NCBI GenBank assembly: GCA_903921675.1
Contig: CAIXQW010000194.1
Span: forward strand, 1 to 39,405
Direction of reading: 5' to 3'
Source: an uncultured bacterium
GTDB lineage: Bacteria > Bacteroidota > Bacteroidia > Chitinophagales > Chitinophagaceae
Length of the DNA stretch: 39,405 bases
In this document: positions 1-39,405 of the stretch, in pieces
Layout of the letters: each line of letters opens with the position of its first letter
Numbering within the stretch: position 1 is the first letter of the stretch
Translations under genes and position numbers: made by a program
The notes under the pieces: generated by a model
What the model saw: only the letters and a program-made list of their open reading frames with translations
The model's database searches: none
Told to the model about the DNA's origin: nothing

Positions 1-1104
1 AATTTCTAAACCATACCCAAGTAAGCCTGCTCGCTTTTTAGGGTTGTTAGTAATTAATTTTATTTTGCTAACGCCTAAATATCTTAAAATCTGTGCTCCA
101 ATTCCATAGTCTCTCTCATCCATACCAAAGCCCAATTCAATATTTGCTTCTACCGTATCTCTACCTTGCTCTTGTAGTTTGTATGCTTTTAATTTGTTTA
201 ATAACCCTATGCCTCTACCCTCTTGATTCATATATAATATTAATCCTTTACCAGCTTTTTCCACCATTGTCATTGCAGCATGTAATTGTTCGCCACAGTC
301 GCAACGCAAGCTGTGCAAAATATCACCTGTAAAGCAACTACTATGCACGCGCAATAATACTGCTTCATCTGCTTCCCAACTGCCTTTGATCAAAGCCATG
401 TGTTGTTGCCTCGTGGCCTTATGCGTAAATGATATCAAATCAAAATGGCCATACTTGGTTGGCATTTTCACACGTATATCTTCTACAATACTACTTTCAT
501 GTTTCAATCGGTATTCTATCAAATCTTTGATACTTACCAATTTCATTCCATGTAGTTTTGCAATTTCTATTAATTGTGGTAGGCGCGCCATACTACCATC
601 TTCATTTAGTATTTCTACTATCACACCAGCTGGCTCAAAGCCTGCTAAACGTGCTAAATCTATTGCGGCTTCTGTATGCCCTGCTCTGCGCAGCACGCCT
701 TCATTATTTGCTTTTAAGGGAAAAATATGCCCTGGTCTTGCCAAGTCTTCTGGCTTAGTATTTGGGTCTATTAATGATTGAATTGTTTTAGCTCTATCAT
801 GCGCACTAATACCTGTGGTACATCCATGTCCTATCAAATCTATAGACACAGTAAACGCTGTTTGATGCAAATCGGTATTTGTTTGCACCATCATATCTAT
901 TCCCAACTGTTGGCATCTTTCTTCTGTAATTGGCGTGCAAATTAATCCTTTGCCATGCGTAGCCATAAAATTTACCAACTCTGGTGTGGCATTGGCTGCT
1001 GCAGTTAAAAAATCGCCTTCATTCTCACGATCTTCATCATCTACCACTATCACCAATTTTCCTTGTCGAATATCTTCTATCGCGCTTTCTATAGAGTCTA
1101 ACAT
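1..1104 (-). CDS. ribBA: Bifunctional DHBP synthase / GTP cyclohydrolase II (partial)
   Basis: This is the bifunctional riboflavin enzyme. The N-terminal half makes 3,4-dihydroxy-2-butanone 4-phosphate from ribulose 5-phosphate, and the C-terminal half opens GTP to the pyrimidine precursor. The gene is absent from the ORF track because its stop lies outside the window; I translated it from ATG at 1104. 368 residues are visible, and roughly the last 30-40 of a usual 400 are missing. The DHBP synthase motif [10 protein letters not shown] is near residue 21, and the GTP cyclohydrolase zinc site CFTGD...RCDCGEQL lies in the second half, with RGIGL and YGIGAQIL further on. The frame is intact. The upstream TAATTTTA is one base off the TAnnTTTG promoter consensus, so its promoter is only tentative. 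No FMN riboswitch is visible in the short leader. Confidence 0.96.
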
Positions 1105-1134
1105 TTTAAAATATTTCGTGTAAAATTACAACAA

Positions 1135-2313
1135 TTACTTTTGTTTATTTATGACGCTTGTAAGCAAATCTATCAATATTGAATTTGCAGATGCCCAATC
1201 AAATTTGCGAATAATCATCTGCCTAGCATTGCTGCCTAATTGCGTTTGTAACTCGGTATTCTGAAGCAAAGTATTAATTTTTTCTACAAATTCATGTGTA
1301 GTATTTGCTGTTAAAATTTCCTTGTTTTCTATAGCGTGCAATGCATTGTTACAAATACTAGTTGTAATACATGGCATCTGCATACTCATTGCTTCTAGTA
1401 ATTTGTTTTGTAACCCTGCACCTGTATGCAATGGTGCAATAAATATTTTTGCATCTGCATAAGCGTCTCTAATATCAGGCACCCAAGCTTTTACAGCAAT
1501 ATTGTTATTGCTATAAGCCATCATTTGTGCAGAAGGATTTGCACCTGCTATCAATAATTGAATGGCATTGTTTTTTGCAATTAATATTGGCATAATTTCT
1601 TTTACTATCAACTCTACTGCTAATACATTTGGCATATAACCAAGGTTACCAATAAAAACCAAATCGTATTTTTTTTGTTTAGCTTTTGGCGAAAAATAGT
1701 TTACATCTACCCCATTTGGCACTACTACAATATCCTTAATATCTAATGCTTGCCTATCGCTTTCAGAAATAATAGTAACTGCATCAAATTGTGCAGCTAT
1801 ATTTTTCTCAAATTGTAATATTCTTTTTGCTTCTGTTTGATAAATATTTTGATACGGAAATTTAGCATGTACGCTACTGCGTTGGTAATTTATACTAAAT
1901 GCATCCTGAAAATCTAATACTTTTTTACAATTTAAATTAGCTGCATATTTTGCAATTCTTGCCAACTGCACATATACTAATGATGGTTGATATGCTTCAA
2001 CTATTTTAGATATTTTTTGTTGAATAGCTTGTTGGTAATAGTAAGCTACCTGAAATGGTGTATTTGAGAATAATGCCAATCCAGCACGAATCGCGCATTT
2101 AGATTTAGACAATTGTAAAATATGTATCGCAGTGCAAAATGGTTCCAATATTTTTATGTCTTCTGCTTTTACTTGTATTGTGCTTAGGGCAATCAAGCAA
2201 ATATCAAATTGTACTGCTAAATATTTTATTTGATGATAGGCACGCAACTTATCTCCCTTCTCTAATGGATAAGGGAACCTTGATAATAATATAACGATGC
2301 GTGGCTTAGGCAT
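1135..2313 (-). CDS. Glycosyltransferase, GT4-like (GT-B fold)
   Basis: A predicted cytosolic glycosyltransferase of 392 residues that transfers a sugar from a nucleotide donor to a growing surface glycan; donor and acceptor cannot be read from sequence. The N-terminus (IVILLSRFPYPLEKGDKLR, about residues 6-24) is the usual first strand and loop of a GT-B glycosyltransferase. The linker VVPNGVDVNYFSP is near 197-209, and the donor-binding motif GAGLQNKLLEAM is at 298-309. It resembles sugar transferases associated with exopolysaccharide loci. ATG overlaps the stop of the upstream gene in ATGCCTAA (8 nt), so the two are probably translationally coupled and share the promoter upstream of 3502. 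Confidence 0.88.
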   Translation of the reverse strand: MPKPRIVILLSRFPYPLEKGDKLRAYHQIKYLAVQFDICLIALSTIQVKAEDIKILEPFCTAIHILQLSKSKCAIRAGLALFSNTPFQVAYYYQQAIQQKISKIVEAYQPSLVYVQLARIAKYAANLNCKKVLDFQDAFSINYQRSSVHAKFPYQNIYQTEAKRILQFEKNIAAQFDAVTIISESDRQALDIKDIVVVPNGVDVNYFSPKAKQKKYDLVFIGNLGYMPNVLAVELIVKEIMPILIAKNNAIQLLIAGANPSAQMMAYSNNNIAVKAWVPDIRDAYADAKIFIAPLHTGAGLQNKLLEAMSMQMPCITTSICNNALHAIENKEILTANTTHEFVEKINTLLQNTELQTQLGSNARQMIIRKFDWASANSILIDLLTSVINKQK

Positions 2314-3502
2314 TTGTAAATTTGCTTAAAAATAAAGTAGCTTCTTGGATAATTTTGGTTTTATTATAATGTTGTAAAACAGTTTGCTTTGCCTGCTGTC
2401 CAATTTTTTGCAATAGCATTTCATTGGTCAATAATGCATCAGCAAATTCATGCGGTGTATTGGCTAATAGTATATCTACACCATGCTGCACTTGTAAGCC
2501 GCTAGCACCAAGGCTTGTACTAATTACAGGCACTCCCAAACTCATTGCTTCTAAAACCTTTACGCGTATTCCTGCACCACTTAACAAAGGCACAATACAC
2601 ACACCATGCACTTGCATAAACCATTGGCCATTTTCTACACTTTGATGCACAATTATATTTTTATCTTGCCATTTGATATATGCATTTGGTAAATATTTGC
2701 CACCAATATGCAATATATAATTTGGTTTTTTTTGCAGCACCTTTGGGAATATTTTTTGTAGAAACCAATCCAACGCCTCTACATTCGGCAGCCAATTCAT
2801 ACTAGCTAAATGAAAGCAAGTATTAGCACTCCATTGAATGGCAGAATTATTCTCAGCACTATCAATACCAAAAGGCATTAAATATTGCGCGGTTTCTACA
2901 CCCATAGCTTGCAAGGATACTCCTTCATTTTCATTTAGTAATAATAGTACATCTACTTGCTGCAAAGTTTTTAGTTCTATCTCTTTCAAGCGCTGTGCTT
3001 GCTCTACCAAGTATTTTTTCTTAATCCAATTTTTAGTATTGTGTGCTAATTTTTCCCAAATTAAATGTTCAATATTATGAATGCGACAAGCCATTTTTGC
3101 TTTACTATATTGCCTAATAGTAGCAATGGTATCTTGCAGAAAAATATTATCTAATATTACAATATCGAAATTATTTTCTTGCAAAACCAATTTTAATTTT
3201 TCATTCAATATTGCACTTTTAAATCTGGATGTATGATAACTTTCTGCGCCTAAATAATTAGAGAATGCACCAATCGGCGTTATTTTATTATCGATATATA
3301 CTGTTTCAAAATAATGCAATGCTTGATACTGTTTTGGCAGTGTATTGATATCTACAAAATGCTTAGAAGTATTCAAACTTAACAAACTTAATTGCACACC
3401 ATGCTGCAAAAACCCACTGATCATAAAATTGGTAACGATAGCACCACCATCTTGCAAAGGATATGGAATACGATGTGTGAGTAACAATACTTTTAGTGGC
3501 AC
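2306..3502 (-). CDS. Glycosyltransferase, GT4-like
   Basis: A predicted glycosyltransferase of 398 residues, first gene of a two-gene minus-strand operon. The N-terminus KVLLLTHRIPYPLQDGGA (residues 4-21) and the C-terminal donor site SGAGIRVKVLEAM (308-320) followed by GVPVISTSLGASGL are GT4-like. The start is GTG (3502-3500); no ATG fits the family's N-terminus. A perfect TAnnTTTG element ends only 4 nt before this GTG, so the transcript may be leaderless. It diverges from the formyltransferase gene at 3559, with 56 bp between them, which makes this the centre of a bidirectional glycan locus. The exact sugar specificity is unknown. Confidence 0.87.
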   Translation of the reverse strand: MPLKVLLLTHRIPYPLQDGGAIVTNFMISGFLQHGVQLSLLSLNTSKHFVDINTLPKQYQALHYFETVYIDNKITPIGAFSNYLGAESYHTSRFKSAILNEKLKLVLQENNFDIVILDNIFLQDTIATIRQYSKAKMACRIHNIEHLIWEKLAHNTKNWIKKKYLVEQAQRLKEIELKTLQQVDVLLLLNENEGVSLQAMGVETAQYLMPFGIDSAENNSAIQWSANTCFHLASMNWLPNVEALDWFLQKIFPKVLQKKPNYILHIGGKYLPNAYIKWQDKNIIVHQSVENGQWFMQVHGVCIVPLLSGAGIRVKVLEAMSLGVPVISTSLGASGLQVQHGVDILLANTPHEFADALLTNEMLLQKIGQQAKQTVLQHYNKTKIIQEATLFLSKFTNA

Positions 3503-3506
3503 TTGC

Positions 3507-3514
3507 CAAATTTA
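3507..3514 (-). promoter_or_regulatory. -7 promoter element TAAATTTG for the minus-strand glycosyltransferase pair
   Basis: Exact match to the Bacteroidota -7 consensus TAnnTTTG on the minus strand. It ends 4 nt before the GTG start at 3502. With initiation usually 4-7 nt after the element, the mRNA would begin at or next to the start codon. A convincing -33 element was not identified. Confidence 0.5.
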
Positions 3515-3558
3515 CTGCAAACGATTTAAATATGGCAATAATCAATTAATTTTACAGC

Positions 3559-4302
3559 ATGCAAAAAATAATATTTCTAGGAAGTAAGCCAATTGGCTAT
3601 TACTGTTTAGAATATTTAATACAACATCAGGCCGCATTGCAGTACCAAATCATAGGTGTTTTAAGTAATGACAACCCTGTGTTTAATGCAGCTTTAAGTG
3701 TAAAAGCATTAGCTACTCAGCATCATATTCCAATTATAGATACCTTGGAGCAAATGCCAGAAGTAGATATATTGTATAGTGTACAGTATCATCAAATACT
3801 AGGTGTGCAAGATATAGCAAAAGCAAAAACTGCATTTAATTTACACATGGCACCTTTGCCAGAATATAGGGGTTGCAACCAATTTAGCTTTGCTATTGCA
3901 GATGATAAACAAGAATTTGGCACAACAATTCATAAAATGGATGCACACATAGACCATGGTGATATTGCTTTTGAAAAACGATTTGCAATACCAGAAAATT
4001 GTTGGGTAAATGAATTGTACAGTTTAACAGAAACAGCCTCTTTAGCCTTATTTAAAGAAACATTAGCAACAATAATAGTTGGTTCTATTACTTGGACTCC
4101 CCAAGAAAATTTGATAGCATCTAGAGGTACATCTTTGCACTACAGAAAAGAAATACAAGAGTTAAAAAAAATAGATTTGCAATGGGATGCGCAAAAAATA
4201 GAAAGGCATATTCGTGCTACCTACATGCCTGGTTTTGAGCCACCGTATACAATCATCCACAACAAAAAAATATTTTTTACGTTAGATAATCTGCATGCAT
4301 AA
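3559..4302 (+). CDS. Formyltransferase family protein, probably sugar N-formyltransferase
   Basis: A 247-residue member of the formyl-transferase fold (Fmt/ArnA N-domain family), which moves a formyl group from N10-formyl-tetrahydrofolate to an amine. The catalytic triad is visible: N94 and H96 in NLHMAPLPEYRG, and D132 in HIDHGD. It is too short for a methionyl-tRNA formyltransferase (about 310 residues) and lies inside a glycosyltransferase operon. The likely substrate is therefore a nucleotide-linked amino sugar, as for known dTDP- and UDP-amino-sugar formyltransferases; this is inference from context. It is the first gene of a three-gene plus-strand operon and overlaps the next gene by 8 nt (ATGCATAA). 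No clear TAnnTTTG element precedes it, although TAATTTTA at about 3545 is one base off. Confidence 0.85.
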   Translation: MQKIIFLGSKPIGYYCLEYLIQHQAALQYQIIGVLSNDNPVFNAALSVKALATQHHIPIIDTLEQMPEVDILYSVQYHQILGVQDIAKAKTAFNLHMAPLPEYRGCNQFSFAIADDKQEFGTTIHKMDAHIDHGDIAFEKRFAIPENCWVNELYSLTETASLALFKETLATIIVGSITWTPQENLIASRGTSLHYRKEIQELKKIDLQWDAQKIERHIRATYMPGFEPPYTIIHNKKIFFTLDNLHA

Positions 4303-5395
4303 ATTAGTATTTACGGTAACCAATGATTTAGTGTACGACCAACGTATGAATCGTATTTGTACTAGCTTGTGCAATGCTGGCTATGATGTAACATTAATAG
4401 GCAGAACCAATAAAAACTCACCACCATTATTAGATAAACCTTATCATCAAAAAAGATTCAAGTGCTATGTGCAAAAAGGCAAGTGGATGTATATAGAATA
4501 TAATATCAAATTATTTTTTATTTTATTATTTACAAGCACAGATGTGTATGGCGCAATAGACTTAGATAGCATTTTACCAAATTTACTAGCAAGTATTATC
4601 AGGCAAAAAAAAAGAGTGTATGATGCACACGAATTATTTTGTGAAATGGAAGAAGTGTATACAAGGCCTGGCATTTATAAAATGTGGAAGACCATAGAAA
4701 AATGGAGTGTGCCATATTTTGATGATGGCTATACTATTGGCGATTTTTATGCATTGGAATATCAAAAAATGTATCAGAAAAATTACACTGTAGTGCGCAA
4801 TGCTACAGTGCTTGATGAAAGTATACAGCTTCCTACAAAAGACGAAATTACCTATATACTGTATCAAGGCGCAGTAAACGAAGGGAGAAGTTTTGACACA
4901 TTAATTCCTGCGATGCAACATGTAAATGCAAAGATGATTATTTGTGGCAATGGCAATTATTTTGAACAAACAAAAGCCTTGGTAGCTAAATACAATCTGC
5001 AAGATAAAATTACAATGACTGGCTACATTAAGCCGCAAGAGTTGATTAACTATACTCGCAATGCCTATATAGGTATTACAATTTTTAGCGATAAAAGTAA
5101 AAGTAAAAGCAATTACTTAAGTATGGGTAATCGTTTTTTCGATTACATGCATAGCGCTATTCCGCAGATAGGTGTTAATTATCCAGAGTATCAAAAAGTA
5201 AATGAGGAATTTGAAATAAGTTTGTTGGTAGATGATTTGCAAGCAATCACTTTAGCAAATGCAATGAATAAATTATTGACGGATAAAAAATATTATCAGC
5301 GTTTAAGAACAAACGCATTGGCTTGCAGAAAAAAATATTGTTGGCAAGAAGAAGAAAAAAAATTAATCGCTTTTTATAAAAAACTACTTGGATAA
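4295..5395 (+). CDS. Glycosyltransferase (GT-B type)
   Basis: A 366-residue predicted glycosyltransferase. The N-terminus (KLVFTVTNDLVYDQRMNRI, residues 3-21) and the C-terminal half, with YQGAVNEGRSFDTLIPAM, IICGNG and FFDYMHSAIPQIGV, follow the layout of GT4-like enzymes, although the canonical E-x7-E donor motif is weak. It begins within the preceding formyltransferase gene (8 nt overlap), and its own stop overlaps the TTG start of the next gene by 8 nt, so all three plus-strand genes should be co-translated. It probably adds one sugar of the same glycan. Donor and linkage cannot be told from sequence. Confidence 0.83.
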   Translation: MHKLVFTVTNDLVYDQRMNRICTSLCNAGYDVTLIGRTNKNSPPLLDKPYHQKRFKCYVQKGKWMYIEYNIKLFFILLFTSTDVYGAIDLDSILPNLLASIIRQKKRVYDAHELFCEMEEVYTRPGIYKMWKTIEKWSVPYFDDGYTIGDFYALEYQKMYQKNYTVVRNATVLDESIQLPTKDEITYILYQGAVNEGRSFDTLIPAMQHVNAKMIICGNGNYFEQTKALVAKYNLQDKITMTGYIKPQELINYTRNAYIGITIFSDKSKSKSNYLSMGNRFFDYMHSAIPQIGVNYPEYQKVNEEFEISLLVDDLQAITLANAMNKLLTDKKYYQRLRTNALACRKKYCWQEEEKKLIAFYKKLLG

Positions 5396-6518
5396 ACAAT
5401 TACATATTGTGTGTTTAGATGTGCCATTTCCTGCAAATTATGGAGGGGCGATAGATGCATTTTATTTAATGAAAGCATTGCATGCACAAGGTATACACAT
5501 TACATTGCATTGTTTTGCATACGGCAGCAGAAGCAAACAAGCAGAACTAGAAAAATATTGTAAGCAAGTTTATTATTACAATAGAAAGCCATATTGGCAA
5601 TTTATATTTAGTAAAACACCTTTTATTATTGCTAGCAGAAAAAGCAATGCGTTATTAAAAAATTTATTACTAGATGATACGCCAATTTTATTTGAAGCTA
5701 TACATACAAGTGGATTTATCCATCACCCAGCATTGCAACACAGAAAAAAAATTGTAAGAACATTAAATGTAGAAAGCGATTATTATTTCCAATTGGCAGA
5801 ATATGCTACAAGCTTTATTCAAAAAAAATATTACCAAATAGAAGCTAAAAGATTGTTGCAATACGAGCAAACTCTGCTAGACAATGTTTCCATTGCATGC
5901 ATTGCAAAGCATGACCAAGCCTATTTTCAGAAGTTTTATTCACCTGAACAATGTAAATATATTGGTGCATTTCATCCGTTTAGCCAAGTAGCCATTAGCG
6001 CGGGGCAAGGCGAATATTGTTTATATCATGGCAACCTTAGTGTAGCAGAAAATAATACCAGTGCAATGTGGTTGGTGGAAAATATTTTTAGTAAATGCAC
6101 ACAACCTTTAATCCTAGCAGGAGCAAATCCAAGTAAGGAATTGCAGCAAGCGGTAAAACAATTTCCGCATATCAGTATCATTGCAAATCCAAGCAAAAAT
6201 AAAATGGATGAATTGATAGGTAATACGCAAATACATGTGCTGCCTAGTTTTCAAGACACTGGATTGAAACTAAAATTACTACATGCATTATTTGCAGGCA
6301 GGCATTGTGTAGTAAACGAATTGATGTTGACAGGTACTAATTTACATAGCGCTTGTACAGTTGCAAATACAAACTTGGAGTGGATTACAGCAATTGAAAA
6401 ATTATTTACAACTCCATTTACAAATACAGATATTGAAAATAGGAAAGCTATTTTAGAAAATCAATTCTCTGTGCAGAAAAATGGGAAGGATTTGGTGGAG
6501 ATGGTGTTTGGTGGGTAG
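5388..6518 (+). CDS. Glycosyltransferase, GT4-like, TTG start
   Basis: A 376-residue predicted glycosyltransferase and the last gene of the plus-strand glycan operon. The N-terminal LHIVCLDVPFPANYGGAID (residues 5-23) and the C-terminal VLPSFQDTGLKLKLLHALF (about 284-302) are GT-B hallmarks; the second replaces the usual G-x-K-x-x-E-x-M block. The start is TTG inside TTGGATAA, overlapping the upstream stop by 8 nt. I accept this start because it gives the family N-terminus directly and the same 8-nt overlap occurs at the other two junctions in the locus. It is convergent with ftsE, with 29 bp between them and no clear terminator. Confidence 0.84.
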   Translation: MDKQLHIVCLDVPFPANYGGAIDAFYLMKALHAQGIHITLHCFAYGSRSKQAELEKYCKQVYYYNRKPYWQFIFSKTPFIIASRKSNALLKNLLLDDTPILFEAIHTSGFIHHPALQHRKKIVRTLNVESDYYFQLAEYATSFIQKKYYQIEAKRLLQYEQTLLDNVSIACIAKHDQAYFQKFYSPEQCKYIGAFHPFSQVAISAGQGEYCLYHGNLSVAENNTSAMWLVENIFSKCTQPLILAGANPSKELQQAVKQFPHISIIANPSKNKMDELIGNTQIHVLPSFQDTGLKLKLLHALFAGRHCVVNELMLTGTNLHSACTVANTNLEWITAIEKLFTTPFTNTDIENRKAILENQFSVQKNGKDLVEMVFGG

Positions 6519-6547
6519 GATAATTATTTAGGAATACAATTCTTACA

Positions 6548-7234
6548 CTACCCCAGCACACTTGCATTATCCAACACTACTCCACCTTCTGTGCGAATGA
6601 TGCGTGCAGGAAAGCGTTGAATGATATTATAATCGTGTGTGGCCATAATTAATGCAGTACCATAATCTGTACAAATGCTATGCAGTAAAGCCATGATCTC
6701 ATCAGCTGTATCTGGATCTAAGTTTCCGGTAGGTTCATCAGCCAAAATTAATTTTGGATTATTGAGCAAAGCCCGAGCTATATCTACACGCTGCTGCTCT
6801 CCGCCACTCATTTCATAAGGCATTTTATTGCCCTTACCTTTTAATCCCACTTTTGCAAGCACATTCAATATTTTTTCTTCCATCAAGGCTTTATCATTCC
6901 AACCTGTAGCTTGCAATACAAATTGCAGATTTGCATGCACATCTCTATCTGTAAGCAATTGAAAATCTTGAAACACAATGCCTAAATTTCTACGAAGGTA
7001 TGGTACAGTTTTCCAAGTCAAGTCTTTTAAATCAAACCCACAAATATCTCCATCGCCTTTTTGCAATTGCAGATTACCATATATGGTTTTTAGCAAACTA
7101 CTTTTACCAGTGCCTGTTTTACCTATCAAGTATACAAATTCTCCTTTGTGGATTTGCAAATTTACATCGCGCAATATCAAGCTTGTGCCTTGATAAATTT
7201 GTACATTTTTTATTTTTACTACTAATTCACTCAT
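6548..7234 (-). CDS. ftsE: Cell-division ABC-type ATPase FtsE
   Basis: A 228-residue ABC ATPase matching FtsE, which pairs with the membrane protein FtsX to activate peptidoglycan hydrolases at the septum. Walker A is GKTGTGKSS (38-46), the signature is SGGEQQR (143-149) and Walker B is LILADEP (162-168), followed by TGNLDPDTA; the H-loop is MATHD. The length and the [11 protein letters not shown]-loop fit FtsE rather than a LolD-type exporter, though LolD/MacB-like ATPases are close relatives. No ftsX is adjacent. The start is 8 nt after the stop of the protease gene, so the two are likely one transcript. Confidence 0.9.
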
Positions 7235-7242
7235 GCTTTATT

Positions 7243-9390
7243 TTATTTTGTATTCATGATATCTTTTACAATATTCACCGTTTCTTTTAAGTTGGCATCT
7301 TTCTTTAATGCCTTCAACCAATCTTCATTACGCTTTTTATTATTTTCAGAAGCTATTACATAATCCATATCAACACGTGGATTGTAAATATCCATTAGTA
7401 CTTTTTCTTTATCCAAATCTTCTAATTTTTTGTTGAACTCTTTTATTTTTTCTAATTGCTTTTTGTATTCTACAATATTTAAAGAAGATATATTATCATC
7501 TTGTTGTTCTTTAATTTGTTTTGCACGCTGTTCAACCACTATATAATATTCGCTACCGCCAATTCTTTTTTTGCTTGCTGCCACCAAAGCGGGCACATTC
7601 AAGCTATTCGTTTTTTTATAATCAGGCGATTGAATTTCATCGTAAGGCAAGGCACTTGGTTCACTGCGTTCTCCTTTATCTGTATACATTAATAACTCTG
7701 GCAGTGTTATATCTGGAGTTACACCTTTTAATTGTGTACTACCGCCATTTACTCTATAAAATTTCTGCAAGGTAAGTTTAATGCTACCCATTTCTCCTTC
7801 TGATGATTTGCTTACTTGTGCTAAATCTATTTGGCGTTGCACTGTTCCTTTTCCATAAGTAGTGGTACCTACTACTATAGCACGTTTATAATCTTGCAAA
7901 GCAGCCGCCATAATTTCGGAAGCTGATGCGCTATAATTATTAATCATAACAGCCATTGGACCATCGTAAATAATTTTTGCGCCGCTTGCAGGCATTGGTT
8001 CTCCGGCTGCACCCTTAGACTTTACTTGTACAATTGGCCCATCACCAACAAATAATCCAGCCATATCCACCACATCTGTAAGCGAGCCACCACCATTATA
8101 TCTTAAATCTAAAACCAAACCATCTATGCCTTCTTCTTTTAATTTTAATACTTCTGCTTTTACATCTTTAGCACAACGCTTGCCATTGCTGTTATTAAAA
8201 TCGGCATAAAACTCTGGCAAATAAATATAGCCTATTTTTTTATCGCCTTCTTTGATAATGGCACTTTTTGCAAATACTTCATCCATGTGAATTTCATCTC
8301 TTACTATTGGAATCACTTCTTCTTTGCCATTTGCATGCTTTACATACAATCGTACTTCTGTACCTTTTTTACCACGAATTACTTTTATTACATCATTAAT
8401 TTCCCATCCACCAATTTCTACTGGTTCATCTGCACCTTGCCCTACTTTTATTACTTTGTCATCTGCTTTTAAACTTCCTTGTTTCCAACAAGGAGTACCT
8501 GTTTTTATTTCTTGAATAACGCATACACCATCTACATCTTTTAACACCGCACCAATTCCAAAAAACGTTCCACTCATTTGCACATCAAAATCTGATTTTT
8601 TAGCTGGTGCAAAATAATCAGTATGCGGGTCAAATACAGCACAAATTGCATTCATGTAAGAAGAAAAATATTCATCGCTACCATTTTTTTTGATGCGTTT
8701 AAAATTCATATCCATATTCTTTTTCACTACGCGCCTTGCGCTATCTTCCATCACTTGGGGGCTCATGATTTTCCAATCTTTTACCGTATCTTTTTTTGTA
8801 TTTTGTGCTTCTTCGATTTCTACAAACTTTGCTAAAACTCTGTATTTAACAGCATCATTCCAGCGCTTTTGCATAGCACTTTCATTTTTACACCAATCCA
8901 ATTTTTTACCATCCAACTGAATATCTCCTTTGGCTGTAAATGTTTGTGGCATTGCAATAGCTATTTCGTAATACCGAATTGATTCTACCAAGCGCTGCTG
9001 AAAACGCTTATACACTAATTCGTAAAATGATATTTCATCATTTTTAAATTGATCGTCCAATTGTGTTTTAAATTTGCTAAATTCTTCAATATCTTCTTGT
9101 GTAAAATAAGCTTTACCATAATCGCATTGCTCTATAAATTTTTCAAAAACTTTTATAGAAAACTCGTCATTTAATGCTATTGGAGAATAATGTGCTTCTG
9201 TTAAAGCTCTGCGCACTCTATTGGCAATATCTTTTTGCAAAGCAGCAGATTGATTTACTTCGCCAATAGGCGCAAATAAAGTTTCTAAACTATTGCTAGC
9301 TGCATCAGCATGGGTAGCACCGCATCTAAAAGATAATAAAACAATTACACATGCAACAATGCTTAGTAAAACAACTACTTTTTTATTCAT
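7243..9390 (-). CDS. prc: Carboxy-terminal processing (tail-specific) protease, S41 family
   Basis: A 715-residue periplasmic serine protease of the Prc/CtpA family that trims or degrades envelope proteins. It has an N-terminal signal or anchor segment (about residues 5-22), an N-terminal helical domain, a PDZ domain at about 265-350 and the S41 protease domain. The catalytic dyad is S489 in NNYSASASEI and K514 in TYGKGTVQ, 25 residues apart as in E. coli Prc. The charged C-terminal tail (about 610-715) corresponds to the extension of Prc-type rather than short CtpA-type proteases. The sequence LSFRCG after the hydrophobic stretch only weakly resembles a lipobox. It is followed by ftsE after 8 nt. 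Substrates are unknown. Confidence 0.93.
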   Translation of the reverse strand: MNKKVVVLLSIVACVIVLLSFRCGATHADAASNSLETLFAPIGEVNQSAALQKDIANRVRRALTEAHYSPIALNDEFSIKVFEKFIEQCDYGKAYFTQEDIEEFSKFKTQLDDQFKNDEISFYELVYKRFQQRLVESIRYYEIAIAMPQTFTAKGDIQLDGKKLDWCKNESAMQKRWNDAVKYRVLAKFVEIEEAQNTKKDTVKDWKIMSPQVMEDSARRVVKKNMDMNFKRIKKNGSDEYFSSYMNAICAVFDPHTDYFAPAKKSDFDVQMSGTFFGIGAVLKDVDGVCVIQEIKTGTPCWKQGSLKADDKVIKVGQGADEPVEIGGWEINDVIKVIRGKKGTEVRLYVKHANGKEEVIPIVRDEIHMDEVFAKSAIIKEGDKKIGYIYLPEFYADFNNSNGKRCAKDVKAEVLKLKEEGIDGLVLDLRYNGGGSLTDVVDMAGLFVGDGPIVQVKSKGAAGEPMPASGAKIIYDGPMAVMINNYSASASEIMAAALQDYKRAIVVGTTTYGKGTVQRQIDLAQVSKSSEGEMGSIKLTLQKFYRVNGGSTQLKGVTPDITLPELLMYTDKGERSEPSALPYDEIQSPDYKKTNSLNVPALVAASKKRIGGSEYYIVVEQRAKQIKEQQDDNISSLNIVEYKKQLEKIKEFNKKLEDLDKEKVLMDIYNPRVDMDYVIASENNKKRNEDWLKALKKDANLKETVNIVKDIMNTK

Positions 9391-9465
9391 TCTATCTATT
9401 TGTATTTTGGCATAAAGATAAGTAGATAGTAGTTAAGAAAGTGCTAAGTTTTATAGAGAAATTAT

Positions 9466-10992
9466 CTAATCAAGGTCTAATGAATATTGGTCTACTTTTA
9501 AAAATCGTTTGCTTTTTAATGTAATATTATATAGATCATTATCAAGTACTTGGCTAGAAGCAAATTTACCAGTTAGCAAGGCGCCATATGCTATGCCCAT
9601 CCCTATTCTTTTTACAGAACCTTTTCTGAATAACCCAGAATATAATTGAGAAGAAGTATTATTAATATCCACTTTGTAATAATCATCAAAATTCTTTATC
9701 AAAATTTTATTATTATTTGCTGCTACAAATTCGATTCCTGCACCTAAATCTATTGTAGAAGAATTATAATAATCAAGCTTACTAAAGTTTTGTAAATTGT
9801 TTAAGCTGTCGAAAGAGAAAACTACTCCGGGACCATAATCATAATATGTTCTTGTGGTAGTAGTAGATCCGTTTCTTGAATAGGTAGTAGTGGTTACAGT
9901 ATGCATACTAAAATTTTCAAACAATACCATTATATTACCATCTGGAGAAAATCTAATTCTAGTTATTTTATCCATATTTTCTACTTGGCTTTTATTATTT
10001 CTTTGTTTTCTTTCGCCTTCTATATTTTCAAAATTGATTTTAGAAAATTTACTAAAAACTAGGTTTTCAATATTCCCAAAGGTTTCGTCTAAAGTGCCCA
10101 ATACAATGCCATCATACTTTCCTTTTGTATCACTAGTTAAGCACATCACTTTAATATTTTTCTCTTTATCTTCAAATACTTTTAAATAGGATGAGAAAGT
10201 TTTTTTATCTACTTCTACTTTTTTGGCAACATTATTCTTCACTAAATAAATATCATTATAATATTTATCTGCATTAAAAAAGCCTTTCACCCTTTCTCGC
10301 GTAGATGTTTCTAAAACAATATTACCTTGATTTGTTATCATTGTTTTTAATATCTGTTTCCCATTTAATTCATCTATATGCAACTTATCATTATACTCCA
10401 ATGGATTGCAATTAGCATCGGCAATTAAGTAGCTCATATTTGCATCCTTTCCTTTAAAAGTAGTTGCCAATATGCCATATTTACTTTTATCTTTAGAAAA
10501 AACAAATTCTAAATTATCTCTTAAATTACATTCAAATACCTTTATTGTTTTTGCTTTTTTACTTTTTAAATTATACTTAGTACAAAATATATATTTTGTT
10601 TTCTTCGGTTTATTTTTATAGGATGTAAATACATTTAATGTATCTCCATTTTTCATTTGTCCTTCGTAATCAAAAGAATTTCCCTCTAAATCAATCGGAA
10701 TAAATTCATTAGATGAAATTTTCTTTTTGGTTTTACTATATCTAATAATATTAATACCGGTTGTAAATTGCCTACCATAAACAAAATATACAGCATACAA
10801 CAAGTTCATATTATATTGATCTAAAATAATACAAACTTCATCTTGGTTATCAAAAATATCTAAAACTTTAAATCTATCATTACCTATTCTTTTTAGCACT
10901 GTACTTGAAGATTTAATTGTGGTAATTGGTTTTTGTGCATACACAGAAAACGTAGCAACAAAAACTATCATAATGGTAAATATGTTTTTCAT
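9466..10992 (-). CDS. Secreted protein of unknown function
   Basis: A 508-residue protein I do not recognise. The first 19 residues form a signal peptide ending VYAQ, typical of Bacteroidota exported proteins. The rest is rich in strands with repeated phrases of the type NIMVLFENF and KILIKNFDDYYKVD, which suggests a beta-propeller-like fold, but I cannot define the blades. A low-complexity Thr/Tyr segment (TVTTTTYSRNGSTTTTRTYY) lies near residues 365-385. No T9SS sorting domain is visible at the C-terminus, so it is periplasmic or outer-membrane associated. It lies 21 nt downstream of the barrel gene at 11745 and is probably co-transcribed with it. Confidence 0.75.
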   Translation of the reverse strand: MKNIFTIMIVFVATFSVYAQKPITTIKSSSTVLKRIGNDRFKVLDIFDNQDEVCIILDQYNMNLLYAVYFVYGRQFTTGINIIRYSKTKKKISSNEFIPIDLEGNSFDYEGQMKNGDTLNVFTSYKNKPKKTKYIFCTKYNLKSKKAKTIKVFECNLRDNLEFVFSKDKSKYGILATTFKGKDANMSYLIADANCNPLEYNDKLHIDELNGKQILKTMITNQGNIVLETSTRERVKGFFNADKYYNDIYLVKNNVAKKVEVDKKTFSSYLKVFEDKEKNIKVMCLTSDTKGKYDGIVLGTLDETFGNIENLVFSKFSKINFENIEGERKQRNNKSQVENMDKITRIRFSPDGNIMVLFENFSMHTVTTTTYSRNGSTTTTRTYYDYGPGVVFSFDSLNNLQNFSKLDYYNSSTIDLGAGIEFVAANNNKILIKNFDDYYKVDINNTSSQLYSGLFRKGSVKRIGMGIAYGALLTGKFASSQVLDNDLYNITLKSKRFLKVDQYSLDLD

Positions 10993-11013
10993 AAATAGAT
11001 TGGTGGAATAATA

Positions 11014-11745
11014 TTAAAAAGAATAAGTAAAATTTAAATTAAAACCAACACCTACACTTGATTTTTTTAAATTAGAATAAGGATCATTAATTATTTTAGA
11101 ATCTCGAGATGAAGAAGTGAAAATATCAAAATACGGAGCAAGATCCATGCTTAAGCCTTTATATAAGTGGGTTCTATAAGCCAAGGTGGGCATTATGGAG
11201 GTTCTAACAACATTATTATCGACAAGCTGATTTGGACTACCTGTTCCTCTGCTATCTTCTAATACATACTTAACGCCATATACATTATATTTTAATTTTA
11301 TACCATAAGAAAAAGAACTAAATAAAGGGTAACCGATTGTTGCCTTAAAAAAGCCAACATTCACACCAAATTTATTATTCATTTCAAAGGTATCAATACT
11401 ATAATAATCCCTGCTATAAAAATTAGCAAGTTGCAATCTACTACTGTAAGTAAAAATATTATTGAATTCAAAATTATTTAACTTATAAGACTTATAACTT
11501 TTACTAATGCCTAACTCTCCCCAATATCCACGAAACAATTGTCTTTGAAATCCTATTCCAATCATTCTTTGCATTAAATCGGAAATACTTAAATAACCTG
11601 CATTGCTATTACGGAAATAAGATTTAGTTACATATTTCTTAACCTTATCGTCAGGCTGAAATTTTTTAGGAATGTTAGTTTGCGAAAAAGTAGCGTAACT
11701 TATCCCAAGTGCCATTGCACAAAGAATTGTATTTTTTAGTTTCAT
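11014..11745 (-). CDS. Predicted outer-membrane beta-barrel protein of unknown function
   Basis: A 243-residue protein with a signal peptide (about 1-21, ending TFSQ) and alternating aromatic/polar strands. It ends in a strand terminating in phenylalanine (VGFNLNFTYSF), which is the classical outer-membrane barrel C-terminus. No specific family was recognised. It has its own promoter element (TACATTTG at 11772-11765) and precedes the secreted 508-residue protein by 21 nt, so the pair may act together at the envelope. Function cannot be inferred. Confidence 0.78.
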   Translation of the reverse strand: MKLKNTILCAMALGISYATFSQTNIPKKFQPDDKVKKYVTKSYFRNSNAGYLSISDLMQRMIGIGFQRQLFRGYWGELGISKSYKSYKLNNFEFNNIFTYSSRLQLANFYSRDYYSIDTFEMNNKFGVNVGFFKATIGYPLFSSFSYGIKLKYNVYGVKYVLEDSRGTGSPNQLVDNNVVRTSIMPTLAYRTHLYKGLSMDLAPYFDIFTSSSRDSKIINDPYSNLKKSSVGVGFNLNFTYSF

Positions 11746-11764
11746 TACAAATTGAATTAGATTT

Positions 11765-11772
11765 CAAATGTA
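11765..11772 (-). promoter_or_regulatory. -7 promoter element TACATTTG
   Basis: Exact TAnnTTTG match on the minus strand, 19 nt before the ATG at 11745, in the short gap after the hydrolase gene. It would drive the barrel gene and the secreted-protein gene behind it. Confidence 0.5.
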
Positions 11773-11793
11773 ATGAATTCTCTTTCAATAAAT

Positions 11794-12627
11794 TTAGAAC
11801 TCAAGAATTAATTGCATGACTTGCAACATGGCTTCTGAAGCACTACTAAAAGGATGTGTAGCTTCGAATGTATGTCCTGTATTTTCTATTATTTTAAGCT
11901 TAGCATCAGGTGCTGAACTTATAATATTTCTTGCGTGTGCAATATTTACAGTTTCATCATTAGCTGCATGAATAATTAAAAATGGCATTTGAAGATTTGA
12001 AGCTTTTACAGATATATCAAAGGCAGATTGATGCATAAAATAATCTTCATGCAACTGAAAATAAAGCGGCATTTGCTGATTGGTTCTAGCATTGGCTATA
12101 TAATGAACGCCACTTACTTTCCAAGCTTCTATATGAATACCTGCTAGCAAATTTTCGAAACTACTTACTGCATTCAAAGTAATTATTTTGGTAAAGCAGT
12201 TGAGTTTTTCAGCGGCAATTATAGCCATTCCACCACCTCGGCTATGACCTATTAATGTAATATTTTGTGTGTCGCATTTTTTAAAAACATCATCAGTGCT
12301 TTTTTGCAAAAAGTTAATTGCATTTTGTATATCTATTAGTTCTTTCGAAAAATTGTTATTCCCAAATGCATCAAGGTCTATAAATTTTTCTCTTGTATCT
12401 TCGTCAATGCCTACTCCGTTGTGGCTAAAATTAATTTTCACAACCGTATTCCCTTTTTCGGCTAATGTATTGGCAATATAAGGATAAAAACCCCAGTCCT
12501 TAAAACTCTTAAACCCATGCACTATAAAATATAAATTACCATTAGCGTTGGCAGCTGGATAAGTAACATCTAACAAAGCATTTCTATCGTTTGCACCTAT
12601 GTATATAAATGATTTATTAGCTATCAT
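11794..12627 (-). CDS. Alpha/beta hydrolase
   Basis: A 277-residue alpha/beta-hydrolase-fold enzyme, probably cytosolic because no signal peptide is visible. The oxyanion region HGF is at 37-39 and the nucleophile elbow GHSRGG has S129. The acid is likely the Asp in HAANDETV, and the catalytic His lies in ENTGHTFEATHPF near residue 255. This resembles small serine esterases or dienelactone-hydrolase-like enzymes; the substrate is unknown. The ATG overlaps the rnhA stop as ATGA, so it is translationally coupled to rnhA. Confidence 0.85.
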   Translation of the reverse strand: MIANKSFIYIGANDRNALLDVTYPAANANGNLYFIVHGFKSFKDWGFYPYIANTLAEKGNTVVKINFSHNGVGIDEDTREKFIDLDAFGNNNFSKELIDIQNAINFLQKSTDDVFKKCDTQNITLIGHSRGGGMAIIAAEKLNCFTKIITLNAVSSFENLLAGIHIEAWKVSGVHYIANARTNQQMPLYFQLHEDYFMHQSAFDISVKASNLQMPFLIIHAANDETVNIAHARNIISSAPDAKLKIIENTGHTFEATHPFSSASEAMLQVMQLILEF

Positions 12628-13091
12628 GATTTACCTGTTGCTTGTTCATAAATTGTATCAATCAATAAATTATTACTATCTGCAGCTTGTGTAGCTAACT
12701 CATCGCAACGATTGTTGCCAGCATTGGTAGCATGGCCTTTTACCCAATGAAATTTTATATTATGTTTTTTATGCAAAGCAATATATCGATTCCATAGGTC
12801 TGGATTTTTTTTATCTTTAAATCCTTTTTTTATCCATCCCCAAATCCAACCTTTTTCTACAGCGTCAACCACATATTTACTATCTGTATAAATATGTACC
12901 TCGCATTCTTCTACTTTTAAAGATTCCAAACCTACAATTACTGCAAGCAATTCCATTCTGTTATTAGTAGTGTATCTGAAGCCAGCACTTAATTCTTTTT
13001 GATGCTTACCACTTATTAGAATTACTCCATAACCTCCTCTGCCAGGATTGCCTCGGCTTGCGCCATCTGTGTATATGGTAATTTGGGGCAA
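12624..13091 (-). CDS. rnhA: Ribonuclease HI
   Basis: RNase HI cleaves RNA in RNA-DNA hybrids such as R-loops and primers. The sequence shows TDGASRGNPGRGGYG at the N-terminus, NNRMEL, YTDSKYVVD and the C-terminal GNNRCDELA, which together supply the D-E-D-D active site. The ORF track starts at 13166, but that TTG is the end of a perfect TAACTTTG promoter element and adds 25 unrelated residues. The TTG at 13091 gives MPQITIYTDG and 155 residues, the same length as E. coli RNase HI, so I prefer it. The stop overlaps the hydrolase ATG by 4 nt. Confidence 0.9.
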   Translation of the reverse strand: MPQITIYTDGASRGNPGRGGYGVILISGKHQKELSAGFRYTTNNRMELLAVIVGLESLKVEECEVHIYTDSKYVVDAVEKGWIWGWIKKGFKDKKNPDLWNRYIALHKKHNIKFHWVKGHATNAGNNRCDELATQAADSNNLLIDTIYEQATGKS

Positions 13092-13163
13092 GAAAAATGA
13101 AAATTGTCTTTTAGATAGGTAGTTATGAACTATAACAAATTTATTAGAAGCGTCTGAATTCGA

Positions 13164-13171
13164 CAAAGTTA
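13164..13171 (-). promoter_or_regulatory. -7 promoter element TAACTTTG for rnhA
   Basis: Exact TAnnTTTG match on the minus strand, immediately after the ffh stop codon. Its final TTG is what the ORF track uses as the rnhA start. Transcription should start about 7 nt downstream, leaving a leader of roughly 65 nt to the TTG at 13091. Confidence 0.5.
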
Positions 13172-14494
13172 TTACCTCATTCCAGGAATTTTCATATTCA
13201 TTCCGCCACCCATTTTATTCATTTGCTTCATCATATCACGCATTTGTTCAAATTGTTTCATAAATGCATTTACCTCTGCTATTTGCTTACCACTTCCTTT
13301 TGCAATTCTTTGGCGGCGACTAGTACTAATAATATCTGGATTGTTTCTTTCTTCTTTGGTCATGCTGTCTATCATCGCTTCTATGCCTTTGAATGCATCG
13401 TCGCTAATATCTACATCTTTGATGGCTTTGCCCACACCTGGTATCATGGCTAATAAGTCTTTCATATTACCCATTTTTTTAATTTGTCCCAGCTGTGTTT
13501 TAAAATCTTCAAAATCAAATTTATTCTGACGAATTTTTTTCTCTAACTTCTTGCTTTCTACTTCATCAAATTGTGCCTGGGCTCTTTCTACCAAAGTAGT
13601 AATATCTCCCATGCCCAAAATACGCTGTGCCATTCTTTCTGGGTAGAAAATATCTAGGGTGTCTAGTTTTTCTCCCATACTCACAAACTTAATTGGCTTA
13701 TTTACAATGTAGCGAATGGTTAATGCGGCACCGCCACGCGTATCACCATCTAGTTTGGTTAGTACCACACCAGTAAAGTCTAATCTTTCATTAAAAGCTT
13801 GTGCAGTATTAACCGCATCTTGCCCTGTCATGCTATCTACCACAAACAAAATTTCGTGAGGGTTTACTGCATTTTTTACATTGGCTACTTCTGTCATCAT
13901 TACTTCATCTACTGCAAGTCTTCCTGCGGTATCTATAATAATCACATTATTTTTATTTTCTTTTGCATAAGCTATTGCATTTTGTGCAATGCTAACTGCA
14001 TCTTTATTTTCTCTTTCTATAAAAACGGGTACACCCACTTGATCTGCTAATACATTCAACTGATCCATAGCGGCTGGCCTGTAAATATCCGCAGCTACCA
14101 ATAAAGGTTTTTTCCCTTTCTTTTTTAAATGCATGGCTAGCTTACCACTAAAAGTAGTTTTACCACTACCTTGCAAACCAGCTATTAATATGATTGTAGG
14201 ATTTGCATCGCTTTCAAAAGTAGCTTCTGCACCACCCATTAATTCTGTTAATTCATCCTTTACAATTTTTACCATCAATTGGCCAGGACTAATAGCCGTT
14301 AATACTTTTTCGCCAATTGCTTTTTCTTTAATTTTATCGGTTAATTCTTTTGCAATTTTATAGCTAACATCGGCATCTACCAAAGCACGACGAATTTCTT
14401 TTACTGTACTAGCAATATTAATTTCGGAGATACGACCCTCTCCTTTTAATAATTTAAAGGCGCCCTCTAGTCTTTCACTTAAATTTTCGAACAT
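13172..14494 (-). CDS. ffh: Signal recognition particle protein Ffh
   Basis: The GTPase of the signal recognition particle, which binds 4.5S RNA and signal sequences and hands nascent membrane proteins to FtsY. I place the start at ATG 14494 (MFENLSERLEGAF), giving 440 residues. The ORF-track start at 14581 adds 29 residues (MLFFENGKILVCAPKK...) that have no counterpart in the family. The N-domain is followed by the G-domain with GLQGSGKTT, DTAGRLAVD and TKLDGDTRGG. The methionine-rich M-domain ends MNKMGGGMNMKIPGMR. It diverges from the M42 peptidase, with 120 bp between the starts. Confidence 0.96.
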   Translation of the reverse strand: MFENLSERLEGAFKLLKGEGRISEINIASTVKEIRRALVDADVSYKIAKELTDKIKEKAIGEKVLTAISPGQLMVKIVKDELTELMGGAEATFESDANPTIILIAGLQGSGKTTFSGKLAMHLKKKGKKPLLVAADIYRPAAMDQLNVLADQVGVPVFIERENKDAVSIAQNAIAYAKENKNNVIIIDTAGRLAVDEVMMTEVANVKNAVNPHEILFVVDSMTGQDAVNTAQAFNERLDFTGVVLTKLDGDTRGGAALTIRYIVNKPIKFVSMGEKLDTLDIFYPERMAQRILGMGDITTLVERAQAQFDEVESKKLEKKIRQNKFDFEDFKTQLGQIKKMGNMKDLLAMIPGVGKAIKDVDISDDAFKGIEAMIDSMTKEERNNPDIISTSRRQRIAKGSGKQIAEVNAFMKQFEQMRDMMKQMNKMGGGMNMKIPGMR

Positions 14495-14582
14495 AGTATT
14501 TTTGGTATTTTTTGGTTGGCAAATGTCGTATTTTTTTTTGGGAGCGCAAACCAATATTTTACCATTTTCAAAAAATAGCAAC

Positions 14583-14590
14583 TACTTTTG
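14583..14590 (+). promoter_or_regulatory. -7 promoter element TACTTTTG for the M42 peptidase
   Basis: Exact TAnnTTTG match, 24 nt before the ATG at 14615. The ORF track starts the peptidase at 14588, which is the TTG within this element, so that start would be upstream of the transcript. Confidence 0.55.
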
Positions 14591-14614
14591 GCAAATCAAA
14601 ATTTTAGCAACAAA

Positions 14615-15706
14615 ATGCCGAAAAAAGACAATTCCATTTTCACAGAAAAATCTTTACAATTTATTAATGAATACCTTAATAATGCCTCTCCTGCAGGCTT
14701 TGAGGCAAGTGGGCAAAAAATTTGGTTAGATTATATTACGCCTTTTATTGACCATTATTTGATAGATAATTATGGGAATACTGTGGGCATTATTAATCCA
14801 AAGGCAAAATTTAAAGTAGTGATAGAGGCCCATGCCGATGAAATTAGCTGGATGGTAAAATTTATTAGTGCCGATGGTTTTATATCTGTGATAGGCAATG
14901 GTGGCATGGATCCGCAAATCGCACTTGGCAAAACAGTAAATATTCATACAGAAAATGGCATTGTGCAAGGTGTATTTGGATGGCCTGCAATACATAAAAG
15001 AGAGCCTGGCAAAGATGCGCATCCAAAAACAAAAATGCTATGGATAGATGTAGGCGCAAAAAACAAAAAAGACATTGAAAAGCTAGGAATAGAAATTGGG
15101 AATGTCTGTACTTATGCAGAAGGCTTTCAGGTACTGAACCACGGCTATTGGATAGGCAGAGCCATGGATAATAAAATGGGTGGTGTAATAATAGCAGAAG
15201 TAGCTAGGCTATTAAAAGAAAGCAAAACAAAATTACCTTTTGGGTTGTACATTGTAAATGCAGTGCAAGAAGAAGTAGGATTGAATGGCGCCAGCATGAT
15301 AGTAGAAACGATAGAACCAGATATGGCTATCGTTACAGATGTAACACATGACACCTGCACACCTAATATAGAAATGAAGATAGAGGGTGAAGTATATTGC
15401 GGTAAAGGGCCGGCTATTATGATAGCACCAAGTGTGCACCAAACTGTTTTGAAGCTAATTAAACAAACTGCAAAAAACAGTAAAATTCCATTTCAGTTAG
15501 AAGCTTGTAGCCCAGAAACTGGTACAGATACAGATGCATTTGCATATGGCAATTGTGGTGTACCAAGTGCATTGATTTCTTTGCCATTACGCTATATGCA
15601 TACTAGTGTGGAAATGTTGCACCAACAAGATGTAGAAAATTGCATTCTACTAATTTTAGAAACATTAAAAAATATTGATATAGATGCTAAGTTTACTTGG
15701 AAGTAG
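14615..15706 (+). CDS. M42 family metallo-aminopeptidase
   Basis: A 363-residue cytosolic dinuclear-metal aminopeptidase of the M42 (glutamyl aminopeptidase/PepA-like, TET) family, which removes N-terminal residues from peptides. Metal and catalytic motifs are in order: EAHADE, RAMDNKMGG, VQEEVGLNGA, TDVTHDT and the C-terminal MHTSVEM. ATG 14615 (MPKKDNSIF) is chosen over TTG 14588 because the latter lies in the promoter element. The next gene, the Pls-like NRPS, begins 105 bp downstream on the same strand with no visible terminator between them, so co-transcription is possible. A functional link to the NRPS product is speculative. Confidence 0.92.
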   Translation: MPKKDNSIFTEKSLQFINEYLNNASPAGFEASGQKIWLDYITPFIDHYLIDNYGNTVGIINPKAKFKVVIEAHADEISWMVKFISADGFISVIGNGGMDPQIALGKTVNIHTENGIVQGVFGWPAIHKREPGKDAHPKTKMLWIDVGAKNKKDIEKLGIEIGNVCTYAEGFQVLNHGYWIGRAMDNKMGGVIIAEVARLLKESKTKLPFGLYIVNAVQEEVGLNGASMIVETIEPDMAIVTDVTHDTCTPNIEMKIEGEVYCGKGPAIMIAPSVHQTVLKLIKQTAKNSKIPFQLEACSPETGTDTDAFAYGNCGVPSALISLPLRYMHTSVEMLHQQDVENCILLILETLKNIDIDAKFTWK

Positions 15707-15811
15707 ACGACTTAAAGTTTTTAAAATACATCAAGAAAATGACTGTTAAAAAAAACAGAAAAAAAATTTCTCTCTTCAACTAATCAATAGAAAACTAGTC
15801 CATCAACCGAT

Positions 15812-18800
15812 ATGCAAAATAATAACTTAGCAATTTTACAAGGAACATGTATTCCAGAAATTTTAGCACCAACTACTCTAACTGCCTTATTGCAAGAAGC
15901 ATTTATAATGCATGCAAATAACAAGGCAATTGTTTTTGAAAACACGAGTTTTACTTATGCAGATATAGATAATTGGAGCAATGCATGTGCAGCAGATATA
16001 ATAGCCAAAGGCGCACAGGTTGGTGATTGTATTGGGGTATGGTATCCTAGAAGTGTGCAGCTACACATAGCAATATTAGGAATTTTAAAAGCAGGCTGTA
16101 CTTATATGCCTTTTGATGATGAAATGCCAGCAGATAGAGTGCAAGGTGTATTGCAGGATGTACAAGCTAAATTTTGTTTCACAAAAAATACACTTACTAT
16201 TCCTTGCTATACCTTAGAAGTAGTTGCACTGCCAACAGAAAAAATTAGTTTGCCTAGTATATCTATTACGCCAAAGCAACCTGCTTATATATTATTTACA
16301 AGTGGTAGCACAGGTAAGCCAAAGGGCATTCCTATTTCGCAATTTCAGATAGCACATTTGGTGCAAGCAGAGCAACACATTTTACAAATAAAGCCAACAG
16401 ATAAAGTGTACCAAGGTTTTAGTGTAAGCTTTGATATGTGGTGCGAAGAAACTTTCATTAGTTTTTTTGCAGGTGCTTGTATTTATGTGGCTACTGCTAC
16501 TAATGCAAAAGCTATTGACGAAGTAGGTGCAATGCTCAATAAATTAAAAATTACAGTATTACATGCAGTACCTAGTTTGCTTGCAGTAATAGAGGAAAGT
16601 ATACCAACACTAAGAATTGTAAATGCTGGTGGCGAAGCATGCACTACACCTGTTTTGCAAAAATGGAGTACACCAAACATTACATTTTACAATAGTTATG
16701 GACCAACAGAAACTACTGTTACTAGCAGTATGATTGCTTTGCAGCCCAATGACACGATTACTATTGGGCATCCATTGCCCAACTATTATTATGCAATAGT
16801 AGATGAAACAAATAATATAGTTCCACTAGGTGTGCAAGGCGAATTAATAATTACAGGTGCTGGAGTTGGCACACAATATTTACATCTGCCAGAATTAACT
16901 ACACAAAAATTTATTCCAAATCATTTGCAAGAATATGGCCTGCAAGGCGATACGATATACAAAACCGGTGATGATGCAATAATAAATGCAGATGGTACAG
17001 TTACCTATATCGGTAGGCAAGATGACCAAGTAAAAATTCGTGGCTACAGAATAGAATTAGGTGAAATAGAAAATCAATTGGCGCAATGTACTGGTGTAAA
17101 TACTTGTGCCATTAAAGTACAAAAAGACCAATTGCTGCAAGACCATTTGATTGGCTATGTAGTGCCCAATAAAAATGAAACAATTGTTCAAGAAAATATT
17201 CAACATCAATTACAAAAGGTATTGGCACCTTATATGATGCCTAAAGAAATAATTGTGTTGGATGAAATGCCACGCTTACCTAGTGGCAAAATCAATAGAA
17301 AATTATTACCTATTCCAACTGCCTTTACTGTACCAATGGACAATAGCACTTTTACTTTTGATGCAAATACATCTATCAAAGAAAAAGTTTTAAAAACGTT
17401 GCATCATTTTTTTACAGATAAAGACATAGACGACAACAAAGATTTTTTTACAGACCTCAATGGACATAGCCTATTGGCAGCAGGCTTTGTAAGTCGCTTA
17501 CGCAAAGATGCTGGTATTACACATGCTAGCCTTAGAGATGTGTATGCGCACAGACCTTTGCGCAATTTAATAACCGAATGGGAGAAAGACCAAGTTGTAA
17601 GCACAGCAGAAAAAACTGCATTTCAACCCATATCTAAAATGCGCCATAGATTGTGTTGGCTAGCGCAAACTTTTGCATTGTTTATTATTTATGGATTGTT
17701 TGCATCGCAAATTTATTTACCATACTTGGGTTACTATTATGTGCAAACAGAAACCGAAAGTCATACTCTGGGTGTGCTAGCTTCTATTGGTTTGTTTTGC
17801 TTAGTACCTCCGGCATTATCACTTGTAAGTATTATTACCAAATGGATATTGATAGGCCGCTACAAAGCTGGTGAATATCCGCTGTGGGGAATTTATTATT
17901 TTAAATGGTGGTTTGTAGAAAAATTAGAAAGTTTGGTGCAAATAAATTTCTTGAATGGCACACCAATATATAGAGCCTACCTGCGCTTAAAAGGCTGCAC
18001 CATAGGCGCAGATGCACAGTTTGGCCCACTGCAAATGCAAGCAGAAGATTTAATAGAAATTGGTGCCAATGTTAGTATTAGTTCTGGTGTGTTATTTAAT
18101 AATGTAGTGGTAGAAGATGGGCTTGTAAAATTTACAGAAATAAAAATTGGCAATCATGCTTATGTTGGTAGCAACTGCATCATCAATGGCAATACTGTAA
18201 TAGAAGATTGGGGAGAGTTGAAAGATTTAAGCCTGATGCAAAGTGGCACAACCATTCAAAAAGGTGAAGAATGGGGAGGAAGCCCATGCGCAAAAGTTGG
18301 TAATAAAGAAGCTGCAGAAATGCAAGCACCACCTACTACCCCACAATGGAAAAAAAATTATTACTTTGCAAGATTTTCTGCATTGCTGATTATATTTCCG
18401 GTAGCTATTTTGTTGCCATTGGTACCTGTAATAACGGCAGTAACAGAGCTAGACAATGCAGCAGATGATTACGACTTTAGCTATTTTGTATGGATACCAC
18501 TTTTATCTTTGCTATACATGACGCTTTTTGCATTGCAAACTATTATCGTCAATAAAATTTTAACTCGCAATATTAAGCCAGGCATCTACTCTATTTACAG
18601 CCCTACTTATTTTAAAAAATGGTTGAGTGATCAGTTTCTTACATTGTCATTAATCATCATGCATCCATTGTTTGCCACAGTTTATGTAAGTGCATTTTTC
18701 AGAGCATTAGGTGCAAAAATTGGTAAATACACAGAAATTTCTACAGCCAATAATGTAAGCCATGTATTGTTAGAAATTGGTGATAATAGTTTTATAGCAG

Positions 18801-19747
18801 ATAATGTAAACCTTGGTGAAAGCGATGTGCGCAATCAAACATTGATATTAGAAAAAACAAAGATTGGCAATAAAACTTTTGTAGGCAATAGTGCGCATGT
18901 GCCGCAAGGTTATACTTTGGGCAACGATATGTTGATAGGCGTTTTAAGTTTGCCACCAACTCCAGAACAGTTGCTATCCAACGACAGCAAAGATTGGTTT
19001 GGCTCGCCGGCTGTAGCCTTGCCACGCAGACAAGATAGCGGCATTTATGATAGTACACTTACACACAGACCAAGTAAAAGAGTTTGGTTAGCTAGGGCTA
19101 CTATAGAATTGATTCGCATTATACTACCAGAAACTATTTTGCTAATGGCAAGCTTTTTATTTATTGCTTATGTGCATGATGTATTAATGGAAAATACTTG
19201 GTGGCAGTTTATTTTATTATACCCAATTTACTTTTTTGTATTTATTGCCTTTCCTTGTTTTGCTATTACAGTTATTTTAAAATGGTTGGTGGTAGGCAAA
19301 TACAAACCTGCATCTTGGCCAATGTGGAACTACAAAGTATGGTGCAGCGAAGCTATTACAAGCGTGTATGAATCTGTAGCTGTGCCATTTTTTCTAGAGC
19401 ATTTAAAAGGCACACCTTGGCTACCAATTTGCTTAAGAGCATTTGGTGTAAAAACCGGCAAACGAATTTATTTAGATACAACAGATTTTACAGAACATGA
19501 TTTAACAAGTATAGCAGACGAAGCTATGCTAAATGCCGACTGCGGCCCACAAACACATTTGTTTGAAGATAGAGTAATGAAAATGGGTACCATACATATA
19601 GGTAAACGCACAAAAATTGGTGCAGGTACTATTATATTATACGATACGGTAATAGGCGACGAAGTAAAAATAGAAAGCCTAAGCCTAGTAATGAAAGGCG
19701 AGCATTTAATGGATAGCACAAATTGGAATGGGAATCCGTTGAGGTAA
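15812..19747 (+). CDS. Membrane single-module NRPS of Pls/PosA type (A-T-6TM with three beta-helix domains)
   Basis: A 1311-residue nonribosomal peptide synthetase with no condensation or thioesterase domain. The adenylation domain (about 1-500) has LFTSGSTGKPKG (161-172), NSYGPTE (294-300), KTGD (384-387), GRQDDQVKIRGYRIELGEIE (401-420) and LPSGKINRK (489-497). The carrier domain has DLNGHSLLAA with the phosphopantetheine serine S553. Three membrane pairs follow (about 614-640/653-682, 852-878/890-914, 1100-1122/1131-1162). Each pair precedes a hexapeptide left-handed beta-helix domain (about 720-830, 960-1060, 1210-1311). This matches epsilon-poly-L-lysine synthetase and the NRPS-terminal family TIGR02353. 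By alignment to GrsA, I read the pocket as D208 M209 E212 S255 V270 A272 S295 V303 T304 K493. The acidic residue and Ser suggest a basic amino acid such as lysine or ornithine. The product is unknown. Confidence 0.9.
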   Translation: MQNNNLAILQGTCIPEILAPTTLTALLQEAFIMHANNKAIVFENTSFTYADIDNWSNACAADIIAKGAQVGDCIGVWYPRSVQLHIAILGILKAGCTYMPFDDEMPADRVQGVLQDVQAKFCFTKNTLTIPCYTLEVVALPTEKISLPSISITPKQPAYILFTSGSTGKPKGIPISQFQIAHLVQAEQHILQIKPTDKVYQGFSVSFDMWCEETFISFFAGACIYVATATNAKAIDEVGAMLNKLKITVLHAVPSLLAVIEESIPTLRIVNAGGEACTTPVLQKWSTPNITFYNSYGPTETTVTSSMIALQPNDTITIGHPLPNYYYAIVDETNNIVPLGVQGELIITGAGVGTQYLHLPELTTQKFIPNHLQEYGLQGDTIYKTGDDAIINADGTVTYIGRQDDQVKIRGYRIELGEIENQLAQCTGVNTCAIKVQKDQLLQDHLIGYVVPNKNETIVQENIQHQLQKVLAPYMMPKEIIVLDEMPRLPSGKINRKLLPIPTAFTVPMDNSTFTFDANTSIKEKVLKTLHHFFTDKDIDDNKDFFTDLNGHSLLAAGFVSRLRKDAGITHASLRDVYAHRPLRNLITEWEKDQVVSTAEKTAFQPISKMRHRLCWLAQTFALFIIYGLFASQIYLPYLGYYYVQTETESHTLGVLASIGLFCLVPPALSLVSIITKWILIGRYKAGEYPLWGIYYFKWWFVEKLESLVQINFLNGTPIYRAYLRLKGCTIGADAQFGPLQMQAEDLIEIGANVSISSGVLFNNVVVEDGLVKFTEIKIGNHAYVGSNCIINGNTVIEDWGELKDLSLMQSGTTIQKGEEWGGSPCAKVGNKEAAEMQAPPTTPQWKKNYYFARFSALLIIFPVAILLPLVPVITAVTELDNAADDYDFSYFVWIPLLSLLYMTLFALQTIIVNKILTRNIKPGIYSIYSPTYFKKWLSDQFLTLSLIIMHPLFATVYVSAFFRALGAKIGKYTEISTANNVSHVLLEIGDNSFIADNVNLGESDVRNQTLILEKTKIGNKTFVGNSAHVPQGYTLGNDMLIGVLSLPPTPEQLLSNDSKDWFGSPAVALPRRQDSGIYDSTLTHRPSKRVWLARATIELIRIILPETILLMASFLFIAYVHDVLMENTWWQFILLYPIYFFVFIAFPCFAITVILKWLVVGKYKPASWPMWNYKVWCSEAITSVYESVAVPFFLEHLKGTPWLPICLRAFGVKTGKRIYLDTTDFTEHDLTSIADEAMLNADCGPQTHLFEDRVMKMGTIHIGKRTKIGAGTIILYDTVIGDEVKIESLSLVMKGEHLMDSTNWNGNPLR

Positions 19748-19758
19748 TTAGCATTTTG

Positions 19759-19863
19759 CAATTAACAATTAACAATGGGCAATTATCAATTTTCAATTAT
19801 CAATTATTAATTATTAATGTGCAATTCTCAATTCTCAATTTTCAATTTTCAATTAGCAATTTG
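19759..19863. repeat. Tandem heptamer array, 15 units of CAATTnn
   Basis: Between the NRPS stop and prfB the sequence keeps a strict 7-bp period over 105 bp. Reading from 19759 the units are CAATTAA, CAATTAA, CAATGGG, CAATTAT, CAATTTT, CAATTAT, CAATTAT, TAATTAT, TAATGTG, CAATTCT, CAATTCT, CAATTTT, CAATTTT, CAATTAG and CAATTTG. The first five bases are nearly fixed and the last two vary freely. That is unlike a simple slippage repeat with identical units. There are no spacers, so it is not a CRISPR array, and no ORF runs through it. Confidence 0.9.
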
Positions 19864-19955
19864 TAACAAATAAAATAATGTTGTGTACAAACTATCTGAA
19901 CATTTTGCAACAAACTAAATTGAAACATCTTTTACTATTTTCATAAATTAAAATT

Positions 19956-19963
19956 TACTTTTG
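19956..19963 (+). promoter_or_regulatory. -7 promoter element TACTTTTG for prfB
   Basis: Exact TAnnTTTG match whose last base is 8 nt before the prfB ATG at 19972. Initiation about 7 nt downstream would leave almost no 5' leader and no room for a Shine-Dalgarno sequence. Confidence 0.55.
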
Positions 19964-19971
19964 CAATCGCT

Positions 19972-21048
19972 ATGACTATAGAGCAACTGAAAGAATTACG
20001 AGATAGAGAATCTGCCCTGCGCAGTTATTTGGCAATAGACGAAAGACTAGAAAAAATAGCCAACGACAAAGCATTGAGTGTAAGCGATGGTTTTTGGGAT
20101 GATAATAAACGCGCTACAGAAATTATTAAAGAAATTAATAAGAATGAATATTGGGTAAAATTGTATCAGCAAACCAAAGATGCAATTGATGATTTTGCAA
20201 TACTATTTGAATGTTGGAAAGATGGAGATAGCACAGAAGAAGAAACCAAATTGGCTTTTGATAAATGCAAAGAAGCCATAGAAACATGCGAATTTAAAAG
20301 CACACTCAATCAGCCCGAAGATGAGATGCATGCCGTAATGGTAATTAATAGTGGCGCAGGTGGCACAGAAAGCCAAGATTGGGCAGAGATGCTACTACGC
20401 ATGTACAAAATGTATGGCGATAAGCAAGGCTGGAAAGTAAGCGAAATAGATATTCAGTGGGGAGATGGCGCAGGCATTAAACAGGCTACACTAGAGTTTG
20501 AAGGCGAGTATAGCTATGGCTTATTAAAGGCAGAAAGTGGTGTGCACCGCCTAGTGCGCATTAGCCCATTTGATAGCAATGCGCGCAGGCATACTAGCTT
20601 TGCCAGTGTGTTTGTATACCCGCTAATAGATAATAGTATAGAAATAGAAGTAAACCCCGCTGACTGCGATTGGGATTTTTTCCGAAGTGGTGGTAGTGGT
20701 GGCCAAAATGTAAATAAAGTAGAAACCGCAGTGCGCCTAAAGCATAAGCCTAGTGGCATTATTGTAGAGTGCCAACAAGCCCGCACCCAAGGCGAAAACC
20801 GCGAGAAAGCCATGGCAATGCTAAAAAGCCAATTGTACGAATTGGAAATGCAAAAGCAACAAAGCCTAAAAGACGATGCCAATAGCAGTAAGAAAAAAAT
20901 TGAATGGGGCAGCCAAATACGCAGCTACGTTTTTCATCCATACAAAATGATAAAAGACCACCGCACCGATTACGAAGTAGGTAATGTAGGACCTGTGATG
21001 GATGGCGAGTTAGATGGATTTATTAAGGCGTATTTGATGGCGAATTAG
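19972..21048 (+). CDS. prfB: Peptide chain release factor 2
   Basis: RF2, 358 residues, releases completed chains at UGA and UAA stop codons on the ribosome. The SPF anticodon-like tripeptide (198-200, in VRISPFDSN) separates it from RF1, and the catalytic GGQ is at 243-245. The reading frame is continuous from ATG. At the place where many RF2 genes carry an in-frame TGA and the programmed +1 frameshift (after LRxYL), this gene reads LRSYLAIDE with no TGA. Autoregulation by frameshifting is therefore absent. The start follows a promoter element by 8 nt. The upstream heptamer array separates it from the NRPS gene. Confidence 0.96.
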
Positions 21049-21058
21049 GTAAGACTTT

Positions 21059-22003
21059 TTAATTGATAATTACCTTCCTACTCTGCCCACCAATCCTATC
21101 TACATACACACCCTTAGCCCAACTACTAGCATCTATATTTATTTTTACTGCACCTACATTTATTACTTGGCTATATACCAAAGCTCCTTGCGCACTAAAT
21201 ACATCTAGTTTTTTTTTCTATATTTTTTGCAATAGAAATTGTTAGTTGATTAGATGAATTTTGATAACTAGCATACTATCTATTTTTATATTGCCAGTAT
21301 CTAGTGGGTAGCAAAGTGTGGGGGATGCGCCAAGGTTGTAGTTGATGGTATTGGGTGGTGTTGTTACAGCACCTCCATTAGGGAATCTTAAACATCTATT
21401 ACACCAATTACAACCAACTCCTTTAATATCAGGATTTGCAATTATATTCCAAGCATTATCTAAACCACCCCACTTTCCAATATATATTTTATTATCTGGT
21501 CCAAGTTGTGCTGTATAATATTGATTAAAGTTTGCATAACTTGTATCTAAACTTGAAACCAAATACCACGCTAAAGCACTATCTGGTTCTAATAAATCTA
21601 ACTGAAATACTTTACTGCGCATGATTATATACAAATATTGACCATTTTGGCTAAAACATAAACCCCTGGGTAAAGTTTCTAATTGCGTTAAGGAGCCAGC
21701 ACTATCAATTAATAATGCTGGTATATTACATACTTTAGGATTTGTAATTTGTGCATCGCATCTATTAAAATCTGCAACAAAAACTTGATTAGGTTGTTCT
21801 TGCACATTTGCAATTTTTGTAGCTTGGGAATTAAAACACATTTGACCACTTCTATCAAAACTTGTGTATTTAGGTTCTGAAAATGATATTTTGGAAGGTT
21901 CTGCAATACTATCTTTACTTATATAATACGTAAAAATATCATTGGCTAATGCGCCTTGTTTTACCAACCACCAAGCTTTGCATACTATACATCTGCGAAC
22001 CAC
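21059..22003 (-). pseudogene. Decayed T9SS-exported propeller protein (5'-truncated, frameshifted)
   Basis: The open frame 22003-21242 (253 codons) contains WWLVKQGALANDIFTYYISKD, LPRGLCFSQNGQYLYII and LGPDNKIYIGKWGG. These are the repeat phrases of Bacteroidota WD40-like surface proteins. It lacks a signal peptide and the expected N-terminal region. Past its TAA, other frames still encode a type A T9SS sorting domain. A middle segment reads NQLTISIAKNIEKK in a second frame. After a run of nine A residues, LDVFSAQGALVYSQ...GVYVDRIGGQSRKVIIN continues in the first frame to TAA at 21061-21059. At least two opposite single-base frameshifts plus loss of the 5' end make it a remnant. It could alternatively be one sequencing error plus a true deletion. 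Confidence 0.75.
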
Positions 22004-22203
22004 AAAAAATATTTGTAAAATACAAATCCACTCGATTCCTACAATCTGAAGGCTTGAAAATACAGGATTGTTTAATTTACTACCAAACTATTCATTTTTC
22101 ATCTCTTATCCTCCATCCAATTTCTCCACCAATCTTCCGTTATATAATTAATCATTGCGCTTCTAAGCCTCATCTAAAAAAAAATACTTACTTTAGTACT
22201 TTC

Positions 22204-23160
22204 ATGAAATACGTTTTTTTGTATATCACCTTATGTGTAACGCATTATGCTTCAGCCCAAAATATGTTTGGTGTGGGGCGCAGCACATTTATTTGTTTCC
22301 AAGGTGGGCCAAGTAAGTATTTAGGCGATATAGGTGGGCACCCAAATAAATGGGGCGACAAACTTAGCCTAGATAAAAATACATTTTTTGTGGGTGCTAG
22401 TTTTCAGCGTTTTTATAAAAGAACTTTTAGCTTTGAGCTAGGCATTAATACAGGCTATTTAGCGGCTAGCGATGCAGATATTAAATACACCTCTACTGCA
22501 GACCCTGAGTATCTGCGCTACAGAAGAAACCTAGATTTTAAAACAAAAATTGTAGAAGGTAGTGTGCTTTTTAATGTATATCCATTGCAGTTTTTTGGTA
22601 AAAATACGAGGATACATAAATTTCCAATTCAGCCTTTTATCTTTGGTGGCGCAGGCTATTTTTCTTTTAATCCGCAAGGCAGCTATTACGATGCTAGCTA
22701 TAAAACTACCTTGTGGCTAGACCTGCAACCCTTGCATACCGAAGGGCAAGGCTATGCAGAATACCCCGATAGAAAGCCATATAAATTGCAACAAGGTAAT
22801 TTGCCTTATGGTTGGGGGCTTACTTATTTTGTGGCAGAAAATTTATTTGTATCTATCAGCATGAATGGTAGAAAATTATTCACAGATTACTTGGATGATG
22901 TAAGTACAACTTACATAGATACCAAATTGCACGAAAAATATTTAGAGTCAGAGGATGTAATAGAATCGGCCATCATCATGAGTGATAAAAGCCCCTTGGT
23001 AGATCCATTTTTTAAAAATATTGTTGGCGATATTAGAGGCAATACCATGAAAAAAGATGCGTTTTTTAATTACAACATCAAAGTTGGTATGCGCATTGCT
23101 AGAAAAAAAAGTAAGAAACCTAATTTTTATAAATTTGATGATACAGAGGTGTGTAACTAA
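22204..23160 (+). CDS. Outer-membrane beta-barrel protein, DUF6089/PorG-like
   Basis: A 318-residue envelope protein, starting at ATG 22204 (MKYVFLYITLCVTHYASAQ, a clear signal peptide) rather than at the ORF-track start 21949, whose 85 extra residues are not protein-like. The mature N-terminus has FQGGPSKYLGDIGGHPN, and the C-terminal half has LFTDYLDDVSTTYID. These are phrases I associate with the Bacteroidota DUF6089 barrel family that includes PorG, an outer-membrane part of the type IX secretion system. Many paralogues exist, so it may be a relative rather than PorG itself. Several T9SS substrates lie nearby. A TACTTTAG element (22189-22196, one base off consensus) sits just before the start. 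Confidence 0.8.
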   Translation: MKYVFLYITLCVTHYASAQNMFGVGRSTFICFQGGPSKYLGDIGGHPNKWGDKLSLDKNTFFVGASFQRFYKRTFSFELGINTGYLAASDADIKYTSTADPEYLRYRRNLDFKTKIVEGSVLFNVYPLQFFGKNTRIHKFPIQPFIFGGAGYFSFNPQGSYYDASYKTTLWLDLQPLHTEGQGYAEYPDRKPYKLQQGNLPYGWGLTYFVAENLFVSISMNGRKLFTDYLDDVSTTYIDTKLHEKYLESEDVIESAIIMSDKSPLVDPFFKNIVGDIRGNTMKKDAFFNYNIKVGMRIARKKSKKPNFYKFDDTEVCN

Positions 23161-23334
23161 TTACAAACACTTTCTCTCTTTTACAAATTAATCTAAACTA
23201 TAGGTAATCTAAATTTCCGAGAGAAAAATTGCCTATTGATAATTTGTTTTAATTTTTTCTTGATAAAAAAGGTAAGTGGTAAATGTAGCTTACGTAAAAA
23301 ATCAAGACGATGAAACTAAATTATGAAAATCTGC

Positions 23335-24093
23335 TTAGAATTGTAGTTTATTCAATAATCTTTTACCTTCTGCTTTTAACGCAGCATCATCTGTCATTCT
23401 TAATGGCGCTGCAAGCAACTCTGCAATAGTAGTTTTTGCTTTCGCTACTTCTTTATTTTTTTCGTATGCATAGGCAAGGTCTAGCAAATTAGTAATGTAA
23501 TTTTTATCTATGCTTCTACATTTTTCAAAACAACGAATGGCACTTTTTACATCACCAGGTGGCAAGCCTCCTAGCAATTGATTGCAAGCTAAAATTTCTA
23601 CGCTAGATAATCTGCTTACTTCTAAATTGTATCTGCCCAATAGGTGCAATGCATAAGCGTGATTTGGATTTAGTGCTACTGCTTTATCTGCATAAAATTT
23701 GATAGCCCTACTTGCTGCTACTTTGTTTTTGATGCTTGATACCAATGCCATTCTACCCATAGCTACACCCATTACAAAGCTACATTCTGCTTCTTTGGAG
23801 TTTAATTGATAAGCCTTCTCCGCAAGGGTTTTAGCAGAGGTAAATAATACTTTCTGGTCGTTGCCTTTTTTACGATTACCACATCTACTGCATAAAAAAC
23901 TTGCAGCACATAATGTTTTCCAATTATTATTATCTGCCTTTAATATAGATTGATAAATCAGCAATGCTTCATCTTCTAACAACAGTTTTTCTTTTTGTTC
24001 AGCAGCTTTGATGAGTGCATCTGCAGCATTTTGAGCTAAGCAAATTACTGGAATATTTAGTAAAATAATACAATAGATGAAATATTTTTTCAT
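23335..24093 (-). CDS. Secreted TPR-repeat protein
   Basis: A 252-residue exported protein with a signal peptide (about 1-20, ending CLAQ) followed by tetratricopeptide-like helices. Repeats are visible around EKLLLEDEALLIYQSILKAD (35-54), AEKAYQLNSKEAECSFVMGVAMG (about 91-113), ADKAVALNPNHAYALHLLGRYN and FEKCRSIDKNYITNLLDLAYAY. The overall pattern resembles RMD-type TPR proteins. It is probably periplasmic and binds a protein partner. It starts 25 bp after the stop of the T9SS type B protein with no promoter element between them, so the two are probably co-transcribed. Confidence 0.82.
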   Translation of the reverse strand: MKKYFIYCIILLNIPVICLAQNAADALIKAAEQKEKLLLEDEALLIYQSILKADNNNWKTLCAASFLCSRCGNRKKGNDQKVLFTSAKTLAEKAYQLNSKEAECSFVMGVAMGRMALVSSIKNKVAASRAIKFYADKAVALNPNHAYALHLLGRYNLEVSRLSSVEILACNQLLGGLPPGDVKSAIRCFEKCRSIDKNYITNLLDLAYAYEKNKEVAKAKTTIAELLAAPLRMTDDAALKAEGKRLLNKLQF

Positions 24094-24118
24094 ACAATTG
24101 ATATCGATAAATTTGGAA

Positions 24119-26146
24119 TTATCTTACAAGCAATACATTACCATTGCGCTTTACCTTTCTGCCATTTAAGCAAATACCTTCTGCTATCCAAACATAAGTG
24201 CCAAGGTCTTGCGGCATGCCATTATAGGTACCATCCCACTTGCGGTTTGGATCTGTAGTTTCAAATACCATTTGGCCAAAACGATTAAAAATTCTAAAAA
24301 AGGTTAATTGTTTTAATTGATAATTGGCAAGTCCAAAAGATCTATTCAACTGATCTGGGCTTGTAGGGTTAAATGCATTTGGGCAATTGATATCACCACA
24401 AGATGTATTTACAGCCACAGTATCGTAGCGCACACAACCATCTGCATTTACTACTTTTACATAATAAAACTGCACAGAATCTACTGGTCTTACATTAGGG
24501 TAAGCTACATCACTAATATTATTTTCGAAATACAAATTTGGTGTCCATAAATATTTAAACTGATAGCCTTGACTCATTTTTGGTCCACCCAATTGGGTAG
24601 AAGCACCATCTGCTACAATTCTATCTGGGCCAGCATCTGCTTTAATTTTACTCACTTTTACATTTACCATAGTATCTACAATACAACCATAGTCGTAAGT
24701 CATTCTTACATGGTAAGTGTAATCTTCTTCTGGAAACACATACACACTTGTAGTGTCATTTCTGTATATCAAATTGTAAGTAGGATCCCATAATATTTTA
24801 CTTAAAAGGTTGCCATTAGCTACCATAAATAAAGTATCTCCTTGGCAAAGCATAGTATCTGCAGTTAAATCTATTTTTGGCTTAGCTAATACCTGTATGC
24901 GATGTTGCTCTTGGTTTTCTTTACCATTGCTATCTACTGTTACAAAATACACATTATACAATCCTGGCTTAGTATAGTAATAAGTAGGTATTTGATTAGT
25001 AGTATCTTTTAATACACTAGCATTAGCACTAGAGTCGTAATGCACTATGCTTATGGTATTGGTTTGGTAATTAGTTACAAAACCATACACATTATCTTTT
25101 TGGCGAATTAATTCTGTAATACCACGCGGACCATTGAATGCAGCAAAGTTACCTAGGCTGCTCACTACTGGTACATTAGAGATATTGCTACCAAATTTTA
25201 AACTAATCAATTCGTTGGTAGCTTCATTACTTACATAGCCATAAAATTTTTCATCGTCTTTGCTGATATTAATGTATCGTGGCGATTTAAAAATGTTACC
25301 AAAATTACCTAAAGGAAATACCGCAGGAGTATTTAGCATAGATGTACCAAAGTCTAAACGAGTAAGTGTAGATGATAAACGATTTACCACAAAACCGTAA
25401 TAGCTACCCAATTGTTGTACAAACTTCATTCCTGTAGGGAAAGATAAACCACCTGGGTTACCTAAGTCTGTTAAAGTAGGAGTGCTAGTAAGGTTTGCAC
25501 CAAAGTCTAAACGCACTAAATGAGCACTTAAACCATTTAAAGTATAAGCATACCAATTGCCATTTTCTTTAAACAAATGAATATCTTCTGGGCTAATTAA
25601 AAGGCCTGAAAGGTTTAATAAATCTGTTACAATTGGTGTGTTGGTAAGCGAATTGCCAAACTCTAATCTTGTTAATTGTGTATTTACACCAATACCACCA
25701 ATTGCATATCCAATCCAATTTCCTCTGTCGTTTACAATATCAATACCAGTACATTTTTCAGGAATATCGCCAGTAAAATTACCCAAATCTACAGGAGTAG
25801 GAAGGTTTTTAAGATTTGCGCCTACATCATAGCGAATCAGGTTGAAAGGGGCATCGTAGTTTACTGTAAATAAATAATATTTGCCATTTTGCTCTTCTAA
25901 AGTAATAGGCGTAGGCCCACCCAAAGGCGCATTGCTAGCTATTACACCGCCTTTTGGCTGACGCTCTAACCATGCACTGCATGTACCCCAATAATAGCTT
26001 GCCGCATTTTTGGTGGTAGATAATAAATTTACATCTTGCATTATGCAAACTGTATCCGGATACGTCATTGTATTGAGCTGCGCTTGCACACTAGTGCTAG
26101 AGATAAACAATACAAATATGCCTAAAGCCTTAATAATTCTATTCAT
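24119..26146 (-). CDS. T9SS type B sorting-domain protein with a six-repeat propeller
   Basis: A 675-residue surface or secreted protein. After the signal peptide (1-23, ending VQAQ) comes a propeller of six repeats of the form LxRLDFGxxLxNTPxxxDLGN. They lie at about residues 102, 157, 209, 260, 312 and, degenerate, 363, a period of 51-55 residues. PKD-like/Ig-like modules follow at about 385-500 and 500-580. The C-terminal 85 residues (CPNAFNPTSPDQLNRSF ... FNRFGQMVFETTDPNRKWDGTYNG ... YVWI) are a gliding-motility-type CHU_C domain. That domain is the type B signal for type IX secretion. The ligand or enzymatic role is unknown; no catalytic motif was seen. Confidence 0.9.
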   Translation of the reverse strand: MNRIIKALGIFVLFISSTSVQAQLNTMTYPDTVCIMQDVNLLSTTKNAASYYWGTCSAWLERQPKGGVIASNAPLGGPTPITLEEQNGKYYLFTVNYDAPFNLIRYDVGANLKNLPTPVDLGNFTGDIPEKCTGIDIVNDRGNWIGYAIGGIGVNTQLTRLEFGNSLTNTPIVTDLLNLSGLLISPEDIHLFKENGNWYAYTLNGLSAHLVRLDFGANLTSTPTLTDLGNPGGLSFPTGMKFVQQLGSYYGFVVNRLSSTLTRLDFGTSMLNTPAVFPLGNFGNIFKSPRYINISKDDEKFYGYVSNEATNELISLKFGSNISNVPVVSSLGNFAAFNGPRGITELIRQKDNVYGFVTNYQTNTISIVHYDSSANASVLKDTTNQIPTYYYTKPGLYNVYFVTVDSNGKENQEQHRIQVLAKPKIDLTADTMLCQGDTLFMVANGNLLSKILWDPTYNLIYRNDTTSVYVFPEEDYTYHVRMTYDYGCIVDTMVNVKVSKIKADAGPDRIVADGASTQLGGPKMSQGYQFKYLWTPNLYFENNISDVAYPNVRPVDSVQFYYVKVVNADGCVRYDTVAVNTSCGDINCPNAFNPTSPDQLNRSFGLANYQLKQLTFFRIFNRFGQMVFETTDPNRKWDGTYNGMPQDLGTYVWIAEGICLNGRKVKRNGNVLLVR

Positions 26147-26377
26147 AATCAGATAAATATCCTCAATATATAAAGACGCAAGATAACAAATTTTAGTTAG
26201 TCTTTGCGTTTTTGGGTAAATAATTATAAAATTGGCTAGAAATGCCGATGGAGAAAGAGAAAGTTAGGGAAAAGGGGAAGGGAATTTAAGATTTGTATGC
26301 TGAAATTATTTGATTATAAAATGGCAGCTGATTAGACTTAATTAAAATATTAACGTGGTTATATACCATTATATTAT

Positions 26378-26385
26378 TATTTTTG
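26378..26385 (+). promoter_or_regulatory. -7 promoter element TATTTTTG for the toxin-antitoxin pair
   Basis: Exact TAnnTTTG match ending 7 nt before the antitoxin ATG at 26393, so the transcript is predicted to start at or next to the start codon. An operator for antitoxin autoregulation may overlap it, but no palindrome is obvious. Confidence 0.5.
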
Positions 26386-26392
26386 TGAAGCT

Positions 26393-26605
26393 ATGCAAAC
26401 AGTAACAATAGATATTATTAATAATAAAGCGCTAAAACTTTTACAAGATTTAGAGTTGATGCAATTAATAAGATTACATAAGAATAGAACAATTTCTAGC
26501 ACACAGCCCAATGAATGGACTAATAAATATAAAGGAGCTATGAGCAAGCAAGCTATCACTGATATCGACAACCAATTGAATGAACTACGTAACGAATGTG
26601 AATAA
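26393..26605 (+). CDS. Antitoxin of a VapBC-type pair
   Basis: A 70-residue protein whose sequence (MQTVTIDIINNKALKLLQDLE, then NEWTNKYKGAMSKQ and ITDIDNQLNELRNE) matches the small antitoxins found directly before PIN-domain toxins in Bacteroidota. The N-terminal strand and helix would form the dimer/DNA-binding part, and the acidic C-terminal helix would wrap the toxin. Its TAA stop overlaps the presumed ATA start of the toxin in ATAA. Normally this overlap would be ATGA, so the toxin was once translationally coupled. Confidence 0.8.
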   Translation: MQTVTIDIINNKALKLLQDLELMQLIRLHKNRTISSTQPNEWTNKYKGAMSKQAITDIDNQLNELRNECE

Positions 26606-26988
26606 ATTACCTTTGGGATACTAATACTGCTATTTATTTTCTGCAACAGCAGTTTCCAATTAATGCTGAGAAATATATTGATAGTATTTTACAAACTAAT
26701 ATACCTGTAATTTCTGCAATTACAGAAATAGAATTACTATGTTGGAAGACAGCTTCTGAAAATGATTTAAAAGTTTTAAATAATTTTATTCAAGATGCAA
26801 CGGTAATAGAGTTAGAGCAAGAAATAAAATCTAAAACTGCAGAAATCCGCAAGGCAAATAAAATAAAATTACCTGATTCTATTATTGCTGCTACAGCAAT
26901 CGTTTACAATCTTACAATAATTACAAGAAACACCGCTGATTTCAAAAATATTGATGGATTAATAACTATAAACCCCTTTGAGATGTAA
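26602..26988 (+). CDS. PIN-domain toxin (VapC-like) with ATA in place of the start codon
   Basis: This 128-codon frame is missing from the ORF track because it has no ATG, GTG or TTG near its start. It translates as a complete PIN-domain ribonuclease: xNYLWDTNTAIYFL at the N-terminus (D6), SAITEIELL (E42/E44), LPDSIIAATA (D92) and TRNTADF (D113), ending NPFEM. All acidic active-site positions are kept and no frameshift is present. The first codon expected from the family is ATA at 26602. A single G-to-A change would turn ATGA into ATAA, which keeps the antitoxin stop (TGA to TAA) and removes the toxin start. It may be silent, poorly expressed from ATA, or started by read-through coupling. Confidence 0.75.
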   Translation: MNYLWDTNTAIYFLQQQFPINAEKYIDSILQTNIPVISAITEIELLCWKTASENDLKVLNNFIQDATVIELEQEIKSKTAEIRKANKIKLPDSIIAATAIVYNLTIITRNTADFKNIDGLITINPFEM

Positions 26989-27004
26989 TTATATTTTAGT
27001 TCTT

Positions 27005-28225
27005 TTACAGCAATAAATTTGCTTGTATCTCCCTAACCACCTTCTCGGCAGCGCCTAAATTCTCAGCTATCTTTTCTGCAATGGTTTTTCCTATTGCTTT
27101 ATTATTTGCAAAAAAAGTAAATGCATCTGCAAGTTCTGCAGCGTTGTTTACAATTTTTGTTGCATCTATTTTTCCAAATAAAGTTGCTTCTAAAAACCTT
27201 GCATAATTGGGGCCGTGTATTACAGGTTTGTAGTAGCTAAGTGGTTCTATAATATTATGTATGCCAGCTCCAAAGCCGCCGCCAATATAGGCAATAGTTG
27301 CTTTTCTGTATATTTTATTCAGCATCCCCATTTTATCTAGCAGCAACACGCTGTAGTTAGAATTTTTTTGATACTTAGAATATCTAATGATTTGCTTGGC
27401 AAAGGTATTTTCTATTTGTTGCAAATGTGCTTCGTCTATTTGATGTGGCACAATTATCAATTGCCAATCTGCAATGCCACTCCCCCACCATTGTGCAAGT
27501 AATTTTTCATCCGCAGGCCAAGTGCTGCCAGCAATTAATATTTTTTTATCACCACAAAAATCGTTGATGACTGTATCTTCAAAAGGAGCAGCTGCAATGG
27601 CTTTCATCCTGTCAAAACGCGTATCGCCAGTAACTATTACTTGTCGCAGCCCAAGGCTATACAATATAGCTTTACTATTGTCATCTTGCACAAAAATGCA
27701 AGTAAAAAAATGCAACATGGTTCTATGTAACGCTCCATAATATTTCTGAAAAATATTATTTTTTGCCACATACATACTTACCATATAGGTAGGTATTTTG
27801 CGCGCATGCAAAGCAGCTAAATAATAATACCACAATTCGTATTTTACAAAAATTGCTATGCTTGGATTAATTGCATCCACAAATTGTGCCGCATTGCTTT
27901 TGCTATCTAATGGCAAATAATACATTTCATCTACAATATCATTTGCCTTAAATGCATGGTAACCAGATGGGCTAAAAAAAGTAAGCACCACTATGCTTTG
28001 TGGATGTTTTTGTTTCCATAAAGTAATGATAGGCAGGCCTTGCTCGTACTCCCCCACACTAGCGCAATGCATCCATAATGTTTTGGGGTTTTTGTCTTGT
28101 TTTATTTGTAAGAAAATATTTTTTCTACCCACCAACATTTCCTTTGCCTTTGCATGCCAAGGGCTAGCAATATGCAAACCCATTTTATACAAAATCAAAA
28201 ATATGTTATAGAAAAAAAGTGCCAA
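27005..28225 (-). CDS. waaA: 3-deoxy-D-manno-octulosonic acid (Kdo) transferase
   Basis: WaaA attaches Kdo to lipid A at the inner membrane, the first step of LPS core assembly. The protein is 406 residues with an N-terminal membrane anchor (ALFFYNIFLILYKMG) and the catalytic glutamate E59 in HCASVGEYEQG. The central segment VFVKYELWYYYL and the C-terminal GGGFGAGIHNIIEPLSYYKPVIHGPNY are characteristic of the family. The start is TTG at 28225, which fits the family's N-terminus and has no better alternative. It follows the barrel gene at 28252 by 26 bp and is probably transcribed with it from the promoter at 29022-29015. Confidence 0.94.
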   Translation of the reverse strand: MALFFYNIFLILYKMGLHIASPWHAKAKEMLVGRKNIFLQIKQDKNPKTLWMHCASVGEYEQGLPIITLWKQKHPQSIVVLTFFSPSGYHAFKANDIVDEMYYLPLDSKSNAAQFVDAINPSIAIFVKYELWYYYLAALHARKIPTYMVSMYVAKNNIFQKYYGALHRTMLHFFTCIFVQDDNSKAILYSLGLRQVIVTGDTRFDRMKAIAAAPFEDTVINDFCGDKKILIAGSTWPADEKLLAQWWGSGIADWQLIIVPHQIDEAHLQQIENTFAKQIIRYSKYQKNSNYSVLLLDKMGMLNKIYRKATIAYIGGGFGAGIHNIIEPLSYYKPVIHGPNYARFLEATLFGKIDATKIVNNAAELADAFTFFANNKAIGKTIAEKIAENLGAAEKVVREIQANLLL

Positions 28226-28251
28226 GATTTAGTTTCGTTTTTTAGATTTTT

Positions 28252-28992
28252 CTAATAATACACCTCCTCGGTTTTCTTTTGATAAACAGGAATAAACCAT
28301 CCCATCATCAAGCCAATGCTTGCATCTATTCTGTTATCTCTGCCAGTTTTTTGCACATCGTACCACCACTCTCTGCGGCCTTGTGTTTTGGCAACATTCA
28401 TATCTAATGCAATAAACCCATTTAGGTTTTTCTTGGTGCCGTAATACATATAACCAAGCAGCACATCGCCATACAATCCATTGGTCAATCTATCGTAGCC
28501 TTTGCGGTAATCTCCAATTAATTGCGGATACAAATTATCTCTATCGTAAATATTTATTTTATGCTGCATAAAACCTAAACTTCCCATACAAAATGGGCCA
28601 CTATTCGCATTCGCATTCCAAAATGGTAAAATTTTTCCTACATCAATTCCTACATTGTAGCCACGCTGATACAATCTTATTTCTGCCAAAGAACCATCGC
28701 TGGTAATAGTGCCAGAGGCAACTGTTTTTAAATTATCTAAAAATCCTGGTTCTTTTATTTTGTTACCAAACATAAAATGCACCCTTGCCCCTATTATCCA
28801 ATTGCTTTTTTTCTTTCTGTAATATGTCAACCCAACCTTATCAAATACACCAAACCTTGTAGCCAAATCTGCCATAGGAAAATCTAAAGATACATGTAAA
28901 CCAATGGTAGAAATATTCCTTGGCACTGTATCTATTTGCGCCATTGCCTCTACACCAAAAAAGATGAAAATTATTATAATGTATTTGTACAT
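28252..28992 (-). CDS. Predicted outer-membrane protein of unknown function
   Basis: A 246-residue protein with a signal peptide (about 1-18, ending AMAQ) and regular amphipathic strands with many Tyr/Trp/Gly residues, as expected of a small outer-membrane beta-barrel. Recognisable phrases are WIIGARVHFMFGNKI, GYNVGIDVGKILPF and LYGDVLLGYMYYGTKKNLNGFIALD. I cannot assign a named family. It is first in an operon with waaA, 26 bp upstream of it, which suggests a role in the envelope. Confidence 0.78.
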   Translation of the reverse strand: MYKYIIIIFIFFGVEAMAQIDTVPRNISTIGLHVSLDFPMADLATRFGVFDKVGLTYYRKKKSNWIIGARVHFMFGNKIKEPGFLDNLKTVASGTITSDGSLAEIRLYQRGYNVGIDVGKILPFWNANANSGPFCMGSLGFMQHKINIYDRDNLYPQLIGDYRKGYDRLTNGLYGDVLLGYMYYGTKKNLNGFIALDMNVAKTQGRREWWYDVQKTGRDNRIDASIGLMMGWFIPVYQKKTEEVYY

Positions 28993-29014
28993 TTTTACCT
29001 GATAATTAATTTTT

Positions 29015-29022
29015 CAAAACTA
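29015..29022 (-). promoter_or_regulatory. -7 promoter element TAGTTTTG for the barrel-waaA operon
   Basis: Exact TAnnTTTG match on the minus strand, 22 nt before the ATG at 28992. It lies back to back with the plus-strand element at 29036-29043, forming a compact divergent promoter region. Confidence 0.5.
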
Positions 29023-29035
29023 AGCCCAAAACCTT

Positions 29036-29043
29036 TAATTTTG
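29036..29043 (+). promoter_or_regulatory. -7 promoter element TAATTTTG for the aminotransferase-ugd operon
   Basis: Exact TAnnTTTG match, 20 nt before the ATG at 29064, divergent from the element at 29022-29015. The two promoters share a 71-bp gap, so regulation of the LPS-core and sugar-modification genes may be linked. Confidence 0.5.
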
Positions 29044-29063
29044 CTAACTTCAAAACAAATATT

Positions 29064-30203
29064 ATGCAAAAATTACAAATGGTGGATTTAAAACGCCAAT
29101 ATGCTAAAATAAAAGACCAAGTAGATGCGGCTATCCAACAAGTGATAGACGACACTGCATTTATTAATGGAAAACCTGTACAACAGTTTGCAGAAGAGTT
29201 GCAAACTTACTTAGGTAGCAAGCATGTAATACCTTGTGCCAATGGCACAGATGCATTACAAATAGCCATGATGGCATTGAATTTTCAACCTGGAGATGAA
29301 GTAATTACACCTTCTTTTACTTATATAGCTACTGTAGAAGTAATGGCGCTTTTAAAACTAACTCCTGTATTTGTAGATGTAGACCCAAAATCATTTACTA
29401 TGGATGTAAGCAAAATAGAAGCTGCCATCACCTCTAAAACAAAAGCAATTGTACCTGTACATTTGTATGGACAAAGTGCAGATATGGAGGCAATTTTGGC
29501 TATTGCTAAAAAACATAATTTGTATATAATAGAAGATGATGCGCAAGCAATTGGTGGACACTATACATTTGCAGATGGCACTAAAAAGGCAAATGGCACA
29601 ATGGGTACTATTGGCTGTACTAGTTTTTTTCCAAGTAAAAACTTAGGTTGTTATGGCGATGGTGGTGCAATATTTACAGATGATGATACCATAGCTGCTA
29701 ATTTAAAAATGGTAGCCAATCATGGGCAAAGTGTTAAATACTACCACGATGTAGTAGGATGCAATAGCCGCTTAGATACGATACAAGCTGCAATTTTGCG
29801 TATTAAATTAAGACAATTAGATACTTATTGCAGTGCGCGCAGAAGTGTAGCAGATTTTTACAACAATGCATTTGCAAATCATGAAAATATTACAACACCA
29901 TTCTGCGCTAGCAATAGCTACCATGTGTATCATCAATATACTTTAGTATTAGATGGTGTGGATAGAAACGAAGTACAAAAATTATTGGAAGAGCGTGGTG
30001 TACCGAGTATGATATATTATCCAGTACCTGCACACAAACAAAAAATGTTTGCTAGCTTTGATGTAGCAGATATGGAACTGCCAGTTACAGATTGGTTGAC
30101 GCCACGCGTAATCAGCTTGCCAATACATACCGAAATGACGGAAGAAGAATTGCAGTATATTGCAAGCAACTTTTTAGAAATAATAGCATCATTAAAAAAA
30201 TAA
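29064..30203 (+). CDS. DegT/DnrJ/EryC1/StrS sugar aminotransferase, WbpE-like
   Basis: A 379-residue PLP-dependent aminotransferase that converts a nucleotide-linked keto-sugar to an amino-sugar. The PLP lysine is K192 in TSFFPSKNLGCYGDGGAI, and the cofactor aspartate lies in IIEDDAQAIG (D158). CANGTDALQIAMMAL and GDEVITPSFTYIAT are the cofactor-phosphate region. These segments are close to WbpE/WlbC, which make UDP-2-acetamido-3-amino-glucuronate, but specificity within this family cannot be fixed by eye. The gene is 7 nt upstream of UDP-glucose dehydrogenase, consistent with a C6-oxidised amino-sugar pathway. The oxidoreductase and acetyltransferase expected for a complete pathway are not in the window. 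Confidence 0.9.
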   Translation: MQKLQMVDLKRQYAKIKDQVDAAIQQVIDDTAFINGKPVQQFAEELQTYLGSKHVIPCANGTDALQIAMMALNFQPGDEVITPSFTYIATVEVMALLKLTPVFVDVDPKSFTMDVSKIEAAITSKTKAIVPVHLYGQSADMEAILAIAKKHNLYIIEDDAQAIGGHYTFADGTKKANGTMGTIGCTSFFPSKNLGCYGDGGAIFTDDDTIAANLKMVANHGQSVKYYHDVVGCNSRLDTIQAAILRIKLRQLDTYCSARRSVADFYNNAFANHENITTPFCASNSYHVYHQYTLVLDGVDRNEVQKLLEERGVPSMIYYPVPAHKQKMFASFDVADMELPVTDWLTPRVISLPIHTEMTEEELQYIASNFLEIIASLKK

Positions 30204-30210
30204 ATAATTT

Positions 30211-31551
30211 ATGAAAATAGCAGTTGTAGGAACAGGTTACGTAGGATTGGTAAGCGGTACATGCTTTGCAGAGCAAGGTAATAATGTAATATGTGTAGAC
30301 AATAACGAAAACAAAGTGCAGCGTTTACAAGCGGGCGAAATAGTCATTTATGAACCAGGTTTAGAGGTTTTGTTTGATAGAAATATTAAAGAAAATCGTC
30401 TGCATTTTACCACCAATTTAGAGGAAGCATTTGTAGCTAGCGATTTTATTTTTCTAGCATTACCTACCCCTCCTGGCGAAGATGGCAGTGCAGACCTAAG
30501 TTATATTTTAGGTGTAGCAAATGAACTTGGCAAACTATTAGCCAAATACAAAACGTATAAAGTAATTATTAATAAAAGCACGGTGCCTGTGGGTACTGCA
30601 GAGTTGGTAAAGAATGCTATTCTAGCAAACTACCAAGGCGAGTTTGATGTAGTAAGCAATCCGGAATTTCTAAGAGAAGGTGTAGCTGTAGAAGATTTTA
30701 TGAAGCCAGATAGAGTGGTAATTGGGTGCAGTAGCGAGAAAGCACAAAAAATGATGCACGACTTGTATGCACCATTTGTGCGCCAAGGCAATCCAATATA
30801 TTTTATGGATGAGCGAAGTGCAGAAGTAACCAAATACGCTGCTAATAGCTATTTGGCCATGCGTATAACTTTTATGAATGAGCTAGCTAACCTTTGCGAA
30901 AAAGTAGGCGCAGATGTAGAAACAGTAAGAGTGGGTATGGGAAGCGATAGCCGCATTGGCAAACGCTTCTTATTTTCTGGTATTGGATATGGTGGTAGTT
31001 GCTTCCCGAAAGATGTGCAAGCGTTGGTAAAAACCGCACATCAAAACGATTATCCTTACGAAATTTTAAAAAGCGTAATTGCCGTAAACGATAAACAAAA
31101 ATTGGTGTTGGCAGATAAAATAAAAAATTATTACAACAACAATTTAAATGGTAAAACTATTGCCATTTGGGGTTTAGCATTTAAACCAAATACAGATGAT
31201 ATAAGAGAAGCGCCAAGTTTATACATTATTCCTGCACTAATAGAAGCCGGCGCAAAAATTGTTGCCTACGACCCAGAAGGCATAGAAAATGTAGAAAAAT
31301 ATTTTGCAAATAATGATGCTGTTGCTCCGCATATAGATTATGCCACCAATGCCTATGATGCATTAAAAGGTGCAGACTGCCTAGCTATACTTACAGAATG
31401 GGGCATATTTAGAGCTCCAGAGTTTGATAGAATGAAAGAAAACTTGGCTACCCCTATTATATTTGATGGTAGAAACTTATACGACTTACCTAGTATGCAA
31501 GAAATGGGTTTTTATTATAATAGTATCGGAAGAAAAGTAATTGGCGCTTAA
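30211..31551 (+). CDS. ugd: UDP-glucose 6-dehydrogenase
   Basis: This enzyme oxidises UDP-glucose (possibly UDP-GlcNAc) at C6 with two NAD to the uronic acid, a precursor for surface glycans. The 446-residue protein has the NAD motif GTGYVG (7-12), STVPVGT (123-129), SNPEFLREG (149-157) and the catalytic cysteine C264 in GYGGSCFPKD. The C-terminal UDP-binding domain begins IAIWGLAFKPNTDDIREAPS. It is 7 nt downstream of the aminotransferase and ends the operon at a very strong hairpin. UDP-GlcNAc dehydrogenase (WbpA type) is an alternative, given the WbpE-like neighbour. Confidence 0.93.
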   Translation: MKIAVVGTGYVGLVSGTCFAEQGNNVICVDNNENKVQRLQAGEIVIYEPGLEVLFDRNIKENRLHFTTNLEEAFVASDFIFLALPTPPGEDGSADLSYILGVANELGKLLAKYKTYKVIINKSTVPVGTAELVKNAILANYQGEFDVVSNPEFLREGVAVEDFMKPDRVVIGCSSEKAQKMMHDLYAPFVRQGNPIYFMDERSAEVTKYAANSYLAMRITFMNELANLCEKVGADVETVRVGMGSDSRIGKRFLFSGIGYGGSCFPKDVQALVKTAHQNDYPYEILKSVIAVNDKQKLVLADKIKNYYNNNLNGKTIAIWGLAFKPNTDDIREAPSLYIIPALIEAGAKIVAYDPEGIENVEKYFANNDAVAPHIDYATNAYDALKGADCLAILTEWGIFRAPEFDRMKENLATPIIFDGRNLYDLPSMQEMGFYYNSIGRKVIGA

Positions 31552-31569
31552 CAGCTCAACGGAAAATAT

Positions 31570-31610
31570 AAAAAAGGCACGCATTTCAAACTGAAATGCG
31601 TGCCTTTTTT
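31570..31610. terminator. Strong rho-independent terminator (19-bp perfect stem)
   Basis: The arms AAAAAAGGCACGCATTTCA (31570-31588) and TGAAATGCGTGCCTTTTTT (31592-31610) are perfectly complementary around a 3-nt AAC loop. The A-tract on one side and the T-tract on the other make it a bidirectional terminator between the convergent ugd and T9SS protein genes. Confidence 0.92.
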
Positions 31611-31628
31611 CTTGGCTATTGAAAATAA

Positions 31629-31659
31629 CAAAGCCACATATTTTTAGTATGTGGCTTTG
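31629..31659 (-). terminator. Hairpin terminator for the T9SS type A gene
   Basis: CAAAGCCACATA (31629-31640) pairs with TATGTGGCTTTG (31648-31659) over 12 bp with a 7-nt loop. On the minus strand it lies 20 nt after the stop of the 31679-33571 gene and is followed by TTATTTTC, as expected for a terminator. The stronger hairpin at 31570-31610 follows as a second stop. Confidence 0.7.
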
Positions 31660-31678
31660 AAGAATTAATTTATAATTA

Positions 31679-33571
31679 TTAGTTTTTTACAAACTTTTGC
31701 GTTGTAACACCTTTAGCATCACTAATTGAAATTACATACATACCAGCTGGTAAAGCAGCAATATCTAATTTCAATTTGCTATTGCTAATTGATGCTACTG
31801 TAGCATTTACAGCTTGACCAAATGAATTAGCAATTGTAATTTTCTTACCACTCATATTACCTTCGATGTTTAATACATCTGAAGATGGGTTTGGATAAAT
31901 ATTGTAAATAACATTACCATTTTTATCTAAGTTACTAATTGCATCTGCAACAAAATCAGCATTGTAGCAAGTATAATCACCATCAGCAGAGTGAGTAAGC
32001 AACCAAGATACTGGTAAACCAATATAGCGGATAGAATTTCCATCCCCTTGATCATCTGTACTTGATAATACTGTTCCAGGCTCTGTATCAGACTGCCAAA
32101 TGATATGTACTTTATTATCTACATTAGTAGCAATACTTGGAAATACATCTTCTACTTTTGGAGAATTAGAGATATTAATTCTACTACCCCAAGATGCACC
32201 ATTATTAGTACTCATGATCATAAAGATATCTCTAAAGTTTTGTCCAGTCAATTGAACAATATCATCAGAGCTAGAAGTAGTATCGCCATCCATTACTGCA
32301 CTATACACACAATAAAGTGTATCTCCATTTCTTGCCATTTGCGAGAAATTGCTAGAACCAGGTGCTGCATATCTATCGCTTTTTGCAGCAGAAGAGTTAT
32401 GGTTCTCTCCAAAATCAAAAGAAGAATTGCCATCACAATCAAACAATGAATCTAAAATAATTCCTTGATTAGGCACCATGTTAGAATTCCAATAAACTAA
32501 TGTATTTAAGAATGTAATTGGTCTGTAAAAACCACCAGCTAATAAAGTACTATCAATATATCCACCAGCTGGAGAATAAATAACATGAGTAATACCTTTA
32601 TCATCTATCATTACAGAAGCAGAAGCATCTGAAGAAAAAATATTTTGTGCAGTATCTGGACCACCGCCACCGTTACCAGCAACAATAGTTTGATATCTGT
32701 AAGGGTTTCTGTTTGCAGGTAATCCACAATCGATGATAGTATCTACAGCAAAAGTAGTTCCATAGTCAGCGCTTTTTAATAAATACATATTTGTTAGCAC
32801 ATCACCAATGATAATAGAAACGTGCGAATCTTTTGCAGAAATATTATAAGACTCCCCACCTACTCTATAAATAGAAGCAGTATCAATACCAGGTAATGGA
32901 ATACATTTAGTAGGCCATGTAAGACCACCATCTGTACTTTTGCTATAAAAAACACCAACTCTAAAGGTATCGTATATCCAAGATTGGGCATTGATTACAT
33001 ACATATTATTACCTGCAATTGCAGCTTTAGGCCAAATCAATGTATCTGTAGTTAATGGGCCTTTTAATAATACGGATTGTTGTGTAAAGGAAGTTCCTAC
33101 ACCAGAGTTGTAAAAACCAAATGAAGAAGCATTTAAACTATTATGAGTAAAAAAATAATCCTTTGTTCCAAACATTGCTAAATCTGGGAAGCCAGTTCTA
33201 AAGCTTTCTTGACGAGTTGTTGGAATTACCCCAAATACGCCACCCGTGGCAGAGTTGTAAGCTGTTCCTCTATCTGCAAACGAATTATCTGTTGCAGAAC
33301 TAAATGTCCATACAGCAGATAAGGAGCCATTACCATAATTGTTGATTCTATGGCTCATGCTACCATTACTTTGCAAATCATAAGTAGTAGTTCCAATAGA
33401 TGAACTATTGTTACCATTACCTCTTGTTTTTTTTACATATCCAGATTTTGAAACCGAATATTTTGTAACTCCTTTTGTTGGATTACCTGCGGGCTTTGCA
33501 ACTTCACTATTTTGTGCATTTGCATTTAATAGTAAACTCAATGCTCCTACAGAAAGTAAAAATTTTTTCAT
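31679..33571 (-). CDS. T9SS type A sorting-domain protein with Asp-box (sialidase-like) propeller
   Basis: A 630-residue secreted protein. The signal peptide ends at LLLNANAQ (residue 20). The middle is propeller-like and carries Asp-box (BNR) motifs STDGGLTW (212-219) and STNNGASW (454-461), plus a degenerate one at about 267. These boxes occur in sialidases and in many non-enzymatic propellers; I see no sialidase active-site signature. The C-terminal YPNPSSDVLNI (559-569) through GMYVISISDAKGVTTQKFVKN is a type A T9SS sorting domain, which is cleaved when the protein is anchored or released. It has its own promoter (TATATTTG) and two terminator hairpins. Confidence 0.9.
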   Translation of the reverse strand: MKKFLLSVGALSLLLNANAQNSEVAKPAGNPTKGVTKYSVSKSGYVKKTRGNGNNSSSIGTTTYDLQSNGSMSHRINNYGNGSLSAVWTFSSATDNSFADRGTAYNSATGGVFGVIPTTRQESFRTGFPDLAMFGTKDYFFTHNSLNASSFGFYNSGVGTSFTQQSVLLKGPLTTDTLIWPKAAIAGNNMYVINAQSWIYDTFRVGVFYSKSTDGGLTWPTKCIPLPGIDTASIYRVGGESYNISAKDSHVSIIIGDVLTNMYLLKSADYGTTFAVDTIIDCGLPANRNPYRYQTIVAGNGGGGPDTAQNIFSSDASASVMIDDKGITHVIYSPAGGYIDSTLLAGGFYRPITFLNTLVYWNSNMVPNQGIILDSLFDCDGNSSFDFGENHNSSAAKSDRYAAPGSSNFSQMARNGDTLYCVYSAVMDGDTTSSSDDIVQLTGQNFRDIFMIMSTNNGASWGSRINISNSPKVEDVFPSIATNVDNKVHIIWQSDTEPGTVLSSTDDQGDGNSIRYIGLPVSWLLTHSADGDYTCYNADFVADAISNLDKNGNVIYNIYPNPSSDVLNIEGNMSGKKITIANSFGQAVNATVASISNSKLKLDIAALPAGMYVISISDAKGVTTQKFVKN

Positions 33572-33601
33572 TTCTTATTTTATTTTTAAATTATTGAACA
33601 A

Positions 33602-33609
33602 CAAATATA
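33602..33609 (-). promoter_or_regulatory. -7 promoter element TATATTTG for the T9SS type A protein
   Basis: Exact TAnnTTTG match on the minus strand, 30 nt before the ATG at 33571, leaving an AT-rich leader of about 23 nt. Confidence 0.5.
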
Positions 33610-33720
33610 ACTTTATTGTAGAAGAAAAATTGAGTCGATATTAACTTTTTATCAACTTATTGCAATAAAATGACAATTTTCAGTAAAGTAGCGGCAAAAC
33701 AAAGGTTTAGTAACAGAATA

Positions 33721-35493
33721 CTATTTCCCTTTCTTCATTCTTTCTTGGTTTTGCTTTTGCATCTCCACCATTTTTTCCATAAACTTACTCGTTTTTGGTC
33801 CTTTGGTTTTGTTTTCATCTATCTGAGCACGAATTTTATCGTGGTTAATCACATAGTTTTGAATCACAAATTGCAAAATCAAAGTAAAAATATTACTTAC
33901 TACATAGTAAAAAGTAAGCGCCGCTGGCATTTTATTAAATACACCTAAGAATATTACAGGCATAATAAAAGGCATATACTTTAACGCAGGATTGCTATTA
34001 TCTGTAGGTGTGCTATTCATATTATACAATGCCATTACCAAAGATGTAGCCACAAATAACAATGTCCAAAGACTTACATGATTGCCATAAGCAGGTATAG
34101 AAAATGGTAAGGTAAGAATGCTATCAAATGTACTTAAATCTTTTGCCCATAAAAATGGCTGCTGACGAAGTTGGATAGCATTCGGTAAAAATGATAACAA
34201 GGCAAAGAAGATTGGCAACTGTGCCAAAGCTGGCAAACATCCACCCAATGGACTTACACCTGCACTGCGAAACAATTCCATTTGCTTTACACCAAATGCT
34301 TGTTGATCATCTGCATATTTGGCTTTCAACTCGTCTAGCTCTGGCTTTAACACCTTCATTTTGGCGCTGCTTAAATAGCTTTTGTAAGTAATAGGACTCA
34401 TTAGCAAACGAATAATAATGGTCAACATCATGATAATTAAACCATAATTTTGAAATACACTAGCTAGCATATCAAACAATGGTAAAATCACCCATTTGTT
34501 TAGATAGCGAATAAAACTCAACCATTTGCTATACTCCAATGGAATCATTTCTTCTAGCTTTTTGTTATAGCTTTTCAGCAATTCGTAGTCGTTTGGCCCA
34601 CAATACATTTGCAAATTAGCATCTTGCCCGGCAGCCAAGTTAATATTAGCATTGATGGCAGCTAAGGTTTGATTGCTGGTATCGTTGGTGGCTTTATAAT
34701 TTACTCTGGCAGATGTAAAATCTTTATCAGTAGCAATCAAAGAAGTATTAAAATAATGCTGCTTAAAGGTTAGGTATTTCAGCCCTTCTTTAAACTCTAC
34801 CGTTTTATCATCTGAAATGCTATTATGGTCTGTACCTTCTTTACTTTCATTGTAAGCAATAGTGGTGTATTGCATTTCTGTAACATGGTCGTACTCGTTG
34901 TTTGGCGCAGTGCTAGTCCAATTTAAATTCATAGCATTACTAGCATCTACGGTGCCATTACCTGCTATATGCATATCTACCATATAGCTGCTATCTGGCA
35001 AAGTATAAGTAATGCTTGGCCCACCTGCAGCGGTGTATGTAATAGATTTGCCATTGGCTACTGGCACAAAAGATACATCTTTGGTATGTAGCATATTGCC
35101 TGCGCTTGTTTTGTAGGCTACATCAAAAGCGTTTTGATTGGCTTTAAACACCTGCACAGCTTGCTTGCTAATGGCGGTTTTAAAGTGTTTCAACTCTACA
35201 TTTAGAGGTTGTGCTCCTTTGTTGGTAAATGTAATTTTCACCAACGCATTTTCTAATACATTCTGCACCACTGGCACTGCGTTAGAGTCTGCTTTTACAG
35301 CAGCTACAGCTTGATTGCTATCTGCCTTAGCCATCAAAGTGGTATCGGCTTTTACAGGATGCAGCTTAGCTTGCGCTATGCTATCTTCTTGCTTTTGTTT
35401 GAAAAATTTGGATTGTTGTTGTTGGTTGTATAATAGATAGCCTGCCAAAAGCGCCATCAATAATATCATGCCTATTCTACCCTGTTTATCCAT
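33721..35493 (-). CDS. yidC: Membrane protein insertase YidC
   Basis: YidC inserts and folds inner-membrane proteins, alone or with SecYEG. The protein has 590 residues. The first membrane segment is at about 7-24 (IGMILLMALLAGYLLY). The large periplasmic beta-domain runs from about 60 to 330, and the conserved insertase core is at about 340-560, including NYGLIIMMLTIIIRLLMSPITYKSY and GVSPLGGCLPALAQLPIFFAL. The basic C-terminal tail (KMVEMQKQNQERMKKGK) can contact ribosomes. It has its own promoter (TAACTTTG at 35521-35514). Confidence 0.96.
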   Translation of the reverse strand: MDKQGRIGMILLMALLAGYLLYNQQQQSKFFKQKQEDSIAQAKLHPVKADTTLMAKADSNQAVAAVKADSNAVPVVQNVLENALVKITFTNKGAQPLNVELKHFKTAISKQAVQVFKANQNAFDVAYKTSAGNMLHTKDVSFVPVANGKSITYTAAGGPSITYTLPDSSYMVDMHIAGNGTVDASNAMNLNWTSTAPNNEYDHVTEMQYTTIAYNESKEGTDHNSISDDKTVEFKEGLKYLTFKQHYFNTSLIATDKDFTSARVNYKATNDTSNQTLAAINANINLAAGQDANLQMYCGPNDYELLKSYNKKLEEMIPLEYSKWLSFIRYLNKWVILPLFDMLASVFQNYGLIIMMLTIIIRLLMSPITYKSYLSSAKMKVLKPELDELKAKYADDQQAFGVKQMELFRSAGVSPLGGCLPALAQLPIFFALLSFLPNAIQLRQQPFLWAKDLSTFDSILTLPFSIPAYGNHVSLWTLLFVATSLVMALYNMNSTPTDNSNPALKYMPFIMPVIFLGVFNKMPAALTFYYVVSNIFTLILQFVIQNYVINHDKIRAQIDENKTKGPKTSKFMEKMVEMQKQNQERMKKGK

Positions 35494-35513
35494 TTTGTTT
35501 TTTTTGAAGTGCG

Positions 35514-35521
35514 CAAAGTTA
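35514..35521 (-). promoter_or_regulatory. Promoter for yidC: TTTG-N18-TAACTTTG
   Basis: Exact TAnnTTTG match on the minus strand, 20 nt before the ATG at 35493. A TTTG lies 18 nt upstream of the -7 element, a good fit to the Bacteroidota -33/-7 layout. This is the best complete promoter seen in the window. Confidence 0.6.
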
Positions 35522-35801
35522 AATAAATTAAAAGGAATGCAAAGTAATTTTTGGGATAGATGGTAATTAGATTGGGTTTTAGGATCCTAAGTAGTTGGGT
35601 TGATTTTGGAAAGATTGGCTAATTTACCGTGAAATTAGGTATCAATTTAAAATCAAGTAAGTCTATAAGAAAATAGCACAATCTCAAATCATAACCGGGA
35701 AAAGTCGAGTTAGGTGCGCCATCCTGAATGCAGATGATAAATAACAAAATAATTTATAAAAACCTTTTTCAAATAAATTGAACCCTAAAAAGGTAACGTA
35801 A
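35522..35801. other. Non-coding gap upstream of the small membrane-protein cassette
   Basis: An AT-rich stretch of 280 bp between the yidC promoter and a small ORF. No protein family, tRNA or strong hairpin was seen. One patch (about 35690-35745, CCGGGAAAAGTCGAGTTAGG and neighbours) is more GC-rich than its surroundings and could be left over from another element, but nothing identifies it. Confidence 0.4.
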
Positions 35802-35942
35802 ATGGAAATAATAAAATCTATCAACGATACACTTGCATTTACAATAGAAAAGGAAAAAATTATTGGCATAATAAATTGGTTTTTGAGTAACTTACCACGC
35901 GTTACGCCAGACAAAGTGATGATGAGAATAAAAAAAACTTAG
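35802..35942 (+). CDS. Small ORF, 46 residues, function unknown
   Basis: ATG at 35802 opens 47 codons (MEIIKSINDTLAFTIEKEK ... VTPDKVMMRIKKT) ending TAG at 35942, 13 nt before the ATG of the membrane protein at 35956. The spacing suggests a short leader or partner gene of that protein. There is no recognised family or membrane segment, and the minus-strand ORF 35914-35684 overlaps it, so coding is uncertain. Confidence 0.35.
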   Translation: MEIIKSINDTLAFTIEKEKIIGIINWFLSNLPRVTPDKVMMRIKKT

Positions 35943-35955
35943 CAAGTATTCAAAA

Positions 35956-36753
35956 ATGATAGACTTTATACAACAAATCAAACTCCGCAACGAAACACTA
36001 TTTTACTTTGGCCTTGTCTGCCTTTTATTGTCTGTGGTATTTTTACTACTTACAAAAATAACAACTGTACAAGTGTATCATGTCAATGCTTGGTACAAGC
36101 CATTTAAATTTGCTTTCTCCACATTTTTATTTGCTTGGGCAATGGCTTGGTATTGTTACTATTTACCAAATTTCAATATCCATTTATTCAATTGGTCTGT
36201 TATTATTTTATTGGGTTTCGAAATTTTTTATATTGCTTTTCAAGCAAGCAAAGGGCAACTATCTCATTACAATTTAAGTACACCAATCTATTCGGCACTA
36301 TACTCTATGATGGCCTTAGCAGCAACTTTGGTAACGCTTTACACTGCATATGTTGGCATACTATTTTTCAAGAATGATTTTCCAGCATTGCCAATTTATT
36401 ATTTGTGGGCAATTCGATTAGGCATCATCATTTTTGTAATATTTTCTTTCGAGGGCTTTGCAATGGGCGCTAGGCTCAACCATAGTGTTGGTGCATTAAA
36501 CGACAATTCCAATTGGCTAATAATTGGCTGGAGCAAAACAGTTGGCGATTTAAGAGTTGCACATTTTATAGGTATGCATGCTTTACAAGTATTACCACTC
36601 CTATCCTATTACGTTTTTAAAAATACAAAACTCACTATTGGGCTTACTGTGATGTATGGATTATTAGCAATGCTTACACTTATTCAAGCACTGCAAGGAA
36701 AGCCATTGATGAGAGGGAGTAAGGTGGAAAAAGAAGTGAGTGGAACAATTTAG
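35956..36753 (+). CDS. Seven-helix membrane protein of unknown function
   Basis: A 265-residue integral membrane protein with about seven hydrophobic segments (roughly residues 16-35, 48-66, 76-94, 109-132, 147-166, 205-222 and 228-247). Conserved-looking polar motifs are NAWYKPFKFA before helix 2 and GDLRVAHFIGMHALQ before helix 6; the His residues could bind metal or heme. I recognise it as a recurrent uncharacterised family but know no function. It may form a small cassette with the 46-residue ORF upstream and the small membrane protein at 36916. It lies between two housekeeping genes, yidC and recF. Confidence 0.8.
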   Translation: MIDFIQQIKLRNETLFYFGLVCLLLSVVFLLLTKITTVQVYHVNAWYKPFKFAFSTFLFAWAMAWYCYYLPNFNIHLFNWSVIILLGFEIFYIAFQASKGQLSHYNLSTPIYSALYSMMALAATLVTLYTAYVGILFFKNDFPALPIYYLWAIRLGIIIFVIFSFEGFAMGARLNHSVGALNDNSNWLIIGWSKTVGDLRVAHFIGMHALQVLPLLSYYVFKNTKLTIGLTVMYGLLAMLTLIQALQGKPLMRGSKVEKEVSGTI

Positions 36754-36915
36754 ATATTGTTGCTAGATGTTTTGAGATGGCTAGTTGTTAAGTAGTATTT
36801 TATTGTAAAAAATTTGTGATGTAGGAAAGCTGGTATATATTTGAGTGAGTGGAAATGTATAACAGCGTTACCTAAGACCTCTATCAAACATCAATACCTT
36901 AATCCAAAAAAATAA
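36754..36915. other. Short AT-rich gap
   Basis: 162 bp between the seven-helix protein and the next small frame. No promoter element of the TAnnTTTG type, hairpin or ORF could be supported here. Confidence 0.4.
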
Positions 36916-37125
36916 ATAAAAAAGATAAATTGGAAAGAAATAAGCAAATTTTTATCGGGTGCTTTTTTTGTAACTGCAGGAGCAAGTTGGTATTTTGCAT
37001 TATTGAAAGTAGACCTTCCATTTATGGGCACAACAATGACTCACGAATTTCTTTTCATTCGCGGGTTCATCCATTTTGCTTTATGCTTGGCTACATTTTA
37101 TTTTGGCTTTATTAGAAATAAATAA
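36916..37125 (+). CDS. Small membrane protein (69 codons) with ATA in place of the start codon
   Basis: A frame running from just after a TAA at 36913 to TAA at 37125 translates as xKKINWKEISKFLSGAFFVTAGASWYFALL, then GTTMTHEFLFIRGFIHFALCL and ATFYFGFIRNK. This gives two hydrophobic helices flanked by charges, typical of a small membrane protein. The first codon is ATA AAA AAG, exactly where ATG AAA AAG would be expected. The first in-frame TTG or ATG would cut into or beyond the first helix. The ORF track reports a different frame (36930-37115), which looks like a shadow. It may be a pseudogene lacking only its start, or use ATA at low efficiency. Confidence 0.5.
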   Translation: MKKINWKEISKFLSGAFFVTAGASWYFALLKVDLPFMGTTMTHEFLFIRGFIHFALCLATFYFGFIRNK

Positions 37126-37374
37126 ACTGCTATAAATATTTCTACTTTCCATTTGCATTTTTAAAAATTTGAAAAATAGTTTGAAATTAAACCAATTTGC
37201 AATAAGCATTAATAACTACTGAGTTATTTTGAATTCTACACAAACAAAAATGAGCTTACTAAATTGATACTACAAATTTTAGTTCACAAACCTGAAAATT
37301 GGGACAAAGGAAATTTGTTTGGAATAATAATTTCTGAATAATCTAGCCAAATTATTATTCCCAATGCAAAATTC
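37126..37374. other. Intergenic region with an ORF remnant and an AT-rich hairpin
   Basis: On the plus strand the frame 37216-37341 (42 codons, ending TKLILQILVHKPENWDKGN then LFGIIISE) reads like the tail of a protein but has no ATG, GTG or TTG start, so it may be a gene remnant. Its end overlaps a perfect 13-bp inverted repeat, GGAATAATAATTT (37321-37333) and AAATTATTATTCC (37349-37361), with a 15-nt loop. The hairpin lies 14 nt after the recF stop and could help end that transcript, but it has no T-run. Confidence 0.4.
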
Positions 37375-38466
37375 CTACCCTCCTATTTCCAAAAAATCCA
37401 CCTTCTCTTCCCAGCCGGCAAATGCTTTTTCTAGCCTATCTAGGTGGGTGTCTGTTATGAAAGTTTGGCAGTTTTCTTGGGTGATGAGGTTTAGTAGGTG
37501 TATGCTTCTATTGGCGTCTAGTTTTTCAAATACATCATCCAAAAGCAATATTGGAGTAATGCCAAGCTGCTGTTTCATGTATTGGTACTGTGCTATTTTT
37601 AGGGCAAACAATAGGGTTTTTCGTTGGCCTTGGCTAGCAAAGTCTTTAAAACTTTCTTGGGGGCTCATGCCTAGCAAAAGGTCATCGCGATGAATGCCAC
37701 AGCTGGTTCTTTTGGTGGCAATATCTTTTTGAATTGTTTGTTTAAACAAATCTTCTAAATTATTATTAACCAGTTTACTATCTAAATTGATTATAATTTC
37801 TTTCGGCTCTTTACTAATCTCCTTGTACAAGGCGCAAACCATAGGTATAAACTGCGCTAGCATGGCCACTCTTTTGGGGCTAATATATGCGGCGTGTTGG
37901 CACAGCAGTTGGTTGTAGTAGGCTAGCAAATCCCACTGCTGCCCATTGGGTTCTTGCCATGCTTTCAATAGTGCATTGCGCTGCGCCAGTACTTTGTTGT
38001 AGGCTATCAGGTGGCTAAAATAGGTAGTGTCAATCTGGCACAGTATGCCATCAATAAATTTTCTGCGGTACTCGCTTCCTTCTGTTATTAGCACCGTATC
38101 ATCCGGCGAAATCATTATGCAAGGTATCCTACCAATATGCTGCTGCAACTGCTTGATGTCCTCGCCATTTTCGCTTAATTCCTTTTTGCCATTTTCACGA
38201 ATGATAATTTTAATAGCCGAGCTCTGCCCTTCTGCCCAATCAAAAATTCCTTCTATATACATGCCTTGCTTGTTGTGCATTACCACCGCGCTATCCTTTT
38301 TGGCAAAGTAGCTTTTGGTAAAACCCAGGTAATAAATGGCATCTAAAATATTGGTTTTGCCTACCCCATTTGCCCCATAAATACAATTAATAGGCTTAGA
38401 AAAGCTAAAAGATTGCTGCAAGTAGTTTTTATATTGATAAAATGATATTTTTTTTAGGAATGGCAA
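37375..38466 (-). CDS. recF: DNA replication and repair protein RecF
   Basis: RecF is an SMC-like ATPase that binds gapped DNA and, with RecO and RecR, loads RecA. Walker A is GANGVGKTN (about residues 31-39 with my start), the signature region contains FASQGQRKTLLFALKIAQ, and Walker B is LLLDDVFEKLD. I start at TTG 38466 (MPFLKKISFYQYKNY), which matches the family's usual start a few residues before KKIS. The ORF-track TTG at 38502 is the end of a perfect TAAATTTG promoter element and adds 12 residues, giving 375 instead of 363. It is divergent from pdhA. Confidence 0.93.
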   Translation of the reverse strand: MPFLKKISFYQYKNYLQQSFSFSKPINCIYGANGVGKTNILDAIYYLGFTKSYFAKKDSAVVMHNKQGMYIEGIFDWAEGQSSAIKIIIRENGKKELSENGEDIKQLQQHIGRIPCIMISPDDTVLITEGSEYRRKFIDGILCQIDTTYFSHLIAYNKVLAQRNALLKAWQEPNGQQWDLLAYYNQLLCQHAAYISPKRVAMLAQFIPMVCALYKEISKEPKEIIINLDSKLVNNNLEDLFKQTIQKDIATKRTSCGIHRDDLLLGMSPQESFKDFASQGQRKTLLFALKIAQYQYMKQQLGITPILLLDDVFEKLDANRSIHLLNLITQENCQTFITDTHLDRLEKAFAGWEEKVDFLEIGG

Positions 38467-38499
38467 GGTGGTTTTTGGCTTGGTTTTATTATCTTCGCA

Positions 38500-38507
38500 C
38501 AAATTTA
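38500..38507 (-). promoter_or_regulatory. -7 promoter element TAAATTTG for recF
   Basis: Exact TAnnTTTG match on the minus strand. Its last three bases are the TTG used as the recF start in the ORF track. It lies only 8 bp from the pdhA GTG on the opposite strand, so the recF and pdhA promoters must overlap. Confidence 0.5.
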
Positions 38508-38515
38508 CAATAAAG

Positions 38516-39405
38516 GTGCAAAATCAGTTCGGCAAAGAAACATATTTATATTGGTACGAGTCCATGTTGCTACTTCGAAAATTTGAAGAAAAAACTGGTC
38601 AGCTGTATGGTCAGCAAAAAATTCGTGGGTTTTGCCATTTATACATTGGGCAAGAAGCATTGGCTTCTGGCGCTATGACCGCTATCCGCGATGATGATAA
38701 TATGATTACTGCCTACCGCGACCACGGTTTGGCTATCGTAAAAGGTATTACACCAAACGAGTGTATGGCAGAATTGTATGGCAAAGCTACTGGCTGCACC
38801 AAAGGTAAAGGTGGTAGCATGCACTTTTTCAGCAAAGAAAAAAGATTCTTTGGTGGGCATGGCATAGTAGGTGGGCAAATTGGTTTGGCAGCAGGTATTG
38901 CATTTGCCGAGCAGTTTAAAGGCACAGACGCTGTAACCCTTTGCTATTTTGGCGATGGTGCAGCGCGTCAGGGCATGCTGCACGAAACATTTAATATGGC
39001 CATGACATGGAAACTGCCTGTTATCTTTATTTGCGAAAACAATCATTATGCAATGGGTACTAGCGTAGAACGCACTAGTAATGTATTGGATATTTATAAA
39101 TTTGCGGATGCGTACGATATGCCTGGCGACAGCATAGATGGTATGAGCCCAGAAGAAGTGCATAATGCAATAGAAAGAGCAGCACGCCGCGCCAGAGATG
39201 GAGAAGGCCCTACCCTAATAGAAATGAAAACCTATAGATATCGTGGGCATAGTATGAGCGACCCTGCTAAATACAGAAGCAAAGAGGAAGTAGAAGAGTA
39301 TAAAGAAAAAGACCCGATAGACCATGTGCTAAATGTAATTAGAGAAAATAATTACGCTACAGAAGCTGAGATTGAAGCTATCAACGAAAAAGTAAAAGCG
39401 GTGGT
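38516..39405 (+). CDS. pdhA: Pyruvate dehydrogenase E1 component, alpha subunit (partial)
   Basis: The E1-alpha subunit binds thiamine pyrophosphate and decarboxylates pyruvate in the pyruvate dehydrogenase complex. 296 codons are visible; the 3' end (about 35-60 residues) is beyond the window, so the ORF track omits it. The start is probably GTG 38516 (MQNQFGKETYLYWYESMLLLRKFEEK). Family motifs include GFCHLYIGQEA, TAYRDHG, GKGGSMHF and GGHGIVGGQI. The TPP motif runs from GDGAARQGM to ENNHYAMGT, followed by the phosphorylation-loop-like YRYRGHSMSDPAKYR. Closely related branched-chain E1-alpha subunits are an alternative, but the similarity favours pyruvate. A TATCTTCG element (38490-38497), one base off consensus, may be its promoter. 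Confidence 0.93.
   Translation, partial: MQNQFGKETYLYWYESMLLLRKFEEKTGQLYGQQKIRGFCHLYIGQEALASGAMTAIRDDDNMITAYRDHGLAIVKGITPNECMAELYGKATGCTKGKGGSMHFFSKEKRFFGGHGIVGGQIGLAAGIAFAEQFKGTDAVTLCYFGDGAARQGMLHETFNMAMTWKLPVIFICENNHYAMGTSVERTSNVLDIYKFADAYDMPGDSIDGMSPEEVHNAIERAARRARDGEGPTLIEMKTYRYRGHSMSDPAKYRSKEEVEEYKEKDPIDHVLNVIRENNYATEAEIEAINEKVKAV

Follow-up and report, generated by a model that had tools for sequence, protein, structure and literature searches.

The 39,405-nucleotide stretch of DNA analysed here, referred to as the window, contains a run of degenerate 7-bp units between a large synthetase gene and the gene for peptide chain release factor 2. The features discussed are as follows:

15812..19747, + strand: synthetase of 1311 aa with AMP-binding and PP-binding domains and C-terminal hexapeptide repeats; its 3' end bears the array
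19745..19747, + strand: TAA stop codon of the synthetase gene, inside the first array unit TAATTAG
19745..19863, + strand: degenerate heptamer array of 17 units in register, with core CAATT (C/T-A-A-T-T/G followed by two variable bases)
19956..19963, + strand: TACTTTTG, likely promoter box of prfB, which fits the Bacteroidota -7 consensus TAnnTTTG
19972..21048, + strand: prfB, peptide chain release factor 2, 358 aa in a single frame, with PCRF and RF-1 domains

Inspection of the sequence finds a strict 7-bp register throughout the array. Its first half reads TAATTAG, CATTTTG, CAATTAA, CAATTAA, CAATGGG, CAATTAT, CAATTTT, CAATTAT, CAATTAT, and its second half TAATTAT, TAATGTG, CAATTCT, CAATTCT, CAATTTT, CAATTTT, CAATTAG, CAATTTG. 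The initial annotation had given 15 units, 12 of them an exact CAATTNN (the exceptions being CAATGGG, TAATTAT and TAATGTG). These units and their strict register are correct, but two more in-register units lie upstream (TAATTAG and CATTTTG), which brings the number to 17 and moves the array start to 19745, where the stop codon of the 1311-aa gene begins. Tandem Repeats Finder describes the array as 14.7 copies of a period of 7 with the consensus CAATTAT and 80% matches between units, two of the seven positions varying freely.

The array is confirmed as a real feature, beyond chance. A three-unit pattern with one mismatch allowed has 12 matches in the window, of which 11 fall within the array, and the same pattern gives a mean of 0.07 matches and a maximum of 1 in shuffles of the window. 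Shuffled DNA, which the initial annotation had proposed as the control that might yield comparable arrays, does not do so: the top score in 1.6 Mb of shuffled DNA of the same genome is 20.4, against 122.7 for the array.

The units also carry some record of their history. The units deviate from their consensus in 23 places, and the five core columns account for just 6 of these (p about 5e-5); the core is therefore not drifting as the last two bases are, and the earlier description of a fixed CAATT core followed by two variable bases holds. Identical adjacent units occur 4 times compared with 0.9 in shuffled unit orders (p about 0.005), making them about four times commoner. This excess is a trace that points to single-unit duplication, and the earlier statement that recent slippage did not produce the array is in this respect only half right.

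Flanking genes and the relation to prfB

The upstream gene had been called an NRPS gene. The protein is indeed a synthetase, with a single module of AMP-binding, PP-binding and hexapeptide-repeat domains, and not a classical multimodular NRPS. The downstream gene, prfB, is read in a single frame (358 aa) and lacks the programmed frameshift that is known in prfB from many bacteria. Elsewhere in the window, 24119-26146 encodes a 675-aa protein that ends in a CHU_C type IX secretion domain, which fits Bacteroidota. Together with gene content and composition, this domain suggests a Chitinophagaceae-like family.

The array had been placed just upstream of prfB, which is a loose description: 108 bp separate its end from the prfB ATG, and its first unit holds the synthetase stop codon. 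The -7 promoter consensus of Bacteroidota is TAnnTTTG, and TACTTTTG at 19956-19963, whose end is 8 bp from the prfB ATG, is presumably the -7 box of prfB. From the position of this box, the array, about 93 bp upstream of it, probably lies outside the prfB message. No terminator-like site was found in a search for an intrinsic terminator between the array and prfB, and an Rfam scan of the array gave no match up to E = 1. The link with prfB is weak, and the anatomical link is with the upstream stop codon. A conserved element on the prfB side was also considered and rejected: the closest relatives examined have the synthetase without prfB next to it, and their 3' flanks differ.

Synthetase orthologues are present in 21 of 130 genomes, including the genome of the window, and a scan of genome contigs with the synthetase gave distant matches only. 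In the three closest relatives examined the synthetase has 60-62% identity and ends in ...GSPLRPSKK or PSKN, whereas the synthetase of the window ends in ...GNPLR; its C terminus comes four residues sooner, just where the array begins. The synthetase 3' flanks at two loci (L312 and L313) have no array. At another (L252), five AATNNNN units, four of them AATTGTN, lie within ten bases of the stop codon in the opposite polarity. Because the 3' flanks of relatives carry either no array or a different one, the array is lineage-specific, having arisen or been replaced in this lineage; a relative seems to have acquired an array at this gene end independently. At three synthetase orthologues (L255, L256 and L259), other degenerate short-period repeats with different motifs directly follow the stop.

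Arrays in the same genome and in related genomes

Statements about the genome of the window are based on a pattern search and on about 478 kb of fetched stretches, in which ORFs were called mechanically and not by a gene finder; distances on the start side are rough. Four consecutive CAATTNN units, with up to three mismatches, have 100 matches in the 2.57-Mb draft versus 2 for a reversed control pattern. The initial annotation had treated a lack of other arrays, combined with a lack of conservation, as evidence against its proposal of a short dispersed heptameric repeat family with no agreed function; other arrays do occur in the genome, and the window array is a member of such a family. When the fetched loci were scored, 19 arrays including that of the window reached at least 26 (top shuffled score 20.4), and the others, about 18 in the draft, are of the CAAT[T/G]NN type. 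Draft assemblies probably break on arrays, so that such counts are underestimates.

Most arrays of this genome touch the edge of an ORF, usually at the stop codon. Eight of the 16 arrays with both flanking ORFs lie, in CAATT sense, no more than 10 nt from a stop codon, compared with 2.6 expected from random placement within the same gaps. A tally of edge-touching arrays has the CAATT strand running outward from the gene in 14 of 15 and inward in one (binomial p 5e-4). At five stop-side arrays the ORF ends AAT-TAG or AAT-TAA, and the stop is provided by the array itself. None of 83 3' flanks in an unselected sample carries an array, and arrays are therefore sparse in this genome. Beside its other arrays no clear inverted pairs were seen. 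In four of its arrays, units of CAATTAR and CAATGNN alternate to give a 14-nt string with ATG-NNC-AAT-TAR mini-frames. Arrays near contig ends were noted at the start of contig C143, at the end of contig C275 and at a contig start in genome G031.

Related genomes contain similar arrays, in some cases many more. A four-unit array with up to one mismatch is found in 142 of 399 genomes of the same family, a few of them being very rich, such as G010 (222 matches) and G079 (205 matches); the control gives 0. Across the phylum, the CAATT form has a scattered distribution, occurring in 22 of 198 genomes. The arrays of G010 and G079 mostly begin on a stop codon as TAATTGAAAATTGAAAGTTGAAAATTG, with the AATTG strand outward, which is opposite to the polarity in the genome of the window; tallies with computed binomials give this orientation for 56 of 62 arrays in G010 and 54 of 61 in G079.

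A 400-kb grid sample of G010, in which 86% of the DNA is coding, contains 81 intergenic and 5 coding arrays at lag 7. It also contains 35 intergenic arrays at lag 8 and 6 at lag 9, with zero at periods 4-6 or 10-11 and zero in shuffles; among the periods, only 7 and 8 stand out. The motifs are many, including AATTGAA, AATTAAG/AATTAGG, AATTAAT, GAGTTGA, TTGTTAG, AAAAGTC and GCGTTAA. Placement is similar to that described above, with 46 of 108 arrays no more than 10 nt from a stop (9.7 expected). Of 59 edge arrays, 55 have their purine-rich strand facing outward, compared with an about even split in array-free flanks. These trends are repeated in a family sample of 39 stretches, most of them from other genomes of the family, in which 10 of 30 arrays are within 10 nt of a stop (3.5 expected). 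The purine-outward rule holds in both G010 and the family sample; it fails in the genome of the window, where outward purine content is 0.38-0.62. Octamer arrays (such as ATAACTGA, GTCTTACG and AGTTGACC) at three loci of the family sample have the same intergenic habit.

Neighbouring arrays in G010 are mostly inverted. In 26 of 30 cases they form intergenic inverted pairs with spacers of 15-270 nt, and copies of the complete paired unit, about 147 bp long, are found across the genus of G010 with 70-80% identity. Inverted pairs were seen in G010 and its congeners at L155, L162, L231, L249 and L263-L272. One paired-unit locus (L266/L267/L271) is kept in place in three species, and its arms look less diverged than its spacer.

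Origin and possible roles of the array

The explanation that we favour, with a little more than even confidence, is that the array is a gene-edge heptamer repeat which originated at the synthetase stop codon, grew outward by duplication and does not regulate prfB. Seeding at the stop codon would have been followed by growth away from the gene in 7-nt steps through tandem duplication, either by slippage or by unequal recombination. Point changes would then gather mainly in the two non-core bases, and recombination or copying among the roughly 19 arrays of the genome, or weak selection, may keep the CAATT core common. On this account the array is part of the untranslated 3' region of the synthetase mRNA, and it provides that gene with its stop codon. 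It may have been retained since it is harmless to both neighbours, in untranslated sequence away from promoters. Most likely it does not act on prfB, and probably it has no regulatory role at all. The register, the stop-codon position, the polarity, the other arrays, the restriction to this lineage, the duplication of neighbouring units and the lack of RNA structure and of a terminator are observations; the mechanism of duplication and homogenisation and the lack of a regulatory role are what we infer. Rho stepping, footprints of transposon target-site duplications and tyrosine-recombinase cores are conceivable sources of a 7-nt period.

This passive account explains two facts least well, the constant polarity and the common core. 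Pure neutral slippage predicts neither of them, and dispersal, homogenisation or selection must therefore be added. Core columns that vary far less than the last two bases also fit selection for a binding site. These weak spots leave room for a protein that binds single-stranded nucleic acid and covers 7 nt, or for small palindromic elements of which the arrays would be arms.

The first of these would make the array an RNA element after the stop codon, coated by an OB-fold protein of the cold-shock or S1 type with a footprint of about 7 nt, with effects on the 3' end or the stability of the mRNA. CspB of Bacillus subtilis is reported to be able to bind heptamer direct repeats, one protein to each heptamer (MacGregor 2015, PMC4679880). 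In this genome arrays follow directly on stop codons and lie on the coding strand, which agrees with such a role, as does a core that is kept while two bases vary. The array RNA is also unstructured, its folding stability being no better than that of shuffles (z 0.13). However, the unselected 3' flanks indicate that arrays accompany just a small fraction of the genes in this genome, and arrays on the start side have the same outward polarity and hence the opposite RNA sequence. Motif and polarity also vary between related species. We regard an RNA element as unlikely, if worth keeping in view.

Arms of palindromic elements come next and are less probable still. The array would here be the solo arm of a non-autonomous dispersed element, REPIN- or MITE-like, either left behind or inserted alone. 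The inverted pairs of G010, with their spacers of limited length, resemble terminal inverted repeats, and the recurrence of the complete unit elsewhere in the genus is in keeping with this. The window array, however, has no inverted partner and clear pairs are lacking at the other arrays of its genome. Moreover, one transposase would not explain many motifs that obey the same rule, and there is one locus at which three species retain the element in place.

A cooperative protein-binding array on duplex DNA, as put forward in the initial annotation, could regulate prfB or the synthetase and would account for a fixed core every 7 bp. It seems very improbable: a 7-bp spacing puts successive cores on different faces of the helix, the array is tied to the stop codon of the synthetase gene and lies about 93 bp upstream of the likely prfB promoter box, and it is not common to relatives.

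The remaining two readings have next to no weight. Bent DNA, also suggested in the initial annotation on account of the AT-rich sequence with its AATT blocks, was rejected because blocks at 7-bp steps are spread round the helix without phasing (normalised vector sum 0.19 at 10.5 bp per turn), so that no net bend is expected. A three-frame stop cassette would exploit 7 mod 3 = 1, by which stop-containing heptamers terminate every frame, a property also noted for TAACTGA (MacGregor, PMC4679880), and several arrays of this genome do provide the actual stop codon, but the window array was rejected as such a cassette: its sense strand has 7 stops, below the 9.4 of shuffles, and one of the three frames contains no stop at all.

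Comparison with known heptamer repeats

Heptamers are over-represented among the long simple repeats of many bacteria, without an agreed function. We class the window array with the intergenic heptameric short tandem repeats (STRR, or long simple sequence repeats), a known kind: it is a 7-bp tandem beyond chance, and the arrays are intergenic and occupy many loci, as do the tandem 7-bp units of cyanobacteria and other bacteria (PMC4679880, PMC4692102). STRR as described are near-identical repeats of one unit, whereas the units of the window array share five nearly constant bases and vary freely at the other two. We do not see near-identical units as defining of STRR, and class the array as a degenerate member.

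Direct repeats of TAACTGA are found in Beggiatoaceae, cyanobacteria and a few Bacteroidetes, and binders of the cold-shock or S1 type have been proposed for them (MacGregor 2015, PMC4679880). Some TAACTGA arrays overlap the stop codons of upstream genes, and longer arrays occur in Bacteroidetes (PMC4679880). Both kinds are heptameric and intergenic, with some arrays on stop codons. The unit differs, however, and in the type genome most TAACTGA arrays lie only a few nt upstream of start codons, whereas the CAATTNN array of the window starts on a stop codon and keeps its distance from the prfB ATG. Two inverted arms around a spacer, characteristic of REPIN- or MITE-like elements, are absent at the window array and present in G010.

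The closest published parallel is provided by the G-rich heptamers GGGAATC and GGGGA(C/T)T of Xanthomonas and Nostoc, which lie near stops on the coding strand (PMC4692102, PLoS One 2015). Near starts they lie on the non-coding strand, and no function has been identified for them (PMC4692102). They form quadruplexes in vitro and prefer four units (PMC4692102). Like them, the arrays described here are heptameric, intergenic and dispersed, with one strand outward at both gene edges. Stop-proximal placement on one strand, with the opposite strand at starts, is found in the genome of the window and also in G010 and G079. The window array differs from the published repeats in its AT-rich sequence and its 17 degenerate units, and CAATTNN has no G tract from which a quadruplex unit could be formed.

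The placement rule thus extends to AT-rich heptamers without G tracts and to many motifs within one genome. In the literature searched, no description was found of a gene-edge rule in AT-rich, multi-motif heptamers, although one may exist. A preference for gene edges and for one strand in AT-rich heptamers that are not quadruplex-forming argues against the quadruplex explanation of placement. By extrapolation some genomes would have over a thousand arrays, and the question can be tested in them. We suggest tentatively, as a minority view, that a motif-independent gene-edge system exists, in which a dedicated process or a common selection builds arrays of 7- or 8-nt units from ORF edges, with one strand outward, out of any heptamer of the lineage; the repeats of Xanthomonas and Nostoc and the AT-rich repeats described here would then be one phenomenon, unrelated to quadruplexes.

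Follow-up and report, generated by a model that had tools for sequence, protein, structure and literature searches.

The window, by which we mean the whole stretch of 39,405 nucleotides analyzed, comes from an uncultured bacterium of the Chitinophagaceae and carries two overlapping genes, a small antitoxin gene and the body of a VapC-like PIN toxin (Table 1). The toxin frame is open from 26602 to 26985 and closed by a stop at 26986-26988; 128 open codons would arise by chance with a probability of about 1e-5 at its own composition. The toxin body matches Pfam PF01850 (PIN, 7.3e-12), and its profile also matches solved VapC chains. An AlphaFold2 model reached a pLDDT of 95.3, and the top PDB matches found with it by Foldseek were all VapC proteins (Shigella, Rickettsia, Salmonella, Klebsiella; TM about 0.8). 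Among 40 toxin homologues D6, D92, and D113 were invariant and E44 nearly so. Judged from profile, alignment and model, the frame is real and encodes a predicted VapC-type PIN toxin, which upholds the original prediction of a complete PIN frame with four acidic positions. The toxin scored 44.9 bits with the NCBIfam tRNA(fMet)-specific VapC equivalogs, for which the curated cut-off is 140.

Table 1. Features of the toxin-antitoxin locus in the window.
Feature	Position	Strand	Basis
Antitoxin gene, 70 aa	26393..26605	+	ORF; nearly all close toxin homologues are preceded by a homologue of it
ATG, ancestral toxin start codon by comparison, overlapping antitoxin codons Glu-(Trp>Cys)	26596..26598	+	Comparison with relatives
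TGT (Cys), antitoxin frame	26597..26599	+	TGG (Trp) in 30/30 relatives
TGA, nonsense at toxin codon 2	26599..26601	+	GGA in 28/30 relatives
ATA, ordinary third toxin codon (Ile); at most a weak reinitiation start	26602..26604	+	ATA in 19/30 relatives
VapC-like PIN toxin body, 128 codons + stop; predicted active-site residues D6, E44, D92, D113 intact	26602..26988	+	Sequence, profile, homologue alignment, model

The toxin frame is missing from the ORF list, no ATG, GTG, or TTG start being usable by the ORF lister, as had been foreseen for standard callers. What it offers for expression is an ATG followed at once by TGA, with ATA as the sole alternative start. An internal ATG, GTG, or TTG start within the body was rejected, as none in the ORF list retains D6.

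A complete antitoxin homologue lies directly upstream in 28 of 30 close toxin homologues, which is the gene order of VapBC. When family assignment was attempted, the antitoxin gave zero matches in Pfam, NCBIfam, and PDB chains. Its alignment (A2) shows the pattern M-x-T-[VI]-T-[IV]-D-I-[IL]-N ... YKGAM ... LRNEWE, which is widespread in Bacteroidota and without a Pfam, NCBIfam, or PDB entry. The gene ends in the window with the stop TAA at 26603-26605.

The Toxin Start Lies within the Antitoxin Gene

Relatives were drawn from genome collections and brought into one orientation, with the WDTN motif as anchor. The close set comprised 30 sequences with identities from about 55% upward; the junction was also compared in about 80 distant relatives. 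In nearly all of them an in-frame ATG or GTG within the Glu-Trp codons of the antitoxin (gA ATG G) precedes the site of ATA 26602 by two codons and serves as the toxin start. Such a Glu-Trp overlap start was present in 83 of 111 loci, and the antitoxin-toxin overlap in relatives is 10 bases long, ATGGGAATAA. In the close set, the site of 26596 reads ATG in 26, TTG in 2, GTG in 1, and CTG in 1; the next codon is GGA in 28, GAA in 1, and GTC in 1; and the site of the ATA in the window is ATA in 19, ATG in 6, GTA in 3, CTA in 1, and TTA in 1.

ATA was thus not found as a conserved start, relatives having the in-frame ATG or GTG upstream. Because of this upstream ATG, and because ATA is the commonest third codon, ATA 26602 is, by this comparison, an inherited internal Ile codon and the A at 26604 the family norm rather than a mutation. 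It had been expected instead that the toxin would begin at this ATA, after loss of a G at 26604. This is contradicted by the close relatives that share the A (19/30), whose toxins start at the upstream ATG or GTG. The in-frame ATG at 26596-26598 had been overlooked because the TGA stop comes directly after it.

An ATGA-type overlap occurs in a minority of loci; in L053, L005, and L114 it supplies the sole ATG start, in L055, L040, and L109 a second ATG. In the first three another residue stands in place of the antitoxin Glu, and the ATG of the ATGA overlap is apparently the toxin start, so that the start site would have moved by two codons within the clade. These three loci lack ATG or GTG at the usual overlap site and nevertheless retain the antitoxin Trp, so the conserved Trp probably matters to the antitoxin itself. 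Relatives on plasmids were all below 60% identity, hence no near-identical junction is found among them. A distant VapC relative (L080, G723:C46, locus 1501-1878; 44%) has an intact body, ATA at the equivalent place and an antitoxin ending in RNSW*. Its frame is open back only to codon -8, with no in-frame upstream ATG, GTG, or TTG; it possibly has a real ATA start, or else its start was lost through a one-base indel.

A Single Base Probably Stops the Toxin and Alters the Antitoxin

The junction in the window reads ATG TGA ATA AAT TAC, that is, a start, a stop and then the toxin body. At base 26599, which is known from one assembly and may be an assembly error, the window differs from each of the 30 relatives, and this one base both makes toxin codon 2 a stop codon and turns the antitoxin Trp into Cys. 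The antitoxin C-terminus accordingly reads LRNECE* in the window and LRNEWE* in relatives. The change at the junction had been described as harmless to the antitoxin. Since the Trp codon is TGG in all 30 relatives of at least 55% identity, the exchange caused by the base that is actually unique would not obviously be harmless.

UGA is expected to terminate where RF2 is present. As the window encodes prfB (RF2; 19990-21039) and no selA was detected in the genome (92% complete, so that absence is no proof), UGA at toxin codon 2 should act as a stop, and recoding was rejected on the same grounds.

Selection on the Toxin Body

A codon model was fitted to 24 toxin sequences with their tree. Omega was 0.101 on the window branch vs 0.108 in the background and omega=1 was rejected on the window branch (2dlnL 12.5); as this branch is long and its synonymous sites are close to saturation, the test gives bounds and no date. 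When the window branch was split into selected and neutral parts, the best neutral length was zero and the tolerated maximum about 20 substitutions. Of random changes, about 4.6% would create a stop. Relaxed selection was seen in neither analysis. Purifying selection on the body has persisted, and the lesion is therefore recent, or an assembly error, or bypassed, the body still being used via weak reinitiation. Persisting purifying selection is also the pattern of a gene still expressed at a low level, and in this respect it counts against a dead toxin.

Toxin Loss across the Clade

The toxin is broken by other lesions, each at a different place, in 11 of the 30 close relatives, seven by frameshift (L108, L039, L110, L109, L040, L107, L057) and four by nonsense codons (L036, L035, L005, L106); several of these are draft or metagenome assemblies, and errors of assembly may account for some of the breaks. 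Disruption of the antitoxin is confined to L110 and L057, whose toxins are broken too, and none of the 30 loci has a lost antitoxin beside an intact toxin. Were first hits distributed according to length alone, the probability of ten toxin-only breaks would be about 0.013. Loss of the toxin before the antitoxin is the decay order expected for a toxin-antitoxin pair. The proportion of broken toxins is seemingly higher in this clade than in distant members, with ascertainment bias possible. Literature searches on toxin pseudogenes in VapBC turned up general papers only.

Discussion

Taking the evidence together, we consider it likely that the locus is a chromosomal type II VapBC-like pair of Bacteroidota in ordinary toxin-first decay, stopped at toxin codon 2. 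A change at 26599, in the lineage of the window or in its assembly, would make this codon UGA; ribosomes starting at AUG 26596 would stop after one codon, and the toxin is probably off, its full-length product not being made. The same base would exchange the invariant Trp of the antitoxin for Cys, and the need for the antitoxin may be relaxed. The pair would be in an early stage of decay, and we propose that the lesion is too recent for the remainder of the toxin frame to have degenerated. The idea of a one-step disarming in the overlap thus survives, in that a single base with the active site left intact fits the data, with 26599 in place of 26604.

A sequencing or assembly error, or a minority strain variant, at 26599 would leave the pair intact in the population. 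The stop and the loss of the Trp are both explained by one unique base, which lies on a single contig of a 306-contig assembly, and the remaining toxin shows no sign of relaxation. However, there is no positive sign of poor sequence nearby and toxin breakage is common in the clade, and we regard this explanation as unlikely.

We attach a similarly low probability to the synthesis of some toxin, minus two residues, by termination-reinitiation at AUA 26602, after UGA 26599-26601 or the antitoxin UAA 26603-26605. Such low-level translation would agree with the purifying selection on the body and with the overlap of ATA and the antitoxin stop. The toxin can probably do without its two N-terminal residues, since L053, L005, and L114 start at the same position with ATG. 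In addition, AUA starts in S. aureus reach about 10-30% of AUG (PMC13009471). These starts, however, follow extended Shine-Dalgarno motifs, whereas no Shine-Dalgarno-like stretch precedes the ATA in the window. This codon was inherited as an internal Ile codon and not selected as a start, and no close relative depends on it, the distant L080 being the one possible exception. Low-level translation from ATA, as raised in the original prediction, is possible but found no positive support.

Destruction of an ancestral ATG at 26602 by G to A at 26604 is very improbable. An ATG stands there, in an ATGA-type overlap, in 6 of 30 relatives, but the nearest ones (L048, L108, L039, L110, L033, L112, L049) all have ATA and start at the ATG two codons upstream, and the window branches among ATA-bearing sequences in the toxin tree. 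The comparison of junctions in relatives, suggested as a check on the lost G, thus pointed to 26599. Readthrough of UGA codon 2, by recoding or selenocysteine, has the intact body and nothing else in its favor and can be practically dismissed, given prfB, the undetected selA and an ordinary Gly codon in relatives.

If a stop at codon 2 interrupts the toxin, the annotation is to be corrected accordingly, as its start is not missing. Beyond this locus, the comparison points to a widespread VapBC architecture of Bacteroidota in which the toxin start is made from the conserved Glu-Trp codons of the antitoxin, and a single mutation can therefore affect both genes. By computation, of the 9 single changes by which the antitoxin Trp can be lost, 7 also abolish the toxin start or create a stop at toxin codon 2. 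Trp has a single codon and the toxin start (ATG G) incorporates it, hence most Trp losses would disarm the toxin too. One idea, which we advance as doubtful, is that the overlap is a genetic fail-safe through which the antitoxin cannot easily lose its Trp while the toxin is armed, the window being a natural instance. The effect would follow from the genetic code and the conserved overlap, and selection might conceivably maintain the overlap for such protection. Whether a start placed in the antitoxin gene protects against antitoxin-first loss is a testable question.

The AUA in the window could in principle initiate at a low level like those of ccpN, citZ, and infC in S. aureus (PMC13009471), from which it differs as an inherited internal codon lacking Shine-Dalgarno support. 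With known type II VapBC systems (VapC of Shigella and Salmonella, VapBC2 of Rickettsia, and 7by2/7by3 of Klebsiella) the locus shares the PIN fold (TM about 0.8), the acidic residues, a small upstream antitoxin and the gene overlap. It differs from them in an antitoxin unlike any Pfam or NCBIfam model or solved chain, and in a toxin start followed by a stop. Orphan antitoxins are common elsewhere, and these or degraded toxin-antitoxin pairs are described in Klebsiella (PMC7192599) and E. coli (PMC10790755). As in those cases, the antitoxin in the window is kept and the toxin would be non-functional; unlike them, the toxin body is complete and a single lesion, placed in the gene overlap, also affects the antitoxin.
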